From the NCBI GenBank assembly GCA_949292185.1, contig CASEYP010000029.1, positions 1 through 64,000 on the forward strand: DNA of 64,000 nt, read 5' to 3'. The position numbers were made by a program, and so were the translations under genes. Positions 1 through 64,000 of this stretch are shown here, piece after piece (the first letter of the stretch is position 1; every line of letters begins with the position of its first letter). The DNA is from an uncultured bacterium. Lineage in GTDB: Bacteria > Cyanobacteriota > Vampirovibrionia > Gastranaerophilales > Gastranaerophilaceae. The notes beneath the pieces were generated by a model that saw only the letters and a list, made by a program, of their open reading frames with translations, did no database searches and had not been told where the DNA came from.

Positions 1-4
1 AAGT

Positions 5-2173
5 TTATTGATTATTTATACTCAATGACGCCTTATTAACAAAATCATCCTTATTATATTTTTTTTGATTTTTATGCAAAGATATAGTATTTTTCAAATT
101 CAATATAAACTCTTTTCTATACAAAAACCCTAAATGAGAACCATTATCAATTAATACTAATTTATCTTTAGAATACTGCTTTAATTTTTTCAACTGATTT
201 GCATTTGTCAGATAATCGTTTAATGAATGATAAATTTTATAATTATTTGCGCTCTCCAAGAAATCTGCAATATAATGTAAGCTTGTTTCATAAGACAAAT
301 CGTCACACGTATCATTTTTATCTGCTAATAAATACCGTTTTGTATATTCTTGGTAGCCCATATTATTAATCATTTTATATATATCACTACCAGGTTGAAT
401 TTTTGAAGCTTTTTCTATCGTAAAAACTAAATCAGAAAGCTTTTGATGCATTATAAATCCTGTTATAAGCTTTCCCTCCTCCTCATTAAAAGGTAAAATA
501 AAATCATCAATACATATATCTTCCCGAGAATCATAAAGTTTTAAAACTTTCCCCGCGACTTCTGCAACTTTATGTTTAAAAACATCTGATGAATGTTCCC
601 AATCTTGAGACAATTTGTCCACCTGCTTCATTGCATAAATCAATTCTATAGGAGGACAAATTGAAATATAATTAGTACGCCCTAATGTATTATTATTAAA
701 CTCCTTATCTGCAACAAACAAAGCTATCAAAGCTCCAAAAGAAGTTCCAATAATAGTTTTATCCCCTAAAACACATTCATTTTTATCCTGAATATAATCT
801 AAAACCTTCAACGTAACAATTCTGACAGCTTCAGCATCAACAGAAGGTAATCCAGGTCTATAAAATTCAGGCATACTTCGAACAAATTCCCATTGGAAAT
901 GACTACCCAAAATTACAACAGAATACCCTTCATCAAAAAACAATTTTGCTAATGATACAGAATGACTTGAATTTATCCCCTCACCAATTGACGGATAAAT
1001 TATCACAACAGGAGCTGATTTATCTTTTTGCAAAAGATATCGAAAATTATAATCTTCTCGTCCCTGTACAACATTTACCGATGAAGTTTTTATCTTATTT
1101 GAAAAACTTCTATTCCAAATAGATAATTCATTCCAAATAGATTTATCAATCCCTTGAGATTGAAACAATGCAGTTCTCATAGAATCTACAACAGGACTTT
1201 GTGGATGATAATTAGGAAGAGTCATATCAGTTTCCAACCTAAAATCTTCTCCGTAATTTTCAAGCATATCATCAATATTTGTACCGCCTTTTAATAAACC
1301 CGGCATAACAATTACTGATGAAACTTCCTTTTTCGCAACATTATCATCTGCTTTTTCAATATTCTTTTTAACCTCAACAACCGGAGCCTTTTTGACAGTT
1401 TTTGGAGCAATTATCTCAGAACTTTTCGGAGGAACTATCAATGAAGATATATCAACTCTATCAAGATTTAAAACTTTCATATATCGTTCAATCCCGTAAG
1501 CTTTTTTAGCAATTTCATAAGGATCTGCATAATTAGATTCCACCATTTTTATTAAAGATTGATAGTAAGAGGTTTTATTAATTGTTAACCCTGCTTTTAC
1601 AAAAGCTAACACTGGTGTTGCAATATAAGAACCAGGATTCAGTGCCATATCAAGAATTTTGCCTAAAATTCCCCGAAAAGTTATAGAAGATATAATAGGC
1701 AAAACCATATAAGGTCCGGAGTTCAAATTATAAGATGCAAGAGCTTGTTCCATATCCTCTTTAACCGGCTCAATATCAAAAAGAGACTTTGCCGGATCAA
1801 ACATTCCGCCAAGTCCAATTATAGTATTTGTAAAAAATCTGATAGTTTCAGTTTTAGAAGCCTCAAAATCTCTTTGCAACAAACTGCTAACTAACCTTAT
1901 AGGATACTCAATATTATTTGTCATTGACTGAATTCTATCCATCCCAAACTCCGGCATTATAGATGACCACAAAATGTGTATAGGTCTTATTGCATACTTG
2001 TTAAGCTTCAAATTAAAATCAAAAATTTTTCTATTAAAATCTTCCCATTTATCCTCCCCATTAAAAATATAAGAATAATCAGGATATATTGATTCATCAT
2101 CAGCCAAAACAGCAAAGTTTTGGAAAAACAAACACAAAAAAATTCCAAAGATTATTACAATCTTTTTAACCAT
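5..2173 (-). CDS. MlaA-family lipid-transport protein fused to an alpha/beta-hydrolase
   Basis: About 722 residues. A signal peptide (MVKKIVIIFGIFLCL, Ala-rich end near residue 24) precedes a MlaA/VacJ domain (roughly residues 40-245). That domain carries the family pattern EDFNRKIFDFN, the FFTNTIIGLGGMFDPA segment and the GPYMVLP segment. A Lys/Val/Glu-rich linker (about 260-290) leads to an alpha/beta-hydrolase-like half with a nucleophile elbow GTSFG near residue 478 and a late GSHLG that could hold the catalytic His. MlaA removes misplaced phospholipids from the outer leaflet of the outer membrane; ordinary MlaA has no hydrolase. The start at 2173 is chosen because AAAGGA lies 6 bases upstream and the signal peptide then begins at once; an upstream in-frame ATG at 2239 would bury it. 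I see no lipobox Cys. The gene ends at the window edge but is complete. The hydrolase substrate is unknown; PHA-synthase-like or lipase-like are both possible. Confidence 0.8.
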   Translation of the reverse strand: MVKKIVIIFGIFLCLFFQNFAVLADDESIYPDYSYIFNGEDKWEDFNRKIFDFNLKLNKYAIRPIHILWSSIMPEFGMDRIQSMTNNIEYPIRLVSSLLQRDFEASKTETIRFFTNTIIGLGGMFDPAKSLFDIEPVKEDMEQALASYNLNSGPYMVLPIISSITFRGILGKILDMALNPGSYIATPVLAFVKAGLTINKTSYYQSLIKMVESNYADPYEIAKKAYGIERYMKVLNLDRVDISSLIVPPKSSEIIAPKTVKKAPVVEVKKNIEKADDNVAKKEVSSVIVMPGLLKGGTNIDDMLENYGEDFRLETDMTLPNYHPQSPVVDSMRTALFQSQGIDKSIWNELSIWNRSFSNKIKTSSVNVVQGREDYNFRYLLQKDKSAPVVIIYPSIGEGINSSHSVSLAKLFFDEGYSVVILGSHFQWEFVRSMPEFYRPGLPSVDAEAVRIVTLKVLDYIQDKNECVLGDKTIIGTSFGALIALFVADKEFNNNTLGRTNYISICPPIELIYAMKQVDKLSQDWEHSSDVFKHKVAEVAGKVLKLYDSREDICIDDFILPFNEEEGKLITGFIMHQKLSDLVFTIEKASKIQPGSDIYKMINNMGYQEYTKRYLLADKNDTCDDLSYETSLHYIADFLESANNYKIYHSLNDYLTNANQLKKLKQYSKDKLVLIDNGSHLGFLYRKEFILNLKNTISLHKNQKKYNKDDFVNKASLSINNQ

Positions 2174-2336
2174 TACAAATCCTTTAATTTTAATATCTTC
2201 AAATATTTTAGGATTAAAAGAAGAATTGACATTATACAATCGAATATAACAAGATATTAGTTATAAAAATGTAAAGAATTTTATAATAAACCGCAAAAAA
2301 AAATATGTTATAACTTAATAAGATAGGGAAAAAACA

Positions 2337-2990
2337 ATGCAAATAAATAAAGTAAATTCAGCAAATACATTCACATCAAGAAACAACCCAATTCCAACAG
2401 AAACCTTTGTGTCTGCAATTGGGAAAATCACTATGGGTGAAGCCACAAAAGATGATATTACCCCTGTTGCAAAACTTATCAGACAAAGAGAAATGATAAG
2501 TTTCAAACTAAGAAACTTTTATGGAGAAAATGCAGCTGAAGCAAAAGAATATTACAAACAAATAAACAAAAACCAATGGCTTAAAGATATAAAAAAATAC
2601 TTAACTGACCTGTTGAAAAAACCTGATGGAAATTCATCTGTATTAGTTGCCAAAAACGAAGATGGAAAAGTAATTGGTTATGCAACAATGGAAAGCTTTG
2701 ACAAGGTTAAAGAAAATGTTGGAATTATAGAAAATATACATTTGGATTTTAAATATACAAAAAGCAATCTTGGATATTATCTGCTACAAAAAATATTACA
2801 AACAGGCAACGGACAATTTAACGACATTTTATGCAGAGCGCCATATATAGGCGGTCATGAAATATACTACAATTTCGGGTTCAAAACTTTACCTGCAAAT
2901 TGTAATGCCGCAAAAATCTTAAACACCCTAAATGCAGATGAAAATGAATATCAAGGTTGGATGAGCAAAAAATTAAATTACTTTTTATAA
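2337..2990 (+). CDS. GNAT-like acetyltransferase with N-terminal tag-like leader
   Basis: 217 residues. The segment VLVAKNEDGKVIGYATMES (about 100-118), followed by IENIHLDFKYTKSNLGYYLL and the late YYNFGFKTL, fits the beta4-alpha3 and C-terminal strands of a GNAT fold. The acetyl-CoA P-loop (normally Q/RxxGxG/A) appears as KSNLGYYLLQ and is weak. The start MQINKVNS followed by a TFTSR near residue 12 resembles the leader seen in several unrelated proteins of this window. The gene overlaps its convergent neighbour by 6 bases at the stop codons. Function beyond a likely N-acetyltransferase fold is unknown. Confidence 0.6.
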   Translation: MQINKVNSANTFTSRNNPIPTETFVSAIGKITMGEATKDDITPVAKLIRQREMISFKLRNFYGENAAEAKEYYKQINKNQWLKDIKKYLTDLLKKPDGNSSVLVAKNEDGKVIGYATMESFDKVKENVGIIENIHLDFKYTKSNLGYYLLQKILQTGNGQFNDILCRAPYIGGHEIYYNFGFKTLPANCNAAKILNTLNADENEYQGWMSKKLNYFL

Positions 2991-3707
2991 TCTGACTTCT
3001 CGTTTTAAATAAGCATCCTCAAGACGATATTTAATTTCCTTACCTTTCATATAAGGAACAAAATAAGCCTCAAATCTCATATCTTTTGGTCTATTCTGAG
3101 ATAAAAGATTTTTAATAATTTTTTCTGCATCACTACGATAATTTTTTGCAGCTTCACTAACAGAGTTTTCCGCGGACTTGGTTAGATAGGCATTTGCCCT
3201 CTGTCCTTCAATACCAAAATATTTACTAAGGTTGTCTTTTTTTGTTTTTATAGCACCTCTTGCTTGCCCAATAGGTTTAGCAGCCGCCTCAACCATATCA
3301 CAAGACGGACCTGACAGAATAAATGAAATCATTCTTCCATCTTGTTTACTTGCGGTATAAAAAGATCTTACAAACGGGCGTTTTGCATAATCAGGATCGT
3401 TCAATTGAAAAAATCGTGCCAATCTAATTTTCAATGCTTTTTCATCTGCCGTTTCTGATTTTGAAACTTTTGGAGACTTCCCCTGCCTAATATTTTTTGC
3501 ATCATTAAAAGATTGATTTAACCAGGTAACAATTTTCCTTTGCAAGGTTTTGATAGTTCTATTTGCACTAACCTGAGTGTACTTTCCATCATTACCCTTA
3601 ACAAAATAAACTGCTCTATGAATAGATGTAAAACTAGGTTTTTCATTCATAGAACCTTTCGTTGAAAAATTATTATAATTTTGAAATTGAATATTACTTA
3701 TCAACAT
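2985..3707 (-). CDS. Unknown protein with N-terminal SFTS tag
   Basis: 240 residues. I do not recognise the family. The N-terminus is MLISNIQF, an Asn/Ser-rich stretch, then P-S-F-T-S at residues 24-28. After that comes a charged, probably helical protein with no signal peptide or membrane segment. The middle contains a Lys/Ser-rich stretch (KSPKVSKSETADEK) and FILSGPSCDMVEAAAKP. The start at 3707 is preferred over the longer frame to 3746 because AAAAGGA sits 6 bases upstream. It is convergent with the GNAT-like gene, whose stop overlaps its own. The leader is the bipartite signature discussed in the findings. Confidence 0.65.
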   Translation of the reverse strand: MLISNIQFQNYNNFSTKGSMNEKPSFTSIHRAVYFVKGNDGKYTQVSANRTIKTLQRKIVTWLNQSFNDAKNIRQGKSPKVSKSETADEKALKIRLARFFQLNDPDYAKRPFVRSFYTASKQDGRMISFILSGPSCDMVEAAAKPIGQARGAIKTKKDNLSKYFGIEGQRANAYLTKSAENSVSEAAKNYRSDAEKIIKNLLSQNRPKDMRFEAYFVPYMKGKEIKYRLEDAYLKREVRL

Positions 3708-3890
3708 AAAATATCCTTTTAAATTAACCCCTGAATACATACACATTAAATCAAATAAAAATAATTTTTGCTAACTAAACTAAATAAATAAAATTTGTTG
3801 TTACAGAATTTTACAAAAAGAAAGCAAAAAACTATAAAAAGAAAATAAACTATGCTACATTAAAAATGTGTATATTAGATAGGAGGGTAT

Positions 3891-5036
3891 ATGAAGAAAT
3901 TTTTAAAAACAGTTTTAGCTGTTGCAGTATTTTGCTTAGCAATAGCACCAGCTATGGCATTTCCTGATGTTTCAAATGATTATTGGGCAGCATCTCAGAT
4001 TAATCTATTATCTGAACAAGGTGTAATTGTAGGATATCCAGATGGGACATTCAAACCAGACGCAAACGTAACAAGAGCAGAATTTGCAGCAATGGCAATC
4101 AGAGCACTAGGTCAACAGCATACAAAAATTGCTCAACCAGTGAACTTTGCTGATATTGATGAAAATTACTGGGCATACGAAGATATCCAAAAAGCAGTTT
4201 ACTTTGACCTAATTTCAAATGACAAATCAGGAGATCTATTTAGACCTGAAGATTCAGTATCAAGAGCAGAATCCCTATCCGTTGCAGTAAACGCACTAAC
4301 TACAGAAACAATAAGCCCACAAAAAGCAAAAGAAGTATTAGCAAAACAATATATTGATGCAAACGAAATTCCTGAATGGTTCTTAATTCCAGCAGGTAAA
4401 GCAGAAATTTTAGGAATGGTAGTAGTTGCACCAACAGCACAAAAAGCCTCACTTGAAGCAACAAGACCGGCAACAAGAGCAGAAGTTGCTGCAATCTTAT
4501 TCAAAATGATGGAACAAGCAAAACTTAATCCAAATGCAAAACTCGCAGAAGCTATGAGAAAGAAAACAGGAGAAGGTTTTGTCGTAGATGGCGCAACTGT
4601 ACAAGGTAATGTAGGAACACTTCCAGCCGGAACTGTAGTTCCTGTTAGATTAAATACATATATAAGTTCACAAACCTCTGAAGGCGGAGCTTTATATACA
4701 GCAACAGTTCCTCAAAACTATGTTACAAAAGAAAAATTTATCTTAGTAAGAGAAGGGGCAAATTTAAGCGGACAACTTCTTGATGTAAGACCTGGTAAAT
4801 ACTTTGTACGTAACGGCGTATTGGTACTAAGAAATGCACTAATTACAACAGAAAATGACCAAACTACAGCTTTTAATGCTTTAGGTGAAATCAAAAAAGA
4901 CAGAAATTGGTGGATGAAATTTGTAAGATGGGCATTCAAAGGCGAAAAATTAGAAGTTCCTGCAGAAGGTACAGCTAATTTGAAATTATTACAACCTGTT
5001 CAAGTTGATTTAACAAACGGTTGGATATTTGAATAA
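3891..5036 (+). CDS. S-layer homology (SLH) domain surface protein
   Basis: 381 residues with a clear signal peptide ending in PAMA (residues 1-23). Three SLH repeats follow: FPDVSNDYWAASQI with GYPDGTFKPDANVTRAEF (about 24-75), FADIDENYWAYEDI (about 85-130) and a more divergent third one ending TRAEVAAILFKMM. The SLH block should hold the protein on cell-wall polymer or peptidoglycan. The C-terminal 160 residues are beta-rich (PVRLNTYISSQTSEGG, ANLSGQLLDVRPGK) and are not recognised. A strong AGGAGGG ribosome site lies 5-6 bases before the ATG and a perfect hairpin terminator follows, so it is probably a highly expressed single-gene unit. In cyanobacteria and relatives SLH proteins often sit in the outer membrane as porins, but this one lacks an obvious barrel. 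Confidence 0.9.
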   Translation: MKKFLKTVLAVAVFCLAIAPAMAFPDVSNDYWAASQINLLSEQGVIVGYPDGTFKPDANVTRAEFAAMAIRALGQQHTKIAQPVNFADIDENYWAYEDIQKAVYFDLISNDKSGDLFRPEDSVSRAESLSVAVNALTTETISPQKAKEVLAKQYIDANEIPEWFLIPAGKAEILGMVVVAPTAQKASLEATRPATRAEVAAILFKMMEQAKLNPNAKLAEAMRKKTGEGFVVDGATVQGNVGTLPAGTVVPVRLNTYISSQTSEGGALYTATVPQNYVTKEKFILVREGANLSGQLLDVRPGKYFVRNGVLVLRNALITTENDQTTAFNALGEIKKDRNWWMKFVRWAFKGEKLEVPAEGTANLKLLQPVQVDLTNGWIFE

Positions 5037-5060
5037 AAGAAAATAAAAATAATTAGAGAA

Positions 5061-5090
5061 GGGCAGTTTGAAAAATTTTTCAAACTGCCC
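5061..5090 (+). terminator. Hairpin terminator after the SLH gene
   Basis: A perfect 30-base palindrome with 15-bp arms starting GGGCAGTTTG lies 24 bases after the SLH stop and is followed by TTAAATTT. The T tract is broken, so termination strength is uncertain. Confidence 0.75.
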
Positions 5091-5202
5091 TTAAATTTAC
5101 CCCATACAAATTCATACATAATAAATTATCTAGCATTGAAAAAGAAAAACCTTTTTGATATCATCGAGTTAAGAGTAATAGATATAAACAAAAGAGGTAA
5201 AA

Positions 5203-5952
5203 ATGTCAGGACATTCAAAATGGGCAAATATCAAAAATAAAAAAGCCAAAACAGATTCACAAAAAGCCGTAGTATTCCAAAAATACTCAAGAGAATTAAT
5301 AGTAGCAGCAAGACTGGGCGGACCTGATCCTGCAGGTAACTTCAGACTTAGAACAGCTATAGAAAAAGCAAAAGCTGCCGGACTTCCAAATGATAATATT
5401 AAAAGAGCAATCGATAAAGGAGCAGGCGCAGGTGCAGCTGATAATTACGAAGAATTAACATACGAAGGTTACGCAGCAGGTGGTGTTGCAGTTGTGTTAG
5501 AAGCAATGACTGACAACAGAAACAGAACTGCAGGTGATGTTAGAAGTATTTTTACAAAATTCAACGGAAACTTAGGTGAAACAAATTGCGTAAGCTGGAT
5601 GTTTGATAAAAAAGGTATTATCGAGTTTGATAAATCTGTTGATTTTGAAAAATTGTTTGAAGCTGCAATAAACCTTGATGCAGAAGATGTGACAGAAGAA
5701 GATGAATGTTACAAAGTTCTAACTTCTGTAGAAAACTTCCAAAATGTTGTAGAAGGCTTAGAAGCAGAAGGATTTAAAAACTCAAGTGCTGAATTAACAA
5801 GAATTCCGCAAAACACAATTGAAGTTACAGATCTAAAGACTGCAACATCAGTAATGAGATTAATCGAAAGATTAGAAGAGTTAGATGATGTTCAAAATGT
5901 TTACGCAAACTGCGATATTCCTGATGAAATTGCAGAACAAGTTGAGGTTTAA
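5203..5952 (+). CDS. yebC: YebC/PmpR family protein
   Basis: 249 residues, the usual length of the family. It begins with the family signature SGHSKWANIKNKKAK and continues with the FRLRTAIEKAKAAGLPNDNIKRAI segment; the acidic region DEAEDVTEEDE-type is present near 165. YebC/TACO1 proteins act as translation factors or DNA-binding regulators that help ribosomes through difficult peptides such as polyproline. AGAGG lies 8 bases upstream of the ATG. It heads an operon with a diguanylate cyclase that starts 2 bases after its stop and then tsaE-tsaB. Confidence 0.93.
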   Translation: MSGHSKWANIKNKKAKTDSQKAVVFQKYSRELIVAARLGGPDPAGNFRLRTAIEKAKAAGLPNDNIKRAIDKGAGAGAADNYEELTYEGYAAGGVAVVLEAMTDNRNRTAGDVRSIFTKFNGNLGETNCVSWMFDKKGIIEFDKSVDFEKLFEAAINLDAEDVTEEDECYKVLTSVENFQNVVEGLEAEGFKNSSAELTRIPQNTIEVTDLKTATSVMRLIERLEELDDVQNVYANCDIPDEIAEQVEV

Positions 5953-5954
5953 TT

Positions 5955-7202
5955 TTGCTTGAAAAAATAGAAAAGCTTTCAAAAGTTCTTAATGAAAGTT
6001 ACAGTGAAAAATCGCTGGTTAACTCATTGGGAACTTTTTTTGAAAAAAATTTTAAAACAAAAAACTTTTCTATAATAACCGAAAACAGCGATAAAAACGA
6101 AGAAAACCAAACTGAAGATATTTTTAAATATCCATTACATAAGCATAAAAAAGTCATAGGCTGGCTATGTTTTTCAGAGGAAACTGAAGAATTAAAAGAA
6201 TTTTTAAAATATAGTGCACCTTTTATATCACTAAAAATTCAAAATATAATTCTTAGCGATAAAATGCAAAAGAATATAAATTTTCACGAAATAATGAAAA
6301 ATATAGCAAAAATCATTGAAACACAGTATGAACTTAACTATGTAATACCAATCATTGGTGAAATGCTCGACAAATTTTTTGCGGACTGTTTGATATATCT
6401 ATTTTTGAAAGATGAAAGAACTCAAACAAATATTCTAGCTTGGCCGCACGCCTGTAACGACCAAACTATATTAAAAATAGTATCAAATATTCAAACTCCC
6501 GTTCTAACACCTGATAAAAAAGCAATTGCACTTCCTCTAAAAAGTGAAGGTCGAGAAGTTGGAGTTCTGGTTGCAAAAAGTACAAATGATGAAATCACAT
6601 CAAAAGATACTGACTATTTAATTCAATTATCAGTACAAATAGCAACAACAATTCACAGAGCAAATGTTTATGCTGAAATTCTAAAACACGCAACACTTGA
6701 TGCCCTAACAGGTTTTTATAACAGAAGCCAACTTGAAGAACGTCTAAAACAAGAAGTTTCAAATGCAAAACGTCAAAATTCTCCGCTTTGTGGTATTATG
6801 ACAGATATAGATTTTTTCAAAGGCGTAAACGATACTTATGGGCATGCAGTTGGCGATTTGGTATTAAAAACTATAGCTAAAATTATCAGAGGTCAACTCA
6901 GAGAATATGATATAGCAGGACGTTATGGAGGGGAAGAATTTTCAATACTCTTACCTTTCACGAAAATAGAAGAAGCAAAACACGTTGCAGAACGTCTTAG
7001 AAAAAATATAGAAGAAAAAGAAATTGATATTTCAAAAGTAAATCCTGATAGCGATGTAAAAAAAATAAAAGTAACACTAAGCTTAGGAATTTACGAAATG
7101 ACAAAAAATGATAATGATGAAGATTTGCTAAAAAAAGCAGATAAAGCATTATATCAAGCAAAAAATACAGGTAGAAATAAGGTAGTAGTTCATAATGGAT
7201 GA
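5955..7202 (+). CDS. GAF-like + GGDEF diguanylate cyclase
   Basis: 415 residues, no membrane segment. The first half (about 1-235) holds two weak GAF-like sensor regions. The C-terminal GGDEF domain has the active-site loop G-G-E-E-F at residues 325-329 and DIDFFKGVNDTYGH upstream, so it should make c-di-GMP. An inhibitory I-site RxxD (R316-D319) sits exactly five residues before the active loop, predicting product feedback. The start is TTG two bases after the yebC stop, with the GAGGT at the yebC end as the likely ribosome site. The end overlaps tsaE by 8 bases, so translation is coupled. Confidence 0.9.
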   Translation: MLEKIEKLSKVLNESYSEKSLVNSLGTFFEKNFKTKNFSIITENSDKNEENQTEDIFKYPLHKHKKVIGWLCFSEETEELKEFLKYSAPFISLKIQNIILSDKMQKNINFHEIMKNIAKIIETQYELNYVIPIIGEMLDKFFADCLIYLFLKDERTQTNILAWPHACNDQTILKIVSNIQTPVLTPDKKAIALPLKSEGREVGVLVAKSTNDEITSKDTDYLIQLSVQIATTIHRANVYAEILKHATLDALTGFYNRSQLEERLKQEVSNAKRQNSPLCGIMTDIDFFKGVNDTYGHAVGDLVLKTIAKIIRGQLREYDIAGRYGGEEFSILLPFTKIEEAKHVAERLRKNIEEKEIDISKVNPDSDVKKIKVTLSLGIYEMTKNDNDEDLLKKADKALYQAKNTGRNKVVVHNG

Positions 7203-7671
7203 TAATAAATACGAAGTAATATGTAAAAACTTAGACGATACAAAAAAATTAGCATATAAGTTTGCAAAACTTATAGAAAATGACGGATGCTTCATAAATC
7301 TCTATGGTGAAATTGGAGCCGGAAAAACCGCATTTGTAAAATTAGTAGCCGAAGCAATCGGAATCACAGAAAAAGTTACAAGCCCAAGTTTTGTAATTCT
7401 TAATGAATACCACAGTGCAAAAATTCCGGTTTACCATTTCGACTTATACAGACTGGAAAATGAAGGCGTTAAAACAATTACCGATGAACTGAGAGAATAC
7501 TCTGAAGGTCGACAAATAACATTTGTAGAATGGGCAGAATTTTCTCAAAATGAAATTCCTTTCAACCACATAAAAATAAATGTTACCTACGAAGATAATG
7601 ATTATAGGAAATATTCGTTTGAAGGAATTGGAAAAGATTGTATTGAAATTGTAAAAGGATTAAAAAAGTGA
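7195..7671 (+). CDS. tsaE: tRNA threonylcarbamoyladenosine ATPase TsaE
   Basis: 158 residues, normal for TsaE. The Walker A loop GEIGAGKT is at residues 38-45, the SPSF segment follows, and the FDLYRL and VEWAE motifs are present. TsaE works with TsaB and TsaD to transfer threonylcarbamoyl to A37 of ANN-decoding tRNAs. Its ATG overlaps the cyclase gene by 8 bases and its stop overlaps the tsaB start by 4 bases, consistent with a coupled operon. Confidence 0.95.
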   Translation: MDDNKYEVICKNLDDTKKLAYKFAKLIENDGCFINLYGEIGAGKTAFVKLVAEAIGITEKVTSPSFVILNEYHSAKIPVYHFDLYRLENEGVKTITDELREYSEGRQITFVEWAEFSQNEIPFNHIKINVTYEDNDYRKYSFEGIGKDCIEIVKGLKK

Positions 7672-8300
7672 AAATATTAGTATTTGATACCTGTTTAGAT
7701 AAAATGTACGTAACGTTAGCACAAAATGATAAAATATTATCTTCAAAAGTTGTAACAAACAAAGATAATAAATATCATTCTGCATTTTTAATTTCTACAA
7801 TTAAAGAAATTTTAAAAGAAAATAACCTTACGCCAAAGCAAATAGAAGCCGTAGGAACAAATATAGGACCGGGAAGCTTCACAGGTATAAGAGCCTGCAC
7901 AACAGTTGCAAGAATGATGGCTCAACAACTTGATATTAAAGCTGTTGGAATTTCATCTTTAGAGATTTTATCTCACATAAATAATACAGATAAAAAAACT
8001 ATAGTAGCTCTAGATGCAAGAAAAGATAGCGCATACTTATACCTTGATAATGAAATTAAAGGTGCTGTTAATTTAGATGAAATAAAAAACATCTTATCAG
8101 AAACTAAAGACTACTATTTAATAACAGATGACAAATTACAAAAAGACTTAGGTGGAATTTCATACCAGCAAGGAGAATATCCGCTTGGTGAGATATTGGC
8201 ACACCTAGCTTATAAGAAACTTCAAGAATCAGATACAAAATGGCAAACTCTAAAGCCATTATATATTCAACCGCCTGGAGTTCATATTGCAGGTAAGTAA
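7668..8300 (+). CDS. tsaB: tRNA threonylcarbamoyladenosine subunit TsaB
   Basis: 210 residues, usual length for TsaB. It opens with KILVFDTCLDKMYVTL and has the NIGPGSFTGIRACTTVARMMA signature (about 64-84) of the ASKHA-fold TsaB platform. The start is GTG overlapping the tsaE stop (GTGA), so it is translated by coupling. TsaD is not in the window. Confidence 0.95.
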   Translation: MKILVFDTCLDKMYVTLAQNDKILSSKVVTNKDNKYHSAFLISTIKEILKENNLTPKQIEAVGTNIGPGSFTGIRACTTVARMMAQQLDIKAVGISSLEILSHINNTDKKTIVALDARKDSAYLYLDNEIKGAVNLDEIKNILSETKDYYLITDDKLQKDLGGISYQQGEYPLGEILAHLAYKKLQESDTKWQTLKPLYIQPPGVHIAGK

Positions 8301-8350
8301 AGTTTTGTTAATTTCCTGTCAAAATTTTTATTTTCCTGTATTAAAACATT

Positions 8351-9754
8351 ATGCTTGTTTCAAAAATTCAAAACTTTAATTTTAATTACGGATACAATCC
8401 ACAAAACGATAGACTAAGAAAAACTCAAAGTCTGCAATACGGTATTTCACCCCTAAAATCAGATACTTTTGTAAAAAATACCCAAACTATTGGCAATAAA
8501 GATATATCTTTTAACGGAACCATTTCAAGCATAAATACAACGTTTGAAACAAGATTTACAAAATTATTTTTCAAAAAACTGTTAAGAGAAGGAATACCTG
8601 ATGCATATTCAAATATAACTTTAATTCCAAACAAAGACATTGATGAATTAAAAAATTTAGGAGTCCTAAACAAAAAAAGTTCCCTTGCAATAAAATATCT
8701 AAAGGTCTACAAAAACAATCTTTTTCCTGTGGAAAAAGAAATGTTATCATTATTAGAAACATTATCTAAAAAAAATCCGGATTTAACATTGCAAGAACTT
8801 CTACACTTAAAACTTCAAAGTGCAGAACAATCTCTTATCAACCATCAGAGTAAAGTTCTAAACAAAATCAGTTTAATGAGTAAAACACTACCTCGAAACG
8901 AATTTTTAGAAGTAAGAAAACTTCTACAATATTCTTATAATAAAATCTTTACACCAGATCCACTGCCAGAAGAAAGATTTGGGAGAAAAGAATTTATTGG
9001 AATGTTAAAAAGAATTCCTATAACTGATCAAAAAACAAAACAAAAAATTCTAAACACAGCATACAAATTACCGCAATCAGCAGATTCCGTACACGCATTT
9101 ATTGTAAAATACTCCCAGCCATATAAAGTTGAACATAATGCAAACGGTGAAATAATAAGAATACCAAGAGATTCAGAAGAAATAGGATTAAGACTCTTAA
9201 TGCCATCTGTAGCCACAGATGATCATATTCACCCACAAAAAGCATTTAGAGAAGAAGAACTTGCAAGAAAATTAGGCGATAAATCCGCTGAAAATTTAAG
9301 TAAATTGCGAGTAAGCATTCTAACATCAAAAAAAATGAATGAACTAAAATCAGATACCCCTATAGATGATTTTATAGAAACTCAAGAAATAAATATTCCA
9401 GAACACATACAACATCAGATAAACAAACTTCTAGATATAACTGACAAATGGTATAACCAAGGAAGATATGAAGATGCTAACACTTTAGCTGACTATATTT
9501 TTGTACTACAGAAGGAATTTGAATTACGCTCATCAAAAATAAAAGTCGACCTTGGAAAATTTGAAGAAAAAGTTCCAACAATACAGGAAAAAGCTCAAAT
9601 TGCCAGAGAAAACAGACTACTAAAAAAAGAAACTAAAAATACCAAAAGAATGAGCAATGCAAATAATAATCATAGAGAACATTACGAAGATAAAAACGGT
9701 CATATTTTAGAAAATAGAAAAGTTTTAAAACACTCCTCCAGATTTAATCAATAA
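8351..9754 (+). CDS. Unknown protein with N-terminal SFNG tag
   Basis: 467 residues. Not recognised. It starts MLVSKIQNFNFNYG, runs through about 50 Asn/Gln/Ser-rich residues, and reaches D-I-S-F-N-G-T (S53-G56) just before a mostly alpha-helical body. A segment ATDDHIHPQKAF near 295 has the Asp-His-x-His-Pro look of HNH-type or metal-binding sites, but I cannot complete the motif. The C-terminus is Lys/Arg/Asn-rich and probably disordered. No signal peptide or membrane segment is seen. It stands alone between tsaB and the zinc-ribbon gene, with no clear ribosome site. Confidence 0.65.
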   Translation: MLVSKIQNFNFNYGYNPQNDRLRKTQSLQYGISPLKSDTFVKNTQTIGNKDISFNGTISSINTTFETRFTKLFFKKLLREGIPDAYSNITLIPNKDIDELKNLGVLNKKSSLAIKYLKVYKNNLFPVEKEMLSLLETLSKKNPDLTLQELLHLKLQSAEQSLINHQSKVLNKISLMSKTLPRNEFLEVRKLLQYSYNKIFTPDPLPEERFGRKEFIGMLKRIPITDQKTKQKILNTAYKLPQSADSVHAFIVKYSQPYKVEHNANGEIIRIPRDSEEIGLRLLMPSVATDDHIHPQKAFREEELARKLGDKSAENLSKLRVSILTSKKMNELKSDTPIDDFIETQEINIPEHIQHQINKLLDITDKWYNQGRYEDANTLADYIFVLQKEFELRSSKIKVDLGKFEEKVPTIQEKAQIARENRLLKKETKNTKRMSNANNNHREHYEDKNGHILENRKVLKHSSRFNQ

Positions 9755-9766
9755 AAAATAAGCCCC

Positions 9767-9794
9767 TTGCAAATTCTGAAAAATAGTGTACAAT
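9767..9794 (+). promoter_or_regulatory. Sigma70-type promoter for the zinc-ribbon gene
   Basis: TTGCAA at 9767-9772 and TACAAT at 9789-9794 are separated by 16 bases, about 57 bases before the ATG at 9851. Confidence 0.6.
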
Positions 9795-9850
9795 AAGAAG
9801 ATACAACAATAAGGTTGTAAGACCCAAAGTACACAATCAGGAGAAAAACA

Positions 9851-10126
9851 ATGTACGAAGATGAAAAATTAGTATGTGAAGACTGTGGCAAAGAATTCGT
9901 TTTCACAGCAGGGGAACAAGAGTTCTATGCAGAAAAAGGACTCGTAAACAAACCAAAAAGATGCCCTGAATGCAGATCAATCCGCAGAAAAAACAACAGA
10001 AAGAAAAGAAGAATGTATGATGCTGTATGTTCTAAATGCGGAGCACAAACACAAGTACCATTCAAACCAATTCCGGGCAAAGAAGTATTCTGCAAAGAAT
10101 GCTTTCAAAAACAACCTGAAGAATAA
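9851..10126 (+). CDS. Zinc-ribbon protein (zf-trcl type)
   Basis: 91 residues with four CxxC pairs: C9-x2-C12, a second CPEC near 38-41, C60-x2-C63 and a final CKEC. The two pairs in each half should bind one zinc each. The EFVFTAGEQEFYAEKG segment between the first pairs is typical of the small zinc-ribbon family found in cyanobacteria and Chloroflexi. The RRKNNRKKRR stretch is strongly basic, suggesting RNA or DNA contact. AGGAGA lies 8 bases before the ATG, with its own promoter upstream and a terminator downstream. Exact role unknown. Confidence 0.85.
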   Translation: MYEDEKLVCEDCGKEFVFTAGEQEFYAEKGLVNKPKRCPECRSIRRKNNRKKRRMYDAVCSKCGAQTQVPFKPIPGKEVFCKECFQKQPEE

Positions 10127-10171
10127 TTAGTTATTATATATAAATATAAAAATTTAAGTTATAATTTAGGC

Positions 10172-10203
10172 AGAGGAAGTGAATATCTCACTTCCTCTTT
10201 TTT
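10172..10203 (+). terminator. Rho-independent terminator
   Basis: An 11-bp perfect stem AGAGGAAGTGA / TCACTTCCTCT with a 5-base loop is followed by five T. It ends the zinc-ribbon transcript and lies just outside the end of the convergent 10208-10516 gene. Confidence 0.92.
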
Positions 10204-10207
10204 GCTA

Positions 10208-10516
10208 TCATATGGCAACACAATTATTCAAATATTCAATTGTACTAAGTTTTTCTTCATAAAGATATTTTATAAAATTCAAATACGACGCATCTCTTGA
10301 AGTAATAACCAAATTAATCTCAAACCCCTCTGTACAGAAAGGTTCATAATCATATACAACATAACTGTTATATTTACTTTTCCATTCCTTACGCTCTATA
10401 CGACTGTTATTTTCTTCAATAACATCTTCAAGCCAAGGTAAAAGATTTTGATCGATATTTTTCATTTCCAAGCGATTATATCTGCTACAATCATTACAAC
10501 TATTTCCAATAAACAT
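10208..10516 (-). CDS. Hypothetical protein, 102 residues
   Basis: Not recognised. The protein is mixed alpha/beta with CNDC near the N-terminus (residues 7-10) and further Cys residues; the second half has FEINLVITSRDASYLNF. GGAG lies 8 bases before the ATG. There is no signal peptide. It is convergent with the zinc-ribbon gene and isolated from other minus-strand genes. Confidence 0.55.
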   Translation of the reverse strand: MFIGNSCNDCSRYNRLEMKNIDQNLLPWLEDVIEENNSRIERKEWKSKYNSYVVYDYEPFCTEGFEINLVITSRDASYLNFIKYLYEEKLSTIEYLNNCVAI

Positions 10517-10718
10517 AAAATTTACTCCACTAAGTCTTTATATAAGAATTGTACCCATAGTTTGTTTTAAAATAATCGCCACAATGTATAAAAAAATATA
10601 GTCTTAATTGCTAATACATAAAGTATATACTTAATATATCTTTACAATATCATTAATAATAGCAATTTCTATAAACAAAAAAACTTTATATAAATAATAG
10701 AACAAACGAGGAGACACT

Positions 10719-11162
10719 ATGGGTTTCGCTGAGAACATGAGAGTTTTAAGCAACATAAATTGCGGTTTAGCATCAGCCGCAACCTTTTTGCAGCAAAAAG
10801 CCATGGGTGTACCAGGTTCATACGCAGGAGGCACATTAATAGGTAACTTGATGAATGGAATAGCAAGAAATGAAGTTGCTTATGATATGCAAAAATGTGG
10901 TAATCCTGTAGGCAACACAATTAATATGTACGCAGGATATGGAAATCCTGTATCAAACACTGTCGGAACATTAGGATTAATGAGCGCTTGCTCACCATGG
11001 ATGTTCTTTAACTGTCCAAGCTATATGTTCTGCCCACCTCAGATGGGATTCTGGGGAGGAATGGGTATGGGCTTTGGCGGCTACTGGGGCGGATTTGGTA
11101 TGCCTTGGGGTAGCAGCGTTTCAATAACTACAACAACTACACATCGTGGATTTCGCTGTTAA
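10719..11162 (+). CDS. Gly/Met/Cys-rich low-complexity protein
   Basis: 147 residues, not recognised. The first half has GVPGSYAGGTLIGNLMNGIARNE and repeated GNPV-NT motifs (GNPVGNTINMYAGYGNPVSNT). The second half is aromatic-Gly-Met rich (MGFWGGMGMGFGGYWGG) with several Cys, ending in Ser/Thr repeats. There is no signal peptide. Ribosome site GAGGAG lies 7 bases before the ATG. Its 3' end overlaps the convergent O-antigen ligase gene by 26 bases. The composition suggests a self-assembling or membrane-associated structural protein; this is inference. Confidence 0.65.
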   Translation: MGFAENMRVLSNINCGLASAATFLQQKAMGVPGSYAGGTLIGNLMNGIARNEVAYDMQKCGNPVGNTINMYAGYGNPVSNTVGTLGLMSACSPWMFFNCPSYMFCPPQMGFWGGMGMGFGGYWGGFGMPWGSSVSITTTTTHRGFRC

Positions 11163-12477
11163 GCTTTTTTTCACCAATCTCTGATGATATTATAGCTACG
11201 AATGTCCAGAATAAGAACTGTAATTGAGGTCTAAAATATATTGTATCAACAAGACCGTGGAACATTACTGCCCATATTGAAATTATTGATATAGAAACAA
11301 ATATTATACGTTCTTTATTTTCTGCTGTTAAAATATATTTTATTGCATCTTTAGATAATGTTATTAAAAATCCTAAAAATGCAATCAATGCAAAAATTCC
11401 ACTTTCTACAGCTGTTTCTAAATATATGTTATAAGCACTTAAAGCATCAAATCCGGTTTTCATATACAAACCGTAAATTTCTCTGAAATTTTTATTTCCG
11501 ACACCGATACCTAACAACCAATTATCCTTAAACATTTCAACAGCAGAATGATAAACATTAAATCTGAAAGAATTTGATGAATCATTTCTCATTGCAAATA
11601 TTGATAAAAATCTATGTCTTATAGCACTAACAAAAGTTAAAGCAAAAACAAATAATGCTATAACTCCGCTGATAAATGAAATATATAATTTTTTATAAGT
11701 ATTCCAGAAGAATTTAGCAGAGATTAAAAATGCGCAACCAAATATAAGCATCAGCGCTAAATAAGCTCCTCTACAACCGGTTTGAAAAATGGTATAAATA
11801 CCAATCAAAGTAAATAATATTGATACAATAGCACATTTAAAATGACGCTTTGAGAAAAAGTAAAATACTGAACCTAAAACAACAGGGAATGCACAAACCA
11901 AATAACCACCAAATAAATTTGGATTTAAAGGTTTTAAAGTGCCGTAAACCCTAGAAATAACATCTTCAGGATTTACATAAGAGGTATCTTGCCATGTTGA
12001 AATAGCATCCAAATGCAAAAAGCTTTGCATAAATCCAATAACAGATTCGCCAGCTGCACAAAGCCAAATTGCAGCCAAAAGCCAAACAGTTTTATCTTTG
12101 TTATTTTTCAAATACTGAGCAACTGAAAAATAAAAACCAATATAAACAAAAGTTTTGAAAAACCCCTTCAAACTAAGAGTAAAAAGCGTAGAGCCGAACA
12201 AACTTATAATAACAATCATAAAGTATGCTATAACCCACACCTCAAAATCTTTAAAACTTACCGTTTCATTAGGTTTTGTAAGCATTTTAATGAAAGTTAA
12301 AAACATAACAATTAAAGCAAAAAAACCAATTGCATCAGAATTCATAACAGTAGACACAAAAAATGTCAGCAAAATAAAGACCAGAATGAACCAGTCAATA
12401 CTTTGCAAAAATAAACTGTTTTTATATAAATAACCTAATCTATCCTGAGAAAATTTAAAAAAACTATTGAACATCAT
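11137..12477 (-). CDS. O-antigen ligase / polymerase family membrane protein
   Basis: 446 residues with about ten to twelve hydrophobic segments. A large loop carries the Wzy/WaaL signature region LLGIGVGNKNFREIYG followed by YNIYLETAVESGIFALIAF, which contains the conserved H/N-N-x-x-L-E pattern of the PF04932 family. It would join or polymerise O-antigen or exopolysaccharide at the periplasmic face of the inner membrane. It overlaps the DUF4330 gene by 14 bases, with a heptose kinase gene further upstream, which supports an envelope polysaccharide role. Ligase versus polymerase cannot be told from sequence. Confidence 0.8.
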   Translation of the reverse strand: MMFNSFFKFSQDRLGYLYKNSLFLQSIDWFILVFILLTFFVSTVMNSDAIGFFALIVMFLTFIKMLTKPNETVSFKDFEVWVIAYFMIVIISLFGSTLFTLSLKGFFKTFVYIGFYFSVAQYLKNNKDKTVWLLAAIWLCAAGESVIGFMQSFLHLDAISTWQDTSYVNPEDVISRVYGTLKPLNPNLFGGYLVCAFPVVLGSVFYFFSKRHFKCAIVSILFTLIGIYTIFQTGCRGAYLALMLIFGCAFLISAKFFWNTYKKLYISFISGVIALFVFALTFVSAIRHRFLSIFAMRNDSSNSFRFNVYHSAVEMFKDNWLLGIGVGNKNFREIYGLYMKTGFDALSAYNIYLETAVESGIFALIAFLGFLITLSKDAIKYILTAENKERIIFVSISIISIWAVMFHGLVDTIYFRPQLQFLFWTFVAIISSEIGEKKLNSEIHDV

Positions 12478-13033
12478 CCGTAGTATTCATATCTTTATCT
12501 AAAGCTTCATCAACATCAGCATCCATAATTTTAATATCAGATACTGAACCAGTAAATTTATAATCAGCACCTTCTAAAGTGATAGGCAAACCAAGTTTAA
12601 CTTTATTACCACCAACAACAGCACCGTCTTTTGTAATTTTAGCTTTATCAGTTAAAGTTACAACCACATCATACAAATCAGGTTGAGAAACGTCTTCTAC
12701 AACAATTACAACCTTTTTAGAATTTAAAGTAGGCAAAACAATTTTTCTTCTATCAGCCTTAACATCCAAAATTTGTAAATCAGAATAAGGAACGTTTCTA
12801 ATACTTATAAAAGTTTTATCTCCTTTTTTAATAGGAAGATCATCACCTGAATAAGTAACACCTCTCATATAAACCTTAAAAACTATATCAGAAGTAGCTT
12901 CAATTTGCTTATCAGCAGTTTGTCTATAACCTTTATAAGTAACAAACCCTACACCAAGAGCAATGATAACGCATACAACTATAATAAAATCAACAATTCT
13001 GATTTTGCTTATAAGTTCTTTCAATTTATCCAT
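12464..13033 (-). CDS. DUF4330 family membrane-anchored protein
   Basis: 189 residues. A short basic start MDKLKELISKIRIVD leads to one membrane helix (about 15-35) and a beta-rich extracytoplasmic domain with GDKTFISIRNVPYSDLQI and KVKLGLPITLEG. This pattern is the DUF4330 family, common in cyanobacteria and Firmicutes and often near polysaccharide genes. AAGGAGA lies 7 bases before the ATG. It is co-transcribed with the O-antigen ligase (overlap) and 14 bases from the heptose kinase. Function of the family is unknown. Confidence 0.82.
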   Translation of the reverse strand: MDKLKELISKIRIVDFIIVVCVIIALGVGFVTYKGYRQTADKQIEATSDIVFKVYMRGVTYSGDDLPIKKGDKTFISIRNVPYSDLQILDVKADRRKIVLPTLNSKKVVIVVEDVSQPDLYDVVVTLTDKAKITKDGAVVGGNKVKLGLPITLEGADYKFTGSVSDIKIMDADVDEALDKDMNTTDDVQ

Positions 13034-13047
13034 AAATTTCTCCTTAA

Positions 13048-14058
13048 TTAAAATTTCAAATCCTTAACCGCATTAACAAGTTCATCAACAGTTGTAGTAG
13101 CACAACCAAACTGTTTAACAACCAAACTTGCCGCAACGTTACCAATTAAAGCGGAATAAACAGGATCAATACCTGCTGCCAAAGCAAGAGAATAAACAGC
13201 AGTAACAGTATCTCCGGCACCAGTTACATCAAAGACTTCAGACTTATTAAATACAGGAATCTTAGTATATTCTTTACCTTCACAAGTAACAAACATACCG
13301 TCAGCACCACAAGTAATTAATACAGCCTTTGCATTTGTTTCATCTAACAATTTAGCACCGGCACGTTTCAAATCTTCTTCAGTTTCAATCTTAAAGCCAA
13401 CAGACTTTTCAGTATCAGGAAGATTTGGTGTCATAGAAGTAACATTCTTATAAAAACTCAAATCTCTTTGAGCATCTACAACAACAACTTTGCCTAACTT
13501 ATTTGCATAATCAATAGTAAAATTAACAACTCCATCTGTTAAAGTTCCTATATGATAATTAGACAAAATAACAGCATCATAATCAGGCAAAACCTTTTCG
13601 ATATTTTTAATAACTTTATCTTCAGTTTCCTTAGAAATAGGACCCTTAGACTGCCTGTCAACTCGAACAATTTGCTGTGTTATAGACGTTGTAATAGAAC
13701 CTGAAATTCTTGTTTTTACAATAGTTTTTCTATTTTTATCTTTAACAATTTTAGAACAATCAATATTAGCTTTTTCAAAAGTATCTAACAATAATTCTGA
13801 ATAATAATCATCACCGCAAACACCAATAACTCCAACCTTGCCATCATTTAAAGTTGCAACGTTATGTGCTGCATTGGATGCTCCGCCTAATATTAATTTT
13901 GTCTTTGTATGTTGCAAAATAAGAACAGGAGCCTCTCTTGAAATTCTTTCAGCATCACCGTAAATCATTTCATCTAAAGCTAAATCACCAACGATTAAAA
14001 CTTTCGGCTCGTTTATTTTTTTCATACAAGATATTAGTTTATCTTTATCTAAATTCAT
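13048..14058 (-). CDS. rfaE1: D-glycero-beta-D-manno-heptose-7-phosphate kinase (RfaE1/HldE kinase domain)
   Basis: 336 residues, the length of a kinase-only RfaE1; the adenylyltransferase domain of fused HldE is absent. PfkB-family motifs are present: GGASNAAHNVATL near 60-72, and the signature DVTGAGDTV with the catalytic Asp near 280. KVLIVGDLALDEMIYGDAERISREAPVL-type opening is diagnostic of the HldE branch. It phosphorylates heptose-7-P at C1 for the ADP-heptose used in LPS core. It leads an operon with DUF4330 and the O-antigen ligase. An RfaE2 partner is not in the window. Confidence 0.88.
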   Translation of the reverse strand: MNLDKDKLISCMKKINEPKVLIVGDLALDEMIYGDAERISREAPVLILQHTKTKLILGGASNAAHNVATLNDGKVGVIGVCGDDYYSELLLDTFEKANIDCSKIVKDKNRKTIVKTRISGSITTSITQQIVRVDRQSKGPISKETEDKVIKNIEKVLPDYDAVILSNYHIGTLTDGVVNFTIDYANKLGKVVVVDAQRDLSFYKNVTSMTPNLPDTEKSVGFKIETEEDLKRAGAKLLDETNAKAVLITCGADGMFVTCEGKEYTKIPVFNKSEVFDVTGAGDTVTAVYSLALAAGIDPVYSALIGNVAASLVVKQFGCATTTVDELVNAVKDLKF

Positions 14059-14250
14059 AACACCAACTCTCGTAAAATAATTTATAAAAAAATTTTATCA
14101 CAAACAAAAATATAAACCAAATTCTGCAAAAATCCGCGAGTAAAAATTACATTAAGAAATGTAAATTTAATATTACAGATTTAGCAATTTTTCAAATTCA
14201 CCATACTTTATATAAATATATAAAGCTCTCTCTTCTTATTTAAACGGATA

Positions 14251-14280
14251 GGCCTTGATATTAACAAGGTCTTTTTTTTT
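14251..14280 (+). terminator. Orphan plus-strand terminator
   Basis: A 7-bp stem GGCCTTG / CAAGGTC (one G-T pair) with loop ATATTAA is followed by nine T. Both flanking genes are on the minus strand, so it would end an unannotated plus-strand transcript. Confidence 0.65.
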
Positions 14281-14301
14281 GCTCAAATTAAATTTTAGAA
14301 T

Positions 14302-14340
14302 AAAAAAACAGCCGTTTTGGGAATAATCCAAACGACTGTT
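14302..14340 (-). terminator. Terminator of the Ycf23 gene
   Basis: Read on the minus strand, AACAGTCGTTTGG pairs with CCAAAACGGCTGTT (one mismatch and one bulge) and is followed by seven T. It lies 22 bases beyond the stop of the 14363-15121 gene. Confidence 0.85.
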
Positions 14341-14362
14341 TTTAAAACTATATAAAATTAAA

Positions 14363-15121
14363 TTAAACTAATTCAGGAACCTTAACAGCATTCTTATTAG
14401 CGATTTCAACTAAAGATGAAACTGTAGCCATCATTGAAATAGTTGAATTTAATTTATTAACACAAGAACCGCAACCAATAGCACTTGCACCTGCAGCGAA
14501 AGCAAATGGAGCAGTTGTAGGGTTAATACCAGTAGCTGTCATTACAGGGATATCGATATTTCTAACAAGTTCAATTGTATTTGAAATTGTTAATTCAGCT
14601 CTATCCATTAAAGCTCTAGCACCTGAATATTCAACATTTGAAGAATAATGACCTTCAGTTTGAATTAAATCAATACCCATTGATTCTAATTTTACAGCTA
14701 AAGCGATTTGATCATTAATAGGAAGTTCCCCAGGAATAGTAACTGAGAAGAATACTTTTTTATCACCTAATAATGATAAAGTTTCTTGAACCAAGTCTAA
14801 AACGTTGTTAGCATTGAAAGAAAGACCTTGTTTGTATAAAATATCAAAGTTTCCTAATTCAATAGCATCAGCACCAAGTTCAACTGCTCTTGCTAATTCA
14901 GAAGGTACAATTGATGATACAAATAAAGGTAATTCAGTCATAGATCTAACTTCTTTAACAATATCTTCTTTTGCACAGATATCAACTGCAGAAGCATTAG
15001 CACTTTCAGCTGAAGTAACAACTTTTTTAATATTTTCGATATCGAAATTGCCTATACCAGCAATAATTTTAACTGCACGTTTTTCATCTAAATGTTTTTT
15101 AAATAAATCAATTCTGCCCAT
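14363..15121 (-). CDS. ycf23: Ycf23 / DUF561 TIM-barrel protein
   Basis: 252 residues, the usual length. The opening FKKHLDEKRAVKIIAGIGNFDIENIKKVV and the DICAKEDIV, ELGNFDILYKQG and TATGINPTTAPFAFAAGA segments match the Ycf23 family of cyanobacteria and red-lineage plastids. It has a TIM-barrel fold related to phosphate-binding synthases; the reaction is unknown. AAGGAGA sits 7 bases before the ATG, a good promoter lies upstream at 15165-15193 and a terminator follows, so it is a single-gene unit. The family is a useful marker for the cyanobacterial lineage. Confidence 0.88.
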   Translation of the reverse strand: MGRIDLFKKHLDEKRAVKIIAGIGNFDIENIKKVVTSAESANASAVDICAKEDIVKEVRSMTELPLFVSSIVPSELARAVELGADAIELGNFDILYKQGLSFNANNVLDLVQETLSLLGDKKVFFSVTIPGELPINDQIALAVKLESMGIDLIQTEGHYSSNVEYSGARALMDRAELTISNTIELVRNIDIPVMTATGINPTTAPFAFAAGASAIGCGSCVNKLNSTISMMATVSSLVEIANKNAVKVPELV

Positions 15122-15164
15122 AAAAAAATCTCCTTAACAAAATATATGACATAATTTTGTCTGA

Positions 15165-15193
15165 ATTATACATTATAATTTTAATATTTTCAA
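15165..15193 (-). promoter_or_regulatory. Sigma70-type promoter for the Ycf23 gene
   Basis: On the minus strand TTGAAA (15193-15188) and TATAAT (15170-15165) are 17 bases apart, about 44 bases before the ATG at 15121. Confidence 0.72.
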
Positions 15194-15271
15194 GAAGTAA
15201 CCTCGATAAAACGCACAAGAGAATTTATTTAAAATTTAAACAGCAAAATAATTAGCATAAAAGAGGTAACT

Positions 15272-15964
15272 ATGAAAAAAAAGATTTTAATGCTATTTAC
15301 ACTCATAATGCTAGGAATAAATACAGCATTAGCACAAGTTCAATTTGGTCCTGACGAACAAATAAACATCAACGTTTATGAAAAAATCAGTCCTGCAATA
15401 GTTGCAATAGAAGCTCAAGTTGACGATGGAGTATCAGCAGGGACAGGTTGCATCGTAACTTCAGATGGACTAATTTTAACAGGTTCACACGTAGTAGATA
15501 AATATAAAAACATAGATGTTACAACCTACAACGGGCAAACCTATAAAGCTAAACTTATAGCCCAAGTCGGAAAAAATAAAGACTTGGCACTTATAAAAAT
15601 AAATCCTCAAAGACCATTAAAAACGGTTTCATTTGGAGATTCCGAAGAGGTTAAAGTAGGTCAAAAAGTTTTAACTATAGGTAATCCGTTTGGATTTTCA
15701 AATACCTTAACTCAAGGCATAATTTCACGTATCGATTATGTTAAAAACAGATTTCAAACAGATGCAGCCATAAACCCAGGATGTTCAGGCGGACCATTGC
15801 TAAATTCAACCGGTGAAGTTATTGGAATAAGCCAATCAATTTATAACCCCGATCATAATATCTCAAATATAGGAATAGGATTTGCAATTCCATCAAATGA
15901 AGCTGTAAAATTCATAGCTTCTATTGATAAAAATAAAATTGCAGATTCTTCAAAAGATAAATAG
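15272..15964 (+). CDS. Exported trypsin-like (HtrA-type) serine protease without PDZ domain
   Basis: 230 residues with a signal peptide ending ALAQ (about 1-22). The chymotrypsin-fold triad is visible: His73 in GSHVVD, Asp104 in NKDLALIKI, and Ser172 in GCSGGPLLN. HtrA/DegP proteins are normally 350 residues or more with one or two PDZ domains; this one stops just after the protease domain. It should act in the periplasm or at the cell surface. Ribosome site GAGGT lies 7 bases before the ATG. It is on the plus strand, divergent from ycf23, and is followed by mlaE. Confidence 0.88.
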   Translation: MKKKILMLFTLIMLGINTALAQVQFGPDEQININVYEKISPAIVAIEAQVDDGVSAGTGCIVTSDGLILTGSHVVDKYKNIDVTTYNGQTYKAKLIAQVGKNKDLALIKINPQRPLKTVSFGDSEEVKVGQKVLTIGNPFGFSNTLTQGIISRIDYVKNRFQTDAAINPGCSGGPLLNSTGEVIGISQSIYNPDHNISNIGIGFAIPSNEAVKFIASIDKNKIADSSKDK

Positions 15965-15976
15965 TTTAATCTCCGA

Positions 15977-16036
15977 CTTCTAGCCCCGAATTATTTTTTA
16001 TGTTATATTCAAGAAAAAAAAGAAAAGGGCTAGAAG
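15977..16036 (+). repeat. 10-bp inverted repeat just before mlaE
   Basis: CTTCTAGCCC at 15977-15986 is perfectly complementary to GGGCTAGAAG at 16027-16036, three bases before the TTG start of mlaE. The right arm covers the likely ribosome site. The loop is AT-rich and includes a -10-like TATATT. Confidence 0.6.
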
Positions 16037-16039
16037 ATT

Positions 16040-16774
16040 TTGATTAATTTTTTAGGATTATGTGTTCAAAATTTTATAAAATGCGTAAAGTACGTTATTG
16101 AAGGGAACGTAAAATTTCGCAGTATAGTAGCACAAGCTGCATCAATAAGTTATGATTCCTTACCAATATCACTTATTATCGCATTTATATCAGCTGCAGT
16201 TATTGCAATTCAGGTTTCAAAAGAATTCTTAATGACAGGAGCTGAAGCATATATTGGCGGAACAATAGCCGTTGTTATGATAAGAGAAATAGCTCCAGGG
16301 TTTGTAGCATTGGCAATCGGTGCAAGAGCAGGGACAGCAATTTCTGCAGAAATTGCAAATATGCAAGTTACATCACAAGTTGATGCTATAAAAACTTTAA
16401 AAATTGATCCGGTTGGATACTATTTTACTCCTCGAATTCTAGCATCTGCTATCACTGTACCTATGGTTGTATTAATCGCAGAATTTATCGGAATTTTAGG
16501 CGGAATGTTTGTTGCTCTAGGCACAATCAACTTAAACCCTGCAAGATATATGACATCTGTCTGGGCTTGGCTTGCGACAAAAGACATTTATATAAGCCTA
16601 TTAAAAGCATGTATTTTTGGAGCTTTAATAGCATTAGTTTGTGCAACAAAAGGTTATGAAACAAAAGGTGGAGCAAAAGAAGTTGGTGCATCTACAACAC
16701 AAGCAGCAATCTTATCAACTATATACATGCTTATTGCAGACTTTTTAGTTAATCTAGTTTTCTACATTGCCTAA
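16040..16774 (+). CDS. mlaE: MlaE family ABC transporter permease
   Basis: 244 residues with about five to six hydrophobic segments. Family hallmarks are present: the amphipathic start, GARAGTAISAEIANMQVTSQVDAIKTLKIDP and the CATKGYETKGGAKEVGASTTQA segment near the end. MlaE is the inner-membrane permease of the phospholipid or sterol ABC system that works with MlaF ATPase and MCE protein MlaD. Neither is in this window, although a MlaA-like protein is at the left end. The start is TTG, sitting in the inverted repeat described separately. Confidence 0.92.
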   Translation: MINFLGLCVQNFIKCVKYVIEGNVKFRSIVAQAASISYDSLPISLIIAFISAAVIAIQVSKEFLMTGAEAYIGGTIAVVMIREIAPGFVALAIGARAGTAISAEIANMQVTSQVDAIKTLKIDPVGYYFTPRILASAITVPMVVLIAEFIGILGGMFVALGTINLNPARYMTSVWAWLATKDIYISLLKACIFGALIALVCATKGYETKGGAKEVGASTTQAAILSTIYMLIADFLVNLVFYIA

Positions 16775-16863
16775 ACGAATTACACTATCATAAATTTTAC
16801 AAATATTTATACTATATTTAACCCTTTGTTATATAATAAAACAGTAATAGAAAGGACTGTTTT

Positions 16864-17862
16864 ATGAAACAAACCATAGTATCAGGCATGAGACCAACAG
16901 GAAAACTTCATTTAGGACACTATCTTGGGGTTATACAAAACTGGGTAGAACTTCAAGACAAATATGATTGCTACTTTTTTGTAGCAGACTGGCATGCACT
17001 GACTACAAAATACGATAAAACAGAAGATCTAAGACAAAATACCTTAGATATCCTTACGGACTGGTTGGCATGCGGAATTGATCCTGAAAAATCTACAATA
17101 TATGTTCAATCACTAGTTCCAGAAATTGCAGAATTAAACATATATCTTGGAATGATAACTCCACAAAACTGGGTTGAAAGAGATCCTTGTTTAAAAGATA
17201 TGGCTAAAATTCTAAAAACAAAAGAAGGACAAGCTTCTCAAATCAACTTCGGTTTAATGGGTTATCCTGTTTTGATGAGCTCAGATATTATGATGTTTAA
17301 CGCAGATTTTGTTCCTGTTGGAATAGATCAAGTTGCACATATTGAAATTACAAGAGATATCACAAGAAGATTTAATAATCTTTATGGAGAATTTTTCCAC
17401 GAAGCACAACCTTTATTAAATCATTGTTCACTAATTTGCGGACTTGATGGAAATAAAATGGGAAAATCTTTCCACAATGATATAAAAATTTCAGATACAG
17501 CAGAAGTCACTTCTAAAAAAGTAATGACAGCAATTACAGACCGTTCAAGATTACGCAAAGACGATTTAGGACACCCTGATGAATGTGAAGTTGCTTTCAA
17601 ATATTGGAAAATCTTTGGTTCAGAAGACGAAGTAAATACCGTAAGATGTGAATGTGAAAAAGGTCAAAGGGGCTGTGCTCAATGTAAACGTCAACTTGGA
17701 GATAAAATAAATTCAAGACTTGCAGAAATCAGAGAAAAACGTAAATATTACGAAAATCATATAGATGAAGTTGAAAAAATCATCAATGAAGGTTCTGCAA
17801 AAGCAAGAGTAAAGGCAAAAGAAATACTATCACAAGTTAGAAAACTAGTAAAAATGTATTAA
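16864..17862 (+). CDS. trpS: Tryptophanyl-tRNA synthetase with a four-Cys Fe-S-type motif
   Basis: 332 residues, normal length. Class I signatures are H16-L-G-H19 and K198-M-G-K-S202. Unlike most TrpS it carries C241-x22-C264-x6-C271-x2-C274, plus an extra C262. As I recall, this spacing is that of the [4Fe-4S] cluster described in Thermotoga maritima TrpS, next to the anticodon-binding region. It charges tRNA-Trp in the cytoplasm. AGAAAGG lies 8 bases before the ATG, and TATAAT at 16832-16837 is a plausible -10. Confidence 0.95.
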   Translation: MKQTIVSGMRPTGKLHLGHYLGVIQNWVELQDKYDCYFFVADWHALTTKYDKTEDLRQNTLDILTDWLACGIDPEKSTIYVQSLVPEIAELNIYLGMITPQNWVERDPCLKDMAKILKTKEGQASQINFGLMGYPVLMSSDIMMFNADFVPVGIDQVAHIEITRDITRRFNNLYGEFFHEAQPLLNHCSLICGLDGNKMGKSFHNDIKISDTAEVTSKKVMTAITDRSRLRKDDLGHPDECEVAFKYWKIFGSEDEVNTVRCECEKGQRGCAQCKRQLGDKINSRLAEIREKRKYYENHIDEVEKIINEGSAKARVKAKEILSQVRKLVKMY

Positions 17863-17863
17863 A

Positions 17864-17892
17864 TTGGACAAATAAAAAATATAAAGTATAAT
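17864..17892 (+). promoter_or_regulatory. Sigma70-type promoter for ssb
   Basis: TTGGAC at 17864-17869 and TATAAT at 17887-17892 are 17 bases apart, giving a short leader to the ATG at 17918. It starts right after the trpS stop. Confidence 0.7.
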
Positions 17893-17917
17893 GTAAAAAT
17901 TGAAAGGTAAATCAATA

Positions 17918-18268
17918 ATGAACACAGTTACAGTAGTAGGCAGAGTAGGCAGAGATGCTTCAGAAAACTTCAACTCATACGATTCAGGAAAAACAAAAGC
18001 TACATTTTCCGTTGCTGTAAACCGCTGGGATTCAAAAACAAAATCAGAAGTTACAGATTGGTTTAACATCGAAGTTTGGGGCAATCAAGCAGAATTTGCA
18101 GCAGAATATGTAAAAAAAGGAAGACTTGTTGCAATAGATGGCAGAATTGCAAACAGACGCTGGGTTGATAAAGTTACAAGCCAAGAAAGAGAATCTTTCT
18201 ACATCGTTGCAAATACTATAAGACTATTAGGATCTAAGAAGGACGCTGAAACAGAAGCTGTATTATGA
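17918..18268 (+). CDS. ssb: Single-stranded DNA-binding protein
   Basis: 116 residues. The OB fold is evident: MNTVTVVGRVGRDASENF, FSVAVNRW and the TDWFNIEVWGNQAEFAAEYVKKGRLVAIDGRI segment. The acidic C-terminal tip (DDDIPF-type) that recruits partners is missing; the tail is AETEAVL, and the protein is shorter than standard SSB (150-180), so it may be a minor paralogue. The ATG at 17918 is chosen since GAAAGG lies 10 bases before it; an in-frame TTG at 17900 overlaps that site. Its TGA overlaps the next ATG. Confidence 0.88.
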   Translation: MNTVTVVGRVGRDASENFNSYDSGKTKATFSVAVNRWDSKTKSEVTDWFNIEVWGNQAEFAAEYVKKGRLVAIDGRIANRRWVDKVTSQERESFYIVANTIRLLGSKKDAETEAVL

Positions 18269-19584
18269 TAATAAATACTAATACTGTCGGAATCATTGCT
18301 GACGATTTAACTGGCGCAAATGATACCGCATTACAATTCAAATTAAATGGTGCAGATACAACAATTCTGCTTAATACTGATATTGAAAAAGATAGTGCAA
18401 AAGCACAACAAATTTGGGCAATATCAACAGAATCAAGAAATATCCCACAAGAAGAAGCATTTGAAAAAGTAAAAAATGCAACACAATTTCTTGTAGATAA
18501 TTTTAGCCCTGATTATTTTTATAAAAAAATAGACTCAACAATTAGAGGGAATATTGCCGTTGAAGTTATGTCTATGCTTGAAGTTTTAGGTTGGGATGCA
18601 GCATTGATTATTCCTGCATTTCCTCAAGAAGGCAGAATAACAGTTGGCGGATACCATCTTTTGAGAGGAATTCCGATAGAGAGAACCGAAATGGCAAGAG
18701 ATCCGCATTCGCCTATATATGAATCTCATCTTCCATCACTTTTAAAGCACCAACTAGGTGAAAACTTAACAAATTTAGTTGGAACAATAGAACTAAAAAC
18801 TGTTATGGATGGTGCCGGTCCAATACTAAAACAAATCAACAAACTTATAAATGATGGCGTAAAAATTATAGTTGCAGATTCTGTATCAACAACAGATATT
18901 GAACAAATAGTTCTTGCTATAGGAAAATCTGAATATAACATTTTACCTGTTGGAACAGCTGCTACGGGTAAAATTTTAAGTAATGAATGGTGTCCAACGC
19001 AAGAAGAACACGAAATTTTGCCTATACATCTTCCAAAACTACCTAAATTTATAGTATCTGGAAGTGCTACTCAAATTACTGCAAATCAAATCGAAAAATT
19101 TGAACAAAGCGATGAATACGAAGAAAACAGTTTGGTTATTGAACTTGATTTAGATACAGTCTTGGCTGGAGTTACCGAAGAAATGGTAAATCGTATAGCC
19201 TCTAACCTAACAAATGATAATATTGTATTGATACATACTTCAAATCTATTAATAAATTTCAATGGATTTGCAGAGGATACAAGTGATGCTGATTTAACAA
19301 AAGCAGGTTTAGCAAGAGCTATCACTGATTATTTAGCAGAATTAACAAACAAAGTTTTATATAAGAAAAAAGCTGTATTAATAACCCTTGGCGGAGAAAC
19401 TTCATATAAATGCTGTGCTTCAATAGATGCAAATCAATTACAATTGATTGATGAAGTTTGTCCTGCAATTGCTTTGAGTAAAAAAGTTAATTCCGATCAA
19501 TGGATTGTTACAAAATCAGGGAATTTGGGTGGAGTAAATACGCTTATTGAAATTCTTAAATACTTTGAAAAACACGAAGAATAA
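18265..19584 (+). CDS. Four-carbon acid sugar kinase family protein (DUF1537, OtnK/DtnK-like)
   Basis: 439 residues, the normal size. The N-terminal signature GIIADDLTGANDTALQF (about 9-25), KKIDSTIRGN near 90 and IIPAFPQEGR are hallmarks. The C-terminal nucleotide-binding half has TLGGETSYKCC and the closing GNLGG. Members phosphorylate erythronate, threonate or 3-oxo-tetronate. It is coupled to ssb by an ATGA overlap and followed 5 bases later by a PdxA-like gene, the classic partner that oxidises and decarboxylates the 4-phosphate product. The expected dehydrogenase and isomerase are not nearby. Confidence 0.88.
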   Translation: MIINTNTVGIIADDLTGANDTALQFKLNGADTTILLNTDIEKDSAKAQQIWAISTESRNIPQEEAFEKVKNATQFLVDNFSPDYFYKKIDSTIRGNIAVEVMSMLEVLGWDAALIIPAFPQEGRITVGGYHLLRGIPIERTEMARDPHSPIYESHLPSLLKHQLGENLTNLVGTIELKTVMDGAGPILKQINKLINDGVKIIVADSVSTTDIEQIVLAIGKSEYNILPVGTAATGKILSNEWCPTQEEHEILPIHLPKLPKFIVSGSATQITANQIEKFEQSDEYEENSLVIELDLDTVLAGVTEEMVNRIASNLTNDNIVLIHTSNLLINFNGFAEDTSDADLTKAGLARAITDYLAELTNKVLYKKKAVLITLGGETSYKCCASIDANQLQLIDEVCPAIALSKKVNSDQWIVTKSGNLGGVNTLIEILKYFEKHEE

Positions 19585-19589
19585 AATTT

Positions 19590-20507
19590 ATGAATAAAAT
19601 TGCAATAACAACAGGTGATCCAAATGGCATTGGAGCAGAAATTACAATTAAAGCTCTTAATATTTTGGACATTCCTGAAGATAAAATAGTTATCTTATCG
19701 AATAAAAAAATTCTGGATTTCTACGGCAAATTAAATAAAAACTACGAAATTATAGAAATTCCTTATGATGCAGAAGCAATAAGACCCGGTGAATTAACTA
19801 AAGAAGCCGGAGAATTTTCATTTAATAGTTTAAAAAAAGTTTGCGAGATTAAACCCAAAGCTATAGTTACAGCACCGGTTGCAAAAAAAGCATTATATCT
19901 TGCAGGGCACAAATTCAACGGACAAACTGAAATTTTGCAAAAATATCTTTCTCATAACAATCAATTAGCAGAAATGCTTTTTGTTGCAGGCAATTTCAGA
20001 GTTTTATTATTAACAAGACATTGTGCACTGAAAGACATAAATTTAACTAAAGAATTGGTTATAAAAAAAATCGAAAATCTTGTAAAAACATTTGATGAAC
20101 AATTCAAAATTACAAATCCTAAATTTGCACTATGCGGCTTCAACCCACATGCCGGAGAAGACGGAATTTTAGGACGCGAAGAACAAGATATACTAATTCC
20201 AGCAGTAGAAGCGTTAAATAAAGAAGGTATAAAAATTACAAAACCGCTACCAGCAGACACGTTATTTATAGAAGCCGCAAAACATTATTTTAATAATGAA
20301 AAAGACAAATTTGATTGTTATATTGCAAACTACCACGATCAAGGTTTAATTCCGATAAAAACAGTAGCCGGAGAAAGTACAGTCAATATGACAATAGGAT
20401 TAGATATAATAAGAACATCTCCTGGTCATGGAACAGCCTTTGATATTGCAGGAAAAAATATTGCATCTCCAAATGGTATGATTGCGGCAATAACAGAAGT
20501 ACTGTAA
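19590..20507 (+). CDS. PdxA-family 4-phosphate dehydrogenase (PdxA or PdxA2)
   Basis: 305 residues, slightly short of the usual 320-340. It has ITTGDPNGIGAEIT at the start, TAPVAKKAL near 92, HKFNGQTEILQK, the GFNPHAGEDGILGREE metal-binding segment and NYHDQGLIPIK (metal His). It closes with GLDIIRTSPGHGTAFDIAGK. PdxA makes the PLP precursor from 4-hydroxythreonine-4-P; the PdxA2 subgroup instead uses phosphorylated four-carbon acid sugars. Adjacency to a DUF1537 kinase favours PdxA2, but a role in PLP synthesis cannot be excluded. Confidence 0.88.
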   Translation: MNKIAITTGDPNGIGAEITIKALNILDIPEDKIVILSNKKILDFYGKLNKNYEIIEIPYDAEAIRPGELTKEAGEFSFNSLKKVCEIKPKAIVTAPVAKKALYLAGHKFNGQTEILQKYLSHNNQLAEMLFVAGNFRVLLLTRHCALKDINLTKELVIKKIENLVKTFDEQFKITNPKFALCGFNPHAGEDGILGREEQDILIPAVEALNKEGIKITKPLPADTLFIEAAKHYFNNEKDKFDCYIANYHDQGLIPIKTVAGESTVNMTIGLDIIRTSPGHGTAFDIAGKNIASPNGMIAAITEVL

Positions 20508-20534
20508 ACTGCACGAAAGGAGTTTGATTGTAAG

Positions 20535-21068
20535 ATGAAAAGTATTTATAAAACAATTACAATAACTACTGTGATTATTCTTATTTTTATTGCCGCAGGA
20601 TTTGGAATATATTTTTCACTCGATAAATATTACAACAGACCAATTACCAAAATGCCTGAACAAATTCTAACTCAACAAAAAACAAAAATGATTGAATTAG
20701 AAAAAAAATCAAATTTGAATATAGAAGAAAGACTTAATCTTGCAGGATGCTATATAACATTACAGCAATATGATAAAGCTATAGATGTATGTCAAAAACT
20801 TACGACTGTTGATAATCGAGCATACTGGTGCTTAGCATTGACCTACGATAACACAGGTAATTATAAACAGGTAATTATAAATACCAATCAAATATTAAAT
20901 GATTATCCAAAACTGCCTGAAGAAAAACTAAATACCCAAATGCAAATATTTTATCAATTACGAGCTAAAGCAAACTGGAAACTCAAGAAATATAAAGACT
21001 GGTTCATTAATATCTGTAAAGCACTAAAATATGCCGTTTTAGACAAAACACTGATAATATTACAATAA
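20535..21068 (+). CDS. Membrane-anchored TPR-like protein
   Basis: 177 residues. One N-terminal membrane helix (about 8-28) is followed by a helical domain with TPR-like repeats, for example LNLAGCYITLQQYDKAIDVCQKL and YWCLALTYDNTGNYKQVIINTNQIL. AAAGGAG lies about 13 bases before the ATG. It sits between pdxA and another membrane-anchored protein with a PDZ-like domain and is probably co-transcribed with both. The TPR part should face the periplasm and bind a partner. Function unknown. Confidence 0.65.
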   Translation: MKSIYKTITITTVIILIFIAAGFGIYFSLDKYYNRPITKMPEQILTQQKTKMIELEKKSNLNIEERLNLAGCYITLQQYDKAIDVCQKLTTVDNRAYWCLALTYDNTGNYKQVIINTNQILNDYPKLPEEKLNTQMQIFYQLRAKANWKLKKYKDWFINICKALKYAVLDKTLIILQ

Positions 21069-21096
21069 ATATATAAAATTATGGAGTTCATGATTT

Positions 21097-21912
21097 ATGA
21101 AAATAAATACTATTATCTTAATTGCAATATCAATTTTGCTAATTACATTTACAGCAAGCATATTCTATTTAATAACTCCAAAATATTTATTTAATGATAA
21201 TACAGGATTTTCATACAATGACTTATATCAATCTGTAAAATACAGAGATAAGTACAAAGAACACCCTGTATCTTTCGGATATACATCAATAGGAACTAAA
21301 GATAAAAAACAAAAAATAATTAAAATCATACCTGATTCTAATGCACAAAAAGCCGGACTAAAAATAGGGGATATAATATTAGAAATAAATAATGAAAAAC
21401 TCAAAGACAACATAACCAATTTTAAAATACTTATAAAATCTCAATACCTGAACTCACCCAAAAAGATAAAGCTTTCAATAAAAAGAAAAAATGAAATCAA
21501 AAATATTCTTATAAAAAATGAGAATATAAATATTTCTAAAGAAACTATATATCTATACCCGGACAGCTTAAACTTCAAAAACAATTATGCACTAGGCTGG
21601 TTTAAAGTATACAAAGACGCACACTTTCAACTGATACACCCTATAAGCCCTGATAAATTAAATTTTGAATACACAAAAGAATTATATATATGTGACTGCA
21701 AAAATGGTGCAGCAAACTTAGCATACCTCGGTATCTATTCTGATAATGATAAAGAAATTCATTCCGAAAACTATTTTAAAAATAAAAAATTTAAACTGAA
21801 TAATAAAATCAAATTTGAAAATAAAGACCTTAGACTAACATACTTTTATTATGCAACCTGTATGAACTACCAAAAACAAACAGGTAATAAAATGAAAGAT
21901 TTCACTAAATAA
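21097..21912 (+). CDS. Membrane-anchored PDZ-domain protein
   Basis: 271 residues. A single N-terminal membrane helix (about 5-28) is followed by a PDZ-like domain: IGTKDKKQKIIKIIPDSNAQ then KAGLKIGDIILEINNEKL (about 85-108). The rest is Lys/Asn-rich with YICDCKNGAANLAYLGI. No protease domain is attached, so it is probably an adaptor or sensor. GGAG lies about 10 bases upstream. It overlaps the convergent nuclease gene by 8 bases. Its pairing with the TPR protein 28 bases upstream suggests a common envelope complex. Confidence 0.65.
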   Translation: MKINTIILIAISILLITFTASIFYLITPKYLFNDNTGFSYNDLYQSVKYRDKYKEHPVSFGYTSIGTKDKKQKIIKIIPDSNAQKAGLKIGDIILEINNEKLKDNITNFKILIKSQYLNSPKKIKLSIKRKNEIKNILIKNENINISKETIYLYPDSLNFKNNYALGWFKVYKDAHFQLIHPISPDKLNFEYTKELYICDCKNGAANLAYLGIYSDNDKEIHSENYFKNKKFKLNNKIKFENKDLRLTYFYYATCMNYQKQTGNKMKDFTK

Positions 21913-22555
21913 CACAGGAAGAATCGCAGATATTTACAAATTCACACGATTTACAATTAGAACTTATGCCCTGATATATCGTATCTGTATTTATTTTGTC
22001 GCAGATATTTATAATTCGTTCCTGATAATCAAGTCTTAATTTATCATTAAATTCAATTACATAATTATTTTTTTCTTTAAGATTTATATAAACAAAAGAA
22101 AGCGACTCATACTTACCGTTCAATAATTTATCCATACTCAATAAATAAATCATTGTTTGATAATCATATTCAGGATTTTTAGGAACAGAACCAGTTTTAT
22201 AATCCAAAATATAATACTGTTCATAATCATGAACTACAGCATCCAATCTTCCACCTATCCAAAAATCTCCAACTTTGCAAGATAATTGATATTCTGATTG
22301 AATACAATCTTTTTTAAAAAACGGATTATCCAACAAACTATTCCAAATTTCACGTTCTTCTTGAGTCAAAGCAGTTTCTATACGAGAAATATTTATACCT
22401 TTTAGAAAATAGTTTGCTAATGCGTGGATTTTTTTACCTTTTTCAAAAGGTAAATATGATATTGGAACATTAATTTTTTCTATGTACTTATAAAAATATT
22501 TTTTCGGACAATTTTCATAAGTTTTCAACATATTAGGAGAATACACACTAAACAT
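21905..22555 (-). CDS. RecB/Cas4/AddB-like PD-(D/E)XK nuclease with Cys cluster
   Basis: 216 residues from the ATG at 22555 (a GTG at 22561 is an alternative). The PD-(D/E)XK core is seen as GGRLDAVVHD followed by YYILDYKTGS (catalytic Asp and D-x-K), with QTMIYLL behind it. An N-terminal Cys (YENCPKKY) and a C-terminal NCKSCEFVNIC fit the four-Cys iron-sulfur clamp of AddB and Cas4 nucleases. It overlaps the giant helicase gene upstream by 8 bases, so the pair is coupled and probably forms one end-processing complex. Confidence 0.85.
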   Translation of the reverse strand: MFSVYSPNMLKTYENCPKKYFYKYIEKINVPISYLPFEKGKKIHALANYFLKGINISRIETALTQEEREIWNSLLDNPFFKKDCIQSEYQLSCKVGDFWIGGRLDAVVHDYEQYYILDYKTGSVPKNPEYDYQTMIYLLSMDKLLNGKYESLSFVYINLKEKNNYVIEFNDKLRLDYQERIINICDKINTDTIYQGISSNCKSCEFVNICDSSCVI

Positions 22556-25500
22556 CTTCACATACCCCCAACAGTTCTTTGAATATAATATTCATTTCTT
22601 GCTTTTGTTCCTTATTATATCTGTTTTTTAACTTCTTACTAACTGTTATAAATAATTTATTTTTTGCCCTTGTTATTGCAACATAAAGTAAACGTAAGTT
22701 TTCTGATAGTACTTCTTGTTTCAATTCATATTCTGATTTTGGTCTATAGTTAGGATTTAACTTTCTTACAGACTCTATAAAATCAGAAGATTTAAGACTT
22801 ATAGAACTTATAGTCAATGGAAGATTTCTTTCAGTCAACTCAGGGATAAATACAACATTAAATTCATCACCCTTAGATTTGTGCATAGTCATAATTTGAA
22901 CTTTTCCGGATAAATATGTTTTGTCATCCTCATCTTCTTCTGAAAAGAATTTGAATCCGCTTAAATTTGGTTTTTTAGAAAGTTCCGCAAGCCGAGATAT
23001 TGCATAATCTAAAGAATTATTTCTTATACAAATGCGTTTTATCAAAGTTGAAATCAAATAGATATTTGATTTCTCAATTTCATTTTTGAAAAAATCCATA
23101 CCAATTTTTATAGCCAACTCATTAGGTGGCAAATAACACAAGGAAACCCAATAATTCAAATTCCAGCTAAACTGTGCTAACTCTGTACTATCAATATAAT
23201 CGGTATTAACTTGGATAAAAGGATTTTCGTATTTTCGAATTTCATTATCCAAACCTCTTTTATAAAACCCTAAATCAGCTAAAATTTCATAATTTGAAGC
23301 AATTACCTCATTATCAAATGGAGTTAAAACCATTTTCATAACAGCAAAAATAGCACGGAATATAGATTTTTGCTCCAGACATTGGTTTCTTGTAATAACT
23401 TTCAAACCGCTATTTTCAATCAAATTTTGCCAAGCTGCAACTTGATAATTATTTCTTAATAGAATACCAATCGTAAAATCAGGATTTTTTGACAAGATTT
23501 CTTTTATAGTTTTTAAGACAAAGTTTTTCTCATCAATTCCGCTATCAAAAACTTCAGCACAAACGGCATTTGAAGACTCCGGATTTTTACCTTCTACAGG
23601 TTGCATATACATCTCAAAAAACGAATTCTTACTTCCAGGATGGGTTAAAGAAGTTTTGACAAGACGATTTGCGAGTTTCCAAACATCTTGTGTACAACGC
23701 TGAGAACAATTCATTGAAACGTTGTTATTTTCTGTAATAAATTTTCTAAACCCTTCAACATCTGCATTTGAAAATGTTGCGGTAATAGATTGGTTAACAT
23801 CACCACATCTTATAATATTTTTGTATTTCCCTGACAACAGAGAAATTAATTCTTGCTGAACAGAAGATGAATCCTGAGCTTCGTCTTCGATAATATATTC
23901 ACAAAGATTTTGATAATGAGATAATATATCAGGATTTTCTTTTAAAATTTTTACAGAACCGGTCAACATATCATCATAATCGATTAGATTATATTCTTTT
24001 AAATTTTGAGAGTACGCTTCATAAAATAATTTAAAATTTTTTAATTTAACATCTGAAATTACGCGCTCAAAATCTCCACCACCAAACTTATAAACAGAAA
24101 CGCCCCTATCAAATTCTTCAGCCATTTTAGAATCAATATTTAATTTTGAAGATATATCTCTTAAAATTCTACCTCTTTGAGAATCATCGCAAATTTCAAA
24201 ATCAGAAGACAAACCTAATTTTTCATAGTTGCCGTTTTCTTTTAATATTCTTAATGCCAAACCGTGAATAGTACTAATATTTGGAAGTTTTGCAGAATTT
24301 TTGCGAACATTTTTAATTCTTTCTCTAAAGTTTCTCGCCGCAGAATCCATATAAGTTAAAACAAAAATATGTTCAGGATTTATCCCCCTTTCTAAAAGAT
24401 TAATAATCAATGCAAGTAAAATTGTAGTTTTCCCTGCCCCAGGAACAGCTGAAATCCCCATATAACCGTTTTTATAATCTAAAACAGGTTTTTGATCAGG
24501 CCTTGGAACAATCTTAAAAGTTCCTTTATCTTCTTTTTCATCATTTTCTTCTGAATCCTGATCATTAACAATAATACAAGGTTCTATACCGCCGTAATTT
24601 TCAACCCCGTTTGAATCAAACAAGCTTGAATAGCAAAAAACTTTTTCTGTAGCGCATAGTGCCAATTTTCTTAGAACTCTGGCATTTTTATCTTTTGAAA
24701 GATTGATATTATCTTCAATAGTATATTCAGGTTTATCCCAATCTTTTTGAAAAACCCAAGCGTTATACAATGGTCCTGTGTCTGATTTTATCCACTCGGA
24801 ACTAGATATATCAAGCCAAATTTGATATTTAGTTTTTATATGGTTGTCAATAATTTTTTGAGGTGTTGAAACGACTAAATCCTTCCTTTGAATTTCTAAG
24901 ATAGAATAAGGATTTTCAGCAATAATAGAATTTTCAATCTGCAAAATTATTTCAGATTTTCTACGGTTAAAATTTTTGCCAAAAATATTTTCAAAATCTA
25001 CAATTTCTTTTAAAAAGAAATTAAATTTTGTCAATTCAGAAGTTTTCACCGCTCCAAAATCAGACAGTTCATTATAAATCAATATAATTTGTTCTGATAT
25101 TTTGATATCAGAAACTGACAACCTATCTACTAAATCTATAAACTTTCCGTATTTTTGACTATAATCTTCATCACTGAATTTATATGGTATAAGATTTTTT
25201 GAGCTATGAAATTCTTCCAAAATCTCACCACAATACTTTAACGGAATTTGCAAAAACTCAGATAAAATGACTCTTATATCAAATTCAGACAAAGCATTTT
25301 TCAATTCTGTATTCAACTTCAAAATAGTAATAACAGCCTGAACCAATCTGTTTTGAATAAGCTTTTCACTACCTGATAAATATAACAAATTCACATTATT
25401 TTTTATATTTTCACTAAGCGTAAACTTCAACATATCATCAATTACAGGCGAAATAACAGAAATTTCACAAGGCTGCACTCTATTATCAAGCAAACTTTTT

Positions 25501-26441
25501 ATCTTCTTTAAAGCAGCATCCACCATCCCCGAACGCTTTGCAAAAGACTCATATCCAAATAGATTTAACGTATTTACTTCATCATAACGGGCATTTTTAT
25601 ATATTGATAAAGCATCTTTTGACATTTTTGAATTATTTTCAAGCTTTATAATTTCAGAATTATTAAAAATATTTTTTAATTTTGCAAAATTATTTTTATC
25701 AGCACTCAAATACCCACAACGACTTGAACCCAATGTATCTATTGCAATATATTCTTCTTTTAACTGTTTAGATAAATATTCAATAAAATCAATACAAATT
25801 GGAGTACATTCATCAGCATCATCAACGATTAGATATTTTATATCCTTAAAATAATCAGTATTCTTATAAATAAAATTAAACATTAAACACTGGCGTAAAT
25901 AATCAAAATCCCTAAGCTCCAATGTCTTTTTCAAGAATTTTTTTATAACTAAATTTGCATCATCTGAAAAACCTTCCTTTAAAATCTCAGCTCTTTCATT
26001 AACTTCAGACTGCGTAAGATTATTTTGTACAATAAGTGAATATCTTCTAAAAATCTGATGCAACAAAGACATTCTAGAGTTATACCCTCTAAACTTAACC
26101 TCATTTAGAATATCTTTTAATAAAAATTGCGAAACCTCTAACCCTGCTAAATTTGGTAAAATAACAGGATTGTCAAAAATATTTCTATCTTCTAAAAAAG
26201 CCCAATTATCACTAACCGTATTATAAACAAGTGAATAAAAAGAATGAATTTGCAATTTTTCAATACAACCGACTTCCAAATTTTGAAAAACCATATCTAA
26301 AAACGAATTTTTCAAAGTAGAATTTTGCACCAAAACCAAAATTTCACCGGATTTAACACCACTATTAACAAGCTCTAAATACTTATCTACCAAAAACTCA
26401 GTTTTTTTTGAGGTTATGCTTCCGTCAATTAACAAATTCAA
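22548..26441 (-). CDS. Double UvrD-type helicase, AddAB-like repair protein
   Basis: 1297 residues, about twice a UvrD helicase. The C-terminal half is an active SF1A helicase: Walker A SAVPGAGKTT near 663-672, motif II EDEAQDSS near 852, motif V MTMHKSKGDEF, and motif VI LLYVAITRAKNKL near 1257. The N-terminal 600 residues look like a second helicase with a degraded Walker A (DGSITSKKTE, residues 6-15), a motif-II relic VDDADEC near 208 and a WLDISSSEW segment as in AddB-like proteins. The nuclease is supplied by the next gene, overlapping by 8 bases. Recombinational repair of DNA ends is the likely job; this is inference from architecture. Confidence 0.88.
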   Translation of the reverse strand: MNLLIDGSITSKKTEFLVDKYLELVNSGVKSGEILVLVQNSTLKNSFLDMVFQNLEVGCIEKLQIHSFYSLVYNTVSDNWAFLEDRNIFDNPVILPNLAGLEVSQFLLKDILNEVKFRGYNSRMSLLHQIFRRYSLIVQNNLTQSEVNERAEILKEGFSDDANLVIKKFLKKTLELRDFDYLRQCLMFNFIYKNTDYFKDIKYLIVDDADECTPICIDFIEYLSKQLKEEYIAIDTLGSSRCGYLSADKNNFAKLKNIFNNSEIIKLENNSKMSKDALSIYKNARYDEVNTLNLFGYESFAKRSGMVDAALKKIKSLLDNRVQPCEISVISPVIDDMLKFTLSENIKNNVNLLYLSGSEKLIQNRLVQAVITILKLNTELKNALSEFDIRVILSEFLQIPLKYCGEILEEFHSSKNLIPYKFSDEDYSQKYGKFIDLVDRLSVSDIKISEQIILIYNELSDFGAVKTSELTKFNFFLKEIVDFENIFGKNFNRRKSEIILQIENSIIAENPYSILEIQRKDLVVSTPQKIIDNHIKTKYQIWLDISSSEWIKSDTGPLYNAWVFQKDWDKPEYTIEDNINLSKDKNARVLRKLALCATEKVFCYSSLFDSNGVENYGGIEPCIIVNDQDSEENDEKEDKGTFKIVPRPDQKPVLDYKNGYMGISAVPGAGKTTILLALIINLLERGINPEHIFVLTYMDSAARNFRERIKNVRKNSAKLPNISTIHGLALRILKENGNYEKLGLSSDFEICDDSQRGRILRDISSKLNIDSKMAEEFDRGVSVYKFGGGDFERVISDVKLKNFKLFYEAYSQNLKEYNLIDYDDMLTGSVKILKENPDILSHYQNLCEYIIEDEAQDSSSVQQELISLLSGKYKNIIRCGDVNQSITATFSNADVEGFRKFITENNNVSMNCSQRCTQDVWKLANRLVKTSLTHPGSKNSFFEMYMQPVEGKNPESSNAVCAEVFDSGIDEKNFVLKTIKEILSKNPDFTIGILLRNNYQVAAWQNLIENSGLKVITRNQCLEQKSIFRAIFAVMKMVLTPFDNEVIASNYEILADLGFYKRGLDNEIRKYENPFIQVNTDYIDSTELAQFSWNLNYWVSLCYLPPNELAIKIGMDFFKNEIEKSNIYLISTLIKRICIRNNSLDYAISRLAELSKKPNLSGFKFFSEEDEDDKTYLSGKVQIMTMHKSKGDEFNVVFIPELTERNLPLTISSISLKSSDFIESVRKLNPNYRPKSEYELKQEVLSENLRLLYVAITRAKNKLFITVSKKLKNRYNKEQKQEMNIIFKELLGVCEDV

Positions 26442-26581
26442 TACTCCTTATAACGTATTTTATCATAAAATTTCGTCAAAACTACACTATTAAAATGATT
26501 GTCTAATATTCAAAAATGAACTATTATTTGAGAGTCAAGAAAAAGTGTTATATAAACAATCAATCAACGGAGGGAAGAAAC

Positions 26582-26806
26582 ATGGCAACAAAAAAAGTTA
26601 ATTTAACATTAGAAGAACAAATCGGATTTTCTGCAGGAGAAATTTACAACTACTTACACCAAAATGGAACAACTTCATTTGCTAAAATGAAAAAAGAATT
26701 AGATCTAAAAGGAAACTTTGCAGATTTAGGTTTAGGTTGGTTAGCTAGAGAAAACAAAGTTGAAATTTCTCAAAAAGGACCAGCTGTAAAAGTAAGCTTA
26801 AAATAA
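26582..26806 (+). CDS. Small winged-helix protein (DUF2582)
   Basis: 74 residues. The sequence EEQIGFSAGEIYNYLHQNG, SFAKMKKELDL and LGLGWLARENKVEI is the compact winged-helix fold of DUF2582 proteins. The start at 26582 follows GGAGGG by 7 bases; a longer frame to 26516 has no ribosome site. It has its own strong terminator. A DNA-binding role is likely from the fold; the target is unknown. Confidence 0.85.
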   Translation: MATKKVNLTLEEQIGFSAGEIYNYLHQNGTTSFAKMKKELDLKGNFADLGLGWLARENKVEISQKGPAVKVSLK

Positions 26807-26838
26807 GAATATAACTGAATATAGCTTATTAAATTGGT

Positions 26839-26876
26839 AAAAAGATATTACAATATTGTAATATCTTTTTTATTTT
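26839..26876 (+). terminator. Strong palindromic terminator
   Basis: A perfect 32-base palindrome with 16-bp arms AAAAAGATATTACAAT and a T-rich continuation (TATTTTT) follows the DUF2582 gene by 32 bases. Confidence 0.88.
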
Positions 26877-26929
26877 TAGCACTTTTTAGTAAAAAATTTT
26901 TTTTGTATACATATAGGGGAAATAAAGAC

Positions 26930-28390
26930 ATGGGGATAATACAAAAAATAATTCTAAAAGGTGCTGGGAAAATCCTAAGCTCAGATTCTGCAAAACTTGT
27001 AACAAACACGATAAAAAAGGAATCTAAAGCCTTATTATCATTTGAAGCAAAAGATGTAAAAAGCGCATATAAACTAGGTGAAAACGGAGTTACTCAATAC
27101 AGGATAAAACCTGATATAACAATGCCAATTCGTCCTGACACTTTGCACTTTAAAAGACCGCTAATTCCACTTACAGGTAAAGCAATCAAATCTGAAGATC
27201 CAATAATACTTGGAGAACTTGGAAATATCTCACTTCGTTTGGCAAAACAATATAAAACCGCAGAAGCTGCTGCCAGCAAAGGAATTAGAGAAGTATTCTC
27301 AGGCTTTGATGTTGCAATAAGATCAAAAGGCGCAAATTCTGTATATTCAAAACTTAAAAGAATGATTCCAAAACTAAACAAAACAGTAAAAACAGATGAA
27401 GAAGCAAGACAAATAATTCAAGATGCAATAGGTGGAAGAATTCAACTAAAAAACCTTACGCAAAAAGATATTATTGAAACTCTAGATAATATTAAAATAG
27501 AAGGTAAAGCTCTAACTTCATCCGAAAAATCATTAATAAAAAGATACTTTAATAATGAAAAATTAACACAAACAGAATTAGAAACAGCAAAGAGTCTTGC
27601 AAAACCTGTCAAAATTGCACTTGCTGAAAAACAAACCGATCCTGTGGTTAAAAAGTTCATATTATCTAATTTGAAATACTCCTTAAACAAAGGTCAAACG
27701 ACATTTGAAAAATTAGAAAAAGCAGGAATAAGAAAAGATATAATTCAAGAATTAAAATCAAATCCAAATATCAAACCTATGGAGATGACAGAAATCAACA
27801 ACTACAAAGGTAAAAATGGAGTTGCGTATTTTTCAGATAAACAAATCCGAGAATTTGAAAAAATGCAACTTGCAACAGGTCAAAAAATAGACATAATAAC
27901 TTGTTCAGAAGATATAGACCTTGCAAAATACGGACTAAAAGATTTACCAAAATCAGCCAAAGATGCCATAAAAGAATCAGGTTACACAACAGGACAAATA
28001 AACGTTAAATTAAGTGACGGTAACTTTGCAGAAATTCAAATCAGAGGCTCAGGCCCGTTTGCTGAATATGAACACATCAAATATGATGCAATGTTAGATA
28101 AAAATACTCTTGGTGAAACTTTTGATGAATATAAAGCTGCTGTTAAAAGTATCCCAAAAGATAAAATGCCAAAATATAACCAATATATAAGCGACAATTA
28201 TGATTATTATAGAGATATCGAATTAGGAATAAACCGTAATAAGCCAAAACTTCCTGAAGAATTTGATAGCATACTGTCTGAAGAAAGTATGAAACATCTT
28301 CATGATCTAAACGAACTCGATCAGGCAGAAAAAATGAAAAACTTTATTCCGCATATAGAATACACTAGTCAAATAGACAATATTGGATAA
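26930..28390 (+). CDS. RelA/SpoT-like domain protein
   Basis: 486 residues from the ATG at 26930 (AGGGGA about 9 bases upstream; a longer frame would begin inside the previous terminator). I see the landmarks of a (p)ppGpp-synthetase fold: R131-S-K133 with SVYSKLKR (137-144), D165-A-I-G-G-R170, and E368-I-Q-I-R372 followed by FAEYEHIKYD with His382. The GY-x-x-x-H motif reads GYTTGQINV, so the usual His is Gln. About 200 residues separate D165 and E368, far more than in ordinary synthetases (about 70). No signal peptide or HD domain. It may be a small-alarmone-synthetase or toxSAS-like toxin, or a catalytically altered relative. Domain call is by eye. Confidence 0.6.
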   Translation: MGIIQKIILKGAGKILSSDSAKLVTNTIKKESKALLSFEAKDVKSAYKLGENGVTQYRIKPDITMPIRPDTLHFKRPLIPLTGKAIKSEDPIILGELGNISLRLAKQYKTAEAAASKGIREVFSGFDVAIRSKGANSVYSKLKRMIPKLNKTVKTDEEARQIIQDAIGGRIQLKNLTQKDIIETLDNIKIEGKALTSSEKSLIKRYFNNEKLTQTELETAKSLAKPVKIALAEKQTDPVVKKFILSNLKYSLNKGQTTFEKLEKAGIRKDIIQELKSNPNIKPMEMTEINNYKGKNGVAYFSDKQIREFEKMQLATGQKIDIITCSEDIDLAKYGLKDLPKSAKDAIKESGYTTGQINVKLSDGNFAEIQIRGSGPFAEYEHIKYDAMLDKNTLGETFDEYKAAVKSIPKDKMPKYNQYISDNYDYYRDIELGINRNKPKLPEEFDSILSEESMKHLHDLNELDQAEKMKNFIPHIEYTSQIDNIG

Positions 28391-28413
28391 ATATAGACAT
28401 AATAGAGGTAAAT

Positions 28414-28824
28414 ATGATAAAATTTGGACAGACAAAATTTGAAAAGACTATTACAAATACAATAAGCAGAAAATATATGAATAATAAAGAAAACATAGAA
28501 TCACTATTAAACAGATTAAAACTCCAAGCTGAAAATTATATTTCAGATAGAGACTACTACCGTCCAATAAATGAAGGCATCAACACAACAGATAAAAAAC
28601 TTCCATATAAAGGACTTGCTCTCACAATAACTCAAGATGAAACAAACAAAGCTTCTCATCTTTTGGAAGTTTCACTTCTTCACCCTTCAATGGCAACAGA
28701 AATAAAAAGACCTCTTGCTATTGGTAACAAAAAAGACATTTTGGAATTTCTAAATAACACTAAATCATTAGATGAAATAAAACAAAACATCAAGGAAATG
28801 TCCCAAAAACTTTCTACAATATAA
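28414..28824 (+). CDS. Unknown small protein next to the RelA/SpoT-like gene
   Basis: 136 residues, unrecognised. The N-terminal half is basic and helical; the middle has LPYKGLALTITQDE and SHLLEVSLLHPSMATE strands; the C-terminus is a helix. AGAGG lies about 8 bases before the ATG. It starts 23 bases after the RelA/SpoT-like gene, so it is probably co-transcribed and could be its partner or neutraliser; this is inference from position only. Confidence 0.55.
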   Translation: MIKFGQTKFEKTITNTISRKYMNNKENIESLLNRLKLQAENYISDRDYYRPINEGINTTDKKLPYKGLALTITQDETNKASHLLEVSLLHPSMATEIKRPLAIGNKKDILEFLNNTKSLDEIKQNIKEMSQKLSTI

Positions 28825-28859
28825 ACAAAACATAATTAAGAAATAATTAAAAAATCGAA

Positions 28860-28900
28860 AAAATCTCCTATTTTATATTATCATTAAGATAGGAGATTTT
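28860..28900 (+). promoter_or_regulatory. Hairpin that masks the dnaJ ribosome site
   Basis: A 16-bp stem (28860-28875 with 28885-28900, one G-T pair, 9-base loop) contains AGGAG at 28891-28895, the only good ribosome site for the dnaJ ATG at 28907. Melting at high temperature would expose it, as in RNA thermometers. It could also serve as a terminator for the preceding operon, since TTTT follows. Confidence 0.55.
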
Positions 28901-28906
28901 ATAAAT

Positions 28907-29983
28907 ATGAAGTACAAAGATTACTATGAAACATTAGGTGTAAAACGTGATGCAACAGAAGCTGAAATAAAATCAGCTTTCAGAAAATTAGCACGTAAAT
29001 ACCACCCTGATGTAAATAAAACAAAAGAAGCAGAAGAAAAATTCAAAGAAATAAATGAAGCCTATGAAGTTCTTGGCGATAAACAAAAACGTCAAAGATA
29101 TGATAGCTTAGGTTCAGGTTGGCAAGGCGGCGCAGATTACACCCCACCTCCAGGATTTGAAAACTTCAACTTTAACGGCGGTCAAGGCGGCACATATCAA
29201 TTTAACTTCAACGGTCAAGATATGGGCGGATTTTCTGACTTTTTCAGCTCATTATTTGGCGATATGATGGGTGGTGCCGGAACTTCATCAAGAAGTTCAA
29301 GAGGAGGATTTTCAGGATTTGATTTTGGAAACTTCCAAGACATGGGTCAACAAGCTTACACAAGACAAACCTACACAAATCCTAGAGCATCAAGAGCCTC
29401 TTCAACATCAAGAAAATCGGAAGACTTAGACATAACAAAAACACTTAACGTAACCGCAAAAGACTTATTTTCAGATTCACCAATCACAGTCAAATTTAAC
29501 GATATGAGAAAATGCACGCAATGTCCACCATCAGGAGGTTATTGCAGTGCCTGCGGCGGTACAGGAATAATTAACGAGACTAAATCAATAAAAGTTAAAC
29601 TTCCAAAAGAAATAAAAGAAGGACAAAAAATAAGACTAAAAGGTGAAGGTAAAACTGATGCCTACGGTCAAAAAGGTGATTTATATCTCATAATTACCCC
29701 AAAAGATTCCGAATATGAAATCAAAGGTTCAGATTTAACAAAAGAAGTCGAAATCACACCACCTGAAGCTGTTTTAGGGTGTAAAAAAGATATCCAAACA
29801 CTTCACGGTACAATTGGAATAAAAATTCCACCAATGACATCAAGCGGAAAAACTCTAAGACTTAAAAATCTTGGATTACCTAAAAAAGCAGGCGGATATG
29901 GAAACTTGAACGCTAAAATTAAAATAGTCCTTCCTACGAAATTAACCCAAAAACAAATCGACTTATACAAACAATTATTATAA
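28907..29983 (+). CDS. dnaJ: DnaJ-type co-chaperone with reduced zinc finger
   Basis: 358 residues. J domain at 1-68 with HPD in RKYHPDVNK, then a Gly/Phe/Asn-rich region (about 75-150) with GGQGG and RSSRGG, and the two C-terminal beta domains ([20 protein letters not shown]). The zinc region is cut to one half: C-x2-C-x6-C-x2-C-GGTG, whereas classic DnaJ has four CxxCxGxG repeats. It stimulates DnaK ATPase. It could be called DnaJ or CbpA-like; length and partial zinc finger place it between them. The ribosome site lies in a hairpin. Confidence 0.88.
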
Positions 29984-30010
29984 AGAATTAATAATCAACA
30001 AACTCCGAAT

Positions 30011-30049
30011 ACCCGATAGATTGAATCTTCAATTTATCGGGTTATTTTT
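30011..30049 (+). terminator. Rho-independent terminator after dnaJ
   Basis: A 15-bp stem ACCCGATAGATTGAA / TTCAATTTATCGGGT (one G-T pair) with a 2-base loop is followed by ATTTTTTA, 28 bases after the dnaJ stop. Confidence 0.85.
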
Positions 30050-30140
30050 TATATTCTTGACTTTGTAACGAATTTAAGATATTCTGTTTCCTAGCCCAGA
30101 ACAGTGCTAGCTGCAATTTTCAAAAAAAAGGATAAAGATT

Positions 30141-30812
30141 ATGAGATTTACAAAGAGAGCTTTTACACTTTCGGAAGTACTTATTACTTTGGGGATAATT
30201 GGCGTAATTGCAGCAATTACAATCCCAATGCTTATGACAAAATATTATGAAAAAAGAACAGTAAATCAATTAAGAGAGACCCAATCAATACTAGCTCAAG
30301 CTGTAAGAATGAGTGAAGAAGAATATGGTGATGCAGACACTTGGACAACTGAATATTGGTCTAAAAAAGGCGCTGAAGATATTGCAACAAAATTAAAAGC
30401 CTCATTAAAAATAGCAACAGATTGTGGGGTATCTGATACTAAAAATAGCTGTATAAAAAAGACATACCTACGAAGAAATAGTCAAAAACACGATGTAAAT
30501 TATGCAACAGACACAAGATACTATAAAATTGTATTGCTAAATGGAACAGCCGTATGGTGGAAAGCAACAGACCAAAGCGAAAGACGAAAAGGTTCCTATA
30601 TAGAATTTTTTGTTGATACAAATGGCGTAAATCCTCCAAATACCTGGGGGAAAGATTTGTTTGTATTTTCTTATGAAAACGAAGGCTTAAGACCATTTGG
30701 AGCACCAAACTCCGTTTATCCATACAAAAACCACTGTCTACCTACAAACTCTACAGGCTATGGATGTGCCTATTGGGTTTTAACAACTCAAAATATGAGT
30801 TACCTACATTAA
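30141..30812 (+). CDS. Type IV prepilin-like protein
   Basis: 223 residues. The type III (prepilin) signal is R-F-T-K-R-A | F-T-L-S-E-V with cleavage before Phe8 and Glu at mature position 5, then the hydrophobic helix VLITLGIIGVIAAITIP. The residue before the cleavage is Ala instead of the usual Gly. The mature domain has two likely disulphide regions (DCGVSDTKNSC and HCLPTNSTGYGC) and a Trp-rich centre. It would be processed by a prepilin peptidase and join a pilus or type II-like pseudopilus. AAAGGA lies about 8 bases upstream. No other pilus genes are nearby. Confidence 0.85.
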   Translation: MRFTKRAFTLSEVLITLGIIGVIAAITIPMLMTKYYEKRTVNQLRETQSILAQAVRMSEEEYGDADTWTTEYWSKKGAEDIATKLKASLKIATDCGVSDTKNSCIKKTYLRRNSQKHDVNYATDTRYYKIVLLNGTAVWWKATDQSERRKGSYIEFFVDTNGVNPPNTWGKDLFVFSYENEGLRPFGAPNSVYPYKNHCLPTNSTGYGCAYWVLTTQNMSYLH

Positions 30813-30852
30813 TTAAGTCTTACATTTTACTGTAATTTATCTAAATATATCA

Positions 30853-30881
30853 TTGACAACGCTACTGTAGCGTGAAAGAAT
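30853..30881 (+). promoter_or_regulatory. gcvT promoter with palindromic operator in the spacer
   Basis: A perfect -35 TTGACA (30853-30858) and a weak -10 AAGAAT (30876-30881) are 17 bases apart. Between them sits the palindrome ACGCTAC-T-GTAGCGT (30859-30873), 7-bp arms around one base. Its position in the spacer suggests a repressor or MerR-like regulator of the glycine cleavage operon. Confidence 0.6.
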
Positions 30882-30904
30882 AGAATATATTTGCGGGGGA
30901 TATT

Positions 30905-32008
30905 ATGGTAAAAGAAACGTATTTACACGACAAACACGTTGCACTTGGTGCAAAGATGGTAGATTTTGCAGGTTGGCACATGCCTGTACAATATTCTTCT
31001 ATAATCGAAGAACATAAAACAGTAAGAGAAGCTGTAGGTTTATTTGATGTATCGCACATGGGAGAAGTTTTTGTATCGGGGAAAGATGCAACTCAATTTT
31101 TAAATAAAGTTGTTCCGCAAAATATAGAAAAATTAGATTATGAAAAAGCTGTATACTGTCAATTACCAAACAAAAATGGCGGACTAATAGACGATTTAAT
31201 AATCTATAAATTAGGAATTAACCATTACCTTGTAATCTGTAACGCATCAAGACTTGATGAAGATTTAAACTGGCTTGTTAGAAACAAAAGAGGAATGGAT
31301 GTAAAAATAGATAACTTATCACATAACTATTCACTTTTAGCAATACAAGGTCCAAAGGCGATAGATGTAGTCAAAAAAATGGGTTATAATTTGGAACATC
31401 AAGTTTCATTTACAATTAAGCCCGCAATAATTGAAGGAATAAAACTTTTAATATCAAGAACAGGCTACACCGGAGAAGACGGATTTGAATTACTTGTAGA
31501 AAATGAATATTCAGAATTCCTATGGGATAAGATTTTAGAAGAAGGACAAGAATTCGGAATCAAACCAATCGGACTAGGGGCAAGAGATACTCTAAGACTT
31601 GAAGCCGCACTTCACCTATACGGAAATGATTTAGATGAAAATACAACACCTGTTGAAGCAGGATTATCTTGGTCAATTCCAAAAGATAAAGAAGCATACT
31701 ACAACGGTAAAGAAGTAATAATGGATCAAATCAAGAACGGAACAAAGAAAAGATTAGTCGGACTTGAAATGCTTGATCGTAATATTGCTCGTCACGGATA
31801 CGACGTATATTATAATGGCGAAAAAGTTGGAACTATTACAAGCGGATGCGTTTCACCTTCAACAGGAAAGCATATTGCACTTGCTTATGTTAAAAATTTG
31901 AAAGAGATTTGCATAGGCACAACACTTCAGGTTATGATTAGAGAAAAGCTTCACGATGCTAAAGTTGTGAAACGTCCGTTTATTGAAAAGAGAAACAAAG
32001 TAAAATAA
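30905..32008 (+). CDS. gcvT: Glycine cleavage system T protein (aminomethyltransferase)
   Basis: 367 residues, normal. FAGWHMPVQYSSIIEEHKTVREAVGLFDVSHMGEV-type opening, NKNGGLIDDLIIYK, and ARDTLRLEAALHLYGND are diagnostic. It moves the aminomethyl carbon from the H protein to tetrahydrofolate, giving 5,10-methylene-THF and ammonia. GCGGGGGA is the ribosome site 4-5 bases before the ATG. First gene of gcvT-gcvH-gcvPA under the palindrome-bearing promoter. Confidence 0.96.
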   Translation: MVKETYLHDKHVALGAKMVDFAGWHMPVQYSSIIEEHKTVREAVGLFDVSHMGEVFVSGKDATQFLNKVVPQNIEKLDYEKAVYCQLPNKNGGLIDDLIIYKLGINHYLVICNASRLDEDLNWLVRNKRGMDVKIDNLSHNYSLLAIQGPKAIDVVKKMGYNLEHQVSFTIKPAIIEGIKLLISRTGYTGEDGFELLVENEYSEFLWDKILEEGQEFGIKPIGLGARDTLRLEAALHLYGNDLDENTTPVEAGLSWSIPKDKEAYYNGKEVIMDQIKNGTKKRLVGLEMLDRNIARHGYDVYYNGEKVGTITSGCVSPSTGKHIALAYVKNLKEICIGTTLQVMIREKLHDAKVVKRPFIEKRNKVK

Positions 32009-32036
32009 AAAATATAAGTATGAAAAGGAGAATACA

Positions 32037-32417
32037 ATGAGTTTTATAGAAGAAATGCTATGTTCAAAATCGCATGAATATGTTGTAAAAGATGGCGACA
32101 CATATACAATCGGACTTACTGATTATGCAATAGAACAACTTGGAGATATTGTATTTTTAGAACTTCCAACTGTTGGTGATGAATTTTCTAAAGGTGACAC
32201 TTTTGCAAATATTGAATCTGTAAAAGCTGCATCAGAAATTTATATGCCAATATCAGGAAAAGTTACAGAAATCAATGAACAGCTTATTGATGCTCCTGAA
32301 ATGTTAAATGAAGACTGCTACGAAAACGGTTGGTTAATAAAAGTTGAACATACAGGTGATGATGAAGAATTAGCAGACCTTTTATCATACGCAGATTATA
32401 AAGAAGAATTGGAATAA
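32037..32417 (+). CDS. gcvH: Glycine cleavage system H protein
   Basis: 126 residues, normal. The lipoyl attachment Lys is in FANIESVKAASEIYMPISGKV (about residues 59-79), with EFLELP-type IVFLELPTVGDEFSKGD before it. It shuttles the aminomethyl group between P, T and L proteins on its lipoyl arm. AAAAGGAG lies 7 bases before the ATG and gcvPA starts one base after its stop. Confidence 0.96.
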   Translation: MSFIEEMLCSKSHEYVVKDGDTYTIGLTDYAIEQLGDIVFLELPTVGDEFSKGDTFANIESVKAASEIYMPISGKVTEINEQLIDAPEMLNEDCYENGWLIKVEHTGDDEELADLLSYADYKEELE

Positions 32418-32418
32418 T

Positions 32419-33669
32419 ATGAAGAATTTTTTAGTACACGACGAAAAAACAATTAAAGATATATGCAGAGAAATTGGAATAGATAATGTTGAAGAATTAT
32501 TTAAACAAATTCCTCAATCTGTAAGATCTAACGGTTTGAATTTACCGGAAGGTCTAAGTGAAATGGAAACCCAAAAGGTCATCAAAAAACTTTCTAAAGA
32601 AAACAAAACAGATTATATAAGTTTTCTTGGCGGAGGAATTTATAACAAGTTTATTCCTGCATGTATTGCACAAGTTGCAAACAGATTTGAATTTAATACA
32701 GCATATACACCTTATCAACCGGAGATTTCGCAAGGAACCTTACAGGTTATGTATGAATTTCAAACAATGATTTGTAATTTAACAGGTATGGATATTGCAA
32801 ACGCTACAGTTTATGATGGAGGAACAGCTTGTGCTGAAGCGATTTTAATGGCTTGTAGAATATCTAAAAAATACAAAGTTTGTGTACTAAATTCTCTAAA
32901 CCCTGAATATAAAAAAGTAATAACAACATATACAAATTCTCAAGATATTGAAGTTGATTGGGTTGAAGAAATTCCTGAAAACACAACAGATTATGCTTGT
33001 GTATTAATACAAACTCCAAATTACTATGGAGAAATAATCACGCCAAAATCAGTTGATTGCTTATCAATAATTTGTTGTGATCCTTCAACATTATCAATAT
33101 TACAACCACCAAGTGAATATGGTGCAGATATTGTTGTTGGTGATATTCAAACACTAGGTATTCCGATGAATTTTGGAGGACCATCAGCAGGGTTTATGGC
33201 TTGTAAAGAAAAATTTATGCGTCAACTACCTGGAAGACTTGCAGGCAGAACAGTAGATAAAGACGGAAAACAAGCATTTTGTTTAACAATCCAAACCCGT
33301 GAACAACATATTAAAAGAGAAAAAGCAACAAGCAATATATGTTCAAATCAAGCACTTGTTGCACTATGTTCAACCTTATACTTATCAGTTTTAGGTGAAA
33401 AAGGTTTTAAACAAGCAGGATATTTATCAGCTAAACAGGCTCATCTTCTAGCAGATAAATTGAAAGAATCAGGTATCAAAGTTCTAAATAAAAATTTCTT
33501 TAATGAATTTACAATAGAAACTGATAATAGCGAAGAATTTTTATCAAAATTAAAAGCAAATAATATTCTTGGCGGAATAAAATTAGACGATAAAAGAATT
33601 CTTGTAGCAGCAACAGAAATGAATTCAACTGAAGAAATTGAACAATATATTGATACCATAAAAAAATAA
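32419..33669 (+). CDS. gcvPA: Glycine dehydrogenase (decarboxylating) subunit 1
   Basis: 416 residues. SFLGGGIYNKFIPACI, the TAYTPYQPEISQGTLQ segment, NATVYDGGTACAEA and GPSAGFMACKEKFMRQLPGRLAGRTVD are hallmarks of the GcvPA half of the split P protein. This subunit lacks the PLP lysine, which is on GcvPB. No gcvPB follows; the next gene is a small secreted protein. An active P protein therefore needs a GcvPB encoded elsewhere. Confidence 0.94.
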   Translation: MKNFLVHDEKTIKDICREIGIDNVEELFKQIPQSVRSNGLNLPEGLSEMETQKVIKKLSKENKTDYISFLGGGIYNKFIPACIAQVANRFEFNTAYTPYQPEISQGTLQVMYEFQTMICNLTGMDIANATVYDGGTACAEAILMACRISKKYKVCVLNSLNPEYKKVITTYTNSQDIEVDWVEEIPENTTDYACVLIQTPNYYGEIITPKSVDCLSIICCDPSTLSILQPPSEYGADIVVGDIQTLGIPMNFGGPSAGFMACKEKFMRQLPGRLAGRTVDKDGKQAFCLTIQTREQHIKREKATSNICSNQALVALCSTLYLSVLGEKGFKQAGYLSAKQAHLLADKLKESGIKVLNKNFFNEFTIETDNSEEFLSKLKANNILGGIKLDDKRILVAATEMNSTEEIEQYIDTIKK

Positions 33670-33681
33670 GAGGAAATCTGC

Positions 33682-34014
33682 ATGCGATATAAGACTTTAT
33701 CACTGATAGCAATAGTCAGCTTAATACTATTGCAAATTATAGGTTCAAACGTATATGCACAAGAAAAAGAAACATTCTATTGTAAAATGGATCATTTGGG
33801 ATATTTTCTCAGCTTGGATGTAACTGAAAATGCATATTGTAAAGATAAACTTAATCCAAAGAATTACTCAACCCCTACACCTTTAAGCAAGAGGGAACAA
33901 AATTACAAAAGCTGCCAAATAACATACCAAAAACTAACAACAATGATTAAAAACGGACAGTGCGTATCTTCAACTGATAATGAAAAATATATGAAAGCAA
34001 TTACTGGACTGTAA
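33682..34014 (+). CDS. Small secreted Cys-containing protein
   Basis: 110 residues, unrecognised. A signal peptide ends at NVYAQ (about residue 27). The mature part has four Cys (FYCKMD, AYCKD, KSCQI, GQCVS), enough for two disulphides. AGAGGA lies 8 bases before the ATG and it begins 12 bases after gcvPA, so it may share that operon. The ftsH promoter starts right after its stop. Confidence 0.65.
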   Translation: MRYKTLSLIAIVSLILLQIIGSNVYAQEKETFYCKMDHLGYFLSLDVTENAYCKDKLNPKNYSTPTPLSKREQNYKSCQITYQKLTTMIKNGQCVSSTDNEKYMKAITGL

Positions 34015-34018
34015 ACTA

Positions 34019-34046
34019 TTCACATTTAGGTTTTTTAGGGTATAAT
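34019..34046 (+). promoter_or_regulatory. Sigma70-type promoter for ftsH
   Basis: TTCACA at 34019-34024 and a perfect TATAAT at 34041-34046 are 16 bases apart, 41 bases before the ftsH ATG. Confidence 0.7.
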
Positions 34047-34087
34047 TTAGATACGAGAGTTTACATTTTTGAAAGGTTATTTTTATT

Positions 34088-35995
34088 ATGAACAAAAGTC
34101 AATCAATGGGTATGTATGTAATATTAGCTATTGTTGTACTTGTCTTTATATCAACAATATTTATGACAGGTCCATCAACAAGCACTACAGAAATTTCTTA
34201 CACTAATTTTCTCCAAAAATTAGCAAATAAAGAATTTTCAAAAATTGAAAAGTATGACGAAATGATTATTGCAATACCAAAGGATCAACCGGCATTGCAG
34301 CAAAAAGAGACACAAGAAACTAAAAATACAGTATCCCCATTTTTGACACCTGAAAATAAAAATATGCAGGCACCATTGCAACAATATAAAGTTCAAATTT
34401 CAGCAAATGATCCTGAATTAATGGACAAATTGAATGCATCAGGTGCTGATGTTACAGTAAAAAAAGCTCCTGAAACCAATCAACTTGCAGGCAACATTGG
34501 AACCTTTATAATTGTATTATTTGCAGTTATCTCGCTTGGTTTAATGATAAAAGCAATTCAAGCAGGTGGCTCTCAAGCAATGTCTTTTGGAAAAAGTAAA
34601 GCAAAAATGCTATTAGATTCAAAAGTTAAAACAACATTCAATGATGTTGCAGGTATTGATGAAGAGAAAAAAGAACTTGAAGAAATCGTAGACTTTTTGA
34701 AAAACGGCGAAAAATATATGAAGTTAGGTGCTAAAATTCCAAAAGGCGTTTTATTAGTAGGCCCTCCTGGAACAGGTAAAACTTTGATGGCAAAAGCTGT
34801 AGCAGGTGAAGCAAGTGTACCGTTTTTCTCAATATCAGGTTCTGATTTTGTTGAAATGTTTGTTGGTGTTGGTGCAAGCCGTGTAAGAGACTTATTTGAA
34901 CAAGCAAAAAAACATCAACCTTGTATAATATTTATCGATGAAATTGATGCTGTTGGACGTCAACGTGGAGCAGGTCTAGGCGGAGGCCACGATGAAAGAG
35001 AACAAACTCTTAACCAATTATTAGTTGAAATGGACGGTTTTGATGTTAATACAAATATTATTGTAATAGCTGCAACCAATAGACCCGACATTTTGGATAA
35101 CGCACTATTAAGACCTGGTAGATTTGATAGACAAATATATATCAATGCTCCTGATGTTAAAGGTAGAGAACAAATATTAGAAGTTCACGCTAAAAATAAA
35201 AAATTAGATAAAGACGTAGATTTAAAAATATTAGCCAAAAGAACACCTGGATTTACTGGTGCAGATTTGCAAAACCTACTAAATGAATCAGCACTACTCG
35301 CTGCAAGAAACGGTGAAGACAAAATCACAATGGCTGATATAGATTGTTCTATAGATAGAGTTATTGCAGGTGTTGAAAAAAGAAGTAAAGTTCTTACTGA
35401 TGCAGATAAAGAACTTACATCATACCACGAAGTTGGTCACGCTTTAATTGACAAATTATTGCCTGACGCTAACGAACTTCACAAAGTATCAATTATTCCA
35501 AGAGGAATGGCATTAGGTGTAACTTGGACAAGACCTAAAGATGAATCTGTACACGTAAGTAAAGCAAAATTGTTAGCAAAAATTGCAGTATCTTTAGGTG
35601 GTAGAGCAGCAGAAGAAATAGTTTACGGTAAAGACAATGTAAGTACAGGTGCATCTCAAGATTTAATCAATGTTACAGATATTGCAAGAAAAATGGTTAC
35701 AGCTTGGGGTATGTCTGAAAAACTTGGACCAATGGCTTACGGTAAAAACCAAGAAAACGTATTTATGGGCAGAGATTTCGGACACCAAAGAGATTACTCT
35801 GATCAAGTAGCGTTTGAAATTGATGAAGAAATTAAAAATATCGTAGAAGAAAGATATGAACTTGCAAAACGCTTACTTACAGAAAACAGAGATATGCTTG
35901 AAGAAATTGCAAAAGAACTGTTAGAAAAAGAAACTATTGATGATAAAGAATTTGAAGAAATTATGGATAGAGTAAAAAGTGGAAGACAAGCTTAA
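34088..35995 (+). CDS. ftsH: ATP-dependent zinc metalloprotease FtsH
   Basis: 635 residues, typical. Two membrane helices (about 8-27 and 143-163) flank a periplasmic domain with a Pro/Gln-rich insert. Then come the AAA+ module with Walker A GPPGTGKT (225-232), DEIDAVG, and the SRH region [21 protein letters not shown]. The protease site is H447-E-V-G-H451. It degrades misassembled membrane proteins and selected soluble ones. GAAAGG lies 8 bases upstream. The last 17 bases overlap the start of the acsD-like gene. Confidence 0.96.
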
Positions 35996-36776
35996 TATAG
36001 ATAAAAACTCAAAACTTTTTGCATTACTACTAAATATTTATAATCCGAAGGAGAACGTTGAAATATCTCAAAACTATTTCAAATCCGAAAATCCTTCGGA
36101 TTTAATAAAATTTGCGCAAGAAACAGAATGTGATATTCTAGCTCTTAGATTCAATATTACAGATTCATCAGAAATCGAAAGTGCCAAGAATTTATTAACA
36201 AAGCTTTTACCACAAATAACAAAACCACTTATGATTTGTGGATGCGGGGATGATGAAATTGATAAAAAATTACTGCCAAATTTAATTGAGCAACTTGATA
36301 GAACAAATTGCATTATATCTTGTGCAAACGAAGCAACATATAAATATATAATTCCGAAAATTATAAAAAAAGAACAATACATTGTTCTAAAAAGCCCCAT
36401 AGACATAAATTTAGCAAAAGAATTAAATATATTATCTACAGATTTAGGGCTAGACCTAGATAAAATAATAATAAATGCTGATATTGGAGGACTCGGATAC
36501 GGGTATGAATATGGTTATAGCATAATGGAAAAAATAAATATTGAAGGCGCATCAGGCGATAAATATTTAAATCTTCCAATCCTATCAGAAGCCTCAACCG
36601 AAGCTCTAAAAACAAAAGAAGCAAAATCAAATGAATACCCAAAAAGCTGGGGAATTTTAGAAACACGAGCAAGAATGATAGAACTTAGTGCCTGTTCTGG
36701 GGTACTATCAGCAGGTGCAAATATAATTATAATGAATATTCCACAAAATATTCCAATAATGAAAGGCTTGGTATAA
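35979..36776 (+). CDS. acsD: Corrinoid iron-sulfur protein small subunit (AcsD/CdhD-like)
   Basis: 265 residues, a little shorter than usual (about 310). The TIM-barrel signature [20 protein letters not shown] (about 167-186) matches the family ALGYG-EY-YS-ME motif, and [29 protein letters not shown] closes the barrel. In the Wood-Ljungdahl pathway it forms the CFeSP with AcsC and carries a methyl group on cobalamin. The start is GTG inside the end of ftsH (17-base overlap). AcsC follows after 2 bases. No acetyl-CoA synthase or CO dehydrogenase gene is in the window. Confidence 0.85.
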
Positions 36777-36778
36777 AT

Positions 36779-37909
36779 ATGGAAATGACAGGACTTCAAA
36801 TTTTCAAATACTTACCCGGCGCAAAGAAAACAGAAAAAGCAAACTGCAAAGAATGCGGCTGTCCAACGTGTATGGCATTTGCTCTAAAACTTGCCAAGCA
36901 AAATATAGAACTTGAAAAATGCCCCTACGTAGATGAAAAACTTAAAGAACAATATTTGCACAGTATAAAACACCCTCAAAAAACAATAGAAATTAAAAAC
37001 TTAAAAATTGGAGGAGAACAAGTTCTCTATAGGCACGAAAAGACATTTATAAACCGTCCACCTCTTGCCGTAATTGTTGATTATAAAGATAGTAATTCTA
37101 AAAATATTTTAAATAGAATTAATGAATTTGAAATAAAAGGTGTAAATGAATTATTCCACGTTGATTTGATTATTTTGAAAAATTATAACGGAGAAGATAT
37201 ATCAGATTTAAAAGTTCCAACAATAACTTATGAAGAATTTGAAACTTATAAACTAATAAAAATTAAAGATACAGATTTTCAAAAAACAAAAGAGCAGCTT
37301 ATCTCAACTCGTCAAAAAGCAATAAAGGATAAAGATGAAAAATTTTCAGATCCTGTGTGCGTAATTATGAACGAGAATGAGGATTTATACACAACTTGTG
37401 CAAAGGCCAGTTATTATATTTGCAAATACGCAAATATGCTTGTGTTTAATAAATTTGATGAAGCTATGTTTTCAACACTATTAACCCTTCGTCAAAACAT
37501 CTATACTGACCCTCAAAAACCTCTACAAGTTGAATCTAATCTTTACGAATTCAATAATCCAGATAAAGATTCAATAGTATTTTTAACAACAAATTTTGCA
37601 CTAACATTTTTTGCCGTAGCAAATGAATTGGAAAGCCTTAGTGTTCCATCATATTTAATAGTAATCCCAGCAGATGGAATGAGCGTTTTAACAGCTTGGT
37701 CTGCTGAAAAATTTACGGCACAAATTGTTGCAAATACAATCAAAAAACTTGATATAAAAAACAAAATTAATACACGAACAATTATTATCCCGGGACTTCT
37801 TGCCCATATGATAGAAGAACTTAATGAAGAAAATCCTGATTTCAAATTTATCGTAGGAACTCACGAGGCTTCTGCAATAAAAGATTTTGTAAAAAACTTA
37901 TCACTATAA
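36779..37909 (+). CDS. acsC: Corrinoid iron-sulfur protein large subunit (AcsC/CdhE-like)
   Basis: 376 residues against about 440 in acetogens. The N-terminal [4Fe-4S] domain has C23-x2-C26-x4-C31-x16-C48, the exact CFeSP spacing. The middle shows LYRHEKTFINRPP and a shortened barrel. The C-terminal cobalamin-binding part has LTTNFALTFFAVANELE, PADGMSVLTAWSAEKF and TIIIPGLLAHMIEELN, all family motifs. The loss is mainly in the barrel region. It forms a complex with the preceding AcsD. A methyl donor role to something other than acetyl-CoA synthase is likely. It overlaps the convergent GH13 gene by 6 bases. Confidence 0.86.
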   Translation: MEMTGLQIFKYLPGAKKTEKANCKECGCPTCMAFALKLAKQNIELEKCPYVDEKLKEQYLHSIKHPQKTIEIKNLKIGGEQVLYRHEKTFINRPPLAVIVDYKDSNSKNILNRINEFEIKGVNELFHVDLIILKNYNGEDISDLKVPTITYEEFETYKLIKIKDTDFQKTKEQLISTRQKAIKDKDEKFSDPVCVIMNENEDLYTTCAKASYYICKYANMLVFNKFDEAMFSTLLTLRQNIYTDPQKPLQVESNLYEFNNPDKDSIVFLTTNFALTFFAVANELESLSVPSYLIVIPADGMSVLTAWSAEKFTAQIVANTIKKLDIKNKINTRTIIIPGLLAHMIEELNEENPDFKFIVGTHEASAIKDFVKNLSL

Positions 37910-39454
37910 AAGTTCATGTATAATTAGAACTACAGTTTCACCAGGTTGTAAGGTCAAAACTAGTTTTCCGCGTTTTGCAACAGGCATATCAGATATTTTG
38001 ATTGGCAAAACATTTTGCCTTTTCGGATTAAATTTAGGAACCTTAACTGTAACCTTCACAGGTTCTTCAAAATTCAAATTACCTATCGTAACAACCTTCT
38101 TTATATTATTTTCAAAAGAATATGCAAATACTTTTTGATTATTTGTTTTTAAAGGAGTATATGTACCTTCATTTAATACAGGTAAAATACTTTGCTTAAC
38201 ATTATTTCCTAATAGAAAATTATTCTTTATTGTAACATTATTTCCGCCAGGCTTTCTTGATAGGTTAAATATATCAATCTTACCTCTATGTGTAAAATAC
38301 ATATCATCATCTGTCATAGTTTCATCAGCAAGTTTATTACCTTTTACATAAAGATAATTATCACCCGTTTGAAAACCATCAACAAAATATGAATTTACAG
38401 GCAATGTAGCATTTAACCAAATCATCATTTCGCTTAAATTAGGACCTTTTAATAAAATCGGACTAACTTCATCATGAGTTGTGAAACTGCCGATTACACT
38501 TTTTTTGTCTTTAAATTTTTTAGTATTATTAAGAGTTTGAGCAATTTGTGTATTTAATTCTTTAGCATTTTTCCAATCTTTTATATTGAAAAATGAACCA
38601 TAATACCCATCAAAACCTGCCTCTAACAATTTATCATAAGATGTAAATACAGCATAAGGTGAAATTGGATCATGCCAAGACTCAGAAGACTCAGCCAGCC
38701 ACAAAAATTCAGGATCTCTTTCTCTGGAATAATCAATTAATTCTTTCCAAAAAGCAGCCGTTTTAGAATGTGCAACATCAGCTCTTATACCGTCCACACC
38801 CAAATTCATCATATATTTGACAAAATCTTTATATAAACTAAAAACATTTGTATCAATATTATCTTCAGTTCCAACTGACAATAACCTTACATCAGTCCAA
38901 TCAGACGGAACAATAGGTTCTCCGGCAGGGTTACTTACAAATAAATCCGGTCTTTGTAAATATAAATCATAAGAAGCACAAGCAGGAACATCAACTATAA
39001 CTCTAATATTACGCTTGTGAGCTTCATTTATAAAATACTTAGCTTGCTCTTCTAAAGATAATTTTGAATCTTTATCATACAATTCATCACTAATAGAATC
39101 AAAAGCCGCAGCTGAATATACACTGCCAGCAGTACCCAAAGCCTTTAATTTGCCTGTTGGAGTAATCGGTAAAACATGAATAGTATTAATTCCAAGATTT
39201 TTTAATTCATCTAAACGCTTAACGGCATTAATAAATGTCCCACGTTTTTCACCCATTTTCTCTTGGATAAAACCATCTTCATTAACATCATTAGCATTGA
39301 AGGAACGAATATTAATTTCCATAATAGCCGCATCATTATTCAAAAACTTTGAACGCAAATCATTATGCCAAACTTGTTCTGATGCGAACGAGCTTACCCC
39401 GGATAGTCCAAATAAAACAACTACTACAGATAAAATACGATAAAATATTTTCAT
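37904..39454 (-). CDS. Secreted alpha-amylase family (GH13) glycosidase
   Basis: 516 residues with a signal peptide ending SSFAS (about 1-25). The four GH13 regions are seen: VIVDVPACAS (152-161), GIRADVAHSK with nucleophile D226, WLAESSESW with acid/base E255, and FTTHDEV with H327-D328. A C-terminal beta domain ends in LQPGETVVLI. It should cut alpha-glucans outside the cytoplasm; the exact bond is not evident. Region I has CAS in place of the usual NH-x-S, a departure worth noting. It lies upstream of no sugar-transport gene. Next upstream is the LysM protein. Confidence 0.88.
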   Translation of the reverse strand: MKIFYRILSVVVVLFGLSGVSSFASEQVWHNDLRSKFLNNDAAIMEINIRSFNANDVNEDGFIQEKMGEKRGTFINAVKRLDELKNLGINTIHVLPITPTGKLKALGTAGSVYSAAAFDSISDELYDKDSKLSLEEQAKYFINEAHKRNIRVIVDVPACASYDLYLQRPDLFVSNPAGEPIVPSDWTDVRLLSVGTEDNIDTNVFSLYKDFVKYMMNLGVDGIRADVAHSKTAAFWKELIDYSRERDPEFLWLAESSESWHDPISPYAVFTSYDKLLEAGFDGYYGSFFNIKDWKNAKELNTQIAQTLNNTKKFKDKKSVIGSFTTHDEVSPILLKGPNLSEMMIWLNATLPVNSYFVDGFQTGDNYLYVKGNKLADETMTDDDMYFTHRGKIDIFNLSRKPGGNNVTIKNNFLLGNNVKQSILPVLNEGTYTPLKTNNQKVFAYSFENNIKKVVTIGNLNFEEPVKVTVKVPKFNPKRQNVLPIKISDMPVAKRGKLVLTLQPGETVVLIIHELL

Positions 39455-39482
39455 ACCCGCTCCTCAATATTAAATAATGAAT

Positions 39483-40160
39483 TTATTCCATAGGAATTAG
39501 TAATTTTTGATCAATATTTATACGATCCAAAGAATCCAAATTATTCACTTTTTTAATCAATTCAGCTTTTTCAGGTGAATAAGAACCATAATAATGTTTT
39601 ATAATACTTTCTCCTGTATCGCCTGATTTTACAACATATTTTTTCATTTTAGACTGATCAATTTTTTGAACATCAGCACTGGCAGAATCAACAGCCTTAG
39701 CTGTTTCACCTACAACAGGTTTAGTTGAAATTTCATCTTCAGAAGGTACAGAAACTTTTGCCTCAACAACATCCTGAGCTGTAGCTGCATCTTGCTCTAA
39801 TGTATTTGATTTAGCCGCTACACTGTTATATTGTATAGTTAATTTACCTGATTTTGATAAATAATAACCTGTTGAAAAAGTCAATACTAAAGCCAAAACT
39901 ACACCAACTGCAGCCCCTAACAAAATATATGCAGTCGGAGAATTTGAATTAAATTGAGTTGATTTAAAGTTTTGCCACAATAAATCAATTTCTTGAGCCT
40001 TGCTGGCAATACTTGATTCAGAAGAATTTTCTTCGTAATCAACAGGTCTTATATATTCTCCAACACCATCTTCTTGAGTATCTTGTTGTTTTACAAGATT
40101 TTCAATAACTTCCATACTTTCTTTAGATAACGTTGATCTTCTAATTGTCGAACTTTTCAT
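39483..40160 (-). CDS. Membrane-anchored LysM protein
   Basis: 225 residues. A cytoplasmic N-terminal part (about 1-80) leads to one membrane helix (about 84-106), a Ser/Ala/Val-rich linker and a C-terminal LysM domain KKYVVKSGDTGESIIKHYYG to LLIPME (about 172-225). LysM binds peptidoglycan glycan chains, so the protein bridges inner membrane and wall. Start is ATG; upstream minus-strand sequence GATAGAGATG gives a weak ribosome site. It lies 28 bases from the amylase gene. Confidence 0.8.
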   Translation of the reverse strand: MKSSTIRRSTLSKESMEVIENLVKQQDTQEDGVGEYIRPVDYEENSSESSIASKAQEIDLLWQNFKSTQFNSNSPTAYILLGAAVGVVLALVLTFSTGYYLSKSGKLTIQYNSVAAKSNTLEQDAATAQDVVEAKVSVPSEDEISTKPVVGETAKAVDSASADVQKIDQSKMKKYVVKSGDTGESIIKHYYGSYSPEKAELIKKVNNLDSLDRINIDQKLLIPME

Positions 40161-40250
40161 CTCTATCCTACCTCACTACCCTGTAATTATAATAAATATA
40201 CTATCACGAGGATATCCAATATTCAAGGATTGTAACGAGATTATAAACAT

Positions 40251-40284
40251 AAAAAATCCGCTAACCAAAATTTGATTAGCGGAT
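40251..40284 (-). terminator. Rho-independent terminator of the HU gene
   Basis: On the minus strand a 14-bp stem ATCCGCTAATCAAA / TTTGGTTAGCGGAT (one G-T pair) is followed by six T, 25 bases after the HU stop. Confidence 0.88.
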
Positions 40285-40308
40285 CCAATTATTTTCAAAA
40301 AGCAAAAA

Positions 40309-40581
40309 TTACTTAACAAGTTCTTTGAATTTTTTACCTGCTGAAAATGCTGGAACAGTTTTAGCAGCGATTTTCAAAGTAGCACCAGTTTGTGGGTTTC
40401 TACCAGTTCTAGCAGCTCTTTTACGTGCTTCAAATGTACCAAAACCAACTAAAGTAACTTTTTTACCTTTAGATACTGTTTTTTGAATTGTTTCTAAAGT
40501 TGCTGATAAAATGTCAGCTGTAGCTTTTTGTGAAACTTTTGCTTTTTTAGATACTTCTTTTACTAATTCTTCTTTGTTCAT
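40309..40581 (-). CDS. hup: HU family DNA-binding protein
   Basis: 90 residues, exactly HU-sized: MNKEELVKEVSKKAKVSQ, GFGTFEARKRAARTGRNPQTG and a closing VPAFSAGKKFKELVK. The arm motif RTGRNPQTG binds the minor groove. It compacts and bends DNA in the nucleoid. The start at 40581 follows AAGGAGG by about 6 bases; an upstream frame adds 53 residues but covers the promoter and is rejected. Driven by a near-perfect promoter. Confidence 0.97.
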   Translation of the reverse strand: MNKEELVKEVSKKAKVSQKATADILSATLETIQKTVSKGKKVTLVGFGTFEARKRAARTGRNPQTGATLKIAAKTVPAFSAGKKFKELVK

Positions 40582-40651
40582 GTGGAACCTCCTTCTTCCT
40601 TCACCACGGATAAAACACCCATTTCCCGCAGCCTTTGTAATCGACAAATCA

Positions 40652-40679
40652 ATTATAACATTTTTTTTAAGACTGTCAA
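40652..40679 (-). promoter_or_regulatory. Consensus promoter of the HU gene
   Basis: On the minus strand TTGACA (40679-40674) and TATAAT (40657-40652) are both perfect, 16 bases apart. The leader to the HU ATG is about 65 bases. Confidence 0.85.
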
Positions 40680-40765
40680 GGGTTTTCGACATCAAAATTC
40701 TATCAAATGTAGGAATAGCGTATATCCCAAAATATATCACCCTTAAAAATCAAGTATAACAAGGG

Positions 40766-41632
40766 TTATGGATCTTGATTAAGTTTAGCAAATTTCACAT
40801 TTTGATAAAAATATTGCAAAATCTGATAAGCGTTATAACCTTGTTTTGCTAAATTATTAGCACCATATTGTGACATGCCAACACCATGACCTTTTTTGCC
40901 GACTTCATCATCGAAAGACGGAACAGAACGTAAGTAAGGTGCTGAACCACCCCAAATTGAAGTATTTGTCATACCACCAGCAGATGCAAAATAATATGCT
41001 GAAATTATTTTCATATCATAAGTCAAAACAAGCCCATGAGTTTCCTCTACAGCTTTATTTGTAATATTTGTCTCGGAAGACGCACCGCCATAAGCTTGAT
41101 CTTCTGTATTATCCTTTAAATCATAACCTAATCTTGATTGTTTACCTAAATTTGCCAATGCAAAACTTCTAGCTGCAATAGCCTGAGCCTTTAGAGCTTC
41201 ATATTCCCAACTTGCAGGCATTTCAGACGGCACAACACCTTTTATATAACTTTCTAAATCAATATCATTTATAACAGTTAATTTGCCGCCATCGTTTTTA
41301 ACCATCAATTTACCGCGGTACCATTTACCTTTTGTACTAACAAAACCGTCAGTATCAGGTCTTAAAACAATAGCTTGAGTTCCTAATGAATAATAATGTC
41401 CTCCGCTAAATACAGCTATTTCATTTTTATAAGGGACTAATGTATAACCTTTCATAGCAGATGATGTGCAAACCGTCTTATTTGTATTAACGTCAATCAT
41501 TCTGCCATTAACATTTGTTCCAACACCAGCTTGATCTACTTTTGTTAACAAGCCTATTTTTATTGCATAACTTGGATTTGAAACTATTAAATTAATTACT
41601 AAAACTGATAATAAAACTAAAATCTTCTTCAT
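40766..41632 (-). CDS. SpoIID/LytB domain protein
   Basis: 288 residues from the second ATG (a first ATG at 41641 is possible). A signal peptide ends PSYA. The SpoIID core is present: GVVPSEMPASWEYEALKAQAIAARSFAL, TEDQAYGG, VEETHGLVLTYDMKIISAYYFASAGG, and the C-terminal GHGVGMSQYGANNLAKQGYNAYQIL. Family members cut glycan strands or denuded peptidoglycan. The stretch between LRSVPSFDDE and GHGVGMSQ is only a few residues, while typical proteins have about 80-100, so an internal part is missing. Confidence 0.85.
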   Translation of the reverse strand: MKKILVLLSVLVINLIVSNPSYAIKIGLLTKVDQAGVGTNVNGRMIDVNTNKTVCTSSAMKGYTLVPYKNEIAVFSGGHYYSLGTQAIVLRPDTDGFVSTKGKWYRGKLMVKNDGGKLTVINDIDLESYIKGVVPSEMPASWEYEALKAQAIAARSFALANLGKQSRLGYDLKDNTEDQAYGGASSETNITNKAVEETHGLVLTYDMKIISAYYFASAGGMTNTSIWGGSAPYLRSVPSFDDEVGKKGHGVGMSQYGANNLAKQGYNAYQILQYFYQNVKFAKLNQDP

Positions 41633-41686
41633 AATACCCATTCTATCACTTTATACAAGAATGTAATAAACCAAACGTATGATTTA

Positions 41687-43678
41687 TCACTTCTGGTAAA
41701 TCCTTGTATAATTCCAATAACTACTAAAAACTTTTATTACATAATTTTTTGTTTCATCATAAGGAATTTGTTCAACAAATTCATCTGTATCTGAATAATT
41801 CAGCGTAGACTTCCATCTTGTAACAGACCCGATACCTCCATTATAAGCCGCAATTGCTGAAACATCCTTATTACCTAACATTCCTCTAATTGTTGCATAA
41901 TATAAATTTCCAAGTCGAATATTTAATTCAGGATTAAATAAATAACTTGTATTAAAATCAATACCGTTTTTTGCACCAATTTCGTGCGCCGTAGAAGGCA
42001 TCAACTGCATAAGCCCGATAGCTCCAACCCCACTTTGTGCTTCAGGATTAAAATAGCTTTCCTCTCTAATTATTGCCATCATTAATGCATCATTATTTCT
42101 ATATTGGTTTGCATAATTTTTAACTTGTTTATAATAATTTTGAGGATATACAAGACGCCATCTCAAGTCTGTTTTTACAGGTTTTACCTTTAATTTGCTC
42201 ATTGCATCTCTTGCAATAATAGTTGATGAAGAATAATTGCCTCGTTCATATTCAATCCAACTTTTTATAAAATCATCTTGAGAATATTTTAGCATCATAT
42301 CATAATCTTTTACCTCTAAAAGATAATACAACATATCCTCTTTATTAGGTGCTCTATAAGGATATATAACAGGTTTGTAATCCAAATTTGCAGAAATTGT
42401 AGATTGAGCAACACCTTTCAAAATCCAAAAGGCACGATAAGCATAATAACTATCAGGAAATCTGTTTACAATATCCTGATAATAAGTTACAGCAACATCA
42501 TTGTTATAATATTTTTGTTCAATTTTAGCTGCCCAGAATAACACTTTTGGATAATCCGGAGAATCAGGATATTTTGATAAAAAATCTTTAGCAAGATTTC
42601 TTGCACTTGCGTAATTTTTATTACGAATTTCTATAAATAGAATTTGAGCCAAAGCATTTTGAGCAAATTCTCCACTTGGAAAGTTTTTATATAAATCATT
42701 ATAACAAGCATATTTATAACCATTTGGGGTATAAGAGCATTTCAGATTCCAGATATAGTCTTTATTTTTACCTTTGGCAAGAGAGAATAATTTTGAAGAA
42801 TATTTATATTTATCTTTTTGTTCAAAAAGGTCAATATAATCATCAACAGCCATTTTATAATCACTTCGATCTACAGAATCAGAATACTTTGCAACACCTT
42901 GCTCTATTAAACTTTTAACTTTATTATAATCATGTTTTGAATACAAAGTAACAGACTGAATTGCCCAACTATCTTTTAATTGAGCCTGCTTTAACATAGC
43001 TAAAGCCTCATCATACATCTGTGCATAATAATACGCCCTAGCAACTAAAACTGCATCTTGAGATTTTATATTCGGATTAAACTTTTTCCAAGTATTTGCA
43101 GCATTAACAGCCAAACGTCCATCAGGGTATTTTTGCAAATACTCTCTAAAGGATTTTTCTACATTTGCAATTTTAGACCTTGAAAAGATTTTACTTGAAT
43201 ATCTTATCTTTGAGGCAGAAATTTTTGCTTTATAATACTCTGAAGCTATTTTGTAATCTTCATCCTTACTTTCTTTTGCTACAGATTTGAAATATCGGAA
43301 CGCTAAATTAGGATTATCATCAATAACCAATTGTCCAGCCAAGTATTTTGCTTCCAAACTCAATTTATTAGAAGGATAATTATTAAATAATTGTTGATAT
43401 CTTCTCAGCTCAGATTTATTATCTCCTAAAGCTCTTGCGCAAAGCGCCTGACGATAAATTGCAACAGGCTTCAACTTGGAAAAATAACTTACTTTTGAAA
43501 ACAAATAATAAGAATTTGAGAAATTCCCGTTATCATAATCTCTTAGTGCCTGCGTATATATATTAATAGTTTTTGAATGCGGTTGATAGACTTTTGCAAA
43601 AATAAATCCCAACAACAAAAATACAACTAATATAGATATTTTTATATAAATACTCTCTTTATTTTTGAACACAAACAT
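41687..43678 (-). CDS. Lytic transglycosylase with TPR-like N-terminal superhelix (Slt-like)
   Basis: 663 residues. One N-terminal membrane helix or uncleaved signal (about 12-30), then about 480 residues of TPR-like repeats (YPDGRLAVNAANTW, FPSGEFAQNALAQILF, YPDSPDYPKVLFWAAKIE). The SLT domain follows with the catalytic Glu near 539 in REESYFNPEAQSGVGAIGLMQLMPSTA and AAYNGG. It cuts peptidoglycan to 1,6-anhydro-muropeptides in the periplasm. The upstream gene of the SpoIID-like protein by 45 bases; a shared wall-remodelling role is plausible. Confidence 0.92.
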   Translation of the reverse strand: MFVFKNKESIYIKISILVVFLLLGFIFAKVYQPHSKTINIYTQALRDYDNGNFSNSYYLFSKVSYFSKLKPVAIYRQALCARALGDNKSELRRYQQLFNNYPSNKLSLEAKYLAGQLVIDDNPNLAFRYFKSVAKESKDEDYKIASEYYKAKISASKIRYSSKIFSRSKIANVEKSFREYLQKYPDGRLAVNAANTWKKFNPNIKSQDAVLVARAYYYAQMYDEALAMLKQAQLKDSWAIQSVTLYSKHDYNKVKSLIEQGVAKYSDSVDRSDYKMAVDDYIDLFEQKDKYKYSSKLFSLAKGKNKDYIWNLKCSYTPNGYKYACYNDLYKNFPSGEFAQNALAQILFIEIRNKNYASARNLAKDFLSKYPDSPDYPKVLFWAAKIEQKYYNNDVAVTYYQDIVNRFPDSYYAYRAFWILKGVAQSTISANLDYKPVIYPYRAPNKEDMLYYLLEVKDYDMMLKYSQDDFIKSWIEYERGNYSSSTIIARDAMSKLKVKPVKTDLRWRLVYPQNYYKQVKNYANQYRNNDALMMAIIREESYFNPEAQSGVGAIGLMQLMPSTAHEIGAKNGIDFNTSYLFNPELNIRLGNLYYATIRGMLGNKDVSAIAAYNGGIGSVTRWKSTLNYSDTDEFVEQIPYDETKNYVIKVFSSYWNYTRIYQK

Positions 43679-43795
43679 GACACTTCTAAGTTTAACAAAT
43701 TATATAAAATAAGTAAAAATTTTTATTAAATATTTACATATAATTCCCAAAAATAAAATTCTTACCTATAATAGTAAAAAAGGGGTATATAATTA

Positions 43796-44617
43796 ATGAC
43801 AAATTTAGAAAAGGGACTTATTGCAGTTGGAATAAACATTATTCTAATTATAATATTGTTCAAAATAATAGATGTAGTCGATGAAAAAATAAGAAAAAAA
43901 ATATCAACTGAAGAATCTACATCACCACTATTAAGATTTATGCCAATAATTATGAAATTATTAAAAGGCATAATTATATTTATAGCAATAACAGGATTTC
44001 TACAAAGTCAAGGATATTCGGTATCATCCATCTTAGCCGGTTTTGGAATAGGTGGTATTGCAGTAGGTATGGCAGCCAAAGAAGCTATCGCAAACATCTT
44101 TGGTAGTATTGAATTGCTATCTGACCACGTGTATAAAGTTGGAGATTATGTAAAACTTAATAATATTGAAGGCTACGTAGAAGATATAACAATACGTTCT
44201 ACAAAAATACGAGATTTAGATAATTATCTTGTAAATATTCCAAATAACGTTGCTGCAAATGCAGTTATAACAAATGTTTCCAGAGCTAAAAAAAGATTTA
44301 TTAATGTAACCTTTGGAGTTACTTATTCTACAGATTCTGAAAAAATAAAACTTGCTCAAAATATATTAAAAGAAATCGCAACAGCACATAAAGATATTCA
44401 CAATGAATTTACCATAGCAGTTCACGATTTAGGAGAAAGTTCAATAAATATAAGATTTAGAGGATATGTCAAAGGCGGTTCTTATGATAAATTTCTAAAA
44501 GTTCGCGGTGAATTTTTAGAACAAGCAATTCAAAGATACAGAGCAGAAAATATTGATTTTGCATTCCCATCACAATCTTTATACATAGAAAGCGACAAAA
44601 CTAAAATTGAAAATTAA
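43796..44617 (+). CDS. mscS: MscS-family mechanosensitive channel
   Basis: 273 residues, like E. coli MscS. Two or three membrane helices, the pore helix GFGIGGIAVGMAAKEAIANIFGSIELL (about 82-108) with Gly/Ala packing, then the beta domain DYVKLNNIEGYVEDITIRSTKIRDLDN. It releases solutes on osmotic downshock. The last 11 bases overlap rlmH. Confidence 0.9.
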   Translation: MTNLEKGLIAVGINIILIIILFKIIDVVDEKIRKKISTEESTSPLLRFMPIIMKLLKGIIIFIAITGFLQSQGYSVSSILAGFGIGGIAVGMAAKEAIANIFGSIELLSDHVYKVGDYVKLNNIEGYVEDITIRSTKIRDLDNYLVNIPNNVAANAVITNVSRAKKRFINVTFGVTYSTDSEKIKLAQNILKEIATAHKDIHNEFTIAVHDLGESSINIRFRGYVKGGSYDKFLKVRGEFLEQAIQRYRAENIDFAFPSQSLYIESDKTKIEN

Positions 44618-45077
44618 AATAATTGCACTGGGGAAAATTAAAGAAAAATTTTTAAAAGACGGAATAGATGAATTTCTAAAACGCCTGACTCCATACGCCT
44701 CTGTTACAATTCAAGAGCTTACGCCAATAGAAATTAAAGATGAAAATTTAACTGATAAAATTTTAATTGAAGAAGGTGAAAAAATTCTTTCACTTATAAA
44801 ACCTCTTGACTATGTAATAACACTTGAAATCAATGGTAAACAATTTTCCAGTGAAGAATTTGCCTCAAAAATAGAAGATTTAACCAATGACGGAACTCAA
44901 GAAATTGTTTTTATAATTGGTTCATCCTGCGGAATTGGAAAAAATGTTTCGCAAAGAGCTAACCTTAAAATGAGTATGTCAAAAATGACATTTTTACATC
45001 AATTTGCAAGACTTATATTAGTAGAGCAAATCTACAGAGCATTTAAAATCATAAAAGGCGAAACTTATCACAAATAA
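44607..45077 (+). CDS. rlmH: 23S rRNA (pseudouridine1915-N3)-methyltransferase RlmH
   Basis: 156 residues, normal. SPOUT-fold signature: VIGGSCG-type FIIGSSCGIGKNVSQRANLKMSMSKMTFLHQFARLILVEQIYRAFKIIKGETYHK, here in several pieces: IIGSSCGIG, MTFLHQFARL and YRAFKI. It uses SAM to methylate helix 69 of 23S rRNA. The start is TTG overlapping mscS by 11 bases. Confidence 0.95.
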   Translation: MKIKIIALGKIKEKFLKDGIDEFLKRLTPYASVTIQELTPIEIKDENLTDKILIEEGEKILSLIKPLDYVITLEINGKQFSSEEFASKIEDLTNDGTQEIVFIIGSSCGIGKNVSQRANLKMSMSKMTFLHQFARLILVEQIYRAFKIIKGETYHK

Positions 45078-45134
45078 TAATAAAATAACAAAAAATATAA
45101 TTAGGAGTTTTAATACTCAAATACAGGAGGTCAC

Positions 45135-47021
45135 ATGAGAATATACAAAATTACAAACCAAAACAACACTATTAATTTTAATCAAAATAAGAATATTAAT
45201 AACTCCGCAATACAAAACACAAATTCTAATACTAACTATAACAACCAAAAACTTATAACTCAGCTAAACAATTTAGCAAAAATAAATGCTATTTCATTTT
45301 CAGGCAAACAAAATTATGAAATTGGCTTATCAGATGAGGAATTAGATAGACGAAGTGATTCAAAAAAAATTGCTACAATAAAATTATTATCAACAGACTC
45401 ACCTGAATATCAAAGCTTATCTGAAGGCGATAAAAAAGCTTTAAAACACCTTATAAAAGCAGCTGATTATATAGCTGATGTTGAATTACAACTTGATGAT
45501 AAAAATAATATACCTTTTAGAAAATATTTAGAACAAGAAATTGAAAACGGTAATCCAAAAGCCGAAAAAGCTATGAGATTATTTAAAGGTCAAAAAGGTA
45601 TTTTTTCAAAAGATACAAATATGGAAGAAATATCTTTAGCCAAAGGTCTAAAACAATCACCGGGAAGAGGTGTTTACCCTAGAGATTTATCTGTAGAAGA
45701 ATTTCACAATATATTATTTAAAATGATTGATGAAGGCAAAGATGAAGAAGTTAAAAAAATTCTAAACCAAAGATCAGTTGTAGTAAGAAATGGGGATGAA
45801 TTAAAAGGCATAGATTACGTAGATAGATTTCACAAAGAATTTGACCACGCTGCAGATGAACTATCTAAAGCATCAATTCTATCATCAAACAAAGATTTTA
45901 ACGACTATTTAAAATTACAAGCCGCAGCACTTCTTGTAGCTGACCCGATGTTAGACGCTTATGCCGATAAAAAATGGGCAACACTTCAAGATACACCTTT
46001 AGAATTCACAATTACACGTGAAAATTACGAAGATAAAATGACTCAAACTATATTTAAAAACAAAGAACTTCTAAACTTACTAGAAGAACACGGAATAACA
46101 CCTATTTCAAAAGATTTTCTAGGAGGAAGAGTCGGTATCGTAAACAGAGAAGGAACAGAATATTTACTAAAATCAAAAGCATATCTTCCTGAACTTGCAA
46201 AATTAATGCCATATAATGATGAATATGAACAAACAATTAAAAATGACAACAAGCAAACAATGGTAGATGTCGACCTTGTAGATGTAACAGGTGCGGTTGG
46301 AGAATACAGAGGCAAAATTACCATTGCCGAAAATCTGCCAAATTCAGACAAATTATCACTTACAATAGATGGAGGAAGACGTAATGTTTACCATAGGCAA
46401 ATGAGAGCTAACAAAGAAAAAACTTTAAAAGTATACAGAGATTTGTTACTTCCGGAACAAAGAGAATACCTATCAGTTGATGATTACCACCATTTTACAG
46501 TAGGACATGAAAATGCCCACTCTCTTGGACCGACAAAAAACAATGCAAAACTTGGAGAATATAGAAATATTCTTGAAGAAAACAAAGCTGATGTAGCTGC
46601 AATTTCATTTGTTGATAAACTGACAGAACTTGGTGTATACACAGAAAAAGAAAGAAAAGGTTTACTTATAAATTTTGTACTCCAAAATTTCCTAAAGGCA
46701 AAACCTGATATGGAAGTAGCACATAGAGTAAGACAAGTTATGCAATGCAAATATTTAAAAGATAACGGAGCCTACGAAATATTAGACAACGGAAAAATTT
46801 ACATAAACGTTGATAAAGTTGTCCCAGCTTGTCAAAAAATGCTAAAAGAAATCATCAGAATCCAAGCAGATGGAGATTATGATGCTGCAAAAGAGTTTAT
46901 AAATAAGAATTTTGTATGGACAGATGATATGGAATATGTTTCACAAATTCTTCAAAAGAATCAATCCGCACTAAACGGAGAAATAGATGCTCCGCTTGCT
47001 GATGATTTAAGAAACTCCTAA
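45135..47021 (+). CDS. M49-like (dipeptidyl-peptidase III-like) metallopeptidase with SFSG-tagged leader
   Basis: 628 residues. The catalytic region is H458-E-N-A-H462-S-L-G-P with a second Glu motif EENKAD (481-486), 19 residues on. This arrangement resembles DPP III-type zinc peptidases, in which HExxxH or HExxH is followed by E-E-x-x-A-D/E. The body before it is helical. The first 57 residues are an Asn-rich leader starting MRIYKITNQN and ending A-I-S-F-S-G (S54-G57); the next gene, a clear paralogue, lacks them. AGGAGG lies 5-6 bases before the ATG. Cytoplasmic or exported location is open. Confidence 0.75.
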   Translation: MRIYKITNQNNTINFNQNKNINNSAIQNTNSNTNYNNQKLITQLNNLAKINAISFSGKQNYEIGLSDEELDRRSDSKKIATIKLLSTDSPEYQSLSEGDKKALKHLIKAADYIADVELQLDDKNNIPFRKYLEQEIENGNPKAEKAMRLFKGQKGIFSKDTNMEEISLAKGLKQSPGRGVYPRDLSVEEFHNILFKMIDEGKDEEVKKILNQRSVVVRNGDELKGIDYVDRFHKEFDHAADELSKASILSSNKDFNDYLKLQAAALLVADPMLDAYADKKWATLQDTPLEFTITRENYEDKMTQTIFKNKELLNLLEEHGITPISKDFLGGRVGIVNREGTEYLLKSKAYLPELAKLMPYNDEYEQTIKNDNKQTMVDVDLVDVTGAVGEYRGKITIAENLPNSDKLSLTIDGGRRNVYHRQMRANKEKTLKVYRDLLLPEQREYLSVDDYHHFTVGHENAHSLGPTKNNAKLGEYRNILEENKADVAAISFVDKLTELGVYTEKERKGLLINFVLQNFLKAKPDMEVAHRVRQVMQCKYLKDNGAYEILDNGKIYINVDKVVPACQKMLKEIIRIQADGDYDAAKEFINKNFVWTDDMEYVSQILQKNQSALNGEIDAPLADDLRNS

Positions 47022-47118
47022 AACGCAATAATAATCACTTACACCAAATAACTTATTGCAAAATAAGAAAAAAAAGTGCTATAATCCTTTTGACAATAGA
47101 TAAAAGGAGAGTTTTATA

Positions 47119-48852
47119 ATGCCAAAATTTGAATTTAATCTAACTCTTGAAGAGTTACAAAAGCGAACAAATAAGGATTACTTAATCACAAAGAAATTTC
47201 TAAAAGCTGATGCACCTGAATACCTGGCACTTGCCCAAGGTGATAAACAAGCGCTAAAACATTTATGCAAAGCTGCAGCAATTCTTGAAAAAATAAATAT
47301 GCAAATTGATTGCAAACACAATTTAGAAGTAAAAGAATTTTTAGAAGAAGAAATTTCAAAAGGAAATGAACAAGCAAGATTAACAAAAATCTTATTTGAT
47401 GCTCAAAAAGGTGTAAATGCAATCGACTCAATGTCAAATCATATTAGATTAATTAAAGGTATCGAAGAAAAACCGGGAAAAGGTGTTTACCCTGAAGATC
47501 TATCAAAAGAGGAATTTCATAAAATCATCCTAAAAATGATGAACGAAGGCAAAATCAACGAAGTTAAAAATATTCTAACTCAACGTTCAGTAGTAGAAAG
47601 ATCAGGAGATGAATTAGTCGGAATAGATTATATAGACAAATTCAAAGATGATTTTGCAAAAATGGCAGATGAACTTGATAAAGCCGCAGAAACTTCAACA
47701 AATAAAGATTTTAATGAATACCTAAATCTTCAATCAAAAGCACTAAGAAAAGCTGACCCAATGTTAGATGCTTATGCTGATAAAAAGTGGGCAACACTTC
47801 AAGATACCCCGCTAGAATTTACAATAACCAGAGAAAACTATGAAGATGAAATGACAGGTACAATAGTAGAAAATGAAGAATTATCAAATCTTTTAAAAGA
47901 ACACGGAATCTCTCCAATACCAAAAGACTTTTTAGGTGGCAGAGTCGGTATTATTAACAAAAAGGGTACCGAAGCACTTATGGCAATAAAAAAATACTTA
48001 CCAACACTAGCAGACAATATGCCATACAAAGATGAATATGAACAAACCATCTCATCAGAAGAAGATGCAAAACAAACAATGGTAGATGTTGATATGGTAA
48101 TGGCATCAGGAGATGTTGGAGAATACAGAGGCGGTATAACTTTAGCAGAAAATTTACCAAACTCTGACAAATTATCACTTACAATAGGTGGCGGAAGACG
48201 TAATGTTTATCATAGACAAATAAGATTTATAAGTGATATGAAAAAATTGCAAGAACGCTTAGATGCAATTCTTGATCCTGAACAACATAAATACTATTTA
48301 GATGAAGCTGACCACTGGTTCACAATAGGACATGAAAACGCTCACTCACTTGGGCCAAAAGAAAGCAGCGAAAATCTAGGAAAATATAGAAATATTATTG
48401 AAGAAAATAAAGCAGATATGGGTTCTTTAGCATTCGTTGATTTGTTAACAGAACTTGGAATGTATACACCGGAACAAAGATTACAAATCATTGTAACAAC
48501 AATGACTGATAACTTCCTAAAATCTAAACCAACCCTATCTCAAGCCCACAGAGTAAGAACCGTAATGCAAAACAAATATTTTGCAGATAGAGGAGGCTAT
48601 ACAATTACTCCTGAAGGAAAAATTCACGTAAACATTGATAAAGTAGTTCCAATAGCAAAAGAAATGCTAGCTGAGATTATTAGAATTCAAATCGATGGTG
48701 ATTTTAATAAGGCTGAAAAATATGTAATGGATAACTTTGTATGGACTGATAATATGGAGTTAATAGCTCAAAAACTTCAAAAAGTAAGTAAATCTCTAAA
48801 TGGAACATTAGAAACAGAATTAGCAGATAAATTGCTTTCTGATGAAATATAA
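47119..48852 (+). CDS. M49-like metallopeptidase, untagged paralogue
   Basis: 577 residues, aligned along its whole length with the preceding protein (identical runs such as DPMLDAYADKKWATLQD). Zinc motif H405-E-N-A-H409-SLGP and EENKAD at 428-433 are conserved. It begins MPKFEFNLTLEELQ, that is at the folded domain, with no leader. AAAGGAGA lies 8 bases before the ATG. It is a tandem duplicate, with its own ribosome site and a shared terminator. Confidence 0.75.
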   Translation: MPKFEFNLTLEELQKRTNKDYLITKKFLKADAPEYLALAQGDKQALKHLCKAAAILEKINMQIDCKHNLEVKEFLEEEISKGNEQARLTKILFDAQKGVNAIDSMSNHIRLIKGIEEKPGKGVYPEDLSKEEFHKIILKMMNEGKINEVKNILTQRSVVERSGDELVGIDYIDKFKDDFAKMADELDKAAETSTNKDFNEYLNLQSKALRKADPMLDAYADKKWATLQDTPLEFTITRENYEDEMTGTIVENEELSNLLKEHGISPIPKDFLGGRVGIINKKGTEALMAIKKYLPTLADNMPYKDEYEQTISSEEDAKQTMVDVDMVMASGDVGEYRGGITLAENLPNSDKLSLTIGGGRRNVYHRQIRFISDMKKLQERLDAILDPEQHKYYLDEADHWFTIGHENAHSLGPKESSENLGKYRNIIEENKADMGSLAFVDLLTELGMYTPEQRLQIIVTTMTDNFLKSKPTLSQAHRVRTVMQNKYFADRGGYTITPEGKIHVNIDKVVPIAKEMLAEIIRIQIDGDFNKAEKYVMDNFVWTDNMELIAQKLQKVSKSLNGTLETELADKLLSDEI

Positions 48853-48882
48853 AATCAATCAATAAAATTGTAAAACAACTAA

Positions 48883-48924
48883 AAAATGGGATTATTAAAC
48901 TTTAAAATTTAATAATCCTATTTT
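48883..48924 (+). terminator. Bidirectional terminator
   Basis: A 17-bp stem AAAATGGGATTATTAAA / TTTAATAATCCTATTTT (one G-T pair), with T runs on both strands, lies between the metallopeptidase and the convergent phosphatase gene, whose stop is inside it. Confidence 0.85.
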
Positions 48925-49409
48925 TTATATTTATTCACAAAATTCAAACCCCATTCAATTAAATTCGGATATTTTTCTAAATTAAGCCCTCTTGCAATCC
49001 ACTCATTAATATTTTCTGTAGTTGAACCAATATTTTTTAAAGATTTATAAATAAAAGAATAAAGCCCTGTTCTATCAGCACCATGCCAGCAATGAATATG
49101 AATTTTAGCATTTTTTGAAGTTAAATCATCAACAACATCTAAAAAATTCAAAACACTTTTTTCATCCGGAGCCTGAGATGAAGATGGGATATGATGATAA
49201 TTCATTCCGCAAGATTTTACTAAACTTCTTTCATCAAATATCGGGAATTTTGGATCTTTCAAAGTTCGCAAATTAATAATATCTGTAACCCCTTGATTTT
49301 TTAACCATATAAAATCATCTTTCTGGGGCTGAGCAGAACGAGACAAATCTTTATCTATAACTGCATAATTTGCAGGTTTACCCTGAAATGAAATTTGTTG
49401 AACTTTCAT
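48918..49409 (-). CDS. Tyrosine/dual-specificity phosphatase with N-terminal SFQG tag
   Basis: 163 residues. The PTP loop is H106-C107-W-H-G-A-D-R113-T-G, a full C-x5-R, and D82 in SSSQAPDE could be the general acid. LSRSAQPQKDDF and GVTDIINLRTLKDP are family-like. It starts MKVQQISFQGKP: the S-F-x-G motif is at residues 7-10, the shortest leader in the window, with the enzyme directly after. It should dephosphorylate protein Tyr/Ser/Thr or a phospho-lipid or -sugar. No ribosome site is evident; TATGAT 14-19 bases before the ATG suggests a very short leader. Confidence 0.82.
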   Translation of the reverse strand: MKVQQISFQGKPANYAVIDKDLSRSAQPQKDDFIWLKNQGVTDIINLRTLKDPKFPIFDERSLVKSCGMNYHHIPSSSQAPDEKSVLNFLDVVDDLTSKNAKIHIHCWHGADRTGLYSFIYKSLKNIGSTTENINEWIARGLNLEKYPNLIEWGLNFVNKYKK

Positions 49410-49529
49410 ATAAAAATAATATCATACAAAAACAAGATATATAAGAGATATCTTCACATTTTTTAAAGAAAAGCAATTCTACATAAGAAAAATACTTTAT
49501 ATAAATACGGGGAAAATGAGGATTTAAAT

Positions 49530-50036
49530 ATGCCTGGAATAAATACAAAAGTTTCAGTACAATCATTTCAACAATGTGATGGCTCAAATTTTTCAACAGC
49601 CGGAATCGATGCATCTAAACAAATAGGGAAAGGCTCACTAGGAGCCTATGCAGGTGTTGGAACATCATTTACGCAAGGTTCAACAGGAGCAATTGTTGAT
49701 GTAAAAGGATCTATGCCATACGGTAATTCAGCATTTTCTGGGGGATTTAGAGTAAGACACAACCTAAACTCTAACTCTCAATCTGTACAATTCAGATTTC
49801 AACCATGCACTGTAACATTACCGATATCAAAAAAAGCCAGTATCTATACAACACCATACGTAGCAACAAAAGTTACATACGGTAAAAGTGGCGCAGATAC
49901 AACAGTCGGGAACTTTACAGGAGTTTCCACCCAAATAGGCAAAGCAAGTGTATTTGTTGAAGGTCAAATCTATGATGTAACCAAAATTGATCCATCTACA
50001 ACAAGTGTCAATGTCGGAATCTCAATTCCACTATAA
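49530..50036 (+). CDS. Beta-rich unknown protein
   Basis: 168 residues, unrecognised. There is no signal peptide. From about 30 on it alternates short polar strands with Gly turns (LGAYAGVGTSFTQGSTGAIVD, SAFSGGFRVRHNLN, SIYTTPYVATKVTYG, SVNVGISIPL), a pattern seen in small beta-barrels or beta-helices. The start holds VQSFQQCDGS, near to but not matching the tag motif. GAGG lies about 7-8 bases before the ATG. The next gene starts 14 bases later, so they probably share a transcript. Confidence 0.65.
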   Translation: MPGINTKVSVQSFQQCDGSNFSTAGIDASKQIGKGSLGAYAGVGTSFTQGSTGAIVDVKGSMPYGNSAFSGGFRVRHNLNSNSQSVQFRFQPCTVTLPISKKASIYTTPYVATKVTYGKSGADTTVGNFTGVSTQIGKASVFVEGQIYDVTKIDPSTTSVNVGISIPL

Positions 50037-50050
50037 TAAAAGGTTATACA

Positions 50051-51478
50051 ATGAATATTGGTGCAAAAATAATACAACAAGGATTACGAAACTTACCAAA
50101 GATTAAACTAAGTAAAATTCATGGTATAAATCCTGTAACAATAGACAAAACAACAGGAGAAACTATTAACCTGCCAAGATTTTGTTCTGTAGAAATGCAA
50201 ACTGCTGTAAAAATGAATCAAAATGCTGTTCACGGAATAAAAAAAGCGCCAAAGTTTGATTATCCAAAAGCTACCCCGCAAGATTTGAAAAGATTAACTT
50301 CAAATTCAATAAAAGACTCCTATAGCAGAGTAGAATGGACAAATCCTAAAAACGGAAAAGTCTACAATATTTTAAAAGAAGGCGAAGATGAAAATGGAAA
50401 TATTCTTGTCAGAATATTATCATCAAAAGGTGCATTTATAAAAAATGCAAAATTAAAACCAACAACAATAGCAATAGCTGATACTTTTGAAAATCAAGGC
50501 TCTAATATTCCTCACGGTCTATTAGTAAAAGCCTATGCAATGAGAAATAATCCGTTTGCAAAATATAAATTATATAAATTACAATCCACTGATGGTATTC
50601 AAATATCATATAAGGACCTAATCCCATCATTACATAAAATTGCGCAAGATAAACCGCAATACGTTTCTCTATCTATTGGAAACGAAAAATATGCAAATAC
50701 AAGAACAAATTATGAAAAAATAAAAAGTGCATTAAAAGATTATTTTAAAAATCCTGAAGACCTAAGTGAAAGAGATTTCAAAACTGCATTAGAAGACTTG
50801 CACAAACAGAATATACGAGTACTACAAGGCTCAGGTAACATGGGAGAAACAAGTATAAATGTAACACTTGGAGACACAGTTGAAGGTGTTGGCGCGCTAA
50901 ATAAAGAAGGAAAAGTTGCACAATTTAGCGCCTCAAGAAATAGTGGTCTAACTCAACATTATGAACTTGGAGAATTCTTCCCACATAAAGTAATTGAAAA
51001 CGGCAAAGTTATAGGTTACAACATAACAGGCAAACCCGGCTGCGATATTGATATAAAAACAATAGATAATATAATTAAACAAAAACAAGCTGCCATAAAA
51101 TTAAAAGACAAACAACTAAAGGCAAAAAAAGATCTTATTCAAGCAGATATAAACTCATACAAAGAACAAATCAATACTATTGAAAATAAAATATCAGATG
51201 AAATTTCAAAACTTCCATTTGAAAACTGGCTGGAAAATGTAAGCAAGATTAGAGAAAAATACAATAAAAATCTATCTCAACTTAGAAATAAAATATTCAA
51301 ACTAAAAACAAATATTTCATCCCTAGATCTTAAACTTATAGATAATTCAAACAAATCAATACAAACAACAAACAATATTCTAATGTCATTAGATAAACCA
51401 ATCTATGGAACGTCATATTCAACCCCGATACGTAGCGCTAAACTGGCACTAAATGATATGATGGAAGGCATACTATAG
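50051..51478 (+). CDS. Degenerate subtilase-like (S8-like) protein
   Basis: 475 residues. Order of motifs suggests a subtilisin fold: IAIADTFEN (Asp, near 146), NIPHGLLVKAYA (His, near 156), YVSLSIGNE, VLQGSGNMG with the oxyanion Asn, and GVGALN-GKVAQFSASRNSG. The G-T-S-x-A motif with the nucleophile Ser is not found; the matching place reads GYNITGKPGCDIDI. The C-terminus (about 340-450) is a Lys-rich coiled coil. No signal peptide. It could be an inactive fold, or a protease with a displaced Ser. AAAGG lies 8 bases upstream. Call is by eye. Confidence 0.5.
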   Translation: MNIGAKIIQQGLRNLPKIKLSKIHGINPVTIDKTTGETINLPRFCSVEMQTAVKMNQNAVHGIKKAPKFDYPKATPQDLKRLTSNSIKDSYSRVEWTNPKNGKVYNILKEGEDENGNILVRILSSKGAFIKNAKLKPTTIAIADTFENQGSNIPHGLLVKAYAMRNNPFAKYKLYKLQSTDGIQISYKDLIPSLHKIAQDKPQYVSLSIGNEKYANTRTNYEKIKSALKDYFKNPEDLSERDFKTALEDLHKQNIRVLQGSGNMGETSINVTLGDTVEGVGALNKEGKVAQFSASRNSGLTQHYELGEFFPHKVIENGKVIGYNITGKPGCDIDIKTIDNIIKQKQAAIKLKDKQLKAKKDLIQADINSYKEQINTIENKISDEISKLPFENWLENVSKIREKYNKNLSQLRNKIFKLKTNISSLDLKLIDNSNKSIQTTNNILMSLDKPIYGTSYSTPIRSAKLALNDMMEGIL

Positions 51479-51484
51479 AAATTA

Positions 51485-52267
51485 TTATGCCTTAACTTCT
51501 TTTTGATAAGCCCAAGCAGAATGATTGTGAATACTTTCAAAGGCTTCGCAATCAACCTCAAAAGATTTAATAACCTCATGATTTCTCAGTTTAACAACAA
51601 CTTCTCTTAAAACATCTTCTACAAATCTTGGATTATCCCAAGCTCGTTCTGTTACAAACTTTTCATCCTGTCTTTTTAAAAGAGGATAAACCGGGCAAGA
51701 CGCACACGATTCAATAAGTTCAATCAAATCTTCTAACCAAACATGATCTGATTCATCATAAGAAACCTTAACAGAAATCATAGCTCTTTGATTATGAGCA
51801 CCATTATCAGAAATTTCTTTTGAACAAGGACACAAAGTTGTTACAGGAACTTTAACACCTAATATAAACTTATATCCATCATCATCAATAATACCTTCAA
51901 AAGAACAATCGTAACACATTGGAGCAGCTAAACCCGTAACAGGCGCTTTCTTATCCACAAAATATTTAAAATTAAATTCCAACTCACCACTTTGTGCATG
52001 AAGATTTTTGATAATTTTTTCTAAACAACCTTTTATATCAACACCCAAAAGGTTTTTAGTACGCCATTCATTTAGAACTTCAACAAATCTGCTCATATGA
52101 GTACCCTTATAATTTCTAGGTAAAGATACACAAGCTCTTGCTGTTGCATAAACAACTTTGTCAGATTTATTTTTACGTTGAATTATTAAAGGTAGTTCTA
52201 TATGCTTTATACCAACTTTTTGAATATCAACATTTCTTGTATCTTGTGAATTTTGTACGTCTTTCAT
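51485..52267 (-). CDS. folE2: GTP cyclohydrolase FolE2 (type IB)
   Basis: 260 residues, normal. GTHMSRFVEVLNEW, the TTLCPCSKEIS metal-binding segment (Cys near 145) and the PVYPLLKRQDEKFVTERAWDNPRFVED segment are hallmarks. It makes dihydroneopterin triphosphate for folate. The zinc-independent IB type works with other metals, useful under zinc limitation. It starts 2 bases after mazG, so both are one operon. Folate supplies the gcv system seen at 31-34 kb. Confidence 0.95.
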   Translation of the reverse strand: MKDVQNSQDTRNVDIQKVGIKHIELPLIIQRKNKSDKVVYATARACVSLPRNYKGTHMSRFVEVLNEWRTKNLLGVDIKGCLEKIIKNLHAQSGELEFNFKYFVDKKAPVTGLAAPMCYDCSFEGIIDDDGYKFILGVKVPVTTLCPCSKEISDNGAHNQRAMISVKVSYDESDHVWLEDLIELIESCASCPVYPLLKRQDEKFVTERAWDNPRFVEDVLREVVVKLRNHEVIKSFEVDCEAFESIHNHSAWAYQKEVKA

Positions 52268-52269
52268 TC

Positions 52270-53052
52270 TTACACCTTATTACATTTTGCAATTTCAGAT
52301 TTTGCCTGTTTCCATAAATTATCAAATTCTTCAAAGGAATACTCATTCAAAGGCTTCACGGCAAGCTCTTCCATTTTTCTAAAACGCATTTCAAACTTCT
52401 TGTTAGCCTTCAACAAAGCTTGCTCTGCATCGATTTTATTCCATCTTGCAAGATTAACCGTCGCAAACAGAATATCTCCAAACTCTTCTTCCATATGAGC
52501 TTTATCACCTTCTTTTTCTGCCTGCTTAAATTCTTCAAACTCAGAATAAATACAATCATATAAAGATTCTTCATTAGGCCATTCAAAACCAGTTTTGACA
52601 GCTTTTTTAGAAATTTTTTGAGCAGAAATAAGTGCAGCCTGACTTCTTGAAATACCATCCATAGCTGATTTTCTATGTTTTTTCTCTTCAGCCTTTAACC
52701 TATCCCAAGCATCAACAACACCATCAGCTGTTGTAATATGAGCATTTCCAAACACATGAGGATGTCTGTGTATAAGTTTATCTTTCAATTCTTTTGCTAC
52801 ATCTTCAATATCAAAAGCACCTTCTTCTTTTGCAATTTGAGAATGCAACAAAACTTGTAATAAAACATCCCCCAACTCTTCTCTAAGATGCGGCATATCA
52901 TTATCATCGATAGCATCTACAGCCTCATAAGCTTCTTCAATCATGTTTGGTCTTAGAGATGAATGAGTCTGTTCTCTATCCCAAGGACATCCGTCAGGGG
53001 CTCTTAATCGTCTAATTACTTCTATTAATTCTTCTAAATTTTTATAATCCAT
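52270..53052 (-). CDS. mazG: Nucleoside triphosphate pyrophosphohydrolase MazG
   Basis: 260 residues, two MazG modules. RLRAPDGCPWDREQTHSSLRPNMIEEAYE-type opening in pieces: APDGCPWDREQT and EEAYEAVDAI, then LREELGDVLLQVLLH and the HPHVFG motif; the second EEEFGDILFATVNLARW near 190. It hydrolyses NTPs to NMP and PPi and can clean damaged nucleotides. First gene of an operon with folE2. Confidence 0.95.
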   Translation of the reverse strand: MDYKNLEELIEVIRRLRAPDGCPWDREQTHSSLRPNMIEEAYEAVDAIDDNDMPHLREELGDVLLQVLLHSQIAKEEGAFDIEDVAKELKDKLIHRHPHVFGNAHITTADGVVDAWDRLKAEEKKHRKSAMDGISRSQAALISAQKISKKAVKTGFEWPNEESLYDCIYSEFEEFKQAEKEGDKAHMEEEFGDILFATVNLARWNKIDAEQALLKANKKFEMRFRKMEELAVKPLNEYSFEEFDNLWKQAKSEIAKCNKV

Positions 53053-53148
53053 ATTGATATTTTAACACAAATCATTCAAAAGGTGGATTTAAAATATACA
53101 CACTATGATAGACTAGGTACGTGGATAATCTAGAAAGAGGTTTAATAT

Positions 53149-53673
53149 ATGTCAGCAATCGAAAAAATCAATCAATTAAGCCATCGTATCTTCAATACGA
53201 GCGTAACTGAACAAAACGTTGCAAGATCAAGCAACCCGTTCGCAGCTTCAAACTTTCAAAAGAATATCTTAACTGAAGATGTTTTTGAATCAAGCAAAAA
53301 AGATGAAAAGAAAAATGTTAGTTTTACAGGAAATCTAACAGCAAGTTCTAAAAGAATCTATTCAACATTTGTAGGTTCTCTAACAGACTTTGGTAACAAA
53401 TTCTATGAAGGCATCGAAGCTATCAAAGAATTTGGCGTAAAAATGAAAGACGGCATTGTAAATGCTTGGAATAAAATAAATGAAATTGGTAACACTGAAG
53501 TTTCATTTGACGGAGCAAAGAAAGTTTTATCAAGAGATATCACTTCATTCTTTATCAACAGCCACGATAGAGAAATTGCTAAAATGTCAAAAATGGACCC
53601 TCATACAGAATTGAAACCAATGTTGAAAGAAAGTCTAGCTGCATTAGAATCAGACATGGCAGCGGCTGCATAA
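53149..53673 (+). CDS. Small tagged protein with amphipathic helix
   Basis: 174 residues, unrecognised. The leader of about 57 residues starts MSAIEKINQL and is Ser/Asn/Lys-rich; V-S-F-T-G-N is at 57-62. Then follows a long amphipathic helical region with repeating FGNKFYEGIEAIKEFG and VKMKDGIVNAWNKINE, somewhat like phasins, and a C-terminus ending AAAA. GAGG lies about 9 bases before the ATG. A second gene begins 10 bases after its stop. Confidence 0.65.
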   Translation: MSAIEKINQLSHRIFNTSVTEQNVARSSNPFAASNFQKNILTEDVFESSKKDEKKNVSFTGNLTASSKRIYSTFVGSLTDFGNKFYEGIEAIKEFGVKMKDGIVNAWNKINEIGNTEVSFDGAKKVLSRDITSFFINSHDREIAKMSKMDPHTELKPMLKESLAALESDMAAAA

Positions 53674-53683
53674 GGAGGATTTA

Positions 53684-54070
53684 ATGGATAATAACATCAA
53701 AAACAACAAAAATTTCAATAAAGTTAGCAACATTATTGAATCACTAACAATTAATCCAAACCCTGAATCTGTAGCAGTTTTAGAAGAAATCGGTACAAAT
53801 TCTTCTATAGATGAAGTTAGAGAATTAACCTCAAGAGCCTTGGTTAAAAGAAATGAACCTAACTCATTACACGTAGTAATTGCTAACAGAGGAAAAGGTA
53901 TCAATGATATGTCTACAGTCGTTGCAATGAGTACTATCAATGAATTGTTATCTTTGGAAAATAAAGAAGAAGCAATGAAAGTATTAGATAATACTATTTC
54001 TTCAGAAGGTTTTGATGAAGAAGTTAAAGAAAACGCACGTTCTGTAAAAGCTTTAATGGCTCTAAGCTAA
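53684..54070 (+). CDS. Hypothetical helical protein, second gene of a pair
   Basis: 128 residues, unrecognised. Asn/Lys-rich start, then regular helices (PESVAVLEEIGTNSSIDEVREL, STINELLSLENKEEAMKVLD, VKENARSVKALMALS) like a short HEAT or ARM repeat. Strong AAGGAGG 6-7 bases before the ATG. No tag and no signal peptide. Probably co-expressed with the tagged protein 10 bases upstream. Confidence 0.65.
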   Translation: MDNNIKNNKNFNKVSNIIESLTINPNPESVAVLEEIGTNSSIDEVRELTSRALVKRNEPNSLHVVIANRGKGINDMSTVVAMSTINELLSLENKEEAMKVLDNTISSEGFDEEVKENARSVKALMALS

Positions 54071-54100
54071 TATATATATATTTATAAAAAACTTACATAC

Positions 54101-54128
54101 AAGGTTCCGACACAACAATCGGAACCTT
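54101..54128 (+). terminator. Hairpin, probable terminator
   Basis: A 10-bp perfect stem AAGGTTCCGA / TCGGAACCTT with an 8-base loop lies 30 bases after the preceding stop. The T tract after it is poor (TGTCGATT), so strength is doubtful. Confidence 0.55.
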
Positions 54129-54156
54129 TGTCGATTAATAATAAATAAAAAGTTAT

Positions 54157-54873
54157 CTAATCAAGCTTGGCTATTTTCAAGCCAAAAACTTCCTCTAATT
54201 TAACCCCATTCAAAATATTTTCAATAAGAACTTCAGGCACTAAATTCGTAAAATCTTTATAATTAGGAATACAGCCTAATATCTTAACTCCGGTTAATTC
54301 TTTAATAATTTGCGGAAAATATTTTATCTCCAAATTATCAGAATTTTCATCACATTGATTTACTATAACACCCAAGAACGGAATTTTACTAGCCTTAATA
54401 TAAACATTTGCCATAAGAAAATCTTCTACAGAAGATTTGAAAGGATTTACAACCAGTACCACAGGTAAACTTAGAGTTTTAGCAATATCAATTTCGCACA
54501 AATTTTGTGCAATCGGTGAAGATATACTATTGCAACCTTCAACAATGCTACAATCTAAACTATCTGCAAAAAGATGATAAGTCGAATAAATATCATTTAT
54601 CTCAATTTTAACACTATCTTCATACGCACCAACAAACGGAGAAACCGAATTTGATAAAACATACAAAGGTTTTAAATCGATATTTAAATCAAACTTTTTT
54701 ATCAAACTAAAATCAGAAGACAAAAAAGCATCTTTACGTGTCTCACAACCTGTTATAATAGGCTTAAAAACACCTGTCGAATATGATAGGCTTTGCATCG
54801 TAGCAGCTAAACCTGCCGTGACAAGAGATTTGCCTGATTGTTTTTCTAATCCGGAAATGAAAATCCTTAACAT
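54157..54873 (-). CDS. Dethiobiotin-synthetase-like (BioD-like) P-loop ATPase
   Basis: 238 residues. SGLEKQSGKSLVTAGLAA is a variant P-loop at the place of BioD (usual GTDTxVGKT), followed by GVFKPIITGCE as in the BioD KPVxTG. The SPH-A motif reads SPFVGAY and the VEGAGG motif reads VEGCNS, both changed. VVLVVNPFKSSVEDFL and GVIVNQCDE fit the rest of the fold. It could be a true BioD with drift or another member of the BioD/CobQ family. The xer gene lies 12 bases upstream. No other biotin gene is in the window. Confidence 0.6.
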   Translation of the reverse strand: MLRIFISGLEKQSGKSLVTAGLAATMQSLSYSTGVFKPIITGCETRKDAFLSSDFSLIKKFDLNIDLKPLYVLSNSVSPFVGAYEDSVKIEINDIYSTYHLFADSLDCSIVEGCNSISSPIAQNLCEIDIAKTLSLPVVLVVNPFKSSVEDFLMANVYIKASKIPFLGVIVNQCDENSDNLEIKYFPQIIKELTGVKILGCIPNYKDFTNLVPEVLIENILNGVKLEEVFGLKIAKLD

Positions 54874-54885
54874 AGCCTCATATTA

Positions 54886-55764
54886 TCACGAGCCATTATT
54901 TATTGCAAAATAAACTTCTTTTAACCGCTTTTTAGTGATATGCGTATATAACTGAGTAGTAGAAACATCACTGTGTCCCAACAATTCTTGAACAACCCTC
55001 AAATCTGCTCCATTTTCCAGCAAATGAGTTGCAAAACTATGCCGTAAAGTGTGAGGTGAAATATGCTTGTGAATTTTTTCACCCTGCTTTCTTATAAAAT
55101 TATAAACATCTTGCCTTGTAATTTGTTTACCATCCGGCTTTAAAAATAAAACTTTTGAATTTTCAATTTTATTTTTTAGCAAAATCATATCTCTTGTTTT
55201 TAAGAATTTATTCAAAGCCGCTTTAGCTTTCTCTCCAAACGGAACGATACGCTCCTTAGAGCCTTTTCCAAAGCATTGTATATATTTTGAACTAATATCA
55301 ATATTATTCAATTTCAAATTAACAAGTTCTGAAACTCTCAATCCGCAGCCATATAAAAGTTCCACAATAAGACTTTCTTCCGTATTTAAATCCGAATTCA
55401 ATATTGTATTTAACTCTTCTACCGTCATAACCTTAGGTAATCTTTTCGGCAACTTTGGAAGTTCAAGCGTTTGAGCAGGATTAGACGTACCATATTCATT
55501 TGCACAAAACCATTTGAAAAAACCTCTTAATGAGGCAATTTTTCTTGTAACACTTGTTGGAGAATAATTAGCTTCTCTTAATTTTAAAATAAAAGCATTC
55601 AAATCACTTCTTTGAATATCTTTAATTTGAGAAACACCTCTATCAATACAGAAATTCACAAAAGATAGTAAATCTCTTCGATAAGCATCCGTAGTATTTA
55701 CAGAAAGTCCTTTTTCTATTTCAAGATAATCCAAATATTCTGATACATATTGAACATCATCCAT
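54886..55764 (-). CDS. xerD: Tyrosine recombinase XerC/XerD
   Basis: 292 residues, normal. SAM-like N-terminal domain (1-100), then the catalytic set R143 (GCGLRVSEL), K168 or K170 (GKGSKER), H238-x-x-R241 (PHTLRHSFATHLL), H264 (LLGHSDVSTT) and Y273. It resolves chromosome dimers at dif; with no transposon signs it is most likely the house-keeping enzyme. Upstream is dgt, 16 bases away. Confidence 0.92.
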   Translation of the reverse strand: MDDVQYVSEYLDYLEIEKGLSVNTTDAYRRDLLSFVNFCIDRGVSQIKDIQRSDLNAFILKLREANYSPTSVTRKIASLRGFFKWFCANEYGTSNPAQTLELPKLPKRLPKVMTVEELNTILNSDLNTEESLIVELLYGCGLRVSELVNLKLNNIDISSKYIQCFGKGSKERIVPFGEKAKAALNKFLKTRDMILLKNKIENSKVLFLKPDGKQITRQDVYNFIRKQGEKIHKHISPHTLRHSFATHLLENGADLRVVQELLGHSDVSTTQLYTHITKKRLKEVYFAINNGS

Positions 55765-55780
55765 ATAAAAAACCTTTCAA

Positions 55781-56809
55781 TTAATCTACAGGATTAGCTG
55801 CCAATTTAAATAAAAAGTCATCTCTTGCGCTGCATTTTAACCCGACAGGAATAAAATTATCCTTAAAGCGTTCAACAGCATACCTGTCAGTCATGCCTGA
55901 AATATAATCAGTAACTACTCGAATAATTCTTTCAGGAGGACACACAGGTCTTAGCATATTTATATATAAATAAAACAATTCTTTTATAACCCTTTTTGCT
56001 TTAGTTTCTTCCAATTTTGCCATAGATTCATCATCATAAACATGTTCAAACATCCAAGATCTCAACTTGGTAGTATAACCCCAAGCCTCTTCACTCATTG
56101 AAATTTCAGGTTTCCCCATTGAATTGTTTACAATTTCAGTTATCATTTTGTTTAATCTTTTGCTCTGATTTGAAGAAAAATATTGAATACAATCTTTAGG
56201 CAAATCACTTTCTGAAATTACACCCGCCCTTATTGAATCTTCAATATCGTGATTTATATAAGCAATTTTATCAGCTAATTGAACAACCTTACCTTCCAAA
56301 GTTGTAGGTTCATACCCCCAAGAATGAGTTCTTATACCATCTATTGTTTCCTGACAAAGATTTAAATTTTCTAGAACTTCTACAACTCTCACACTTTGCA
56401 AATTATGATGAAATCCACCTTCTACAAGTTCATTTAATACCCCCTCACCGCAATGACCAAATGGAGTATGACCTAAATCGTGCCCCAATGAAATTGCTTC
56501 TACCAAATCCTCATTCAAATCCAATGCTCTTGCTATTGTTCTGCCAATTTGAGAAACTTCAAGAGTATGAGTTAATCTTGTTCTAAAATGATCGTCAAAT
56601 GGTGATAAAAACACTTGAGTTTTATGTTTTAATCTTCTGAAAGCCTTAGAATGGAGAATTCGATCTCTATCTCGCTGAAATTCGGTTCTTAAATCGGACG
56701 GTTCTTCAGGAACTTTTCTACCTATTGTATTTACAGATTTTGTAGCAAACTCACTTAAATATTCTAATTCTCTTTTTTCAATTTTTTCTTTAACGGTTAA
56801 TGTAGACAT
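55781..56809 (-). CDS. dgt: Deoxyguanosinetriphosphate triphosphohydrolase-like protein
   Basis: 342 residues, the size of the short dGTPase-like subgroup. HD domain: FRTRLTHTLEVSQIGR (first His), SLGHDLGHTPFGHCGE (HD pair) and VQLADKIAYINHDIED. RDRDRILHSKAFRRLKHKTQVF opens it. It removes triphosphate from dNTPs and helps control dNTP pools. First gene of a likely operon dgt-xerD-bioD-like. Confidence 0.93.
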   Translation of the reverse strand: MSTLTVKEKIEKRELEYLSEFATKSVNTIGRKVPEEPSDLRTEFQRDRDRILHSKAFRRLKHKTQVFLSPFDDHFRTRLTHTLEVSQIGRTIARALDLNEDLVEAISLGHDLGHTPFGHCGEGVLNELVEGGFHHNLQSVRVVEVLENLNLCQETIDGIRTHSWGYEPTTLEGKVVQLADKIAYINHDIEDSIRAGVISESDLPKDCIQYFSSNQSKRLNKMITEIVNNSMGKPEISMSEEAWGYTTKLRSWMFEHVYDDESMAKLEETKAKRVIKELFYLYINMLRPVCPPERIIRVVTDYISGMTDRYAVERFKDNFIPVGLKCSARDDFLFKLAANPVD

Positions 56810-56853
56810 AATTCTCCCCTCTGTTGTGATTTTAACAGAAATTTATAATAAAG

Positions 56854-58638
56854 CTATACAGTTTTTGGAGGATTTTGAAGGAAATTCTCCACAGTTTGAA
56901 TATTAGATATTCCCTGTGGAGAAGTTATATTGGCTTGTGATTTTTGTTCTTGTCTATATTTTGTTAAAAGGTCATCTGCCCAAACTCCAATTTTATTGAC
57001 TAATATTGATGATAAAGTACCTATAATCAATGATTTTGTACCTGCGTATAACTTCGCATTACAATACAATGAAATGCCGATACCGGCTACAGCCGGAATA
57101 CCATATTTCAATGAAATAGACATTCTTTGATCTTTATCATCAGATTTACCAAGTTGATATCCTAACACACCTAAAGATCCTAGAATTGTCAAAATATCAG
57201 TAGGCGCTGAACCTAAAACTAAATCTCTTAATTTACTTACAAATTCTTCAGTTTCTATTCTTATAGATTTATCCAGAGATTTTATTGCACCTTTATATGC
57301 TTTTTCAAGATTTTTATATTCATCAGCTGGTAGAAGCTGTTTATATTTAGCTAAAATTTCTTCTACAAGACCAGGTTTGAAATATAAAACCTTTTCTTTT
57401 AACTCAGATAAATCACCTAACAAATCATTAGCAATAGATTTGTCCATTGTATTCTCCGGTATAGACTTCCAAATTTTATCTGACATAAAATCTATATCTT
57501 TTAGAATTTTATCTTTTAAATCTGTATTTGCTGGATTTTTTGAATATTTTTTAATATTTGATCGAATTACTCTTAGCCTGTTAATTTTATCAACATCCTT
57601 ATAGCTAATAAGTTCCGTCATCCTCATAATAGCTTCATCAGAATCTTTTGCCATATCCGCTAAAGAATATGACAATTCTAACCTATTTGAGTGAACAACT
57701 TTTTGAATAGCTTTTTTCTCATTTACAACTGCAGATTCAGCTAAAAACGTTCTCCACAAATCCTTTGACCAAAAGACTTTCCAATTTGCAAAGATAGATT
57801 TTAAACCTTCTACAGATTTTTTAAATCTATAATAACGCACTTGCAAAGGATGTTCTCCAAAATGAGATTTATAAAGGTCCTCTAATTGCTTATTCATTTC
57901 ATCTATTTGAGCAAGCCATTGCGCTTTTGTTTTCTTTACACCATTTATTTCAACAACTTCATAAGAATTACCTCTCATAATAGTCTCAGAAGCCTCTTGC
58001 GCTAACGCAGAAGCTGTTTTCATTTTAGACAAAGTTCCCTTATATGAATTTACTACAGACTGTCGTCCAATCTTTTCAAACATTCTTGTTATTGAATCGT
58101 GAACAGGACCGGTATACTTGCCTGTTAACTTGTTAAACATCAATTCCTTGAACGCTAAATCCTTTATTGTGGCAAAATTATTTATAGCCTCAAACTTCTT
58201 AAGAAAATAATCTAAACCTTTTACCATATAAATATATGTTTTAGTTAAAGATGAAATCTTACCCGAATCCTCCAATTTTGAAGATTGAGCTTTTCTATCA
58301 AAGAAATCTCTTAATCTTTTAAAATTCTTTGACAATCCTTTTGTACCACCTTTTAATAAGAAAAATAATCCGGCAGCAGTTAAAACAGTAACACTAGCGA
58401 TTGAAATACCGATAAGTCTTATATTATTAGTTTGTCTGGCTTCATCCGGCGAAATAATCTTGATTTTTTTATCTTTTAACTCGTCTTTATTATCCTTTTT
58501 ATCGGAATTAGATATTGTAACACTATCAGTACCATGATTTTTGGCAGATAACCAGTATGCATTCGAACTATTATTATTAACTAATAATCCAAATTGGTTA
58601 CTTTTATTAGATTCAATTTTTGGAATTGAAGTTGTCAT
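56854..58638 (-). CDS. Large unknown membrane protein
   Basis: 594 residues, unrecognised. A polar Ser/Asn/Lys-rich N-terminus (about 1-72), a membrane helix RLIGISIASVTVLTAAGLFFLL (about 74-95), a long helical, Lys-rich middle of nearly 350 residues, then two or three hydrophobic segments (LTILGSLGVLGYQLG, GIPAVAGIGISLYC, LIIGTLSSILVNKI) and a Gln-rich tail. The topology suggests a membrane-anchored scaffold. There is no S-F-x-G tag; SNQFGLL near 13-19 is only vaguely similar. No ribosome site is clear. Confidence 0.65.
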   Translation of the reverse strand: MTTSIPKIESNKSNQFGLLVNNNSSNAYWLSAKNHGTDSVTISNSDKKDNKDELKDKKIKIISPDEARQTNNIRLIGISIASVTVLTAAGLFFLLKGGTKGLSKNFKRLRDFFDRKAQSSKLEDSGKISSLTKTYIYMVKGLDYFLKKFEAINNFATIKDLAFKELMFNKLTGKYTGPVHDSITRMFEKIGRQSVVNSYKGTLSKMKTASALAQEASETIMRGNSYEVVEINGVKKTKAQWLAQIDEMNKQLEDLYKSHFGEHPLQVRYYRFKKSVEGLKSIFANWKVFWSKDLWRTFLAESAVVNEKKAIQKVVHSNRLELSYSLADMAKDSDEAIMRMTELISYKDVDKINRLRVIRSNIKKYSKNPANTDLKDKILKDIDFMSDKIWKSIPENTMDKSIANDLLGDLSELKEKVLYFKPGLVEEILAKYKQLLPADEYKNLEKAYKGAIKSLDKSIRIETEEFVSKLRDLVLGSAPTDILTILGSLGVLGYQLGKSDDKDQRMSISLKYGIPAVAGIGISLYCNAKLYAGTKSLIIGTLSSILVNKIGVWADDLLTKYRQEQKSQANITSPQGISNIQTVENFLQNPPKTV

Positions 58639-58720
58639 AATAAAATCACTAGCCTACATATTAATAAAAGTTTCAAAAAAAATAAAATTGCGTACTTCCT
58701 ATGTAGCACTTAAAATTATG

Positions 58721-59845
58721 TTACGAAAACAACTCCATATCTATAACTTTAGCAACTTCAAGTGAAGAATTTTTACTTGATAACAATTCTTTTACCTTAC
58801 CCAATTCACAAATATTTTCTTCACGTTTTGCTTGATTATATAATAAATCCTCAATTTCAAAAGTTATATCAGAAGGATTTGCCTTATCCATAAGTAATTC
58901 AGGTACAATATCTTTACCTGCAATAATATTAGGCAATGATACTTTGTTAATACATCTTACTAACAAATATATCCAATACAAAATTTTAGGACCCCTATAA
59001 GCTATAACCATAGGCACTTTATATAAGCAAGCCTCTAAAGCTACAGTTCCAGATGCTAAAATCAAAGCATCTGAAACACTTAATAATGCTTGATTTTCAC
59101 CCTTAATAACTTTCACATCAAAATCACCTAAGTACTTGTTATAAACTTCATCAGATAAATTAGGTGCATGTGAAAAACAAAACTGCACATCTAAATGTCT
59201 ATGTTTTAACTTTTCAACAGATTCTTTGAAAACTTCCATTAACTGTTTAAGTTCAAAAACTCTAGAGCCAGGAAATACTGATATCAATTTTTTGTTTGGA
59301 TCTAAACCGTGCTTTTCAAAAAATTCATTACGGCTAACAGCAGGCGGTAATTGAGATACCAACGGATGACCGCAATAATGAACATCTATACCATATTGAG
59401 CATACAAAGCTTTTTCAAATGGAAATATACACAAAACTTTATCAACATATTTTTTTATAAGTTTTATTCTATACTTACGACTAGCCCAAACTTGAGGAGG
59501 TATATAATAAAATATTTTTATACCGGCTTCTTTTAAAAATTTTGCAACAGAAAGATTAAATGCGCCATAATCTATAAGCAAAACTAAATCAGGCTTATAA
59601 ACATTTTTCAAATAAGCAACGACTTCTCTACCTAACTTGAAATGATCAATAAGAATTTTAGGCGAAATACCCATTGCAGACATTTTTTCTTGATTAGCAA
59701 ACAGTTTAACACCAGCGTTAAACATATTCATTCCGCCAATCCCTTCATATTCCAAATCACAATCCAATGCCTTTAACTGTTTTACAACATTTGCAGCATG
59801 GATATCTCCAGAATATTCACCGGTAATAATAAATATTTTTTTCAT
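58721..59845 (-). CDS. lpxB: Lipid-A-disaccharide synthase
   Basis: 374 residues, normal. GT19 hallmarks: GEYSGDIHAANVVKQL, GIGGMNMFNAG, YYIPPQVWASRKYR and the SGTVALEACLYKVPMVIAYR donor site, with SVFPGSRVFEL. It joins UDP-diacyl-GlcN and lipid X, at the membrane. It starts one base before lpxI ends, so both are coupled. Confidence 0.95.
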   Translation of the reverse strand: MKKIFIITGEYSGDIHAANVVKQLKALDCDLEYEGIGGMNMFNAGVKLFANQEKMSAMGISPKILIDHFKLGREVVAYLKNVYKPDLVLLIDYGAFNLSVAKFLKEAGIKIFYYIPPQVWASRKYRIKLIKKYVDKVLCIFPFEKALYAQYGIDVHYCGHPLVSQLPPAVSRNEFFEKHGLDPNKKLISVFPGSRVFELKQLMEVFKESVEKLKHRHLDVQFCFSHAPNLSDEVYNKYLGDFDVKVIKGENQALLSVSDALILASGTVALEACLYKVPMVIAYRGPKILYWIYLLVRCINKVSLPNIIAGKDIVPELLMDKANPSDITFEIEDLLYNQAKREENICELGKVKELLSSKNSSLEVAKVIDMELFS

Positions 59846-60661
59846 CTACACCGCCATAATAACAATTCCATGTTCATCAGCATATTTTATAACTTTTTCC
59901 TGATCAACAATAATTGTTTCATTTGCTTCTACCGCAATCAAATTTGCATGATAATGATGCATTGTTCTTAGAGTTTTCATACCAATTGCAGGAATATCAA
60001 ATCTCTTATCCTGTTTAGGTTTAGAAACTTTTACAACAACAGCGCCATCTTTAGCTAACTTTGCACCACGTTTAATACAAACATCTGTACCTTCAATAGC
60101 TTCAACAGCCATGATCATTCTATCTTTTATAACTACAGATTGACCAACATCCAATTTACCCATCTCTTTTGCCAGCCAAAATCCATAATTTACATCATTC
60201 ATTTGAGCTTCTGTAGGTTTATGTTTTCCTAAAACACCAGCAGGAATCATTAAATTCTTAATAAAAATTGTCTGATCTAAAACTTCAACACCAATTTTTT
60301 GTAATTCTTGAACAATCATCAACATAACTTGATCATCATTTAATCTTGAAGCTTCTTTTATTAAATCAACTGCTCTTTTATCAAATTTATGTAATTGTAA
60401 AAGAACTTTTTTATGAACTTTACCTAAAAACGTAATTTGTTTAATTTGTTCCTCTTTCAAAATATTTTCAATTTTATTAACTTCGCCAGGATGGCAAGGA
60501 TAAACCTTTGAACAATATTTTTTCAAATCCCTAACATTATCTTTAGCAAGAGAGATACAAACTACATCTAAGCCGTTTTCTTTCGCGTATTGAGCCATTC
60601 TAACAGGCAAAATACCATCTCCAGCTATTAATCCTTGTTTTTTTTCTAAAATTATTGACAC
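59846..60661 (-). CDS. lpxI: UDP-2,3-diacylglucosamine pyrophosphatase LpxI
   Basis: 271 residues, normal. GLIAGDGILPVRMAQYAKENGLDVV and TFLGKVHKK near 75, the DDQVMLMIVQEL segment, EGTDVCIKRGAKLAKDGAVVVKVSKPKQDKRFDIPAIG in pieces (EGTDVCIKRG and KVSKPKQDKRFDIP), and the closing catalytic region are DUF1009/LpxI signatures. It cleaves UDP-diacyl-GlcN to lipid X for LpxB. Sits directly before lpxB. Confidence 0.95.
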   Translation of the reverse strand: MSIILEKKQGLIAGDGILPVRMAQYAKENGLDVVCISLAKDNVRDLKKYCSKVYPCHPGEVNKIENILKEEQIKQITFLGKVHKKVLLQLHKFDKRAVDLIKEASRLNDDQVMLMIVQELQKIGVEVLDQTIFIKNLMIPAGVLGKHKPTEAQMNDVNYGFWLAKEMGKLDVGQSVVIKDRMIMAVEAIEGTDVCIKRGAKLAKDGAVVVKVSKPKQDKRFDIPAIGMKTLRTMHHYHANLIAVEANETIIVDQEKVIKYADEHGIVIMAV

Positions 60662-60679
60662 AATATTTTCCTCTTTTAT

Positions 60680-61297
60680 TTATTTTAAATTATATATTTT
60701 TTCTACTTCATCATCAGGTAATATTTTAGCACCACCAAGCAATTTTGTAAAAAGTATAGTTTTTGCATAAGCCTCTGCAAGTTCTAACTTCAAATAAGTT
60801 TGCTTAAGGTCAATACCACCGGCGATAACACCATGATTTGCCATAAGTATCATATCATGATTTTTAAAATATTTAGAAGTATTTTTCACTAATTCTTCAG
60901 ACCCAGGAATTGCATATTTTGCCAATGGAATTTTTCCAAAGCAATATATAATTTCAGGAGAAACAGGCTCTGATAAATCCTTGCCTGCTGATGCAAAAGC
61001 TGTCAAATACGGAGAATGAAAATGTAATATAGAATTTATATCACTTCTTTGTTTGTAATATTCAATATGCAAAAATCTTTCACTTGAAGGCTTTTTATCT
61101 CCTTCTACAAGATTTCCCTCAAAATCAACAACTACCAAATCGGATAAATCTAAATATCCGCTCGCTGACCCAGATGAAGTGATAACAATTTTATCATCAC
61201 ACCTGCAAGACATATTTCCTGAAATTCCTGGAGTTAAACCATTATGTCCTGAGATTTTCCCATATTCTATTAACTTATTTTTTACATCTTCAAACAT
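60680..61297 (-). CDS. Class II aldolase/adducin family protein
   Basis: 205 residues. GISGNMSCRCDDKIVITSSG opens it, the zinc-binding HFHSPYLTAF (residues about 92-101) and ANHGVIAGG near 153 are present, and Glu in PSSERFLHIEYY could be catalytic. Members are L-fuculose-P, L-ribulose-P or methylthioribulose-P enzymes; substrate is not clear. It lies between lptD and lpxI, 2 bases after the lptD-like gene ends and 18 bases before lpxI, so it is part of the LPS operon. Confidence 0.88.
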   Translation of the reverse strand: MFEDVKNKLIEYGKISGHNGLTPGISGNMSCRCDDKIVITSSGSASGYLDLSDLVVVDFEGNLVEGDKKPSSERFLHIEYYKQRSDINSILHFHSPYLTAFASAGKDLSEPVSPEIIYCFGKIPLAKYAIPGSEELVKNTSKYFKNHDMILMANHGVIAGGIDLKQTYLKLELAEAYAKTILFTKLLGGAKILPDDEVEKIYNLK

Positions 61298-61299
61298 TT

Positions 61300-63651
61300 T
61301 TACTGTATTGTTTCCTTATTTGGATCTTCAATATCAATTATTTGAGCATGATTTAAAACTTTAGGCTTAGCTTTAGGCTTTGTACGTTTAAAGAACAAAC
61401 TTTCTTCACCTGATTCCTCATCAATATCCTGAGGTTGTTCCTTTGCAGGAGCAAAAGCAATTTGTCTTTCTTCTTTTTTCTCTTTTTGACCTAATCTTTC
61501 CGGATTTTTTATTTCCATTCTGCCATAAGTAATAGATGTACCCTTTGTATCAAAAGCAACATCAAAACCAAAATACGTTGTCTGTCTTACAAAGTCATAC
61601 CCTAAACGAACCTTTAAATCATCCGGTCCAACAGCAACAACAAAACGATTTTCTTGGAACATTTTTCCATTTGGAGAATCATCACTTAAGTTGATATTAC
61701 CGGACCAACCAACTGATAAATACTTAGTTAATCTGAAAATTTCAGAAATATACAAACAAGAATGACCATATCTATACATATCATATCTTGGAATAGGAGT
61801 TTCATCAGAATAACCTGTCTGGAAATATCCAACATCTTGCATCCAATTTTTATATTGAATATGAGCTCTAGGACCAATTCTTGCAACAAATTGAGTATCC
61901 CCCGTACCATATACAGCAGCAGAACCCTGCATTGCAATACCAAAATTGAAGTAAAAATGATTATCAGGATTTTCATAAGAGTACAAACTTTGCTTAATTT
62001 CTGCCATATATCTTAATCTGGATGTTGAAATTTGGTTAGAATTTATTTTTTCACCGTAATAATTACGATCGTTATCTTCCATAAAACCAAAACCTAATCT
62101 ATGACGGAAGGTCAAATCTTTACCTTCCATTAAGAAATCTCTTTTTCTATAACCTTTATCATAGTAAATTTCAGCCATATATTTAGGCATTCTTGCACCC
62201 ATAAACCATTCATCCATATATGAATTAGCCGCATATTGCAAGAACAAATTATCATCTAATCTTTGAATACCTTTCAAGAAAAATATATCAGCCGCAGAGC
62301 CATAACCTAATTCAGTAGAGTTGTAAGTATTTCTATACTTCAAAGCGCCACCAAATCCAAAATCACCATGTTGGTAATTCAAAAACGGAATAACTTTCAT
62401 TACAGAACCGCCAGGACCGCCAAACACAAATCCAGGACCAATAAACATACCCAACTTTCTTCTTGAACCAAATTCAGGATAATTAGCCTCAAAATAATCC
62501 CTATTTTTATTTGTGTACGCAGTCAAACTTGGCCAAGTAAACCAATACTTGCCTTTTCTTCTAATTTCTATATTTTTTAAAGTAAAAACATCATGATTTT
62601 TACGACCTTCAACATATATTTTTTCAACATTAAAATGTAACTGATTTCCGGTTGGATCACCAAAAAACAATGCTTTAGCATCATCATCAACAATCATACT
62701 GCTGAACCTTGGACCAACCATTCTGGATGACATTCTATAAATCTGAGATTCATCTGAGTGTAAATTACCTTCTGTCAGAATTAATAACGAATTTTTTTGA
62801 ACAGCATGCTTTGCATTCATTATAATAGTATTTGTTTTAGCCTCGATATTATCCATAACCATGGATTCTTCGTTCATATCAACTTCCATATAATCAGCTT
62901 TAGCTGGCATACCATTTTTTACAACATAAACATGACCAATTCCTTTTAAGATATTAGAATCTTCATTATATGTCATCTTATCTGCTATAACTCTTGTATC
63001 CTGAGGCGGAATATACAAAACAGGACGACCGGTTGCAACAATATCACCTGTCTCTTCATCATAATTAATAAATTCACTGTCCAATTGAAGTTCTTTTTCA
63101 GTTACCTGCTCATTTACACCACCTTCCAAAGCCAGTGTATCAGAATTATCTACTGCTGAGGTTTCATTATGAATAGAATCTGCAATAGAGCCTTCTTCTG
63201 TTATAAGTTCAGAACTCTCATCACTAGCCTGTACTTCAGGTTCCTTTTGCCAAAACTTCATTTTTTTCCAGACATCAGACATTTTTAAAGGTGTTCCGCT
63301 ACTTTTTTTTGAAGAAGAACCTCTATTTTGAAGTTTATATTTTGCCATTAATCTTACTTGCTTAAATAATGGCATATTATCAGAATCTATATCTGAATAA
63401 TCACTTGTATAGGAATCAAAAGCATAATCATCAAAATTAGAAATAGAATCTTTCTGTTCGCCGGTAGCTGAAGCTGAAGGCTTACCACCTGAGACATCTC
63501 TTACATCCGGCATTCGCATAGGAGATTTAAAGAAAGTTTCACTACCATCCAAATCTGCAGGAGTAACAGCAGGCATATATTGTTCATCATAAGCATAAGC
63601 TGAACTTGTAAAACATAGTATAAAAAATATTATGAATATGAATTTTTTCAA
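61300..63651 (-). CDS. lptD: LptD-like outer-membrane LPS assembly protein
   Basis: 783 residues. Signal peptide ending SSAYA, a long Ser/Asp/Lys-rich low-complexity stretch (about 25-190), then an LptA/OstA-type beta-jellyroll (INYDEETGDIVATGRPVLY, IADKMTYNEDSNILKGIGHVYV) and a C-terminal beta-barrel of about 400 residues (LNYQHGDFGFGGALKYRNTYNS, LSVGWSGNINLS). A Lys/Pro-rich tail follows the barrel. It inserts LPS into the outer leaflet. Start is TTG with AGAGGT 8 bases before. The Cys pairs of enteric LptD are not obvious. First complete gene of the lptD-aldolase-lpxI-lpxB operon. Confidence 0.82.
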   Translation of the reverse strand: MKKFIFIIFFILCFTSSAYAYDEQYMPAVTPADLDGSETFFKSPMRMPDVRDVSGGKPSASATGEQKDSISNFDDYAFDSYTSDYSDIDSDNMPLFKQVRLMAKYKLQNRGSSSKKSSGTPLKMSDVWKKMKFWQKEPEVQASDESSELITEEGSIADSIHNETSAVDNSDTLALEGGVNEQVTEKELQLDSEFINYDEETGDIVATGRPVLYIPPQDTRVIADKMTYNEDSNILKGIGHVYVVKNGMPAKADYMEVDMNEESMVMDNIEAKTNTIIMNAKHAVQKNSLLILTEGNLHSDESQIYRMSSRMVGPRFSSMIVDDDAKALFFGDPTGNQLHFNVEKIYVEGRKNHDVFTLKNIEIRRKGKYWFTWPSLTAYTNKNRDYFEANYPEFGSRRKLGMFIGPGFVFGGPGGSVMKVIPFLNYQHGDFGFGGALKYRNTYNSTELGYGSAADIFFLKGIQRLDDNLFLQYAANSYMDEWFMGARMPKYMAEIYYDKGYRKRDFLMEGKDLTFRHRLGFGFMEDNDRNYYGEKINSNQISTSRLRYMAEIKQSLYSYENPDNHFYFNFGIAMQGSAAVYGTGDTQFVARIGPRAHIQYKNWMQDVGYFQTGYSDETPIPRYDMYRYGHSCLYISEIFRLTKYLSVGWSGNINLSDDSPNGKMFQENRFVVAVGPDDLKVRLGYDFVRQTTYFGFDVAFDTKGTSITYGRMEIKNPERLGQKEKKEERQIAFAPAKEQPQDIDEESGEESLFFKRTKPKAKPKVLNHAQIIDIEDPNKETIQ

Positions 63652-63667
63652 ATAAAATACCTCTGTT

Positions 63668-64000
63668 TTAAATATAATTCAATGGATTTGTCGGTTTACC
63701 ATTTACACGAACCTCGAAATGGCAATGTGGACCGGTACTATAACCTGTTGAACCTTCTCTACCTACAGTTTGTCCTTTTTTAACATTTTGACCACTGCTT
63801 ACATTGATAGCTGACATGTGACCGTATAATGTTGTAATTGGTTTACCATTGATTACACCGTGATCCAAAATTACAACCTTACCATAACCGCCATACCAAC
63901 CAGCATATATTACTCTTCCATCATTAGAAGCCTTTATTGCTCCACCATTAGGACCTGCTATATCTATACCTGAATGGAAGATTCTACTTTTAAATATCGG
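63668..64000 (-). CDS. M23 (LytM-type) peptidase, C-terminal part, cut by the window edge
   Basis: At least 110 residues on the minus strand, reading in from beyond 64000. It shows FHSGIDIAGPNGG, GGYGKVVILDHG, TLYGHMSAINVSSGQ and PHCHFEVRVNG, the H-x(3)-D, GHMS and HxH zinc motifs of M23. A 44-codon upstream extension in the same frame is present, so the reading frame continues past the window. M23 enzymes cut peptidoglycan cross-bridges. The N-terminus is not visible. 16 bases before lptD. Confidence 0.9.
   Translation of the reverse strand, partial: PIFKSRIFHSGIDIAGPNGGAIKASNDGRVIYAGWYGGYGKVVILDHGVINGKPITTLYGHMSAINVSSGQNVKKGQTVGREGSTGYSTGPHCHFEVRVNGKPTNPLNYI

Follow-up and report, generated by a model that had tools for sequence, protein, structure and literature searches.

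The tandem pair and its two starts

The window, as we call the whole stretch of 64,000 nucleotides analysed here, comes from an uncultured member of the Gastranaerophilales and contains, in the order rlmH (a name given from sequence), T and U, two tandem genes for related proteins (Table 1). In some loci without T, rlmH lies directly before U. The preliminary description had presented T and U as tandem metallopeptidase paralogues at 45135-48852, and both coordinates and reading frames proved correct. The two proteins are identical at 332 of 569 residues (58%), with 4 gaps. They align from T61 and U4, that is from the folded domain on as had been proposed, and the long identical runs are indeed present, the longest having 31 residues (DPMLDAYADKKWATLQDTPLEFTITRENYED). 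Ahead of the domain T carries the 57-residue Asn-rich leader already seen in the first reading, with 18 Asn by direct count and ISFSG as its last residues; U starts at the domain.

Table 1. Positions of the genes and signals discussed in the text (window numbering unless a contig or locus is named)
Feature	Position	Strand	Basis
T, long-form M49 (DPP III family) metallopeptidase, 628 aa	45135..47021	+	ORF list; PDB 6eom E 7.6e-27; fold match
Leader of T, 57 residues, Asn-rich, MRIYKI ... QLNNLAKINAISFSG	45135..45305	+	sequence; disordered in model
Shine-Dalgarno of T, AGGAGG, 4 nt before ATG	45125..45130	+	sequence
Zinc motif of T, HENAH (HExxH)	46506..46520	+	invariant in 31 aligned copies
Second M49 motif of T, EENKAD (EExxAD)	46575..46592	+	alignment
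Promoter of U, TTGCAA, 18-nt spacer, TATAAT	47056..47085	+	sequence; most untagged copies have a -10 box some 25-40 nt 5' of the start
Shine-Dalgarno of U, AAGGAG, 9 nt before ATG; proposed descendant of the ancestral internal Shine-Dalgarno	47104..47109	+	
U, short-form M49 metallopeptidase, 577 aa, starting at the domain	47119..48852	+	ORF list; alignment to T
Zinc motif of U, HENAH	48331..48345	+	alignment
Second M49 motif of U, EENKAD	48400..48417	+	alignment
FlhA/FlhB with FliE, FliF, FliH	G000 C2:127893-129884, C7:107620-108645; L241:14034-19000		

The preliminary description had itself named two ways in which this arrangement could be illusory: an untranslated leader on T, or a misannotated U start with the tag further upstream. 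The leader lies within the open frame behind a strong Shine-Dalgarno, and its pattern, MxIxKI...LxxxxxxNxxxFxG, is kept by T orthologues in two genera. No in-frame ATG, GTG or TTG was found in the window T leader beyond the start codon, up to the domain; since T thus lacks an alternative start ahead of the domain, its sequence indicates a real leader. As for U, its TATAAT lies 33 nt 5' of the ATG, its Shine-Dalgarno is also strong, and the layout recurs in untagged relatives, a TATAAT-like box being present 20-45 nt 5' of the start in 60 of 69 further untagged loci (a set partly overlapping the first). Because of this promoter position, judged by sequence, a hidden tag upstream of U is excluded and the U start is genuine. 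We found no support for either artefact and regard both as extremely improbable.

An M49 peptidase with a leader dispensable for the fold

Pfam and NCBIfam searches with T and U gave no significant family at threshold. A PDB sequence search matched 6eom (E 7.6e-27), titled DPP III from Caldithrix abyssi in Foldseek, and 5zum from Corallococcus. T was modelled with AlphaFold (mean pLDDT 84.9, pTM 0.83); the model is confident over the domain and displays the two-lobed fold; its best 17 Foldseek matches are all DPP III structures, with TM-scores of 0.83-0.86 by target length. Residues H458, E459, H462, E481, E482, A485 and D486 are invariant in an alignment of 31 copies that contains both T and U. 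Sequence and predicted fold place T and U in peptidase family M49 (DPP III) with intact catalytic motifs and, because HENAH and EENKAD are kept in the 31 copies, both are probably active enzymes.

The leader had been supposed to be modular and dispensable for the fold, and this stands: in the model, pLDDT stays below 50 at residues 1-36 and 51-58, with a weak helix at 37-50, and 61 of the 113 orthologues in our tree set do without a leader.

Distribution of long and short copies

The enzyme is present in 254 of 286 sampled genomes of the Gastranaerophilales. In a tree of 113 cores, which was built by a fast search, has no branch support other than SH-aLRT and shows some long branches, window T falls inside a clade of 11 members (support 100) from two genera, all of them leader-bearing and each paired, within its genome, with an untagged U. 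A second and more distant leader-bearing clade gathers copies of g1, g21, g27, g29 and g30 that are located away from the short copy, whether by contig or by position. Tagged and untagged orthologues, whose pairing the preliminary description had suggested looking for, are found together in at least seven genera (g1, g21, g22, g27, g29, g33 and g36). The other families of the order have single, long copies. At least 10 presence/absence changes of the leader are required on the tree; in g30, G298 and G270 lack it, unlike their congeners. Most genomes of the genus carry U without T, and the long form would therefore be dispensable for many of them. A decayed M49 copy with several stops, related to the distant leader-bearing clade, was also observed in G003 (C100:15124-16875).

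An internal start in single-copy relatives

In the single-copy genera g20, g25, g30 and g31, all 46 sampled genes have an uninterrupted frame across a leader that is homologous to the T leader, as exemplified by the alignment of LMKELNIMANRNNISFKG in L161 with LITQLNNLAKINAISFSG in T. Within these leaders, an internal in-frame ATG is preceded by a GGAGCTTGATAA-type sequence, which codes E-L-D-x-M. A GGAG is found 5-11 nt 5' of this ATG in 46/46 genes compared with 13/968 (1.3%) other in-frame ATGs of the same genes; the 46 genes are related, so that such counts are not independent events, and other synonymous sites in them do vary. Codon choice at the site is peculiar. The Glu codon of the Shine-Dalgarno is GAG in 45/46, whereas among 22 conserved Glu columns the second-ranking one reaches 41% and the mean is 25%, and the Leu codon is CTT in 44/46, making it the most uniform among 38 conserved Leu columns. 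The residue preceding the Glu varies (K, E, G, R or M), yet the Shine-Dalgarno is completed every time. The internal start is thus conserved.

Upstream translation is indicated by a signature of selection only. Over 1788 codons upstream of the internal site, in 45 leaders, no in-frame stop occurs (the other frames have 175 and 270), differences are in excess at third positions (63/50/122), and pN/pS is 0.32 in 12 independent pairs. By these measures, the upstream leader is under selection at the protein level. In roughly half of the genes, TATAAT precedes the ATG of this leader by exactly 6 nt; others have a Shine-Dalgarno and several have none. The TATAAT-6 nt-ATG arrangement, seen in many of L101-L104, L112, L113, L161 and L166-L177, implies leaderless mRNAs in these gut bacteria.

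One could suppose that these genera use the internal start only, the upstream frame being a relic, or that GGAG is kept for another purpose, e.g. pausing. The Shine-Dalgarno is indeed stronger at the internal site, and some upstream starts lack one, as this would predict; but a relic accords poorly with the absence of stops, the purifying selection and the recurring MxIxxI start upstream, or with a TATAAT placed so exactly, and we hold this explanation to be quite improbable. We rather consider that the single-copy genes probably make long and short proteoforms. In g20 and g25 the FxG motif lies downstream of the internal start, and the short form there would therefore retain it, the two forms differing by their first 40-odd residues and not by FxG; in g30 and g31 FxG is degenerate.

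A probable passage from two starts to two genes

In the window itself, neither gene has two starts: T is without the internal site and U without the leader, and only the relatives qualify. The loss is consistent across T genes, since in 11/11 the Glu of the Shine-Dalgarno is replaced by Q, G or H and the start Met by L, I or V, and none of the 11 leaders offers another in-frame start preceded by a Shine-Dalgarno. On the side of U, CTT follows the Shine-Dalgarno (GGAGCTT or GGAGnnCTT) in 20/59 U genes vs 6/172 other genes, as expected if the U start descends from the internal start. L279 is an intermediate, in which the internal site is kept and the upstream part is cut off by a stop.

We consider it fairly probable that T and U derive from a gene with two proteoforms, that tandem duplication divided these forms between two genes, and that the leader routes the peptidase to a second site. 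The ancestor would have been one gene with two in-frame starts: the first would give a long form that includes the disordered leader, the second a short form whose N-terminus is close to the domain. This gene would then have been duplicated in tandem downstream of rlmH. In T the upstream start would have persisted and the internal one disappeared, Shine-Dalgarno and start codon alike; in U the leader would have been lost and a start of internal type retained, preceded by a promoter of its own. Most likely the leader would direct a fraction of the peptidase to another site, probably toward the envelope or export, and U would work in the cytosol. Duplication of a two-start gene whose products are divided between the copies is the simplest history that we can infer; the use of both starts, the duplication history and the role in localisation are all three inferred from sequence comparison.

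Alternatively, T could have gained its leader after a plain duplication, with no two-start ancestor. Most sampled copies are untagged (the same 61/113 of the tree set), which would suit such a gain; however, the T leader aligns with the single-copy leader, leaders exist in outgroup families too, and the internal-start pattern is retained in the 5' regions of U. This makes a late gain decidedly unlikely. The pair looks like a division of labour between forms of a two-start gene rather than the addition of a tag. This aspect had escaped the preliminary description: the leader seems to be ancestral, and single-copy relatives apparently produce the long and the short form from separate starts within one gene.

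The leader and its possible destination

The leader has recurring ends, MxIxKI and LxxxxxxNxxxFxG, around a variable, poorly conserved, Asn-rich middle. The IxFxG-type motif is not confined to M49 copies. Within the first 70 residues of other proteins it occurs at 15/46,794 positions vs 5/130,777, an 8.4-fold enrichment (p 8e-6), in a census that covered some 0.4 Mb sampled from G000, with the window among it, and the relatives' loci. For this count M49 copies were removed by motif and one protein was kept per cluster; the distant M49 copy L039 escaped removal, and its omission cuts the count by at most one. Controls in which Y, W, L, I or V replaces F reach at most 1.8-fold. Pfam searches with the other motif-bearing proteins were mostly blank, the only informative matches being GNAT acetyltransferase, DSP phosphatase and DUF2963. 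In the window, an N-terminal FxG/FTS-type motif is also carried by the proteins at 2337-2990, 2985-3746, 8351-9754, 48918-49409 and 53149-53673, which include a GNAT acetyltransferase, a DSP phosphatase (MKVQQISFQGK) and unknowns.

Two relatives have hydrophobic segments at the leader position: the second M49 copy of G257 (L143) has one at its N-terminus in place of the leader, and that of G248 (L140) begins with MQINKI followed by a marginal one that replaces part of it. Because IxFxG is enriched in other N-termini and because of these hydrophobic segments, targeting, probably toward the envelope, is the most likely function of the leader. The earlier idea that it sends one copy to a second location is therefore plausible on sequence grounds. 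A role in tuning stability, assembly or activity, e.g. as an intrinsically disordered regulator or a degron, would agree with a mostly disordered leader with its weak helix, poorly conserved in the middle and devoid of a Sec/Tat-like hydrophobic core. Recurrence of a similar motif at the N-termini of unrelated proteins and the hydrophobic segments of the two relatives count against it, and we retain it as a possible but less probable function.

Known signal classes were also considered. An Asn-rich, hydrophilic leader without a hydrophobic core does not correspond to a Sec signal peptide or to that of a lipoprotein. It contains no GG, and PF03412 was not found in G000, so a double-glycine leader of the C39 transporter type was likewise set aside. 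We found no description of this leader in the open-access literature.

A further candidate route is type III export. All 13 genomes examined in the genus encode FlhA (13/13) and FlhB (13/13), none flagellin (0/13), and MotB gave one weak match and otherwise none; in G000, FliE, FliF and FliH adjoin FlhA. In the other families of the order, flagellin and MotB are present, mostly with two FlhA/FlhB export sets. The set of the genus has the appearance of a non-flagellar type III export apparatus that was retained, and it may export something. At L243:8677-10155 (- strand) we saw a protein of 493 aa in which an unrelated N-terminus is followed by the C-terminal half of FlhA alone; nearly every genome sampled in the order has a similar short copy. 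It had been reported earlier that flagellar genes form incomplete sets in this order (PMC4040986); type III secretion in Gastranaerophilales was not found described in the open-access literature.

That the leader is a secretion signal for this flagellin-less apparatus is in our opinion unlikely. The gene content just described speaks for it, and the leader, being N-terminal, disordered and rich in Asn, is of the same general kind as type III signals. But the link is one of co-occurrence only: every genome searched has the apparatus, hence no contrast is available, no chaperone or adjacency connects the two, and the M49 genes are located elsewhere. The FxG motif does not fit the FxxxPhi match of type III 'gate recognition'. 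Export of leader-bearing proteins by the apparatus is speculation. Still broader, and an outside chance in our eyes, is the idea that several enzymes of the Gastranaerophilales exist in tagged and untagged forms, through two starts or split paralogues, with the tag addressing them to flagellin-less type III export outside the cell.

Comparison with known systems

The leader described here, N-terminal and undescribed in the literature that we found, is found in gut bacteria of a widespread and mostly uncultured group. One bacterial family would offer a natural series, from two-start gene through intermediates to a resolved pair of long and short paralogues. Division by duplication of the products of alternative translation initiation thereby becomes directly testable in bacteria.

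T shares with the bacterial DPP III of Caldithrix abyssi (6eom) and Corallococcus (5zum) the fold, the HExxH pentapeptide zinc motif and the EExxAD motif. It differs from them by its 57-residue leader, by an identity of only 18-24% in structural alignment and by being missed by Pfam and NCBIfam at threshold.

Type III and flagellar export signals are situated at the extreme N-terminus, hydrophilic and disordered, a character common to the T leader. The latter is distinguished by its recurring MxIxKI and IxFxG ends, and its link to an exporter is putative.

Alternative initiation is already known in bacteria, where internal starts give N-terminal proteoform pairs such as CheA L/S, IF2 from infB, SsaQ, CcmM and ClpB (PMC11005335). 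As in these pairs, the single-copy M49 relatives would have one gene with an in-frame internal start and long and short forms. In contrast to them, the M49 case is predicted from codon-level conservation and concerns a peptidase family, some relatives of which carry the two forms as separate paralogues.
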